The notes under the pieces: model-generated | Databases searched by the model: none | Seen by the model: the letters and a program-made list of their open reading frames with translations, nothing else | Told to the model about the DNA's origin: nothing | Translations under genes and position numbers: made by a program | Shown: piece by piece, positions 1 to 26,117 of the stretch | Position numbering within the stretch: position 1 is the first letter of the stretch | Layout: each line of letters begins with the position of its first letter | IMG/VR virus record: IMGVR_UViG_3300007541_000178 | Location: 1 to 26,117 of that record | Length of the DNA: 26,117 nt | Origin: a virus | Reading direction: 5' to 3' (one strand)

Positions 1-119
1 ACCTGGGGGTGTTTACGCAACCATTCGGCGGCCTCGTCGATGGTATACACATTCCGTATATATTCCTCGAACAGACGCCAAGCCTGTTTGGGGGTCAGAG
101 GTCGTTGACGATGCGCCAT
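1..119 (-). CDS. hypothetical protein, cut by the left window edge
   Basis: An open frame starts at the ATG whose complement is at 117-119 and runs off the window. The 39 visible residues begin MAHRQRPLTPKQAW and include a helical stretch around YTIDEAAEWLRKH that could belong to a small DNA-binding or adaptor domain, but nothing is recognisable. It overlaps the end of the upstream nuclease-like gene by 25 bases in another frame. A purine-rich AGGA lies 6 bases before the ATG, which favours a real coupled start. The function is unknown, and the gene could be longer than what is visible here. Confidence 0.45.
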   Translation of the reverse strand, partial: MAHRQRPLTPKQAWRLFEEYIRNVYTIDEAAEWLRKHPQ

Positions 120-475
120 GATGATCCTGTCTTTGGGTATAGCTTCTTGGTCGGGCCACGGCAATCGGACGGCTTGAGCAGCCAGAACAGATCCTCGTCC
201 ATCGCCCAAGCAATCAAATAATCAATCCTGTCCTTGGTGTACTTTGCTTTTCCCTCGCACCCGTTGCTTGTCATAAATCGGTAATAATTTTTATCGCCTT
301 CGGTCTTGCTGGTGGTCTTGACCTGTATGCGATAAAACTTCCCGCCCTTCTCGGCCACCAAGTCGTAACCGCAAAAATCCTCCATCGGGGCAAGCACGGA
401 GTACCCATTGCGAAACAGCGCCCCGGCCACCCTGGCCACACCGACTGCACCTATCTGGCGGTTGGATAATTTCAT
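95..475 (-). CDS. PD-(D/E)XK endonuclease-like protein
   Basis: This 126-residue protein resembles small restriction-like or Holliday-junction-resolvase-like nucleases (the PF11645-type PD-(D/E)XK family). Seen in the sequence: an N-terminal helix, then GYDLVAE with Asp38, a beta hairpin, and RIQVKTT with Gln51 and Lys53, giving the D-x(n)-QxK core. The C-terminal half (DYLIAWAMDEDLFWLLKP) fits the late beta strands of this fold. The first-helix Glu often found in this family (as in GE near residue 10-12) is replaced by GAVGVAR, so activity is uncertain. It is the last complete leftward gene here and is transcribed divergently from the exported protein at 513. Possible roles are genome processing, recombination or homing; none can be chosen from sequence alone. 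Confidence 0.65.
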   Translation of the reverse strand: MKLSNRQIGAVGVARVAGALFRNGYSVLAPMEDFCGYDLVAEKGGKFYRIQVKTTSKTEGDKNYYRFMTSNGCEGKAKYTKDRIDYLIAWAMDEDLFWLLKPSDCRGPTKKLYPKTGSSWRIVNDL

Positions 476-512
476 GCTTGACTAGGTGGCGCGGATGCTG
501 GAGTTTTTACGC

Positions 513-893
513 ATGAAAGCAATGCTAATCGCAATGGCGGTGCTGGTGGCACCGGTGATGGGGGAGGATGAGGATAACAATGAGCGCGCAGAACTTGCCA
601 AGTTCATAGGCGGAGCATACAAGGGTCGTGGAACCTGGGTGATGACCAGCGGCAACAATGCCCTAAGTGATCGTGGTTGCATAAGAAAAGTGGGTAACAA
701 TTACTTTACGCCTGAGGGTTTTTACAGGAAGGTTGGGAATACATACCTGAAAGACGGCGAAGCGATTGTGACAACCGGAAAAACATTTCTTGGTGATGGC
801 GCGGTTGTGTCAACCGGCAGGACATATCTTGGAGATGATAGGGTCAAGGTATCCACAGGACACACGATTCTTGACTCAGACGTTTCCGAGTAG
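513..893 (+). CDS. predicted exported tandem-repeat protein (moron-like)
   Basis: This is the only plus-strand gene in the left 23 kb. I chose the ATG at 513 because GGAG lies 9 bases upstream and the product then begins with a clean signal peptide (MKAMLIAMAVLVAPVMG, cleavage near residue 17). Upstream GTG (486) and ATG (495) starts in frame would bury the signal. The mature part is acidic at first (EDEDNNE). Residues 57-120 are then imperfect repeats of about 13-15 residues with a G-x-T-[YF] core (VGNNYF, VGNTYL, TGKTFL, TGRTYL, TGHTIL). Such G-N-T-Y-type repeats occur in exported bacterial proteins of unknown function; that comparison is from memory. Its last 18 bases overlap the end of the convergent lysozyme gene. 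The isolated, opposite-strand position suggests a moron expressed independently of the late genes. Confidence 0.75.
   Translation: MKAMLIAMAVLVAPVMGEDEDNNERAELAKFIGGAYKGRGTWVMTSGNNALSDRGCIRKVGNNYFTPEGFYRKVGNTYLKDGEAIVTTGKTFLGDGAVVSTGRTYLGDDRVKVSTGHTILDSDVSE
681..872 (+). repeat. imperfect coding tandem repeat in the exported protein
   Basis: About five degenerate units of 39-45 bases encode the G-x-T-Y/F motifs. The best-matching neighbouring DNA units are around 765-808 and 804-850, where ACCGGAAAAACATTTCTTGG and ACCGGCAGGACATATCTTGG align with only a few mismatches. The units keep reading frame, so copy-number change would lengthen or shorten the protein without breaking it. Confidence 0.6.
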
Positions 894-1649
894 GGCAAGC
901 CTGTTTCTTATCCTGTTTTCAAGCCCGCGAAGGAGCGGCTTTCTGGCTGGGTTCCTATTGGCCATCCTATATTCATCCTGAAGCTGTGCATCACTGGCAG
1001 CACGCATCAGGGCTTGTGGCTGAACCTTATTAATGGCGGCCAGGGTTTGCGGACCAAGCTTACCGTCCACGGACACATTCACGCCCAGCGTGTTTAATCC
1101 TTGCTGGAGATATTTCGTTGCGCCGCCCATCCCTCGATTAAACGCGAGATCCTGCGCGAATGGCTGGATGGCGCTGGGGAGTTTTGAGACGAGCGGGGAT
1201 GTGTATTCCCTGATGTACTGCGCCGCTGCTCCCGCTCTTTCCTGCGCCGGGAGCGCTGCGATTCTTTTGAAGGCTTCAGGATGGTAGCGGTCGTTGATTC
1301 CGGCCACCTCAAAGTTACCACCCATGTCACCGGCAGGCAATTTGTAGACCTGGAGATTTCCCTGCTTGTCCTTTCTGGCCTCAAAGTCGATGGTCTTGAG
1401 TGCGGCCAGTTGTAGCGGGTCTTGTGATGGTTTAGTTGTCATGGCTGTTTCCTCTGGTATAAACTCAAATTCCTGTTCTGGGGCCGGTTGGTTTTGTTGG
1501 ATTTGTTCCTGTTTCTGAATCGGCTGATTGATCGGATAGGTTTGCCTTATTTCTTCCGGCACACCCGTATAAGGAGATCCTGTCAATTCGCGTGAAATTA
1601 TGTCCTTGCGAAGTTCGCGGCTTGATGCTGGGTTTATCTCAAATCTCAT
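876..1649 (-). CDS. virion-associated lysozyme, GH108-like with peptidoglycan-binding domain
   Basis: This 257-residue protein probably cuts peptidoglycan, either during genome ejection or at lysis. Residues 1-75 are a Pro/Gln/Glu-rich linker carrying the tag EQEFEFIPEE (58-67). From about residue 80 it resembles glycoside hydrolase family 108 muramidases: Glu90 (in IDFEARKDKQG) is the likely catalytic acid, followed by GNFEVAGINDRYHPEA, which is typical of phage members. A peptidoglycan-binding region follows (FNRGMGGATKYLQ, then VDGKLGPQTLAAIN, about 170-207). The start overlaps the stop of the 1185-residue ejection protein as ATGA, so the two are translationally coupled. In T7 a lytic transglycosylase domain is part of gp16 itself; here the enzyme is separate. 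The position suggests a virion enzyme, but it may also serve as the only endolysin, since none other is visible. Confidence 0.75.
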   Translation of the reverse strand: MRFEINPASSRELRKDIISRELTGSPYTGVPEEIRQTYPINQPIQKQEQIQQNQPAPEQEFEFIPEETAMTTKPSQDPLQLAALKTIDFEARKDKQGNLQVYKLPAGDMGGNFEVAGINDRYHPEAFKRIAALPAQERAGAAAQYIREYTSPLVSKLPSAIQPFAQDLAFNRGMGGATKYLQQGLNTLGVNVSVDGKLGPQTLAAINKVQPQALMRAASDAQLQDEYRMANRNPARKPLLRGLENRIRNRLALLGNV

Positions 1650-4600
1650 TGCCTTTCTCCCGCCATAATCCTGCGCCTGTTCTTTTGCAGGAATTGGATT
1701 CTTGCATCATCCCCAACCTGGGCATAGGCATTGCGAAGCGTTACGACCTTCTCCTCCTTGCTCATTGCCCGGAACTGCTTGTTTTTAAAAAGCTCCTCGG
1801 CTGCCCTGCGGTTTGCCCGCCCGCGCACCTTTGAATACTCCTCGTAAAGATCGGGCGAAAGCCTGTATTTAACATTGTCGATGGTAAAGTTTCTTTGCGG
1901 CTTGGGCGGGATGACATCGCCATCCTCTGTTTCCTTGAAAATCTTGTATATCTCAATGGTGATTGGATCGTAGGTTGCGGTGCGACCCTTGGTTACATCA
2001 AGGAAGTTGTAGGCAATTGGATCTGCGCCTTCCGGGGTCTGGGGTATTTCCCTGCCCCACACATCTATTCTTCTTGGAATATCCTCATCTGCTCCAGGCA
2101 ACCTCCTTCTTAAAACCTCTCCAAAAAGATTTATGGTTCTCTCCACGCTCTCCCCCTCAATATCCTTGATCTGAATCTTGTCCGGCAAAGACTCTCGCAT
2201 GGATCTGGATACGGCTGAAAGCGTGTTGGGGAATGGTATGGATGAAATTGTGCCAAAATAATTTGAGATCCAGTTGTCCATCGTTGCACCTTGGCCGTCC
2301 AAAAGTGCTGACAAAAGGCTGTTTGTTCCCTTTAGAAAGCTCTGGTTCATGGCAAAGGAAAGCGTTTCCGGCACCAGCGCGGTCACAAATTCAGGGCTGA
2401 TGAAATCGCCACCCTCGGTTGCCTTACTTGCGGCGTCCCACGTGGCAAGCATCCCGCCAACAATACCAAGCTTCTCAAGGTTAATCACCCTGTCTCCTGG
2501 CTGAAGCTCGGTTGACTCGCCTTCGGCAAATCTATTCAAAGCGCTTATGTTTATTGTTCTTGGTGGTATAGTTTTGTATTGGATGTCTCTTGCCTTCTCG
2601 CCCTGTTCAGCCCTTCCTCCAATTATATTGTTATCGGAAAGAACTTTTGCCACCGAACCAATGGTCAGGCTTGTCAGGGTTTTGCCAATGGCAATTTGCA
2701 TTTCCCTCTGATTCCCCGCCTTCCAAGCCGGGTATCCCCTGAATATAAGCGCGTAGCCTGGAAGGGAATAATCCAACATTTCATCAATTACATTTGCCGG
2801 TGTTTTGGCGTAGGGGATGATTGTCTTCCCGACAAATCTTGCCGGTCCAAATCTGCTTCCAAGCCCAAACATATTCGCCGCGCTCAATGCAGCTCTTGTG
2901 AGCGGAGTATCCTGCTGGAAGACTGCCTGGGCAGCCTCTTGCTCTATTTTTGAAAATTCGCCAGCCTTCGGAAATCTGGCTGCCACCGAAACCGCTTTTC
3001 CGGTTTTACCAGCAAGCTGTGCCGACTCGGAAAGCAGTCTGGCCTGCGCCATGCGCCTGAACGGGGTGTCTCCAAGTTGGAGCAGGCGAAGCATTGTTTC
3101 TGGCGGTGCGCCCAATGCCGCTTCTGCCGCCAACCTTGCGCGATCAAGCACGTTGGCACCAAGACCTTTCCATCCTGTCTGCACTGGTTTTGCCAACCCT
3201 GCTCCGGTCCAAAATTGCTTGAAAGCCTGAATGGGCTGGAATCCACGGATTCTTTCGCCTGCCAGCAAACCTTCCGCGCTAATTCCACGACGAAGACCGA
3301 CAATTCCCTCGACTGTCCCACGTCCAAGCGCTTTCAGGCTTTCGCCAACCCTCCTTGCCCCGGCCAATGATAGTGGTGAGGATATTTGCCTTGGGCCAAG
3401 TTTTACTCCAAACAATCCTTGGAAAGCTCTGGTTATCTCCTGACTTACAAATGCCCCCTGGCGGGACATAAGCCTTGGGAGTGCGCTGACCGCATTACTC
3501 CACAAGTTTGTGGCGATGGAAAGTGGGGCAAGTAGATTTCCCTGAATCACGGTTGGCAATGTTTCGCCAAAAAACTTTTTGGGCAAAAGCCTGCTTTCAA
3601 AATTTTGTAATCTAAAAAGACTTTCCTGTAATATCTTTTCTGCTTTTGCTGCCTTCAGGATATCCGCATCATTCAATGTCTGTCTCGCCCGATCGGCAAG
3701 CTGATCGAATCTTGTTTGGAGTCTTGATTTTACCGCAAATAATTTTCTGCCTTGGGAAAGCAACTCCGGGGTAAGCCTTCGGTTTGCCTTATCAAGAGCC
3801 GTTACTAGCGTATAAAAATATCCTTGCGGATTTGTGCTTCTCAATGCCCTTGTGGCTGCCACCACTTGTCCGGCCTCAGTGGCATTTGCCTCTCTTAAAA
3901 ATCTTCTTACGGTTCCCTCAAGCTCGTCCACGCTCCCGGTTGCGGCAGCCCGGTTGATCAATTCAGCCTTGGCAACAATCTTCTGCGGTTCTGTTCCCTC
4001 CAGGGCAAGCCTCTCGACATCAGCCCTGTCTGCTCCAGCCATCGCCTCTTCAAATGCCTTTTGCTTAAACTTGCCATATTGAATATCCTCGCTCTGCGCC
4101 AGCCTTTCCCGCACTCCTCGATCAAGCAACGGGTCTTTTACCAGCCTCTTTCCGACAGCTCTCACCCCCGTCTGTGCGGTTTCTTCTGGAAGCTTAATTG
4201 GCGGCTGTTTTGCCGCTGCCTCTGCAACGGCAGGCGCAGCCTCAACTGCCGCAGGTGCAGCCTGCGCCACCTCTGCGGTTGGCCTTGCAACTGCGGCAGG
4301 AGCTGCTTCTGCCGCCTCTGTGACTGTTCTAGCTCCAGCTCCACGGAAAGCCTGAATGGCTGGTCTTGCAAGTCCGGCAACGCCGCCGATGGTCGGGGTA
4401 AGGATTGCGGCAGCAGTTGTGGAAACGGGGTATTGCTCAATGTCCCGCTGCAGGACTTCCTCGATCCTTGCCATGCGTTCCGGCCCAAGGACAGCGCCAA
4501 GAGCCGCTGTCTGCGCTTTCTCCGCACCCAGATATGCCGCTGTGCCTGCCGCCAGCCCGCCAACTATTCTTGCTGGCAATGGCCCTGGCGTAAGCGCAAA

Positions 4601-5203
4601 TCCTGCCCTTGCGGCTGCCCCGCCAGCCGTAGTCGGCAGAACCTCCCGCGCCAGCGTGCGGGCAACTGCGCCAAGCCTGCTGGGTTGTTCCTCGATTTCG
4701 AACACATCAATCTCGCCTTGAGGCGAAGCTTCGATTCGGACAAGCTTGCCAGCCTTATCCTTGCCTATGGCAAACCCGCCGCCCGTGTCCTTATCGGTGC
4801 CGGAGGATACGGTTTCGATCCCCAGCCTTTGCGCCTCTTTGACCGCTGGGATTGCCGGTTGTTCGATTGCGCCTTCGGCTAATGCCTGTTCGGTTGGCTT
4901 GAATCCTTCGGCAATCGTGCCATCCGGCCTCTTGATTGCACCCATCGCGTCAACCGCTTCGCCCGCCGCCTGTGCGGCTTGTTCGGGTGTTGCGCCAGCC
5001 TGAAGCTGTTTTTGTGTTTCCGCCTGAAGAACAGCTTGGCGCTCTGGCGAGATTACATCTTCAGCCCTTCCGCCTGATGCTATGTACTGCGCCTTGGTTA
5101 AATTGCCATCCTGTGCCTCTGGCACAAACTCAAGTTCTTGTTCCTGTTCTGGTACAAACTCCAGTTCAGGTTCGTTGGCCGGTTGCCTCAAGCCCCTGGC
5201 CAT
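1646..5203 (-). CDS. large internal virion (ejection) protein, gp16 position
   Basis: This 1185-residue protein lies where T7 encodes gp16, the large core protein that enters the cell with the DNA. Residues 11-30 hold two tandem decapeptides (EPELEFVPEQ, EQELEFVPEA). An Ala/Gly-rich, weakly hydrophobic region covers about 185-285, and a long AAPAAV-type low-complexity stretch covers about 295-335. Helical segments follow, and the IPYAKTPANV motif at 796-805 is seen in many large phage polyvalent or ejection proteins. Hydrophobic patches near 555-580, 810-825 and 835-855 could contact membrane. No lysozyme motif is visible; that function sits in the next gene, with an ATGA overlap. The assignment rests on size, composition, the KTP motif and synteny, not on a specific catalytic domain. 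Confidence 0.7.
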   Translation of the reverse strand: MARGLRQPANEPELEFVPEQEQELEFVPEAQDGNLTKAQYIASGGRAEDVISPERQAVLQAETQKQLQAGATPEQAAQAAGEAVDAMGAIKRPDGTIAEGFKPTEQALAEGAIEQPAIPAVKEAQRLGIETVSSGTDKDTGGGFAIGKDKAGKLVRIEASPQGEIDVFEIEEQPSRLGAVARTLAREVLPTTAGGAAARAGFALTPGPLPARIVGGLAAGTAAYLGAEKAQTAALGAVLGPERMARIEEVLQRDIEQYPVSTTAAAILTPTIGGVAGLARPAIQAFRGAGARTVTEAAEAAPAAVARPTAEVAQAAPAAVEAAPAVAEAAAKQPPIKLPEETAQTGVRAVGKRLVKDPLLDRGVRERLAQSEDIQYGKFKQKAFEEAMAGADRADVERLALEGTEPQKIVAKAELINRAAATGSVDELEGTVRRFLREANATEAGQVVAATRALRSTNPQGYFYTLVTALDKANRRLTPELLSQGRKLFAVKSRLQTRFDQLADRARQTLNDADILKAAKAEKILQESLFRLQNFESRLLPKKFFGETLPTVIQGNLLAPLSIATNLWSNAVSALPRLMSRQGAFVSQEITRAFQGLFGVKLGPRQISSPLSLAGARRVGESLKALGRGTVEGIVGLRRGISAEGLLAGERIRGFQPIQAFKQFWTGAGLAKPVQTGWKGLGANVLDRARLAAEAALGAPPETMLRLLQLGDTPFRRMAQARLLSESAQLAGKTGKAVSVAARFPKAGEFSKIEQEAAQAVFQQDTPLTRAALSAANMFGLGSRFGPARFVGKTIIPYAKTPANVIDEMLDYSLPGYALIFRGYPAWKAGNQREMQIAIGKTLTSLTIGSVAKVLSDNNIIGGRAEQGEKARDIQYKTIPPRTINISALNRFAEGESTELQPGDRVINLEKLGIVGGMLATWDAASKATEGGDFISPEFVTALVPETLSFAMNQSFLKGTNSLLSALLDGQGATMDNWISNYFGTISSIPFPNTLSAVSRSMRESLPDKIQIKDIEGESVERTINLFGEVLRRRLPGADEDIPRRIDVWGREIPQTPEGADPIAYNFLDVTKGRTATYDPITIEIYKIFKETEDGDVIPPKPQRNFTIDNVKYRLSPDLYEEYSKVRGRANRRAAEELFKNKQFRAMSKEEKVVTLRNAYAQVGDDARIQFLQKNRRRIMAGERQ

Positions 5204-5206
5204 GAC

Positions 5207-5881
5207 TTATCGCTTCGGCTGAAGCGTACCCCTCTGACCCTTGATGATTACGGTTTGACCAGGCTTGATCCCGGCGGCACGGGCTTCGGCGGCGGAATTA
5301 AACGATGGGATGGTTTCTGCGGTTGCGGCTGATGGCGCGGCTGTTGCCACCGGGGCTGCCGCCTCAACTTCCTGCATAGCTGGTTGAGTCATTTGTCCAG
5401 CCTGACGGTCAAAAGATAGTTCGGCAAGCCTTCCCTGCACAACTCCACGCTCGGCCTCCAGCTCCTTCATAATATCGGAGCGTCTTTTCAGCCCAAGCGC
5501 TCCAAGCCCAAGCTCCGCCCGAAATGCACGGGTGTCGCCGCGAGCAATTTCAAGTTCTTGTTTCATTTTTTCAGATGCAATTTTCCGCAGGCGATCATTT
5601 AGCTCTTCGCGCTGTACGGCAATTTCCTCATTTTCCAGCATCTGCTCGTTTGTAAGCGTGTTTCCGATTCCCTGAAGATATGGTGATAGCGTTGGATCTT
5701 GGCTTAATTTGGGAAGATCCTTCAGTTTTCCCTTGACCTTGAGGCCGCCCTTCTCAAATGTGAAATCGACATCAGGCTGTTCGGCTTCTTGCGCGGCGCG
5801 TTGCGCCTCAGCTTGGCGAATACGCATAAGCTCGTCTTGTCTTGACATTTCCATGAGTGCCGGGATGTCGATAACTGCCAT
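5207..5881 (-). CDS. coiled-coil internal virion protein candidate
   Basis: The 224-residue product is rich in Glu, Gln, Lys and Arg. Predicted long helices cover about 10-35 and 75-165 (EEIAVQREELNDRLRKIASE and following), which suggests coiled coils. The C-terminal segment IPSFNSAAEARAAGIKPGQ followed by a short beta-like VIIKG resembles a tail found at the ends of several phage structural proteins, where it may be a small docking domain. The ATG at 5881 has AGGAG 5 bases upstream (GGAGAAATAAAATG region). It sits between the gp15-position and gp16-position proteins with gaps of 10 and 3 bases, so a role in the ejected core or its assembly is likely. I do not recognise the family. Confidence 0.6.
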   Translation of the reverse strand: MAVIDIPALMEMSRQDELMRIRQAEAQRAAQEAEQPDVDFTFEKGGLKVKGKLKDLPKLSQDPTLSPYLQGIGNTLTNEQMLENEEIAVQREELNDRLRKIASEKMKQELEIARGDTRAFRAELGLGALGLKRRSDIMKELEAERGVVQGRLAELSFDRQAGQMTQPAMQEVEAAAPVATAAPSAATAETIPSFNSAAEARAAGIKPGQTVIIKGQRGTLQPKR

Positions 5882-5891
5882 TTTATTTCTC

Positions 5892-7406
5892 CTAGATTCT
5901 GATTAGATTTGAAAGACCGCCTGCAATATCTCCAAAAATCTGCGCTCCGCTCGGCTGGCGAGAGATTGCCCCGACCTGTGCGCCATAGGTACTGGAAAGA
6001 TAGTCCGCCTGCGCTCCGTATAAATTTGTGAACGTGTTTGTAAGTTGAACCGGAATCTCCTGTTGGGCCACCTGGAAGAACGGCTGCGCCGTGCTGGGTG
6101 CCTGCCCAAACTGACCAGGAAGCGGCTGGGTCGCCTGAATGTAGTTCTGGAAGGCAGCCTGCTGCTGGGCGGTTCTGGCCTGCGCCAAGTTGGCGATGGA
6201 AGGACCACCGGCGATGAAGCCGGAAGCGGCACCAAGGCGTTGCTGGCGGAGTGCGTCGCGAAGGGCAACATCGCGCGCCAAGGCCGCGCCGGTCGTCTCC
6301 CCGGATGCAAGGAACTGCTGGGCGGCTCCATACCGCGCAAGCTTGCGTTGCTCCCCTGCGGCCCCAAGGGTGGCCGCTTCCTCGACTGCCGGTCCAAGAC
6401 CGAAGATGTTCCCTCTGGCCGTCTGCGCCGCACGGACGGCCTGCTCGTACCCGCGCCGTTCCTCCTGCCCGATGGTCGATCCAAGGCGAAGCTGGTTGAG
6501 GGCTTCCTGCTCGATGGTCTTGCGAAGCTGTTCGGTCGGTTCCGTCGTGGTCGGCGGAAGCGGCGCTTCGGCCATCTGGCGGTACTGGCGACCAAGTCCA
6601 ACCGCCGTGCGGAAGGTGTCGGGGTCTATCTGGCGAAGCTGCTGGGTGGCTCGCTCTTCGGGCAACTGGATGTATTCGCGGAAAGCGACAATCTGTTTTA
6701 GCCCCTCTTCGCTCCCCGCAGCCAATGGCTTGAAGTTCTGGATCTGGTTGGTCGCGTCCGCAATGCCGGACTGCACGCTGGCCAGGTCGGAGCGGAGTTG
6801 GTTGACCACCACCTCGCTGGACGCACGGCGCGGGTCGCCAGCCGGAAGCGAGCCAAGCAGGTTCTGCGCCGCGTTGAGTCTTTCCGTGATTCCGGCAACC
6901 TGGGCGTTGCCCTGCTGGACAAGCTGGTTTAGACGACCCAGCTTGGCTTGGTTATAGTCGTTGAGAATCTGCTCGTCGCTGACTTGGAAGTTGAGGCGGG
7001 TGGCAAGGTCGGATGCGCCGAAGTTCTGGTCCCCGCCCAAGGCAGCCACGGCCTGATTGATAGCCTGCGGCTGGCCGACTTGCGATCCCGGCGCGCCGGT
7101 GGCTCCGCCCAGGGCGCGGATCTGTTCGGCGAGAGTGTTATAGGTTCCTTCGCGCCCATAGATTGCATCCTGAAGCTCGGTTTGGGCGGACAATAACTCC
7201 GAAAGCGTTTTGTCGTATTCTGGGTTCTTCTCAACATCGGTGGTTGAGGTGTTTACAAACCTGTCAGTTGCCTCTGTTCTTGCGCCACGGCTCCTTACCA
7301 TTACAGGAGATTTCCCGGCTTTAGTAGAAACCTTAAAGCTCTCCATCCCGGCCAGCTTATCATTCAGGTCGGCAACTTTTTTACGAAGTTCTTCTACGCT
7401 GGCCAT
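5892..7406 (-). CDS. internal virion protein, gp15 position
   Basis: I start this 504-residue protein at ATG 7406 (MASVEELRKK). The stop of the upstream gene is only one base away, and the frame can be extended to TTG 7490 only by overlapping that gene by 83 bases. The product is almost wholly helical and rich in Gln, Ala, Leu and Arg, with coiled-coil stretches near 1-25, 160-230 and 330-370 and a Gln/Ala-rich C-terminal half (AQQQAAFQNY). The end has a glycine-containing segment (GDIAGGLSNLIRI). Composition and order match the middle core protein of T7-like ejection complexes. No enzyme motif is seen. The start lacks a clear Shine-Dalgarno sequence, consistent with coupling to the gene above. 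Confidence 0.65.
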   Translation of the reverse strand: MASVEELRKKVADLNDKLAGMESFKVSTKAGKSPVMVRSRGARTEATDRFVNTSTTDVEKNPEYDKTLSELLSAQTELQDAIYGREGTYNTLAEQIRALGGATGAPGSQVGQPQAINQAVAALGGDQNFGASDLATRLNFQVSDEQILNDYNQAKLGRLNQLVQQGNAQVAGITERLNAAQNLLGSLPAGDPRRASSEVVVNQLRSDLASVQSGIADATNQIQNFKPLAAGSEEGLKQIVAFREYIQLPEERATQQLRQIDPDTFRTAVGLGRQYRQMAEAPLPPTTTEPTEQLRKTIEQEALNQLRLGSTIGQEERRGYEQAVRAAQTARGNIFGLGPAVEEAATLGAAGEQRKLARYGAAQQFLASGETTGAALARDVALRDALRQQRLGAASGFIAGGPSIANLAQARTAQQQAAFQNYIQATQPLPGQFGQAPSTAQPFFQVAQQEIPVQLTNTFTNLYGAQADYLSSTYGAQVGAISRQPSGAQIFGDIAGGLSNLIRI

Positions 7407-7407
7407 A

Positions 7408-7890
7408 TTAGGAAGGTATGTCCATTGGGGGTTGCGAAACTCCGGTTCCGATTGTCCCGTAGTAGGAGGCGGGCGCGGATTGCGGGCCAAACGCCACCTG
7501 CGGCTCTACCGAGGCGTAGGGGCTGCGTCCATAAAGCTGTTCAAACTGGCGGGTCAACTGCGCCCCAAGTCCGCGCTGGAGGGCATAGCCCTGCGGAGAT
7601 AATTCAAATTGGCGACGCAGGGTTTCCGTGCTGCGCTGCGGGCCGTACATCCGCTCGGTTTCGATGCCGGAACGAACCGCAGCCAACTGGTCAAGCGCGG
7701 ACAACTGGCGTTCCAACTCCCGCTGCTGGGGCATATACTGCATCCGCATCTTGTTTTCCACTGCCGTCATTTCGGGAAGTTTCTCGATGTAGGTATCCAC
7801 GTTCATGCGGTAAGCCTTGGCGTTGGCTTCCGCGACCCTTTCCGGGTCTGGAGGAGGAGGGGGTGCCGGGATGGATGGTCCGCCGCCCAT
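7408..7890 (-). CDS. small internal virion protein, gp14 position
   Basis: The 160-residue product starts MGGGPSIPAPPPPPDPERV, a glycine/proline-rich N-terminus common in internal virion proteins of podoviruses. It continues with a helical, Gln/Arg/Met-rich body (RMQYMPQQRELERQLSAL, about 48-65). The C-terminal third is Tyr/Gly/Ser-rich. T7 gp14 is 196 residues and sits between gp13 and gp15, the same relative place as this gene. It begins one base after the stop of the GNAT-fold gene and ends one base before the next start. In T7, gp14 is the outer-membrane-spanning ejection protein; that function is inferred here from order only. Confidence 0.6.
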   Translation of the reverse strand: MGGGPSIPAPPPPPDPERVAEANAKAYRMNVDTYIEKLPEMTAVENKMRMQYMPQQRELERQLSALDQLAAVRSGIETERMYGPQRSTETLRRQFELSPQGYALQRGLGAQLTRQFEQLYGRSPYASVEPQVAFGPQSAPASYYGTIGTGVSQPPMDIPS

Positions 7891-7891
7891 G

Positions 7892-8281
7892 TCAGTTCAG
7901 AGCCTTTCGCATAAAAGTGTAGTAGTCGTACTCCTTGTAAAAGCCGTTTCGTTTGAAGGTGATCCTCCTGCGCGGACCAAAGCGATCCCAAAGGATCGAC
8001 AGCAGGCATTTAAGAGCCTTGCGACTCAAGGCGTTACTTATACCATCCAAAGAGGTCACAGTCAAATCAACGAAGACGGCATCACCACCTTCGGTATGTT
8101 CATAAGGCTCAGGGGGTTCAAACCCGCGCACGCACCTGGCGACAGCCACTCCGGCGATCTTGTCCCCCTCCTTGGCAACTCCGACCAGCCCGCGATTCGC
8201 GTGCCAATCAAGCCACTCCCTGAAGTTGGGCCACATGGACTCAGGCACCCCGGAAGCCTCGATGTATTCAGCAGCCGTCAC
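7892..8281 (-). CDS. GNAT-fold protein, T7 gp13-like
   Basis: I use GTG 8281, which forms a GTGA overlap with the stop of the tail nozzle gene, giving 129 residues (VTAAEYIEASGVPESMW). The longer frame to 8389 lies wholly inside the nozzle gene. The pattern of an N-terminal helix, GVAKEGDKIAGVAVARCV hairpin strands, DAVFVDLTVTS, a long helix (about 78-93) and a closing RITFKRNGFYKEYDYYTF strand is that of a small acetyltransferase (GNAT) fold. T7 gp13 (the PF11090 type) lies in exactly this place after gp12 and has this kind of fold. The usual acetyl-CoA loop R/Q-x-x-G-x-G/A is not evident, so it is probably structural or an assembly factor, not an enzyme. Confidence 0.6.
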   Translation of the reverse strand: MTAAEYIEASGVPESMWPNFREWLDWHANRGLVGVAKEGDKIAGVAVARCVRGFEPPEPYEHTEGGDAVFVDLTVTSLDGISNALSRKALKCLLSILWDRFGPRRRITFKRNGFYKEYDYYTFMRKALN

Positions 8282-10128
8282 GAGATGTTCTTCTGCACCT
8301 CGATGGTGTCTGGGTTGGCGGCAGCCGTGATCTGGCGTATGGCCAGCTTGTCGCCGGTGGCTGAAATCTTGATGTTGAGAAGCCGCCACTTCTCGTAAGC
8401 CCGCAGGTCTGAGGCGATTCGCTTTCTGACCGAGGTTGGCAGGATGGCGGGCAGGACAAAGGGCAGGGTAAGCTTGGCGGAGGCCACGTTGATATTGGGC
8501 TGAACGTCGATGTCTGAAGTGTCGGTATCGCGCTGGATGGATATGGTCACGTCGGTCGAGTTGGAATCGTCAAAGACGGCCTCAAAATGGCTACCATGTT
8601 TTTCGGCAAACGGGTCGCCAAAGTCAAAGTCCTTGGTGCGGACATAGGACTCATAGAAGGAACCGGCATCCTTGTAGTCCTCTGATGTGGTTTGGGACGG
8701 ATTTTTGTGGCCGTTGTACTTGAGCAGAATCCCGGTCGTGCTTTTGCCGATTGCCCGCACGCCTTCGTTGGAATAGTTGCTCAAGGTGAACTGCATGACC
8801 TGTGGCGACCAAACACCTTCAAACGCCTGAAGCGTGGTGTTGTAGACCAGCAGCGTGTCGTTATAGTCGTTGGAGCCGGTCGGGATCGCAAGGAAATATC
8901 GGTTGTCGTAGAACAAGGCCGCCGCAATCCCAACCTCGGCGGTGTTGATGGCTTGGATCTCGTCCTTGATTACCTCGGAAATGGGAAGTCCGACAGTTGT
9001 AAAGTCGTCGGATGCGGATCGCACCAGCGAGCGGATGCCGTCATCGGCAAGAAAGAAGATGTCGGAATTGACCTGCACGGCGGTTTGCTCGGCCACGCAG
9101 CCCACGTTGCTGGAGATAAGCTCCACGATCCAATCCGCCCCGGAGGTGGCATCAAATGGAATCGTCACCTGGAAAACGCGCCGCTTCTTGAACACCACGA
9201 CTCTGTTCTGGTAAAACTGGACAATCGCCGTGATCTCGTCTCCGTCATCCGCGTTAACGATGATCGAATTGGAAGAATCCCACACCGAGGCGTCAAGGAT
9301 GTCGGAGGCGTAAAGCGTGTTTCGGTTGGCCCCGGAGCCGACCGCAAATAGGCGGTTGCCGGTATTGATGAGCAGGCGCAGGTTCTGGGGCGGTGGGCTG
9401 ACCGTGGCGGTCGCGGTAGCGCCGGAGCCATCTCCCACAATGGTCACGGTCGGTGTTCCCAGATAGCCCGACCCGCCATCGACCACCACCACGCCGGTCA
9501 CAGCCCCGCCAGCCACGGTTGTGGTCAGGGTAGGAAGTGTGCCGCCCAGGCTTGGGCCGGACACAATGGCGGTCGCGCTGGTATAGCCCGACCCTGCGGT
9601 TGTCACCGAAATTGCCCTGACCTTCCCGCCCTGCTGGGTCGCAACCTGCCCGTCCCAGTAGTAAAGCCCGCCGGAAGCGTCGGCCATGTACATTTTGTCG
9701 TTGAACTGGGCCATCGAAACTTTGACGTCGTAATCGGTCGAGAATCCGTCCGCCCAATACTGCACATCGCTATCAAATGTGCGGGTGTTCTGCGTCCAGG
9801 TTTCAAGCGCAGGATGCAGGTCGGCGCTTCCGTTGGAATTGATCGTGTACAGCCTGCCCTGCGCCACATCCACGATCTCCTCGTACTGGGCTGTATCGAA
9901 GTAGCGGAAACCACCGACCGACCCAAGCTGGCTTGTGGCGGTCGAGCAGAAAGCGGTTGAGCCAAGCCTTGTCTCAAGGTTGCCCTTGGGCGACAGGGTC
10001 ATGTTGTACATCTCCTGCACCTGGTTGTTGGCCAGGAGATCGGACTGCAACCCGCTGGCCTGACCACCCGTAAAACTACGGATGCCGTCAAAAGCCAAAA
10101 GGTCGTCTAAATTGTCGCTATAATACAC
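8278..10128 (-). CDS. tail nozzle / tubular protein B-like (beta-propeller)
   Basis: This 616-residue beta-rich protein likely forms the distal tail tube (stopper or nozzle). Repeated blade-like strands are visible: GGFRYFDTAQYEEIVDVA (72-89), FNDKMYMADASGGLYYWDG (142-160), NTGNRLFAVGS (255-265), QFYQNRVVVFKKRRVFQV and SDIFFLADDGIRSL. A Gly/Thr/Val-rich insertion at about 171-244 holds two copies of a GSGY...P-T-V motif (TTAGSGYTSATAIV and DGGSGYLGTPTVTI). It looks like a domain inserted in the propeller. The gene follows the adaptor gene by one base and overlaps the GNAT-fold gene as GTGA, matching T7 gene 11-12-13 order. T7 gp12 is longer (about 794 residues), so this is a compact relative or an analogue of P22-type proteins. 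Confidence 0.72.
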   Translation of the reverse strand: MYYSDNLDDLLAFDGIRSFTGGQASGLQSDLLANNQVQEMYNMTLSPKGNLETRLGSTAFCSTATSQLGSVGGFRYFDTAQYEEIVDVAQGRLYTINSNGSADLHPALETWTQNTRTFDSDVQYWADGFSTDYDVKVSMAQFNDKMYMADASGGLYYWDGQVATQQGGKVRAISVTTAGSGYTSATAIVSGPSLGGTLPTLTTTVAGGAVTGVVVVDGGSGYLGTPTVTIVGDGSGATATATVSPPPQNLRLLINTGNRLFAVGSGANRNTLYASDILDASVWDSSNSIIVNADDGDEITAIVQFYQNRVVVFKKRRVFQVTIPFDATSGADWIVELISSNVGCVAEQTAVQVNSDIFFLADDGIRSLVRSASDDFTTVGLPISEVIKDEIQAINTAEVGIAAALFYDNRYFLAIPTGSNDYNDTLLVYNTTLQAFEGVWSPQVMQFTLSNYSNEGVRAIGKSTTGILLKYNGHKNPSQTTSEDYKDAGSFYESYVRTKDFDFGDPFAEKHGSHFEAVFDDSNSTDVTISIQRDTDTSDIDVQPNINVASAKLTLPFVLPAILPTSVRKRIASDLRAYEKWRLLNIKISATGDKLAIRQITAAANPDTIEVQKNIS

Positions 10129-10129
10129 T

Positions 10130-10828
10130 TCAGGCAGCCGTAATTTCCTCTATCGAGAGGTCGCCAAGGCCGACCGGCGTGATTTGCTTGATGCCGCCAA
10201 CCTGCGAAAGCTCGTAGTTAGCCATCGCCGCCAGATCAGCATTGGCGGTCTGCACGACCGACTGCGCCTTGGCGTACTGCCGCTCACGCTCAAGCGCATC
10301 GGCGTGGGTCAGGGCCAAGACCACATGATGAACATGGGGCAGGCGAAGCTCGTCATTGATGGCGTCTGAGGACGGTGGGAAATCGACAATGTAGTTTGCG
10401 CGGGTCAGGCAACGTAGCTTCTCCACCACCCGAAGCGGCGTGGTTCCGGCTGTCTCCAGGCGCGGGTACAGGTCAAGCTCGGCAATGCCAGAAGAGTTGC
10501 GACCCTTGAAATGATACACCTGCGGGTCGCCCGTGCGGGCCTCTTCCAGCAGGTCAGCGTCCTGGCTGATGATGGTGGATAGATCAATCGGATCAACCTC
10601 GTTCTTGTTATAGGCAATCGAAAGAGGGGTTTCGACGTTGCTACCCAGGGTCACGGTGCGGGAGGTGCCGACCGAATAGGTGGAGGTCGTGATCGTCTCC
10701 CGCCAGGGGGCGAAGTTCCAGACCCGGCGATAGTTTAGCGACGCAGACTTCTGCAGGAAATCAAGTGTCTCCGAGTCAGTCTTCCCGACCTTTTCGCCAG
10801 CGTATTGGGCGATTTCGGATAGGGTCAT
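10130..10828 (-). CDS. head-tail adaptor / tail tubular protein A-like
   Basis: The 232-residue product has the features of short-tail adaptor proteins (T7 gp11, P22 gp4 class). An N-terminal helical part, MTLSEIAQYAGEKVGK with a helix ending NYRRVWNFAPWRE (32-44), is followed by a beta-rich middle (TTSTYSVGTSRTVTLG) and long C-terminal helices (HHVVLALTHADALERERQYA). Such proteins form a ring beneath the portal and connect to the nozzle. The gene precedes the nozzle gene by a single base, the expected partner order. Length and order support the call. It is distinguished from a connector of long-tailed phages by the nozzle and ejection genes that follow. Confidence 0.65.
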   Translation of the reverse strand: MTLSEIAQYAGEKVGKTDSETLDFLQKSASLNYRRVWNFAPWRETITTSTYSVGTSRTVTLGSNVETPLSIAYNKNEVDPIDLSTIISQDADLLEEARTGDPQVYHFKGRNSSGIAELDLYPRLETAGTTPLRVVEKLRCLTRANYIVDFPPSSDAINDELRLPHVHHVVLALTHADALERERQYAKAQSVVQTANADLAAMANYELSQVGGIKQITPVGLGDLSIEEITAA

Positions 10829-10831
10829 ATA

Positions 10832-11041
10832 TTACTGCGGCTTTGTCGGCCAAACAATGCTTTCAGGTGTACTAAAATCTTGCGGTATGTTCCTAAGCAG
10901 ATTCCTATAAGATGCCCATGCTTGCTTGTCTACCGTTGAATCCTGAAGTTGCGTCCAATCGGATTTGGCTAAAAGACTGTCCCTGACACCGCGCACCGAT
11001 TGCCATTTCAATTCGGATGTAAGATTTTCCCCAAAAATCAT
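10832..11041 (-). CDS. tail assembly chaperone-like protein
   Basis: This 69-residue protein carries the compact pattern R..RD.LL..SDWTQL.D...(AW)..YR..LR.IP......IVWP.KP, typical of the phage tail assembly chaperone family PF16778 found next to tail fibre genes. Here the matching parts are VRDSLLAKSDWTQL (18-32), AWASYRNLLRNIP (42-54) and ESIVWPTKP (60-68). Its ATG overlaps the stop of the upstream fibre gene as ATGA. It therefore probably helps fold or attach that fibre, and it may remain outside the finished particle. Confidence 0.75.
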   Translation of the reverse strand: MIFGENLTSELKWQSVRGVRDSLLAKSDWTQLQDSTVDKQAWASYRNLLRNIPQDFSTPESIVWPTKPQ

Positions 11042-12252
11042 GCCTCAACCTCCCAAAGCTCAAGAATTGCCGTAGCCGCACCTCCAAAAACCCTTGTGCC
11101 AGCATTGTTTCCATTTACATGAAATGTAACCCCACCAGAAGAACCAACCCTTACCTTGTAAGTCCTAGCCGTGGTGCTTGAGGAGGCCACGGACGCTGCG
11201 TGTGATATAGTTGTTTGCCAGTTTGCTCCGTTATTTTGAACTCCAAACACTGAAATTGCGTTTGCTGTTGAATCAACAAATAGAGCAGCCATAGTTCCGT
11301 TGCCACCACTTCCGCTATGGGTTCCGGTACAAAAAAACTTTATGTATAAGCTGGATGTGGCAGACAAAGGAGTGATTGTTACGGTAAGAACTTCATTGCC
11401 TTCTGTGTTTTGTGGAATGGTGTCGTCCCAAGGAATATTTGTTCCACAAGTTACAACTGATGAAGTCGTTGATTTTACAACCTGCAAAACCTTACCTGCC
11501 GATCCAATTGCAGAAGTCGATACAGTTGTAACCCTACCTTTTGCGTCAACAGAAATTACAGGAATTGCCGTAGATGTACCATAGGTTCCAGCGGTAACAC
11601 CGGTGGTTCCAAGAGTTCCGGTTCCTTGGCTAATTGTAAAATCGCCCGCGAGCGTAGTAGAAAGATTGGTGATTGTTCCAGTGGTGGAGTTAAGCGTCCC
11701 AATCGTCCCGGCAGTGCTGTTGATCGAGCCGGAGAACGTTCCGGTAGAGCTATTCAGCAAGCCGCTGAAGGTTCCGCCGGTGATCGTCGCCGTGCTGGAG
11801 GTAAGCGTCTGGATCGTTCCGTTGGTAATGTTGGCGGCGGTGGAGGTAGTGGTTCCGGCGGTCAGAGTCGGGATGGTTCCGATGGTAATGCTGGCCGTGC
11901 TGGAGGTAAGGTTCGGGATCGTGCCGGTCGTGATCGAGGCATTGGTGGAAACAAGTCGAGTTCCGGTAGATGTGCCGTAGGAAATGTTGTTGATATTGGC
12001 GTTGGTATAGGTTCCAATCGTCAAGGCATCCTCAAACAACTCGTTGACCGTGACCGCCCTGGGCGCGTCGCCAGCGGACAGATCCGCATCGGCAATCAAA
12101 AGCTCGTCGGCGGAACCGACCGATGTAAGGTTGGTCTGGTCTGTGATAAGCGCCTGGTAGATGTCCAGCCCATCGACAAGGTTATGCAGGCCGGGAGCCG
12201 TGACGGTTCCGTTGGTGGCGAAGGTCTGGGAGCGATTGAATTTAATAGCCAT
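11038..12252 (-). CDS. tail fibre protein with Thr/Ser/Ile repeats
   Basis: This 404-residue fibre candidate has three parts. The N-terminal 75 residues (MAIKFNRSQTFATNGTVTAP and following) are probably the particle-binding end. Residues about 85-205 are low-complexity repeats such as SITTGTIPNLTSSTASI that recur about every 19 residues and suggest a trimeric beta-helix shaft. Residues about 220-250 hold AGTYGTSTAIPVISVDAKGR, a motif widely seen in phage tail fibres before the tip. The C-terminal domain (GKVLQVVKSTTSS to ILELWEVEA) looks like a compact jelly-roll-type tip. It overlaps the chaperone-like gene as ATGA and is one base after the next fibre gene. It likely recognises the host surface. 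Confidence 0.75.
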   Translation of the reverse strand: MAIKFNRSQTFATNGTVTAPGLHNLVDGLDIYQALITDQTNLTSVGSADELLIADADLSAGDAPRAVTVNELFEDALTIGTYTNANINNISYGTSTGTRLVSTNASITTGTIPNLTSSTASITIGTIPTLTAGTTTSTAANITNGTIQTLTSSTATITGGTFSGLLNSSTGTFSGSINSTAGTIGTLNSTTGTITNLSTTLAGDFTISQGTGTLGTTGVTAGTYGTSTAIPVISVDAKGRVTTVSTSAIGSAGKVLQVVKSTTSSVVTCGTNIPWDDTIPQNTEGNEVLTVTITPLSATSSLYIKFFCTGTHSGSGGNGTMAALFVDSTANAISVFGVQNNGANWQTTISHAASVASSSTTARTYKVRVGSSGGVTFHVNGNNAGTRVFGGAATAILELWEVEA

Positions 12253-12253
12253 A

Positions 12254-13186
12254 TTAAGCCGTGAACCTCAGTGCGGTCATATGCAGGATTCCTGCTGGAA
12301 CCGTGCCAGCAGTGCTGGTCGGATTTTCGATTGAGTAGCGAACCACGTTGTTCGCTATGCAATGAAAGCCGATAATAAGGCCGGAAGATCCGGTCGCAGA
12401 GCCGAGGGAGTTCAGGGTTCCAATAACAATGTCGCTCACCTGTGAGCCTGTAAGAGCAACCGTTCCGTTGGTGGTTCCGCCAGCGTTGTAGGCTGAAACC
12501 GTTGCGGATGTAAAGGCCGCAGTTCCGTATGAGGCATTGGTAATGCTGGGACCTGTCGCGCCGATCTCCAGCGTTCCAACCGTGGCCGTAGTCGCAACGG
12601 ACAGACCATTAAGCGTGGAGATGGTTCCGATGGTGGCCGTATTTACGTTGACCGTGCCGAGGGTGTTCGTGCCGGTGGAAGCCGTGATGCTGGAGCCAAA
12701 CGTCACCGCCCCAAGCTGGAGCGGGATGGTGGCCGTGGAAATCGTAGCCGTGCTTGCGGACAACGTGCCGATAGTCGCAGTCCCGGTGGATGCCGTTATG
12801 TTGGAGCCAAAGGTGACTTCGCCAAGCTGGAGCGGGATGGTGGCCGTGCCAATAGAGGCTGTCGAGATGGTGGCCGTGGAAAGAGTTACGGAAGGGATGG
12901 TGGCCGTGCTGATCGTCGCCGTGCCGACAGAAAGGGTTCCGATGGTGGCCGTGCCGGTCGAGGCGGTCAGGCTTGTTCCAAAGGTGACAATGCCGGAAAG
13001 AAGGCTTGTTCCATCCACCGCCAAAGAGCCGGTGCTTTGCACGCCTGTCGTGGAAAGGCTAAGAGCCGAGGAGGTGTTATCACCATCTGTGATGACCTGA
13101 AGGTTGCCGTCCAGGCCGCCGGTGCCAAATGTCTTGAGAAGCTGGGGATAGCTCTCTGAAATGTTCTGTGTACCTAAAGTGGGCAT
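12254..13186 (-). CDS. second repeat-rich tail fibre or fibre-base protein
   Basis: The 310-residue protein begins MPTLGTQNISESYPQLLKT and then consists largely of Thr/Ala/Ser/Ile repeats (TATISTATIP, STGTATIGTL). Three longer units share the core VTFG...TASTGT: about residues 67-81, 120-134 and 157-171. The C-terminal 100 residues are less repetitive and contain hydrophobic beta strands (GLIIGFHCIANNVVRYSIEN), probably a trimerisation or binding tip. GGAGG lies just before the ATG at 13186, within the end of the XhlA-like gene. It is placed between that gene and the 404-residue fibre and may form the fibre's proximal part. Its repeat DNA is prone to unequal recombination. Confidence 0.65.
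   Translation of the reverse strand: MPTLGTQNISESYPQLLKTFGTGGLDGNLQVITDGDNTSSALSLSTTGVQSTGSLAVDGTSLLSGIVTFGTSLTASTGTATIGTLSVGTATISTATIPSVTLSTATISTASIGTATIPLQLGEVTFGSNITASTGTATIGTLSASTATISTATIPLQLGAVTFGSSITASTGTNTLGTVNVNTATIGTISTLNGLSVATTATVGTLEIGATGPSITNASYGTAAFTSATVSAYNAGGTTNGTVALTGSQVSDIVIGTLNSLGSATGSSGLIIGFHCIANNVVRYSIENPTSTAGTVPAGILHMTALRFTA
12672..12848 (-). repeat. 66-base direct repeat within the fibre gene
   Basis: Positions 12672-12737 and 12783-12848 are near-identical (both contain GCCAAGCTGGAGCGGGATGG or its CCCAAGCTGG variant and end GGTGGCCGTG), offset by 111 bases or 37 codons. A third, more diverged copy begins near 12954. The spacing is a multiple of three, so recombination between copies would keep frame. 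Confidence 0.75.
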
Positions 13187-13441
13187 TTAACCTCCGTGGG
13201 TGAGCCTGGAGCGGATCGCATCCCAGACCACACTGACAATAGCACCAATACCGCCTGCCACAAGTAGCATCTTGGTCTTCAAATGCTCCAGGGCATTGAC
13301 CCGGTTAGACAGGTCGCCAAAGCTGGATAAGGAGCGTTCGACCATGCCAATCAGGGTAACTTGGCGTTCTTCCATCCGGGCAAGCCGCTCGGACATTGAC
13401 CCAAACTTTTCCCGAAGGTCATGGATCTCATCAAGACTCAC
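13187..13441 (-). CDS. XhlA-like coiled-coil membrane protein (possible holin component)
   Basis: The 84-residue product starts at GTG 13441 (MSLDEIHDLREKFGSM), overlapping the previous gene by 11 bases. Residues 5-55 form an amphipathic coiled coil (SERLARMEERQVTLIGMVERS, SNRVNALEHL). Residues about 58-75 (MLLVAGGIGAIVSVVWDAI) are one membrane span, followed by a short charged tail. This coiled-coil-plus-terminal-span design is that of haemolysin XhlA (PF10779) proteins, which act with holins in several phages. Its place beside fibre genes is less usual for lysis, so an envelope-anchoring or entry role is possible. A second holin-like gene at 21669 makes either role plausible. Confidence 0.6.
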   Translation of the reverse strand: MSLDEIHDLREKFGSMSERLARMEERQVTLIGMVERSLSSFGDLSNRVNALEHLKTKMLLVAGGIGAIVSVVWDAIRSRLTHGG

Positions 13442-13712
13442 GACCCTTGCCCTCCAGATACTTTAACGCCACGGCCAGGTGAACCACTGCGTCCACAATC
13501 TCGTCCCGATCCCGACCCTCCTCCACAATGCGCTTGATCGAGCGGTTTACACTCAACAGGTGCTTCACCTTCCCGATGTACTTCGTTTCCCTCGCCACCG
13601 TGTTGTTCTCCCCGGCAAACCTCAACGCCTCCTTGAAACAGACGTACTCCTTGCGCGTCATCAAGAAACGCAAACTCAAATTGGTGAGCCAGATGGCGAT
13701 GGTTTTGCACAT
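13431..13712 (-). CDS. hypothetical protein, 93 residues
   Basis: The frame runs from ATG 13712 (MCKTIAIWLTNLSLRF) to a TGA at 13431. The N-terminal 18 residues are hydrophobic but short. The rest is helical and basic (KYIGKVKHLLSVNRSIKRIV), ending with an acidic-basic helix (RDEIVDAVVHLAVALKYLEG). I recognise no family. A competing frame of almost the same span has a strongly biased Gly/His/Gln composition and looks like a shadow. It begins three bases after the stop of the 106-residue gene and overlaps the XhlA-like start by 11 bases, so it is part of the same leftward transcript. Confidence 0.5.
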   Translation of the reverse strand: MCKTIAIWLTNLSLRFLMTRKEYVCFKEALRFAGENNTVARETKYIGKVKHLLSVNRSIKRIVEEGRDRDEIVDAVVHLAVALKYLEGKGRES

Positions 13713-13715
13713 GGA

Positions 13716-14036
13716 CTAGATCCCCTCTGGCGTGGCGGGGGCGACAAACTGGACGGCATCGGCCTCATCGTTGGTCTGGGCGGCGAGGATCATAGCCTTG
13801 CACCGCAGGTATTCGTTGCGGCAGGCGGCGATGTAGGACTTGATGGCCTCGCATCTTTCTGGCGGGTAGATGCCGAGGGCGGCGTTTTGTTGGGTAATGG
13901 AATCCAGCCCAGCGGTTGAAATTGCATCGGAATAATAATGCCTAGCCATTCCGATTTTTATTTCCTTTGCCTCATTCAAAGTTCTGTCGTCTTGGACAGA
14001 TATTAAAACTCCATTGTGATAAATTTCGTTTTTCAT
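13716..14036 (-). CDS. hypothetical protein in the fibre module, 106 residues
   Basis: I prefer ATG 14036 (MKNEIYHNGVLI), whose A overlaps the previous stop as TGATG and which has GGA 5 bases before it; a GTG one codon earlier is also possible. The product opens with two short strands (EIYHNGVLISVQDD) and continues as helices with two Cys residues (CEAIKSYIAACRNEYLRCKA). The beginning resembles the small beta part of fibre-assembly helpers, but the similarity is too slight for a firm name. It follows a fibre-like gene directly, so a chaperone role is a reasonable guess. Confidence 0.5.
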   Translation of the reverse strand: MKNEIYHNGVLISVQDDRTLNEAKEIKIGMARHYYSDAISTAGLDSITQQNAALGIYPPERCEAIKSYIAACRNEYLRCKAMILAAQTNDEADAVQFVAPATPEGI

Positions 14037-14746
14037 CACATTCCAATATAAAAATAGGGTGGGGATGATCCGTCCAATCCGTTAAATGTTGCTGGGTCGG
14101 GCCAAGTGCCTGCCGATGCTATGGTCATGTATGGGACATTGTTTGAAATTTCATCGGCACTTGAGTTGGCTCCAATAAAATAAATGTGCTGGGAGAGTGA
14201 CCTTTGAGAAATTCTTGTTGATGTTTGTGCGCCAGTAATATTATTGTGGTAGGAAAGATAATAAAGGCCAGCTTTAATAGATACGCTTGGGCTTATACTT
14301 ATTGTTTTTACGGTGCTGGAATCTGATGTGGCGTGTGTGAAGCTACCAGAGGTCACAATGTTTAGCGGCTTGCCTGTATTGTCAGAATTATACACGGCCA
14401 AATATCCTGTTGATGTTATGGCGGGGGCGTTAGAGGCAAAAAAAACTAGGCTTGAAATTGACCCGCTTGGCAAAAAAATCGGATTAAACTTTGCCCTTAT
14501 GTTTGCATTTGATGTTGCGCCAACGCTGTTATTTTCACCATTCCACGGGGTGTAAAGCCTTCCAGCCCCCCAATTCGTCACGGTTGGCCTGACGAATGGT
14601 GACTTAAATGTTCCGTCTCCTGACAATACGGCAAGCTGATCCCCCGCCGCCGGAGCAGGAACCAAGCCCGCCGTGCCTGCGACTGAACTGGTCGCGCCGA
14701 CCATATCTGCCGGAGCCGCTCCCCCGCCGCCGCCGAAGAAGGCCAT
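14036..14746 (-). CDS. tail fibre / receptor-binding protein candidate
   Basis: The 236-residue protein starts MAFFGGGGGAAPADMVGATS and continues SVAGTAGLVPAPAAGDQLAV with GDGTF. The G-A-T...G-T-A-G-L-V-P-A-P...GDGT pattern is common near the N-terminus or middle of phage tail fibres and collar proteins. From about residue 60 the protein is beta-rich (RLYTPWNGENN, GSISSLVFFASNAP, GLYYLSYHNNI) with aromatic residues and a C-terminal SSPPYFYIGM, consistent with a jelly-roll binding domain. It is followed by a coupled small gene and preceded by another beta-rich structural gene. The exact position on the particle is unknown. Confidence 0.65.
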   Translation of the reverse strand: MAFFGGGGGAAPADMVGATSSVAGTAGLVPAPAAGDQLAVLSGDGTFKSPFVRPTVTNWGAGRLYTPWNGENNSVGATSNANIRAKFNPIFLPSGSISSLVFFASNAPAITSTGYLAVYNSDNTGKPLNIVTSGSFTHATSDSSTVKTISISPSVSIKAGLYYLSYHNNITGAQTSTRISQRSLSQHIYFIGANSSADEISNNVPYMTIASAGTWPDPATFNGLDGSSPPYFYIGM

Positions 14747-14749
14747 CTC

Positions 14750-15337
14750 TTAGCCCTCCAACGCAACGAAGGCTTTTCCTGTCGTGGCGCATAGGATTCT
14801 GATTTCCTGCGTAGGGATGAAGCCAGATTCAAAAACGATCCCGCTCCCGTTCTTTCCAAGAAAGATTCCCGTGGAGGCCGTGGGGTTGTAGCCAATCCCA
14901 AGATTCATGTCGGTGTCGGATACGTTCTGCACGAGCAGGAACTTCCTGCTGGCGTTGGCGGCGAAAACTTGCTGGTCGGTTCCGCCCGTGGTGATGGTTT
15001 TGGTGGAGGCTTCAGTTACGTTGCCTGTTTGCGGAAGGGCGGTGACCGTGCCGGAAATGGGGAGAGAAGAATCAACACCAGCGGCACCCGTTCCGATGTT
15101 TTTTATGTTTATATTGATTGAGTCGTCACCGGAATCATAAACAGGTGAACTTCCCAAGATAACTTCTGGGAGGCTTGATACCGCCACCGTGCCGGATGAA
15201 ACTGTAATCCCATCCGCCACATCCGCCTGAAGCGTGGTAAGCAACGCCTCGATCTCGGTGAGATTGGCGTTAATCGACATGGTTCCGCCGGTCAGCGGTC
15301 CCAGGCTCTCAATAATTTGATTCCACTGGCGGCCCAT
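14750..15337 (-). CDS. beta-rich structural protein (fibre or decoration)
   Basis: The 195-residue product has a short helical start (MGRQWNQIIESLGPL), a helix near NLTEIEALLTTLQADVADG and a Thr/Ser/Gly-rich middle. The C-terminal domain (about 130-195) is made of strands such as NASRKFLLVQNVSDTDMNLG and GIVFESGFIPTQEIRILC. This small terminal domain occurs on several phage virion proteins. The ATG at 15337 shares its A with the TAA of the lipoprotein gene (TAATG), and GGAGA lies about 8 bases upstream. A decoration or fibre-base role is likely. It is not similar enough to a known family for a gene name. Confidence 0.55.
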   Translation of the reverse strand: MGRQWNQIIESLGPLTGGTMSINANLTEIEALLTTLQADVADGITVSSGTVAVSSLPEVILGSSPVYDSGDDSININIKNIGTGAAGVDSSLPISGTVTALPQTGNVTEASTKTITTGGTDQQVFAANASRKFLLVQNVSDTDMNLGIGYNPTASTGIFLGKNGSGIVFESGFIPTQEIRILCATTGKAFVALEG

Positions 15338-15471
15338 TATTTTGTCTCCATTGCGTCAACGGCGCTTTTCATGGTCGGTGTATCAGGGTAAATCGTCTCC
15401 GGGTAGTCGTCAACGCCCTGCTCCGGCTTGCATCCTGCAAGCAGAAGGCAGAGCGCCAACGCCCGAAACAC
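15337..15471 (-). CDS. small lipoprotein, 44 residues
   Basis: This short gene was found by reading the gap between two structural genes. It starts at GTG 15471 with an AAGGA box 7 bases upstream (15479-15483) and ends at TAA 15337-15339, overlapping the next ATG. The protein begins MFRALALCLLLAGCKPEQG: a basic residue, a hydrophobic core and a lipobox LLAGC with Cys14 as the lipidated residue. The mature part is only 31 residues, acidic, with four prolines. It could be an outer-membrane o-spanin (Rz1-like) without a recognisable partner, or a lipoprotein that alters phage adsorption. Both flanking junctions are tight (3 bases and an overlap), which argues it is a true operon member. Confidence 0.7.
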   Translation of the reverse strand: MFRALALCLLLAGCKPEQGVDDYPETIYPDTPTMKSAVDAMETK

Positions 15472-15474
15472 GAA

Positions 15475-15717
15475 TCAGTCCTTGCGGACGTATATGGCAA
15501 TCGGCCCGCCGCTGGAAAGGATCACCTCGGAGATGTCCCCAACCACGGTGGAGCCTGCGGCCAAGGCCAGCCCGGTGTGCGTCACCCCGCTGATCGTCAG
15601 ACCAATCGTACCCGCCGAAAGGGCGGAGACGCCGTCAAACGATCCGGTGTGGGTCGCAGCCGAGGTGGAGATGGTCGTGCCAGCATCACCCAGCGTCAAT
15701 CTGGAAAGAAGACGCAT
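15475..15717 (-). CDS. hypothetical structural protein, 80 residues
   Basis: The product starts MRLLSRLTLGDAGTT and is Thr/Ser/Gly-rich with alternating hydrophobic strands (AGTIGLTISGVTHTGLALAA). It ends ISEVILSSGGPIAIYVRKD. All-beta composition suggests a small capsid decoration or fibre-associated domain. The ATG shares its A with the stop of the gene before it (TAATG). No family is recognised. Confidence 0.55.
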   Translation of the reverse strand: MRLLSRLTLGDAGTTISTSAATHTGSFDGVSALSAGTIGLTISGVTHTGLALAAGSTVVGDISEVILSSGGPIAIYVRKD

Positions 15718-15911
15718 TAGGCAAACAGGGGGATGCGATACGCGGTGCCGTTAAGGGTCACGTTGAGCGAGGCATCGGAGGTCGCCACGGTGTCAATCGT
15801 GCCGCCGCTGCTTGATGCCGTGAACTCAATGGCGCTGTCAAAGCCTTCGGAGTTGATCCGAAGAGCCTTGCCCTTCGCCTTGATGGGACTGCGCTGGAAC
15901 TCGTTAGCCAT
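15717..15911 (-). CDS. hypothetical protein, 64 residues
   Basis: The protein begins MANEFQRSPIKAKGKALRIN and ends with strands SLNVTLNGTAYRIPLFA. A basic N-terminus followed by a small beta domain fits a minor virion component. AAAGG lies 9 bases before the ATG, a good start signal. The stop overlaps the next start as TAATG. It is part of the run of small genes between capsid and fibres; I do not recognise it. Confidence 0.55.
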   Translation of the reverse strand: MANEFQRSPIKAKGKALRINSEGFDSAIEFTASSSGGTIDTVATSDASLNVTLNGTAYRIPLFA

Positions 15912-15916
15912 AGTAT

Positions 15917-16198
15917 TTAACCTTTCTGCGCCAGCGCCGCCCGCTTGATTTGGTCGGGCTTGTACTGGCTTTTGAACCTACTCCCAAGCTTTTGTTCCTG
16001 GGAATAATACCCCTTCATTAAGTTTGTCATGTTGACCCCTTCGGGATTTTCGCGGGGTTCTCCAACCCCGAACAAGGTCAATTTTTGCGGAACCGCAAAT
16101 CTTTTGAGGTGGGATGGGACTTTGTCCCTTTCAGCCACAGGCCGCTCCAGTTCAACGACTGAGCCATTTCTGGTGTCGGTGTACTGGTAAACAGGCAT
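15917..16198 (-). CDS. hypothetical protein with FmdB-like start, no cysteines
   Basis: The 93-residue product begins MPVYQYTDTRNGSVVELERP, recalling FmdB-type zinc ribbons (MPxYxY...), but all zinc-binding Cys residues are absent, so it cannot bind zinc that way. The middle is basic (HLKRFAVPQKLTLFG), and the C-terminus is helical and basic (GYYSQEQKLGSRFKSQYKP). The start overlaps the previous stop as TAATG. A head-associated or DNA-contacting role is possible from its charge. The resemblance at the start may be chance. Confidence 0.5.
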   Translation of the reverse strand: MPVYQYTDTRNGSVVELERPVAERDKVPSHLKRFAVPQKLTLFGVGEPRENPEGVNMTNLMKGYYSQEQKLGSRFKSQYKPDQIKRAALAQKG

Positions 16199-16461
16199 TA
16201 GCTGTAATTCTCCTCCTCGTCGGACTTGCGGGCCATCTCCATCATGCGGTCTTCCTCGGACATTTCAGGCATTGATTCGGATTCAGTCTCGCCGGATTCC
16301 TCGCTCATGGCTTCGTTCACACGAACAAAAGCGACGCCGTTCTCGACCTTTTCCACCACGCCTTCAAGTTCCACGGAGTCACCCGCTTCAGGAGCCGCGT
16401 TCTCCTCGCCTTCCGGCAATTCAAACATGGAAATGGGTAGTTTCACCATACCTTCTTTCAT
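16198..16461 (-). CDS. acidic small protein, 87 residues
   Basis: I start this gene at ATG 16461 because AAGGAG lies at 16471-16476, 9 bases before it. A longer frame can be read upstream, but it passes through a strong hairpin and into the capsid gene. The product opens MKEGMVKLPISMFELPEGEE and has a short beta-like part (VELEGVVEKVENGVAFVRVN, 30-49). It ends in a very acidic, Met-rich tail (SESMPEMSEEDRMMEMARKS). Small acidic proteins next to capsid genes can be decoration or assembly factors. It has no recognised family. Confidence 0.6.
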   Translation of the reverse strand: MKEGMVKLPISMFELPEGEENAAPEAGDSVELEGVVEKVENGVAFVRVNEAMSEESGETESESMPEMSEEDRMMEMARKSDEEENYS

Positions 16462-16480
16462 AGCGGGCTTCTCCTTTTTG

Positions 16481-16516
16481 GAAGTAGCGGGGGAGGTTTT
16501 ATCCTCCCCCGCCTTC
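16481..16516 (-). other. strong hairpin behind the capsid gene
   Basis: A perfect 10-bp GC-rich stem (16487-16496 with 16503-16512, GCGGGGGAGG and its complement) has a 6-base loop, TTTTAT on the plus strand and ATAAAA on the minus. It is extended by a further 4 bp (16481-16484 with 16513-16516) past a two-base bulge. It lies between capsid stop and the next Shine-Dalgarno. On the transcribed minus strand no U-run follows (an A-run does), so it is not a textbook terminator. It may stabilise the capsid message end or act as a partial terminator or processing site. Confidence 0.75.
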
Positions 16517-16559
16517 CGAGGGCCAACGCCGATGATTAGCATTGCGCCCATTTCTTCAA

Positions 16560-17579
16560 TTACGAGTAGTTGGACTTGCTGAACAACACGCGGAAGAACC
16601 GGGTGTCGAGCTGCTTGGCCGCATAGAACGTCTTGAACGAGCAGACAACGCGCTGACCGTAGGGGTCGCTCTTGTCGGCTGCGTCCAGGATCGTCACCTT
16701 CGGAGCGAAGGGCGAGCCGGAAGCCGCAACGGCGGTGAGGTGCGGAACACCAAACGCCTGACCACCGAGCAACACGTTGCCGTAGACGGCCGCGCTGGCA
16801 GTCGCCGCATTGGCAACGCCGTCGGCGGCAGTGGCAAACGTCTGCACGTTGGTGGAGCTGATGACCGACACGCCAAAGAGCTTGCCCACTTCGCCCTTGA
16901 AGATTTGATCCGGGGCGGAGTAGGAGCTGACTTTCAGCCAATCATCGTCCTGCTGCAGGTCGCGGACCACAGCCGGGTGAGCCACAAGGGCGTAGCCGTC
17001 TTTGATCTTCGGGGCGCGGGAGATGAACAGGCTGGTCGCGCCGTCCAGAAGGTCGGTCGCGGTGATGCTGCTGTTCGGGGTTGAGGAGGTCGCGAAGGTC
17101 GTGCCGTTGGTGCCATTTTGGGCATAGCGGGCGTAGGACTTCGTGGCCACGTTGGTGCCGGTGCTGGTCGAGGAATCCTGAACCAGCGCACGGTGACACA
17201 GGGTGTCGGCGTGCAGGGCGGCGTCTTCGCCAAGCTGTTTGGTGGCCTGGGCGAGGTGGTTGAACAGCTCGGTGGCGAGCAACACGTCGGTCAGAACGAT
17301 CTTTGAGCCGTACTGAACAAGCGTGGCTTCCACGGAGCTGAGGGTGAGATCACGCTCGTCGCCGCTGGAAGGCGTGGTGCCTTCGGACAGGTTGGCGATA
17401 GCGCTGATGCTGGGGTCGTCAAAGCGGAAGAAACGAATCGTTTTGTTTCCGCCAGTTTTGGTGGGGTACGGAACCTTCAGCGCGAACTGCTCCATCTGCA
17501 ACAGCGGGAGCGCACGCTCCAGAAGCTGCTTGGAGAAGTAGGTCTGAAACTGGGCCGTAACGGAGCCAGTGGTAACCAT
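16560..17579 (-). CDS. major capsid protein, N4-gp56 family
   Basis: The 339-residue protein matches the N4-gp56 type major capsid pattern. It has an N-terminal YFSKQLLERALPLLQMEQFA (14-33), then P..TGGNKTIRFFRF (40-53), LSEGTTPSSG (64-73) and QYGSKIVLTDVLLAT (89-103). The region following reads ALHADTLCHRALV. These proteins form the icosahedral shell in an HK97-like fold. The C-terminal half has PKIKDGYALVAHPAVVRDL and GKLFGVSVISS, matching the conserved P-domain. Scaffold lies directly upstream in transcription and portal two genes before, the usual head order. An AAGGA sits 13 bases before the ATG, rather far. A strong hairpin follows the gene. Confidence is high for the role and good for the family. 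Confidence 0.88.
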   Translation of the reverse strand: MVTTGSVTAQFQTYFSKQLLERALPLLQMEQFALKVPYPTKTGGNKTIRFFRFDDPSISAIANLSEGTTPSSGDERDLTLSSVEATLVQYGSKIVLTDVLLATELFNHLAQATKQLGEDAALHADTLCHRALVQDSSTSTGTNVATKSYARYAQNGTNGTTFATSSTPNSSITATDLLDGATSLFISRAPKIKDGYALVAHPAVVRDLQQDDDWLKVSSYSAPDQIFKGEVGKLFGVSVISSTNVQTFATAADGVANAATASAAVYGNVLLGGQAFGVPHLTAVAASGSPFAPKVTILDAADKSDPYGQRVVCSFKTFYAAKQLDTRFFRVLFSKSNYS

Positions 17580-17609
17580 GATGTTTAATTATCCTTTGTT
17601 GCGACTAGG

Positions 17610-18578
17610 TCAGCCTCGGTCAGCTTCCGCCGCCATGCGGAGGAGTTCCCGTTCCTGCTCCTGTGAGGAGAGTTCGTGGAACGCCTTTTGTTTTGCAGGC
17701 GCGGACGGCTGCCCGGATGCCGGGGTCGTCGCTTTTCTGAGCTGGGCGATTTCTCGCTCATACTCTGCAACCTTCTTTTCCAAGTCTGAGGCGGCCTCCG
17801 CCTTGATCTTGACCTTGGCGATGCCCACCGCGTCGTTGATTCCATTGGGGTAGTTCCGCAGGATCGCGTGGTTCTGAAGCATCTCGGAGACGGCCTTGTA
17901 GAGTTTGGAGTTGGAATCCTTGAGGTCGGGGTTTTCCTCGACTTCCTTGAGGAGATTCCGATCCCAGGCGGACTTCAGTTCCTCCTGGGTTTTCTTTTCA
18001 AACTCCTGCTTGTCTTCCGTCTCGACCTGAGTGGCTTTTTCTTCAGCGAGTTTTGCAAGATCATCGCGGCCTTCTTCACGATAGCTCTTTGCCGCATCCC
18101 GGTAATCTTCCGCGCTAAAGCGTCTACTTCCCGCTTTCGGCGCTTCAGAACCAGGCTGTGAAGCCTCCCGGCTGGCCCGTGCCTGCTCGATGGCTTCCCG
18201 CTCGGCTTTGAGTCTTGCTTTCTCCGCCCTGACATCTTCCCACTCTTTCTCAAGACGCGACTTGGCCTTCTCGTACCGGGTTGGCTTCTTTTCGGAAGCC
18301 GACTCAGACTTGGTTTCGGTCGGTTGCGTTGTTAGAGAACTTTTCGCCTCCTCGGATTTCTCCTCGGCTGCGGGCGCATCACTCGATGCGGCCTGTTTGG
18401 TTTCGGCAGCTTCGGCAGTCGCGGGTTTCTGCTCGGTATCTCCGCTGGCCTTTTCGGCTCCTACCTGCTCAACCTTGGCCTCCTCTTCTTTCTTGGGTTC
18501 GGGAAGTTCCCGCCCCTCGTCGAAGGCTTGCGCCAGTGCTAACAAGTCAGTTTCCGTCGGGCTGTTCGAATCCGCCAT
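17610..18578 (-). CDS. capsid scaffolding protein
   Basis: The 322-residue protein is highly charged and almost entirely helical. A disordered Glu/Ala/Lys-rich N-terminal half (about 25-100) leads to a long coiled coil (RYEKAKSRLEKEWEDVRAEK, about 101-145) and more helices. A second coiled coil lies near 255-280 (DLEKKVAEYEREIAQLRKA) and a short helix at the end (SSQEQERELLRMAAEA) could contact the capsid protein. This composition and its place just before the major capsid gene are typical of phage scaffolds, which leave or are cleaved as the head matures. AAAGG precedes the ATG by 6-7 bases. No protease motif is seen. Confidence 0.8.
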   Translation of the reverse strand: MADSNSPTETDLLALAQAFDEGRELPEPKKEEEAKVEQVGAEKASGDTEQKPATAEAAETKQAASSDAPAAEEKSEEAKSSLTTQPTETKSESASEKKPTRYEKAKSRLEKEWEDVRAEKARLKAEREAIEQARASREASQPGSEAPKAGSRRFSAEDYRDAAKSYREEGRDDLAKLAEEKATQVETEDKQEFEKKTQEELKSAWDRNLLKEVEENPDLKDSNSKLYKAVSEMLQNHAILRNYPNGINDAVGIAKVKIKAEAASDLEKKVAEYEREIAQLRKATTPASGQPSAPAKQKAFHELSSQEQERELLRMAAEADRG

Positions 18579-18637
18579 TGCGACCCTTTCTACACTCTTT
18601 GGTGGCGAGTCACCCCACCTTGAGGATAATTTACCAC

Positions 18638-18949
18638 TTATTCATCGGACTCATCGACGTGGTCTTCGATGGCCGAGTTTAGTTTTGAGGTTGCCAGCGA
18701 TTCTAAGGTCGCCACACAACCTCTATAACCTTTAGCCCATCCACAGGCTTCCGCAAGTCGATCTGGACTTTTCATCACGGCAGAGGCGTTATGGCGCAAA
18801 GTAAGGTTTAGAAGGATTAGGCTTAACCGTTTTCCGGTAGGCGTTCCAAGGAAGGCTGTCCATGCCTTCTCGTCCTCGTCCGTCCATTTGGGTTCCTCGA
18901 TCCATTCCTGATTGCGGATGAAAGCCAGGATGGCTTTAAGTTTTCTCAT
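18638..18949 (-). CDS. hypothetical protein between methyltransferase and scaffold
   Basis: The 103-residue protein starts MRKLKAILAFIRNQEWIEEP and is helical, with WTDEDEKAWTAFLGTPTGKR (22-41) and an acidic end (SAIEDHVDESDE). I recognise no family, although small proteins of this type (a fold with conserved Trp near EEP.WT..DE and LG.P.GKRL) are common near phage portal genes. It overlaps the methyltransferase stop as ATGA. A 59-base gap follows before scaffold, with no clear promoter seen in it. Confidence 0.55.
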   Translation of the reverse strand: MRKLKAILAFIRNQEWIEEPKWTDEDEKAWTAFLGTPTGKRLSLILLNLTLRHNASAVMKSPDRLAEACGWAKGYRGCVATLESLATSKLNSAIEDHVDESDE

Positions 18950-19461
18950 AGAACTACCGCCCAGGAGTCACCCTGGAAAAGCTTGTAATCGGCCTGTCCA
19001 AGCGTCTCGGATAGCCCCTTCTGTACAGACGGGAAGGACCAATCATGGCCAGCCATGACCCCGCCTTTACGCAGTTTCGGCTTCCATCCCTTGATGTCCG
19101 CCACAACCGCTTCATACCTGTGATCGCCGTCAACATAGATCAGATCCAAGGATTCATCGCCCACCGATGACAAGGCGTCAAGGCTTTTCGAGCGAAGGAA
19201 GCTGACATTACCAAGGGGCTTGGTACGGTTCTGGAAAGCCTCAAAAACAAACTTCATGGGGCATTGCTGGCTGGCCACGTCGTTGATGTCGTATCCGTTT
19301 AGCCAGGGATCGACCGCCAGCACTTCCTTGAAATACTTGGCCAGCACCTCGGTGCCTTCCCCGCTGTAAGCACCGATCTCGACGGCCTTGTTGGTCGCGC
19401 CCTGCTGGTTAGCCCACTTGCAAAGTTCGGCCAATCCCTCCTGTTGGGAGGGCGGGCGCAT
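18946..19461 (-). CDS. SAM-dependent class I methyltransferase
   Basis: The 171-residue enzyme (from ATG 19461, with GAAGG 8 bases before it) has a Rossmann methyltransferase core like Methyltransf_24: motif I VEIGAYSGEG (27-36) for SAM binding, VDPW (50-53), and DLIYVDGDHRYEAVVADI (106-123), where DGDH may also bind metal. GGVMAGHDW at 133-141 completes the pattern. Relatives modify sugars, antibiotics or unknown small molecules; the substrate here cannot be told. A TTG at 19476 overlapping the portal stop as TTGA would add five residues. It lies between portal and scaffold, coupled at both ends, so it is made with head proteins. It could methylate a virion protein or a surface sugar, or be a passenger gene. 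Confidence 0.8.
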   Translation of the reverse strand: MRPPSQQEGLAELCKWANQQGATNKAVEIGAYSGEGTEVLAKYFKEVLAVDPWLNGYDINDVASQQCPMKFVFEAFQNRTKPLGNVSFLRSKSLDALSSVGDESLDLIYVDGDHRYEAVVADIKGWKPKLRKGGVMAGHDWSFPSVQKGLSETLGQADYKLFQGDSWAVVL

Positions 19462-19472
19462 TACGGGAACCT

Positions 19473-21344
19473 TCAAGCCGCCATCGGTGCGGCAGGCTGG
19501 ATCTGGGCTGGAGCCATTTGCTCGGCAGCACGCTGTTCCTGTTTGGCCGCATCACGAAGCTGTTTCTGGATGGCGCGGGAGGTGTTGGGATCGATCTGCT
19601 CCAGGGCGGCAAGGTGCTGCTGGAGGTGAGCCATAAGCACCTGCTGGGAGGCGGGGTCGATGGGTTGCTGGCGTTGCATGGACGCCTGATTGAATTGGAA
19701 GAGAACCTGGATGTGGATCTTGTGGTCGTCGCTGGGCTTGATGTTGACGGGGAAGCCGGTGGCAAGCATGGTCGCAATCTCGCTGGCCTGATCCTCGGCC
19801 TGATCGCCCATCCCGGCCTGCGGGTCTTGATAGAGCCTGCGGACAAGGCTGGGATCGTCCTGCTCCAGCACCGACTTGACCAGCTCGCCCTGGTTGACAA
19901 AGGGATTGTTCAAGAACATCTGCATCCGGGCGACAGACTTCTGGAGCGCAAACTGGCGGTTGATGAAGTCCAAGCCGCCCTTCGGCTCAATCGAGTATTC
20001 CTCATGGATACCGTCGGGAACCATCTGCCCCGTCTCCTCGGCATAGCGGAACATCAAATCCTTCTTGTTGTACTGGACGTAAAGATCCCACGCCTGCTTG
20101 AAGAGGTGGGAAAGACCCATCCTGAAAATGCGGTTGCGAAGATCGCCCGAAGCCGCCGCCTGACCTTGGATGGCGGCGATCTCGGTCGCAGTCTTGCGAT
20201 CAGCCACCTGATACTGCGAGCCAGCCCCGAAGTCGGGGTTGCCCATTCGCTGTTCAGCGAGCATACGCTCTTCGAGCATCAGGCGCTGGAAGTCGAATGG
20301 AGGCTGGCTGAATTGCACCGGCTTCAATCCTTGCGGAAGGATCTGGCCGGGTTGCATCTTGAGATTGGCGGTGTTGAGGCTGATCGGGTTCTGTGCCTCG
20401 AAAACGGGTCGGTTGGCCAGCTCGACGTAATCGCTCAGGCTATTCTTGAGCTTATTGAGCAGATTCTCTCCGGGGAGGAGGATTTCTGCGACTCCCCGTG
20501 GGCTGTACCAACCGCCCCCTGTGATCTCATAGGGGAAATCGACAAAGGGAGGTTCGCCGTGGCGGTACGGCAAAATGAAGGATTTTCTTACGTCGGTCTG
20601 GATCTGAAGCGGGCTATACGTCTCCACACGCCATCCATCCTTGGAAGGCGTATACATTTCCCAAAGGATGATGCGATCGTTGTTAGCTTCGTCAGTAATG
20701 CCTTCACGCCGGTAGATCTCGTCCTGTATTTCGGAACGAAGACCGACCGAATCAGAGGGCTTGCCGGTAATTGTTTTGACGAAGTTTTCGTCCTGATTGT
20801 AAAGGGGGTTGGCCTTATAGGAATCCACCGAGACAGAGAGAATGTGGACGATGAAATCGGCATCCTTAAATTCCTTGGTATACGAAGGAACAATAATGTG
20901 GAAAGGGTCAATGGCTTCAAAGTCGATCCTTTTCTTGTCCTCATTCCAGATTACCTTGGCCACGCCGCGCCCGTAAAGCAAAAGATTGTCGATGACTGAA
21001 ACAATCTCTTTCTGGAAGTTGGACTTCTCTCGGAGCTGGTAATCAAACCAGCGCTCGGCGGAGACGGTGATGGGGGCGAGCTGCTGGCGCATCGGGACAA
21101 AGGAACAGAGAATATCGTTGCCGATGGCCGAATTGACGAAGGAGGGCTTGAGCTTTTCAATGGCGGTGTCGATCAACTGGACGTGCAAATCGGCGGCGGT
21201 CGGCCAGGGCTTGACCTTGCGGCGCACACCGAAGTAGCGGGCCTGATAAAACAACCGCTGGCGGTTCTCCCAGCTTTCGCGCTGGTTCAACGCCTCGATG
21301 ATCCGCATATAGTAGTCGGCACGTTTTTCGTTCTTGGGTGACAT
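19473..21344 (-). CDS. portal protein
   Basis: The 623-residue protein begins with helical, Arg-rich MRIIEALNQRESWENRQRLF and then PWPTAADLHVQLIDTAIEKL (47-66), typical of large podovirus portals. It contains EAIDPFHIIVPSY (143-155), a GGGWYSPRGVAEILLPGENL stem-like segment, and the long helix region QVADRKTATEIAAIQGQAAA near residues 379-398, which is the conserved stretch before the crown. The C-terminal 90 residues are Gln/Ala-rich (barrel- or tail-like). It should form the dodecameric DNA channel. It lies two genes upstream of scaffold and just after the lysis-type cassette; its ATG shares a base with the TAA of the lipoprotein. Length is near that of other large portals, and no break is seen. 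Confidence 0.85.
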   Translation of the reverse strand: MSPKNEKRADYYMRIIEALNQRESWENRQRLFYQARYFGVRRKVKPWPTAADLHVQLIDTAIEKLKPSFVNSAIGNDILCSFVPMRQQLAPITVSAERWFDYQLREKSNFQKEIVSVIDNLLLYGRGVAKVIWNEDKKRIDFEAIDPFHIIVPSYTKEFKDADFIVHILSVSVDSYKANPLYNQDENFVKTITGKPSDSVGLRSEIQDEIYRREGITDEANNDRIILWEMYTPSKDGWRVETYSPLQIQTDVRKSFILPYRHGEPPFVDFPYEITGGGWYSPRGVAEILLPGENLLNKLKNSLSDYVELANRPVFEAQNPISLNTANLKMQPGQILPQGLKPVQFSQPPFDFQRLMLEERMLAEQRMGNPDFGAGSQYQVADRKTATEIAAIQGQAAASGDLRNRIFRMGLSHLFKQAWDLYVQYNKKDLMFRYAEETGQMVPDGIHEEYSIEPKGGLDFINRQFALQKSVARMQMFLNNPFVNQGELVKSVLEQDDPSLVRRLYQDPQAGMGDQAEDQASEIATMLATGFPVNIKPSDDHKIHIQVLFQFNQASMQRQQPIDPASQQVLMAHLQQHLAALEQIDPNTSRAIQKQLRDAAKQEQRAAEQMAPAQIQPAAPMAA

Positions 21345-21556
21345 TATTTTTCCCGCTCCCTGTTCAGTTCAAATTGAAAATCGTTGACATAATGCAAAGC
21401 ACGCTTTGCCCATGCGCGGACCGCAGGAGATGAATCACGCACGGCAGGGTAGTTCTCATCTCGCATCAACGCCTCAACGCCCCCGGTCGTATTCGTTGTC
21501 GGGGTCGTCGTGGCGCACCCACCAAGGCTTAGGGCCAAGATCGCGATCAATGGCAT
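21344..21556 (-). CDS. lipoprotein, o-spanin (Rz1)-like
   Basis: I start at ATG 21556, which gives a 70-residue protein with MPLIAILALSLGGCATTTP: a lipoprotein signal with lipobox LGGC at Cys14. A frame extension upstream to 21655 lacks a signal and overlaps the neighbouring gene fully. The mature part is Thr-rich, then charged and helical (AVRAWAKRALHYVNDFQFEL). The first 83 bases overlap the membrane-anchored gene at 21474-21662 in another frame, the architecture of Rz/Rz1 spanin pairs that join the inner and outer membranes at lysis. Few prolines are present, unlike classic Rz1. The Shine-Dalgarno is weak and a GTG one or seven codons earlier is possible. Confidence 0.6.
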   Translation of the reverse strand: MPLIAILALSLGGCATTTPTTNTTGGVEALMRDENYPAVRDSSPAVRAWAKRALHYVNDFQFELNREREK

Positions 21557-21662
21557 CACGGTTGTTGCGCCACTCACCCTCGGCGCGGTCAATTCGCTTT
21601 TCCTTCCAACCGGGAATAAGGCGAAGGATCGACGCGATGATGTTGAGGATCGCACCGATCAC
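21474..21662 (-). CDS. small membrane-anchored protein, possible i-spanin partner
   Basis: The 62-residue product starts at GTG 21662 (MIGAILNIIASILRLIPGWK): one N-terminal hydrophobic segment, residues 2-18. It continues with a very charged, Trp-containing part (RIDRAEGEWRNNRDAIDRDL, then PKPWWVRHDDPDNEYDRGR). An N-terminal anchor plus charged periplasmic-type domain, with a lipoprotein gene starting inside it in another frame, suggests a compact i-spanin. It is shorter than usual Rz proteins, and the coiled coil is brief. It could instead be a second holin or antiholin. The gene begins seven bases after the holin-like stop. Confidence 0.5.
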   Translation of the reverse strand: MIGAILNIIASILRLIPGWKEKRIDRAEGEWRNNRDAIDRDLGPKPWWVRHDDPDNEYDRGR

Positions 21663-21668
21663 TTAAAG

Positions 21669-21839
21669 TTATTTGATGTGGAGGCCGAGGGTCTTCAGGA
21701 AGTTGACAACCCTTTCCAGCGCCGTGTCGTCGGCGGGGGTCGGGGTCATCTTCACAATGATCCGGGCGGCAAGCACGATGCCACCAAGGGCGGCAACAAT
21801 TTCAGTCCAGTTTGCGGTGATCCAGTTCCAGATGTTCAT
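21669..21839 (-). CDS. holin-like small membrane protein, 56 residues
   Basis: This gene is short and easily missed. It starts at ATG 21839 with a perfect AGGAGG 5 bases upstream that lies in the last codons of the terminase gene, and it stops at TAA 21669. The product begins MNIWNWITANWTEIVAALGG. One membrane span is likely at 13-29 (IVAALGGIVLAARIIVK), followed by TPTPADDTALERVVNFLKT and ending LGLHIK. Small one-span proteins with this PADD....V..FLK..GL ending are frequent beside phage lysis genes and are usually called holins. It heads a run with the spanin-like pair, between terminase and portal. A holin role is inferred from topology and context. Confidence 0.65.
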   Translation of the reverse strand: MNIWNWITANWTEIVAALGGIVLAARIIVKMTPTPADDTALERVVNFLKTLGLHIK

Positions 21840-21840
21840 T

Positions 21841-23277
21841 TCAACCTCCTGCGTCGAAGCCAGCCATGACAGGGTCGCTCGACTCCATCATGGCAAGCAA
21901 TGACCTCCACGTTGGCTTCTCCACCGGAAAGGTCAAGTCGAACTTCATATTACCACCGTCAAGGCACAGGGCAAGGGCATCGGCCTTGTCCGGGCTGGCG
22001 AGTCCCCTGGCTCGCATCGAATCCTTGGATTCAACCCCCAGCTTCCCCTTGGAATTGACCAGACTGCGCCGACAGGTCAGTTGCGCGGTCAGCTCCTCGT
22101 CGTCGGGCAGGATGATCTCGGCGTTCTCGATCTTCTTGGCCATGCCATACCACATCTCGGCAGCCCGGTTGGTGTAGGCATCAGCGTCGTAGGCGGCGGA
22201 GCCGAAGTTGACGCGATTGACCTCCCAGCCCGCCTCGGCCAAGGCATCGCACATCGGCATACCCAACCCGCTGGCGTCGGCGTAGATGTCTTCTGGCTTC
22301 AGGCCAGCCTTCTTAAACTCAACGATAAACCTACCCACCGCCGCCATCGTATCGCGCTCTTTCCAGGCTAGGAAGCTCAAAACCTTGTTGCCATCCCTTA
22401 CGCACAGCACGTTGGAATCGCCACCGGCGGCAAAGTCAACGCCCGCCACCTTGGTTCCGGGCTTGAAGTCGGGCGGGCTGACAAGGCAGTTCTGGAGCTG
22501 GTTTAGGTTAATAATCAGGCTTTCGCTGCCGATGTCCACAAACTCCCCATATATCATGGAGCGGGTCAGCGGGTGCTTCTCGCCATACCGCTGGATCACC
22601 TCCTCGATCTGTTTCTGGGTAATATGGGGGCAGTCAAAGGCGGTTACGGCATGGGTCTTCCACATAGCCGCCTCCTTGGTGAAGGCGCGGTAGAAGGCTC
22701 CGCTTGAGCCGCCGGGGCTGCTGGCGATAAGAAGGCGGGTGGGTTGGCACCGACTGATGGCCTCAAACAAGGGGTCAGCAACGGTCTTGGCCTCGTCCAC
22801 CACCATCAGCAAGGGCGACAACTCGTGGTTCTCGGCGTGCCAGCCTTCCGCCCGCCCTGGATCGGTGGCTGAATAGCCGATAATGCGGGATGTGTTGCCT
22901 TCCGGGTGCAGGTAGCGGATCTCCCCGGATGTGACCTCCCAGGCACCGCCTAGCTTCGCTGTGAGGGATCTTAGGCTAGGCCAGAGCTGGGACTCGACCT
23001 GGCGGAAAACGCCTGCGGTCGTAACCGCAATGGAGCGGCGATAGACAAGGGCGTGCCACACCAAAACGCTGGCAATTACGGTGGAAGTCTTGCCGGAGCC
23101 GTTGGCGGCTCGCAGGGCGACTCTGGAGTCGATAGGGGCTAAATCAGCAAGAACATCCCTTTGCCACTTGTAGAGGTTGATGCCCAGAACCTTATCCGCG
23201 AAATGAGCAGGGTTTAAGAGTTGGTCTAGCAACTCGTCGGGGGTCTGCTGCGCTGATTTGGGAACTCGTCTAGCCAT
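21841..23277 (-). CDS. terL: terminase large subunit
   Basis: The 478-residue DNA-packaging motor shows all expected parts. The ATPase half has Walker A AANGSGKTS (57-65), Walker B LLMVVDEA (156-163, with Asp161 and Glu162) and a coupling segment IASSPGGSSG (184-193). The nuclease half has VAGVDFAAGGD (277-287, Asp281), YADASGLG (332-339, Asp334) and SPDKADAL (428-435, Asp433) as the metal-binding acidic residues. It cuts and pumps concatemeric DNA through the portal. A short AGAGG lies just before the ATG, tighter than usual. The stop codon overlaps the Shine-Dalgarno of the holin-like gene. Length is normal and no key residue is missing. Confidence 0.93.
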   Translation of the reverse strand: MARRVPKSAQQTPDELLDQLLNPAHFADKVLGINLYKWQRDVLADLAPIDSRVALRAANGSGKTSTVIASVLVWHALVYRRSIAVTTAGVFRQVESQLWPSLRSLTAKLGGAWEVTSGEIRYLHPEGNTSRIIGYSATDPGRAEGWHAENHELSPLLMVVDEAKTVADPLFEAISRCQPTRLLIASSPGGSSGAFYRAFTKEAAMWKTHAVTAFDCPHITQKQIEEVIQRYGEKHPLTRSMIYGEFVDIGSESLIINLNQLQNCLVSPPDFKPGTKVAGVDFAAGGDSNVLCVRDGNKVLSFLAWKERDTMAAVGRFIVEFKKAGLKPEDIYADASGLGMPMCDALAEAGWEVNRVNFGSAAYDADAYTNRAAEMWYGMAKKIENAEIILPDDEELTAQLTCRRSLVNSKGKLGVESKDSMRARGLASPDKADALALCLDGGNMKFDLTFPVEKPTWRSLLAMMESSDPVMAGFDAGG

Positions 23278-23316
23278 AACCTCTTTTTGTTTTGTGGCGC
23301 AATTATTTGGGGGGTA

Positions 23317-23967
23317 TTATACGTGTGAATCGGTGGCGGGGGGTGTAGGGGGAGGGGTGTCGTGTACCGGCCACTTTCTTAGGCTTTCTTGCCTTGGCTT
23401 TCGTCTTCGCATTCTCAAAGGCTTACCCTTTCCAGAATTTTTGAGTGTTGCAGTGACAATAGGTTGCGGATTATCTGTCGCACAATAGCTATTGTATTTA
23501 CTTTTAGGTTGTTCAATCGCCTTAACCTCCTGGCCCTCAATCACTTGCGCTTTCTTCTCCGCTCGGCGGGATGCGAGGCCGGCCAAGAGTTTAGTGAATG
23601 AATCGCCCACATTGTGAGTTATGGAAGTATCTACAGCCAAACGGCTTGAGGGGATTGCATGATGGTAAATGCGCTCGGCCAGCCACGCTTTCGCTTGCCA
23701 ACTACGCTCGCCAGCTAGTTCTATGTCACGCAACAAGCCAAGCTCGTGATTTTTTCGGGCGGTTTCCATCTTTCTGCCGAACCCTGGATTCCTATGCACC
23801 CAAGTTTTCAGAGTGCCAACAGGGACTCCAATCAAGCCAGCACACTTTTCAATTGTAAAGCCAGAGGCACAAGCGGACACGCACCTCTCCTCAATTTCCT
23901 TCGTAAATGCTACCTTCCCATTTTTGGATTTTTCGGGGAGATTGTCGGGCGGGTTTTCCACTCGCAC
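23317..23967 (-). CDS. terS: terminase small subunit
   Basis: The 216-residue protein starts at GTG 23967 (a second in-frame GTG lies two codons later). Residues about 20-65 form a helix-turn-helix (FTKEIEERCVSACASGFTIE, CAGLIGVPVGTLKTWVHRNP), as in DNA-recognising small terminases. A helical stretch (RKMETARKNHELGLLRDIEL, then ERSWQAKAWLAERIY) follows, suited to oligomerisation. The C-terminal 80 residues are basic and proline-rich (RMRRRKPRQESLRKWP), probably disordered and contacting TerL or DNA. It is the first gene of the leftward transcript and directly precedes terL. It selects packaging sites; the site itself is not visible to me. Confidence 0.75.
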   Translation of the reverse strand: MRVENPPDNLPEKSKNGKVAFTKEIEERCVSACASGFTIEKCAGLIGVPVGTLKTWVHRNPGFGRKMETARKNHELGLLRDIELAGERSWQAKAWLAERIYHHAIPSSRLAVDTSITHNVGDSFTKLLAGLASRRAEKKAQVIEGQEVKAIEQPKSKYNSYCATDNPQPIVTATLKNSGKGKPLRMRRRKPRQESLRKWPVHDTPPPTPPATDSHV

Positions 23968-23999
23968 AACCTAGCATAAAAGATTCTCAAAAATAATTG

Positions 24000-24029
24000 T
24001 TGACACAACCAACCCGCTTGGACTAGGCT
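24000..24029 (+). promoter_or_regulatory. probable sigma-70-type promoter for the rightward operon
   Basis: TTGACA (24000-24005) is a perfect -35 box. TAGGCT (24024-24029) has the key T, A and final T of a -10 box at 18-base spacing. Transcription would begin near 24036, the first base of the ATG, and no Shine-Dalgarno precedes that ATG. The -35 lies in an imperfect inverted repeat TTGT-TGAC-ACAA that could bind a repressor. It is in the 68-base region between divergent terS and the first rightward gene. Confidence 0.5.
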
Positions 24030-24035
24030 CCATTC

Positions 24036-24245
24036 ATGCAAAACACGCACACCAAAACCGAAGCGGAAGCGGTTAAAGCCTTCCGCATTGCGATTCTCGA
24101 CAAAATCTTCGAGGAGCAGGTCGCTCTTTCCAATGAAATTGGAGCTTCGGAGGCAAAGAAAAACAATCGCAAAGCCGATGCGTTGCGGGAACGCAAAATG
24201 GGGCTTTGGATTGCAGAGCAGACCATCAAGCAGTTTTGCGGGTAA
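24036..24245 (+). CDS. hypothetical early protein, 69 residues
   Basis: First gene of the rightward group. The product begins MQNTHTKTEAEAVKAFRIAI and is one long charged helix set (AKKNNRKADALRERKMGLWI), with a C-terminal Cys. No family is recognised. Its first 18 residues align with those of the next gene at M, N, T, T, K, R and I. There is no ribosome-binding site and the promoter is so close that the message may be leaderless. The stop is four bases before the next ATG. Confidence 0.65.
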   Translation: MQNTHTKTEAEAVKAFRIAILDKIFEEQVALSNEIGASEAKKNNRKADALRERKMGLWIAEQTIKQFCG

Positions 24246-24249
24246 TAAT

Positions 24250-24573
24250 ATGAGCAACACACGCACCAACGCCGACAAGCAGACGGCCAAAGTTCTGCGA
24301 ATATCCGCAAACGAACTTGCCGAGCAGTTTATCGGCTCGACAATTCAACACGATGATTGGGAGCAAGCGGGAAAGATTCTTTCCGACCTTGCCGACAACA
24401 TTGTTGCGCCCGAAACCTTGCGGGACTTGTCGCAACTATTCTTGGACATCGCAGACGAAGCAGAGCGGATAAAGCCCGATGATGAACACGAAGCACACGC
24501 CACTGAATCACTCTGCGAGTTGATCGCAGAAAAACTTATGGCGAAATATGATCGCCATATTGGCAGAGCATAA
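24250..24573 (+). CDS. hypothetical early protein, 107 residues
   Basis: I choose ATG 24250 (MSNTRTNADKQTAKVLRISA), right after the previous stop, over an in-frame upstream start that lies inside that gene. The product is acidic and helical (DWEQAGKILSDLADNIVAPE, LRDLSQLFLDIADEAERIKP) and ends MAKYDRHIGRA. No domain is recognised. Its opening resembles the product of the gene before it, so the two may share an origin or a start-region function. It is likely coupled to that gene because its own Shine-Dalgarno is weak. Confidence 0.65.
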   Translation: MSNTRTNADKQTAKVLRISANELAEQFIGSTIQHDDWEQAGKILSDLADNIVAPETLRDLSQLFLDIADEAERIKPDDEHEAHATESLCELIAEKLMAKYDRHIGRA

Positions 24574-24585
24574 ACCCAAAAACCA

Positions 24586-24603
24586 AAAGAAAGGAAACGC
24601 ACA
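24586..24603 (+). promoter_or_regulatory. stereotyped ribosome-binding leader, copy 1
   Basis: AAAGAAAGGAA followed by ACGCACA directly precedes ATG 24604. It is the first of four near-identical leaders in this operon, with the AGGA core 8 bases before the start. Confidence 0.75.
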
Positions 24604-24828
24604 ATGAGCGCACTATATGGAACACTAAAAGGAGCAAAAGGAATGGCCACACGATGTGGCCACCGAGAATTGACCACTCACGCCGCAAGTTGGGATGGAG
24701 CGGTTCGGGTGAGTCTTAATAACGACAAGAAAACCGGATCGACATCCTATGTTGTCGAGCTAGTGCCTTGGCACGGCAACGGAGAATATCGGAAACTGGC
24801 CGAAGGAATTATGGAGAAGCGGAAATGA
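24604..24828 (+). CDS. hypothetical protein, 74 residues
   Basis: The product begins MSALYGTLKGAKGMATRCGH and contains alternating strands (GAVRVSLNNDKKTGSTSYVV, then ELVPWHG), so it may be a small mixed alpha/beta domain. The middle and end are basic (GEYRKLAEGIMEKRK). Similar short proteins of phage early regions have no known job. The start has the stereotyped leader; the stop overlaps the next ATG as ATGA. Confidence 0.65.
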   Translation: MSALYGTLKGAKGMATRCGHRELTTHAASWDGAVRVSLNNDKKTGSTSYVVELVPWHGNGEYRKLAEGIMEKRK

Positions 24829-24956
24829 TCTGCTTCTGCATTTACTCCCGAGCAGGCTCCTTCCTCCTCCGCTTCTCATCATATGAGCGAGCGGAAGCGT
24901 GGAGGAGGGCAAGAGGGGTTGAAAATTACACCATACGAAAGGAGGTGTGGAGATGA
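24825..24956 (+). CDS. hypothetical protein, 43 residues
   Basis: The gene starts in an ATGA overlap with the one before it and ends in an ATGA overlap with the one after. The product, MICFCIYSRAGSFLLRFSSY..., is basic and aromatic with a likely strand-helix fold (YERAEAWRRARGVENYTIRK). Overlap on both sides supports a genuine coupled gene. It has no recognised family. Confidence 0.55.
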   Translation: MICFCIYSRAGSFLLRFSSYERAEAWRRARGVENYTIRKEVWR

Positions 24957-25048
24957 TCGCAGAAGTTCACGGAGCCGTCTACTTCGCCCACGGATTGATT
25001 TTGGGCGGGATCTTGGCGGCTTTCGCAATGTTCATCGGGCGGAAATAA
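24953..25048 (+). CDS. one-span membrane miniprotein, 31 residues
   Basis: ATG 24953 has a strong AAAGGAGG 7 bases upstream and ends at TAA 25048. The product begins MIAEVHGAVYFAHGLILGGI and ends AAFAMFIGRK: a single membrane span at about residues 8-28 with a basic end. Such miniproteins may modulate the host envelope or superinfection. No family is known to me. The good ribosome-binding site makes it credible despite its size. Confidence 0.6.
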   Translation: MIAEVHGAVYFAHGLILGGILAAFAMFIGRK

Positions 25049-25056
25049 AAACAATA

Positions 25057-25073
25057 AAAGAAAGGAATACAAA
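25057..25073 (+). promoter_or_regulatory. stereotyped ribosome-binding leader, copy 2
   Basis: AAAGAAAGGAA then TACAAA precedes ATG 25074, with the AGGA core 7 bases before the start. Confidence 0.75.
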
Positions 25074-25265
25074 ATGAAAAATAAACTATTCGTAGTATAC
25101 GCAAAGAGCGTTGTGAAATACCAAATAGAAGTAAACGCCAGCAGCGCAGAAGAAGCCGTTAAGAAAGCGGAAACGATCGACGCTGGCGAGTGGATAGAAG
25201 ACGAAAGAAGCGGAGACTTCGAAGTGACATGGGCGGAGGCTTTCGATATTTGCAAACTCAAATAA
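25074..25265 (+). CDS. hypothetical protein, 63 residues
   Basis: The product begins MKNKLFVVYAKSVVKYQIEV, a strand pair, followed by a helix (SSAEEAVKKAETIDAGEWIE) and a last strand (SGDFEVTWAEAFDI). This beta-beta-alpha-beta pattern, with a helix opening on [SA]S-x-E-E-A, is seen in many small phage proteins of unknown role. It has the stereotyped leader, and a two-hairpin element begins right after its stop. Confidence 0.65.
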   Translation: MKNKLFVVYAKSVVKYQIEVNASSAEEAVKKAETIDAGEWIEDERSGDFEVTWAEAFDICKLK

Positions 25266-25328
25266 GTCTCCCCTCGTTCCCCCTCGTCACGGAGGGGGAC
25301 GGAGGCGAGATCCGATAGGGTCGAACCT
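25266..25328 (+). repeat. two-hairpin intergenic RNA element, copy 1
   Basis: Hairpin 1: TCTC (25267-25270) with GAGA (25307-25310); CCTC (25272-25275) with GAGG (25302-25305); TCCCCCTC (25278-25285) with GAGGGGGA (25292-25299), and a 6-base loop. Hairpin 2: GATCC (25309-25313) with GGGTC (25318-25322), closing a GATA loop. The two share the bases GA at 25309-25310, so their outer pairs compete. No U-run follows, so this is not a standard terminator. It fills the start of the 91-base gap before the next gene. Confidence 0.75.
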
Positions 25329-25338
25329 AATAAACAGT

Positions 25339-25356
25339 AAAGAAAGGAAACACAAA
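25339..25356 (+). promoter_or_regulatory. stereotyped ribosome-binding leader, copy 3
   Basis: AAAGAAAGGAA then ACACAAA precedes ATG 25357, with the AGGA core 8 bases before the start. Confidence 0.75.
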
Positions 25357-25626
25357 ATGAGAAAGAGTCAAAAATACTATATTGGAGAAGTTAAGGAACA
25401 GAATGGGGAGTTTCAGTATGAGACAAAGTACCTATTCGAAACTGATGGATGCCCGCTTGAATACGCTGAAAGAGTTGCAAAAACTTGGCGTGGCGATGAG
25501 GATAATAAATACGATGAGGGTGCTGCTGGTTACTGGTCGGGCGATTGCATTATGTCGACAGGCATCATTAAAAAGATTCCGCTTAAGGATTTTAATGTCC
25601 TTAAAAAATATTTGGTCAAACTATAA
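25357..25626 (+). CDS. hypothetical protein, 89 residues
   Basis: The product begins MRKSQKYYIGEVKEQNGEFQ and continues YETKYLFETDGCPLEYAERV, a strand-strand-helix start. An acidic loop (RGDEDNKYDEGAAGYW) and a basic helix (KIPLKDFNVLKKYLVKL) follow. The order and aromatic residues suggest a compact single domain. No family is recognised. A neighbouring frame of the same length lacks the leader spacing and looks like a shadow. Confidence 0.65.
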   Translation: MRKSQKYYIGEVKEQNGEFQYETKYLFETDGCPLEYAERVAKTWRGDEDNKYDEGAAGYWSGDCIMSTGIIKKIPLKDFNVLKKYLVKL

Positions 25627-25629
25627 TCC

Positions 25630-25647
25630 AAAGAAAGGAAACGCAAA
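25630..25647 (+). promoter_or_regulatory. stereotyped ribosome-binding leader, copy 4
   Basis: AAAGAAAGGAA then ACGCAAA precedes ATG 25648. It is nearly identical to copies 1 and 3, with the same spacing. Confidence 0.75.
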
Positions 25648-25950
25648 ATGAAAGTAAGACCACTGGCAGAACAACGCATTAAGGACGAATTGACCCCGAT
25701 AGATTTAGAAGAACTTTACCGGGAAATATTGGACGAATCCGGGGCCGTTGATGTTGGCGGTTTGTCGTTTATGCCGTCCGATATCATGGAGAAGCTCGAT
25801 CCGGTTGCGTTTCGTTGTGGGGTCAGCGATTATGCTGATAGCCTAATCAACGAAACTATTACGGATGAAATTGACGGCAAGCATTATGACCTGAGAGAGG
25901 CGCAGGATATCGTTGACGAAGTAGAAGCAGAATTGGAGGAGGTTGAATAG
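25648..25950 (+). CDS. hypothetical acidic protein, 100 residues
   Basis: The product begins MKVRPLAEQRIKDELTPIDL and is strongly acidic and helical (EELYREILDESGAVDVGGLS, then SDIMEKLDPVAFRCGVSDYA). It ends EAQDIVDEVEAELEEVE. Acidic, helix-rich early proteins can mimic DNA or bind host proteins, but that is only a possibility here. It has the stereotyped leader and is followed within three bases by the second two-hairpin element. Confidence 0.65.
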   Translation: MKVRPLAEQRIKDELTPIDLEELYREILDESGAVDVGGLSFMPSDIMEKLDPVAFRCGVSDYADSLINETITDEIDGKHYDLREAQDIVDEVEAELEEVE

Positions 25951-25952
25951 TA

Positions 25953-26013
25953 GTCTCCCCTCGTCTCTCCCCCACAAGGGGGGAGCGGAGGTGAGACCCG
26001 ATAGGGTCAACCT
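25953..26013 (+). repeat. two-hairpin intergenic RNA element, copy 2
   Basis: Hairpin 1: TCTC (25954-25957) with GAGA (25993-25996); CCTC (25959-25962) with GAGG (25988-25991); CTCCCCC (25967-25973) with GGGGGAG (25979-25985). Hairpin 2: GACCC (25995-25999) with GGGTC (26004-26008), GATA loop. The inner stem differs from copy 1 in sequence yet stays paired, and the U-G pair of copy 1 hairpin 2 is C-G here. The ends AGTCTCCCCTCG and GATAGGGTC are conserved. Confidence 0.75.
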
Positions 26014-26022
26014 ACAAACGGA

Positions 26023-26048
26023 ACCGCAACCGGGTCAATCCTGGCGGT
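26023..26048 (+). other. third small hairpin before the last gene
   Basis: ACCG (26023-26026) can pair with CGGT (26045-26048) and CCGGG (26030-26034) with CCTGG (26040-26044), with a TCAAT loop and a three-base bulge. It lies just after the second two-hairpin element but is not a copy of it. The fold is only modestly stable and could be chance. Confidence 0.35.
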
Positions 26049-26077
26049 GGGGATGAAAGAAAGAAGGAGGATGGAAG

Positions 26078-26117
26078 ATGCAAACGATTACAAAAGCGGA
26101 ATGGGTTCAAAGGAGTA
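26078..26117 (+). CDS. start of a gene cut by the right window edge
   Basis: ATG 26078 has AAGGAGG 7 bases upstream and opens a frame of at least 13 codons (MQTITKAEWVQRS). An ATG at 26071 directly follows the same Shine-Dalgarno and is too close to it. Too little is visible to say more than that the operon continues. Confidence 0.55.
   Translation, partial: MQTITKAEWVQRS

Follow-up and report, generated by a model that had tools for sequence, protein, structure and literature searches.

Two neighbouring genes of this virus encode a very large putative ejection protein (EJ) and a lysozyme, and both products carry the same short acidic tag. Among relatives the tag was found either in both proteins or in neither, and its letters change jointly in the two. 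On balance, we think it probable that through the tag EJ and the lysozyme attach to the same partner, likeliest the small protein p224 of the ejection cassette, and that an internal start in the lysozyme gene yields free enzyme.

The window, i.e. the whole stretch of DNA analysed, corresponds to a virus record 26,117 bases long. Its head-tail genes lie on the minus strand in the order terminase, portal, scaffold-like, capsid, tail-tube genes, p160, p532, p224, EJ and lysozyme. The capsid gene matches phrog_1357; the names scaffold, TubA and TubB are assumptions of ours, made from gene order. The EJ and lysozyme ORFs share a four-base overlap, and the EJ ORF has an N-terminus that reads MARGLRQPANEPELEFVPEQEQELEFVPEA. 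The two proteins and their tags map as follows.

1646 to 5203, minus strand: EJ, putative ejection (internal virion) protein, 1185 aa, with two N-terminal tags
5144 to 5185, minus strand: EJ tag copy 1, QPANEPELEFVPEQ, aa 7-20
5114 to 5143, minus strand: EJ tag copy 2, EQELEFVPEA, aa 21-30, a tandem 10-residue repeat of copy 1
4685 to 4714, minus strand: degenerate third site in EJ, EIDVFEIEEQ, aa 164-173, placed by alignment
876 to 1649, minus strand: lysozyme, 257 aa, with an N-terminal arm (aa 1-85), enzyme region and PG_binding_3 domain (aa 177-246)
1449 to 1490, minus strand: lysozyme-arm tag, QPAPEQEFEFIPEE, aa 54-67, a low-entropy island in a variable linker

EJ matched nothing in PHROGs, Pfam, NCBIfam or phage records and gave no significant match in PDB; the name 'ejection protein' is therefore positional. 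Its great size, its position after the tail-tube genes and its hydrophobic stretches fit podoviral ejection proteins, and on these grounds both its role and its location in the virion are putative. The lysozyme has PG_binding_3 and endolysin matches, and a weak match, below the family cut-off, to a holin-associated N-acetylmuramidase. No cultured relative of EJ was found in phage records (the sister EJ gave one match, E 0.6), and of 56 candidate EJ stretches in genome contigs none was confirmed. Cultured-phage matches to the lysozyme span 31-61% of the protein, residues 98-253 at the widest, and never cover the tag, which was also absent from the five proteins of Akkermansia phage Chantilly that we inspected. 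Akkermansia phages are the nearest cultured ones for both the terminase large subunit (21841-23277, minus strand; 37% identity) and the lysozyme (31.5% identity), hinting at a host in the Verrucomicrobiota.

Tag copies and their occurrence among relatives

The three tag copies reported in a preliminary description of this DNA are all present on the minus strand; their locations were right, with the ends drawn one codon too wide. The QPA prefix, which had been counted as part of the pattern, falls outside the conserved motif, whose core is [LFY]-[DE]-[FVI]-[VI]-[PE]-E. A core pattern, [ED]x[ED][LFIVM][ED][FYW][VIL]P[ED], occurs nowhere else in the six frames of the window. The best ungapped match between EJ and the lysozyme is the tag itself, with a score of 51, where shuffled sequences averaged 37-38.5 (sd about 4.3); for this window pair, 9, 11 and 16 shuffles per 1000 reached that score under three shuffle schemes. 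When the lysozyme linker was compared with EJ residues 1-180 only, 2 of 400 shuffles did as well. The likeness had been called too specific to be a composition effect, which overstates what the window alone can say, since there it is moderately improbable; the relatives remove the doubt.

Loci were collected from viral-contig scans with EJ, the lysozyme, the sister EJ, an EJ alignment and the sister lysozyme. We counted 93 distinct EJ/lysozyme pairs in which both N-termini were complete, truncated loci being excluded. The search in relatives that the preliminary description had proposed gave a clear split: with a homologous EJ, the tag was present in both proteins in 51 of 51 pairs (37 of subtype A2, 11 of A1 and 3 of type B), and with an unrelated EJ it was present in neither protein in 42 of 42. 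Among the truncated loci, the lysozyme tag was found in all four that have a homologous EJ, and no tag was found in the five with an unrelated EJ. The motif [LFY][ED][FVI][VI][PE][EDGP], which we composed after sight of these sequences, occurs in 48/51 EJ ORFs and 46/71 lysozymes, compared to 1/1036 other ORFs (232,189 aa). A query with the tag peptide returned chance-level matches only (E 3-10). Taken genome by genome, subtype A2 sometimes has a non-significant match between EJ and lysozyme, with 190/400 shuffles as good in L011 and 196/400 in L060.

In the lysozyme, the tag core forms a low-entropy island (F in 39 and E in 40 of 42 distinct tagged arms), and the linker around it is variable and rich in Q and P. 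The spacing from the tag to the enzyme domain is 25 residues in 38 of these arms and 23 in the other four.

It had further been claimed that the DNA of the copies is similar. This is so (21-23 of 27 bases in the window), with no excess over what the shared residues and codon use predict (P 0.06-0.22), and therefore the DNA argument adds nothing. These figures bear on the proposal that one tag was duplicated at the DNA level from the other, in either direction, and persists as a functionless relic. Besides the 21-23 identical bases, a third EJ copy in relative L063 speaks for it, as it agrees with the lysozyme copy at 24/27 bases (P 0.007) and could reflect a local copy event. Elsewhere, however, the DNA likeness is as the residues predict, and neither conservation of the core within a variable linker nor retention in 51/51 pairs is what a relic would lead one to expect; we regard this origin as highly improbable. 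The related suggestion of a split gene found no support, as no fused EJ-lysozyme ORF was present in the loci examined and the likeness of the window DNA is explained by residues.

In untagged cassettes (classes C and D), a search for a different shared tag was negative, with 37 to 348 of 400 shuffles equalling the real EJ-lysozyme match at the six loci tested; at one of the six, L073, the match between the lysozyme and the upstream protein was reached by 5/400. Loci L066, L083, L090 and L073 have another ejection cassette, with proteins of about 700 aa that have IDIEGVGEIDLPDD-like starts. The upstream proteins of this cassette begin FNIEGPE, and the lysozymes of L066, L083 and L090 begin FDISG, a possible instance of a different shared N-terminal strand. 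Most class D relatives (among L181, L182 and L186-L198) have a lysozyme that lacks the N-terminal arm. An N-terminal signature of the form Phi-[DEN]-Phi-x-[GPN] was seen in 11/21 EJ, 4/25 unrelated EJ, 14/46 lysozymes, and 5/30 unrelated upstream proteins, compared to 11/684 others; it was found in 0/21 p224, and as a general signature of cassette proteins we treat it as no more than a lead.

Joint switching of tag type and the candidate partner p224

In type A, ELEFVPE-like copies stand twice in EJ, and the lysozyme carries EFEFIPE, EFEFVPE or LDFIEE. In type B (L055, L061 and L063), the EJ N-terminus has YEV[LI]E and LPGY[ED]VIE, and the lysozyme has LPGYEIIE. Type B EJs have an extra LPGYDVIEE at aa 158-166, a true tag copy in this sister lineage at the place of the degenerate third site of type A. 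Outside the tag, A and B EJs show 52-58% identity to the B reference.

Types A and B are separated by distances of 0.70-0.73 at the EJ N-terminus, 0.75-0.85 in the lysozyme tag and 0.73-0.74 in p224, compared to 0.40-0.44 for the EJ core and 0.17-0.21 for the enzyme domain, for which the A1-A2 distances are 0.40 and 0.20, respectively. No rise was seen for p532 and p160. Correlations were computed for the 34 genomes that have all genes, out of 42 in which EJ, lysozyme and p224 are present. Distances between lysozyme tags followed those between p224 proteins (rho 0.82) and between EJ tags (rho 0.81), and were weakly related to those of the EJ core between the tags (rho 0.35), p532 (0.24) and p160 (0.20), in genomes that share ancestry and hence are not independent events. 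The A-to-B switch itself is one event, represented by three contigs. The EJ core recombines: that of the natural mosaic L025 (L025:1671-5243) clusters with type B (support 100/97), whereas the EJ tag, the lysozyme tag and the p224 segment of this genome are all of type A. In subtype A2, the EJ cores form two clades. Joint presence (51/51 and 42/42) and joint type switching of both tags bear out, in part, the docking signal suggested in the preliminary description.

One simple explanation would be direct pairing of the tags in a beta-zipper, with no third partner. Such pairing would fit the shift of both tags to the same new letters, the two or three copies in EJ and the strand-like residue pattern. 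It leaves the switch of p224 unexplained, however, and strongly acidic strands should repel each other; we consider it quite unlikely.

The gene that switches with the tags, and its most constrained segment, are located as follows.

5207 to 5881, minus strand: p224, a 224-aa helical protein directly upstream of EJ, candidate docking partner
5726 to 5779, minus strand: p224 segment QPDVDFTFEKGGLKVKGK, near-invariant in type A, predicted beta-hairpin

p224 is the sole other gene observed to switch with tag type. Compared with the p224 of the window, type A versions score 218-458 bits and type B versions 24-30 bits; a type B query found only two loci. In the untagged genomes tested, p224 is absent, or is represented in two of them by a 30-residue C-terminal piece alone. 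This piece sits within an upstream protein of about 450 aa in two class D relatives (50-53%). The C-terminal mini-domain, SFNSAAEARAAGIKPGQTVIIKGQRGTLQ (5219-5305, minus strand), is kept in types A and B and is found also in class D. At the place matching QPDVDFTFEKGGLKVKGK, a hairpin is predicted in the model of type B p224 as well.

From this co-variation, we infer that p224 is probably the common partner of the EJ and lysozyme tags. Because p224 adjoins the EJ tag, the two may have moved in one recombination. AlphaFold predictions of a natural fusion of p224 with the EJ N-terminus were poor (two models, pTM 0.24 and 0.25), with no docking visible and low confidence in the regions that hold the tags. 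A Foldseek search returned nothing at E 0.001, the best match being a prefoldin (E 0.57).

An alternative is that the tags dock to a protein of head assembly, for instance the scaffold, and that p224 is a third tagged cargo, by virtue of its QPDVDFTFE. In P22, the ejection proteins need the scaffold and enter by way of N-terminal parts (PMC8402733). The first half of QPDVDFTFEKGGLKVKGK, QPDVDFTFEK, is indeed tag-like: of 7475 windows in the proteins encoded here, just the three tags outscore it (13.3; next 7.1). Against this, subtype A1 shows the resemblance weakly (lysozyme linker versus p224 in the window, 292/400 shuffles as good), and type B p224 has no LPGYEVIE-like tag. Nor do scaffold, portal and capsid vary by tag state: regardless of it, identity is 82-90% for the portal (full-length matches), 63-81% for the scaffold and 75-97% for the capsid in the long contigs compared; the three type B contigs are short fragments without a portal match. 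Conserved in this way across the tagged and untagged long contigs, these head proteins are not favoured as a tag-specific receptor, and we regard the alternative as a whole as unlikely. A further proposal, that the motif acts after ejection by binding a component of the host envelope in the periplasm, seems to us scarcely probable at all, as the switch accompanies a phage gene, p224, which would not be expected for a host receptor.

With p224 as the likeliest partner, the tag would be a short linear docking motif of the core given above that probably adopts an extended strand when bound. Through it, EJ and the long lysozyme would each attach to the one cassette partner, so that a lysozyme not fused to EJ could nonetheless assemble with it and be delivered along with it to the cell wall.

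Comparison with known packaging systems

The nearest parallel is in T4, where the internal proteins IPI, IPII and IPIII are described as sharing a capsid targeting sequence (CTS), the first 10 residues of which, in IPIII, suffice for head entry (PMC9026906, PMC8402733). As with the CTS, the same short peptide is found here on otherwise unrelated proteins, whose internal location is putative in our case. The arrangement differs, however, in that the tag is doubled in tandem in EJ and sits inside a linker in the lysozyme, where it is at aa 54-67 rather than at the extreme N-terminus (the EJ tags are at aa 7-30). Here, moreover, a neighbouring gene changes along with the letters of the tag, and we claim no sequence relation to the CTS. 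Relevant to the same comparison, no prohead protease family was matched in the head-region ORFs that we scanned.

In P22, the ejection proteins gp7, gp16 and gp20 enter procapsids, gp7 and gp20 through their N-terminal parts, and scaffold is needed (PMC8402733). Whereas each P22 protein has a site of its own and depends on scaffold, here one motif occurs in two proteins and the scaffold is independent of tag state. In T7 gp16 and in gp35 of K1E/K1-5, a cell-wall enzyme domain lies inside an ejection protein, and this domain moves between proteins (PMC8954989). As in those phages, the cell-wall enzyme here would travel with the ejection complex, although as a separate protein, apparently linked to it by a motif.

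We found no description in the literature of a motif shared by an ejection protein and a lysozyme, or of a virion lysozyme released by an internal start, in a search made mostly without subscription papers. Little is known of the way in which short-tailed phages gather separate internal proteins for ejection, and a motif that switches in two proteins along with a single small gene points to the product of that gene as candidate receptor.

A probable internal start in the lysozyme gene

Immediately behind its tag, the lysozyme gene has the signals of a second translation start.

1450 to 1455, minus strand: probable internal Shine-Dalgarno (SD) sequence AGAGGA, within the tag codons CCA GAG GAA
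1440 to 1442, minus strand: probable internal start codon ATG, Met70
876 to 1442, minus strand: predicted short, untagged lysozyme of 188 aa

In the window, AGAGGA sits seven bases upstream of the Met70 ATG. Met70 precedes the enzyme motif (aa 86) and PG_binding_3 (aa 177) and so lies outside the conserved domains, and a Met follows the tag core in 41/42 distinct tagged arms. We calculated the energy of pairing with the anti-SD for each context. Values of -5 kcal/mol or lower were obtained for 23 of 26 distinct Met70 contexts (mean -6.1). Of the other in-frame ATGs inside genes, 299 of 2068 reach this level (mean -1.9), and the averages at real starts are -6.8 for the lysozyme, -5.9 for EJ and -6.6 for TubB. 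RNA structure at the internal start is weak (-1.8 versus a gene mean of -5.8 kcal/mol). At the Glu codon of the tag that forms the SD, GAG is used in 38/40 (45% genome-wide), and the Glu codons around it are mostly GAA (19/22, 16/18, 30/40 and 29/30).

These signals suggest that an internal start behind the tag probably leads to both tagged and untagged enzyme. One caveat concerns codon choice: in a synonymous-codon test for the SD, single genomes were mostly non-significant (p about 0.1-0.5), and the pooled test is inflated by relatedness. A comparable start signal is also present in 10 of 20 untagged arms. The arm-less class D lysozymes begin 15 residues before the enzyme motif, close to the Met70 position (16 in 22/26), with weaker SDs (-2.4 to -3.9).

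Given the overlap of tag and SD, the lysozyme tag might be mainly an RNA signal, its GAG GAA serving to bind the ribosome for the short form and its likeness to EJ being partly due to chance. The use of GAG in 38/40 at the SD codon and an SD energy like that of real starts would fit. The preceding [LFY]-[DE]-F-[VI] would then be unexplained, as would the joint change with EJ to LPGYEIIE, and we judge this very unlikely as the main role of the tag. The ribosome-binding site, rather than docking, may nonetheless be what keeps the Glu-Glu end of the lysozyme tag.

Returning to docking through p224, the 188-aa untagged lysozyme, as predicted from its start signals, could not dock and would be free to act as endolysin. 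A fuller version, which we put forward tentatively and rate as possible rather than probable, is that one lysozyme gene has two addresses: the tagged form would dock to p224/EJ for entry, the short form would serve for exit, the tag codons would double as the ribosome-binding site of the short form, and the tag would be a label that is swapped together with the receptor gene. If the two-form lysozyme is true, a single phage gene would provide the enzyme for entry as well as that for exit, and such peptide tags could be used for loading proteins into phage heads. A survey of endolysins describes in-frame double starts as common among those of Gram-positive phages, and set aside phages of Gram-negative hosts as unlikely to carry them (PMC9430671). 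In contrast to the two-polypeptide endolysins surveyed there, all from phages of Gram-positive hosts, the short form here would keep the whole enzyme and lose just the docking arm.

Two further genes border the lysozyme. A 135-aa ORF (486-893, plus strand) converges on its 3' end and overlaps it; this ORF has a signal-peptide-like start and short STGRTYLGDD-like repeats, has no family match, and was detected by tblastn in 98 loci (overlapping loci being counted apart). It is possibly a lysis or envelope protein. A gene resembling PD-(D/E)XK endonucleases (PF11645; 95-475, minus strand) adjoins the lysozyme in most relatives.

Follow-up and report, generated by a model that had tools for sequence, protein, structure and literature searches.

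A conserved sense-strand RNA family with two competing folds, found at stop codons of small genes in uncultured phages

Background

Two copies of an element of just over 60 bases stand between small genes of an uncultured phage, each at a stop codon, and raise the question of what such an element does there and whether it acts as DNA or as RNA. The window, meaning the whole stretch of DNA that was analysed, is a complete IMG/VR record of 26,117 bases. Its left 24 kb carry leftward structural genes (terminase subunits, portal or adaptor, and major head protein), and a short rightward block of small genes, which holds both copies, starts at about 24 kb. Contig L005 matches window positions 24508-26117 at 100% and extends beyond them; its ORF list suggests that leftward genes resume a few kb further on.

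The two copies in the window

Both elements described in an earlier note on this DNA are present on the + strand. Copy 1 (64 nt, 25266-25329) matched the covariance model described below at 89.9 bits (E 5.5e-19) and copy 2 (62 nt, 25953-26014) at 76.6 bits (E 9.5e-16), both being among the sequences used to build that model. The copies are 80% identical, and their folding energies lie below those of dinucleotide shuffles (z -3.1 for copy 1 and z -4.0 for copy 2).

Copy 1 starts immediately 3' of the TAA (25263-25265) that ends a 63-aa ORF of family c3 (25074-25265, + strand). It is followed by a purine-rich leader of 27 nt with a Shine-Dalgarno-like AAAGAAAGG (25330-25356, + strand), which precedes an 89-aa ORF (25357-25626, + strand). 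Copy 2 lies behind a 100-aa ORF (25648-25950, + strand; PHROG 9294, function not known) that ends in a tandem TAG TAG, the G of the second TAG being the first base of the element, and a long leader (26015-26077, + strand) then reaches an ATG at 26078. At a third junction, behind a 31-aa ORF encoding a probable membrane peptide (24953-25048, + strand), the leader directly follows the stop and the window has no element, which is present exactly here in relatives.

Other repeats and folds were seen in the same block. A leader of the type AAAGAAAGGAAACRCAMAATGA, reminiscent of SAS in cluster K mycobacteriophages, recurs before several small genes (window 24581-24607, 25049-25081, 25334-25360 and 25625-25651). 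The hexamer AAACGG occurs seven times in about 1.4 kb, always on the + strand (L005, 1509-2905; the first copy is at window 26016), within and past the end of the rightward block, and the leader of copy 2 opens with one. A third hairpin (ACCGC..GCGGU type) can be drawn by eye in the leader at 26015-26077 and in other long leaders, and another G+C-rich fold (z -1.95) lies between small genes at window 24826-24915.

Each copy consists of a 5' arm (25266-25275 in copy 1; 25953-25962 in copy 2), an inner hairpin of 8 bp (25278-25299, loop GUCACG; 25965-25985, loop CACAA), a centre (GAGGCGAGAU, 25302-25311; GAGGUGAGAC, 25988-25997), the core of a second hairpin (GAUCC-GAUA-GGGUC, 25309-25322; GACCC-GAUA-GGGUC, 25995-26008) and a 3' tail (CCUA, 25326-25329; ACCUA, 26010-26014), all on the + strand. 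The centre can pair with the 5' arm, giving a fold that we call S1, or in part with the 3' tail, giving S2; the inner hairpin fits both. In S2, CCU of the copy 1 tail pairs with AGG at 25303-25305, and ACCU of the copy 2 tail with AGGU at 25989-25992. An inner stem of 8 bp had been described for copy 1 and of 7 bp for copy 2; the first length holds and the second is also 8 bp. This stem proved to be only the tip of a longer hairpin. The overlap between the hairpins, put at two bases, is larger, since the first three bases of the core (GAU or GAC) and the AGG before them are used by both folds.

A family in related phages

A search with a 19-base core found 17 contigs, and terminase relatives provided 80 loci, in which the element lies on the strand opposite the terminase, as does the rightward block of small genes. 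With a covariance model built from 20 copies, 75 distinct sense copies were recovered; they come from 57 contigs, of which 31 carry a single copy and 26 carry two. A type-C pattern together with the model added 45 more distinct copies, and a DNA pattern for type D matched only two stretches. The family thus comprises about 120 distinct copies in contigs of related uncultured phages. Antisense matches, at no more than about 28 bits, are a product of the palindromic shape.

Rfam 15 gave no covariance-model match to the window up to E 1 or to five relatives up to E 0.1. No relative was found at the DNA level among cultured phages, whose portal and capsid proteins show only about 26 to 33% identity among the matches listed. 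The sole match in bacterial genomes was L096, a 3,177-bp contig in a Lake Lanier MAG that carries a close terminase relative; it is probably a phage contig binned with a bacterium, and assignment of a host through bacterial genomes was rejected on this ground.

The suggestion that the element is a mobile repeat was borne out in one respect, its precise presence or absence at a stop codon. It failed in another: each of the 12 long, near-full records (32-42 kb) has only one or two sense copies, confined to one short rightward block of small genes, so the element is not a dispersed repeat.

Two competing folds

S1 is one long hairpin of 17 pairs in three segments. Its pairing is kept in 97.3% of cells of the alignment (at most 64% in slid controls), both sides have changed at 13 of the 17 pairs, and the swap test gave z -9.9; in these and all other covariation counts and swap tests, related copies were taken as independent and no tree was used. 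Compensated forms include GUCUC/GAGAC, GUUU/AAAC, GCUU/AAGC, ACUU/AAGU, CCUC/GAGG, CCUU/AAGG and CCAU/AUGG. The ends of the element are conserved, the inner stem is variable and the hairpin loops are unconserved. A UAGG/CCUA hairpin beside S1 is predicted in the window copies and is not kept in other types.

S2 is a shorter hairpin beside the retained inner hairpin, and the two folds are mutually exclusive. Its pairing is present in 89.3% of cells, against 48% or less when slid. As the tail plays no role in S1, the match between tail and centre is a clean test of S2. With copies again treated as independent, the full S2 swap test gave z -11.8 and its outer extension alone z -4.6, with no signal for a reversed-tail control; in the window-like subfamily the outer extension alone was weak (z -1.8). 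Core pairings include GACCC/GGGUC and GAUUC/GAAUC, and outer pairings AGGU/ACCU, AGGUCA/UGACCU, AGGUC/GACCU and GGAUG/CAUCC. By the program's count, both sides have changed at only three of ten pairs, no more than in shuffles, which also show a larger variety of pair types; co-variation supports S2 less strongly than S1. In six loci (L023, L017, L065, L082, L085 and L070) the loop of the second hairpin is reverse-complemented (GATA to TATC) with its stem kept.

Predicted energies of the two folds are nearly equal (arm-masked minus tail-masked, median +0.5 kcal/mol) in a comparison that used an earlier parse of the element ends, with some 3' ends short; the swap and masking tests used the corrected parse. 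In the modelled free RNA, pairing of arm with centre had a median probability of 0.93 and S1 was favoured in 59 of 74 copies. When the first 11 bases were masked, about the length that a terminating ribosome would occupy, S2 was the predicted fold in 72 of 74 copies (tail pairing > 0.5). Masking the arm forbids S1 by construction, so this test shows only what replaces S1, namely the tail.

Two incompatible pairings, each kept by co-variation, are the mark of a bistable cis-regulatory RNA, and both were found here. The idea of two competing hairpins has been sharpened into a contest of three strands (5' arm, centre and 3' tail) in which both pairings co-vary. Selection on RNA structure, which the earlier note had read from the two window copies, is supported. 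It was the relatives that proved conservation of the structure, as the two copies alone would not suffice: the checks which that note had proposed turned up many further copies in related phages and strong covariation in their alignment (copies counted as independent).

The strand of action was read from combinations that work in one strand only: G-U forms a pair in the sense strand alone, and A facing C would give one in the antisense strand alone. G-U outnumbered A-C by 68 to 1 in S1 and by 20 to 0 in S2, which places selection on the gene-sense strand. This points to an RNA read in the same direction as the genes rather than to a signal in double-stranded DNA. Because of this strand preference and the tie to stop codons, the packaging or replication signal that had also been put forward is not favoured. 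The element represents a genuine family of conserved RNAs of the sense strand, which has two folds in competition and is new to Rfam.

Position behind stop codons

The upstream genes are unrelated to one another, and the element begins at their stop codons or no more than about nine bases away, most commonly at offset 0 or +1. Measured from the longest upstream ORF, 59 of 74 copies have offset 0 or +1; among the 45 additional copies, 32 have an upstream stop at one of these offsets. Of the 20 families to which the upstream genes belong, 15 show offset 0 or +1. Stop-codon readthrough was rejected, because these two offsets put the element in different frames and there can be no shared extension. 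Roughly one-fifth to one-quarter of copies stand a few bases further from the upstream stop, and some of these retain TA or TAA at the boundary; the spacing could therefore also reflect an insertion boundary.

The common gene order is c2, c0, element, variable gene, (element), variable genes, c1. The conserved gene c0 (27-32 aa) ends without the element in seven loci, six of which have an A-rich AACAATAAAAGAAAGG-type leader directly after its stop, as does the window. The variable genes differ between phages and some recur in other slots. Nine of ten proteins of the block that were scanned had no Pfam match. The tenth resembles the central domain of DNA polymerase III beta: a 178-aa gene between two elements (L065, reverse strand, 6487-7023) matches PF02767 above the cut-off.

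Such an arrangement could mark a boundary for gene swapping, at which repeated elements and leaders provide the homology for exchange of small genes between phages, a role that has been proposed for the PeSL cassettes of T4. Variable genes between or beside elements and in different slots, the precise presence or absence at a stop codon, and the one or two copies per near-full record are all consistent with this. Exchange through DNA homology would not call for RNA pairing in the sense strand, and the large excess of G-U over A-C therefore speaks against it. As the main explanation exchange seems distinctly unlikely; recombination may be a side effect.

The position behind a stop codon, the conserved ends and the variable inner stem would likewise fit an attC recombination site of the integron kind, one of which follows every cassette gene. 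attC acts as a folded bottom strand, whereas here pairing is kept on the gene-sense strand, and no tyrosine recombinase (PF00589) was found in any of 12 near-full records, a set to which the window's own record does not belong (controls 14 of 14). The missing integrase in these records and the strand of pairing disfavour an integron cassette, which is hardly credible.

Proposed mechanism and alternatives

The data support the view that two pairings compete and are conserved, that the element acts in the gene-sense strand, and that it sits at stop codons and is reused behind unrelated genes. From these we infer, with middling confidence, a reusable bistable intercistronic RNA whose state would depend on termination at the end of the upstream gene. 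Free RNA would usually have its 5' arm paired with the centre (S1); if the arm were unavailable, the centre would pair with the 3' tail (S2) and the inner hairpin would be kept. A bacterial ribosome covers about 10 nt downstream of a stop codon. The arm starts at the upstream stop, so that termination would place about ten of its bases under the ribosome and flip S1 to S2; because the ribosome would flip the fold, the fold would report translation of the upstream gene. It would then most likely tune expression or processing of the next gene.

The simplest output, masking of the next ribosome-binding site by the freed 5' arm, was not supported, as shuffled arms pair about as well with the next Shine-Dalgarno sequence (mean -5.75 kcal/mol for true arms and -5.52 kcal/mol for shuffled arms).

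A processing or stability hairpin is a more conventional candidate. The element would be cut by RNase III or another enzyme, or would shield the upstream message from 3' exonucleases, with S2 incidental or a folding intermediate. The long irregular hairpin resembles the RNase III sites of the T7 early region, and its place between small genes, conserved pairing, variable inner stem and unconserved loops all suit such a role, as does G11 beside the internal loop, invariant in 52 aligned copies. An RNase site or a protein-binding leader, both listed in the earlier note, may still apply, although neither hairpin loop is conserved. Processing alone leaves the co-variation of tail and centre and the near-equal energies unexplained; we regard it as an unlikely though serious explanation.

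Two competing hairpins of similar size within a short transcription unit also recall a transcription attenuator, or an antitermination RNA of the HK022 put type, acting on RNA polymerase. Neither copy coincides with a site listed by a terminator scan of 23300-26117, and the sequences behind them (ATAAACAG after copy 1 and CAAACGG after copy 2) form no T-run; an intrinsic terminator was rejected. With neither terminator nor T-run, and with copies located between genes, not where a transcript begins, action on RNA polymerase is very improbable.

The ribosome-set switch is compatible with a processing hairpin and with an exchange boundary, neither of which excludes it. It is possible, if somewhat doubtful, that the element is a portable switch that senses termination on any upstream gene and sets expression of the next, easing the uptake of new small genes without redesigned control. 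The interest of the family lies in its absence from Rfam and in the visibility of both switch folds in the sequence record, tied to the stops of unrelated genes. Were the mechanism true, it would provide a compact portable module that couples translation of neighbouring genes, and a route for phages to gain operon genes while control is retained.

Comparison with known systems

The closest functional precedent is the 3'-UTR of TYMV, a structured RNA at a stop codon whose fold is changed by the terminating ribosome, so that upstream translation is sensed (PMC6265322). There the stop codon opens a 3'-UTR domain, the ribosome footprint is stated to take in about 16 nt past the stop, and the footprint unfolds the domain and alters translation (PMC6265322). 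The TYMV RNA differs in being the 3' end of a plant RNA virus, with a pseudoknot domain and a tRNA-like structure (tRNA mimicry). The phage element is intercistronic and has two competing hairpins, and the effect of the ribosome on it is a proposal.

Attenuators of the trp type form mutually exclusive hairpins and respond to stalling in one leader peptide. As in the element, three strands contest a common centre and a ribosome can decide the outcome; the element differs in having no terminator or T-run, and its trigger would be termination at the stops of many unrelated genes. The cIII mRNA of lambda, another phage mRNA, has two balanced conformers whose structures include the start region of the gene, whereas the window copies end 27 or 63 bases before the next start.

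PeSL cassettes of T4 are stem-loop elements that reportedly bound exchangeable phage genes and carry early promoters. The likeness lies in stem-loops bounding exchangeable genes; unlike promoter-bearing PeSLs, the window gave no sigma-70-type promoter on the + strand of 23300-26117. SAS and ESAS of cluster K mycobacteriophages (13 and 17 bp) have another sequence, and the available part of their description mentions no alternative pairing (PMC3203893). As repeated elements with inverted repeats just upstream of some small phage genes they resemble the element, which, like them, adjoins a repeated leader.
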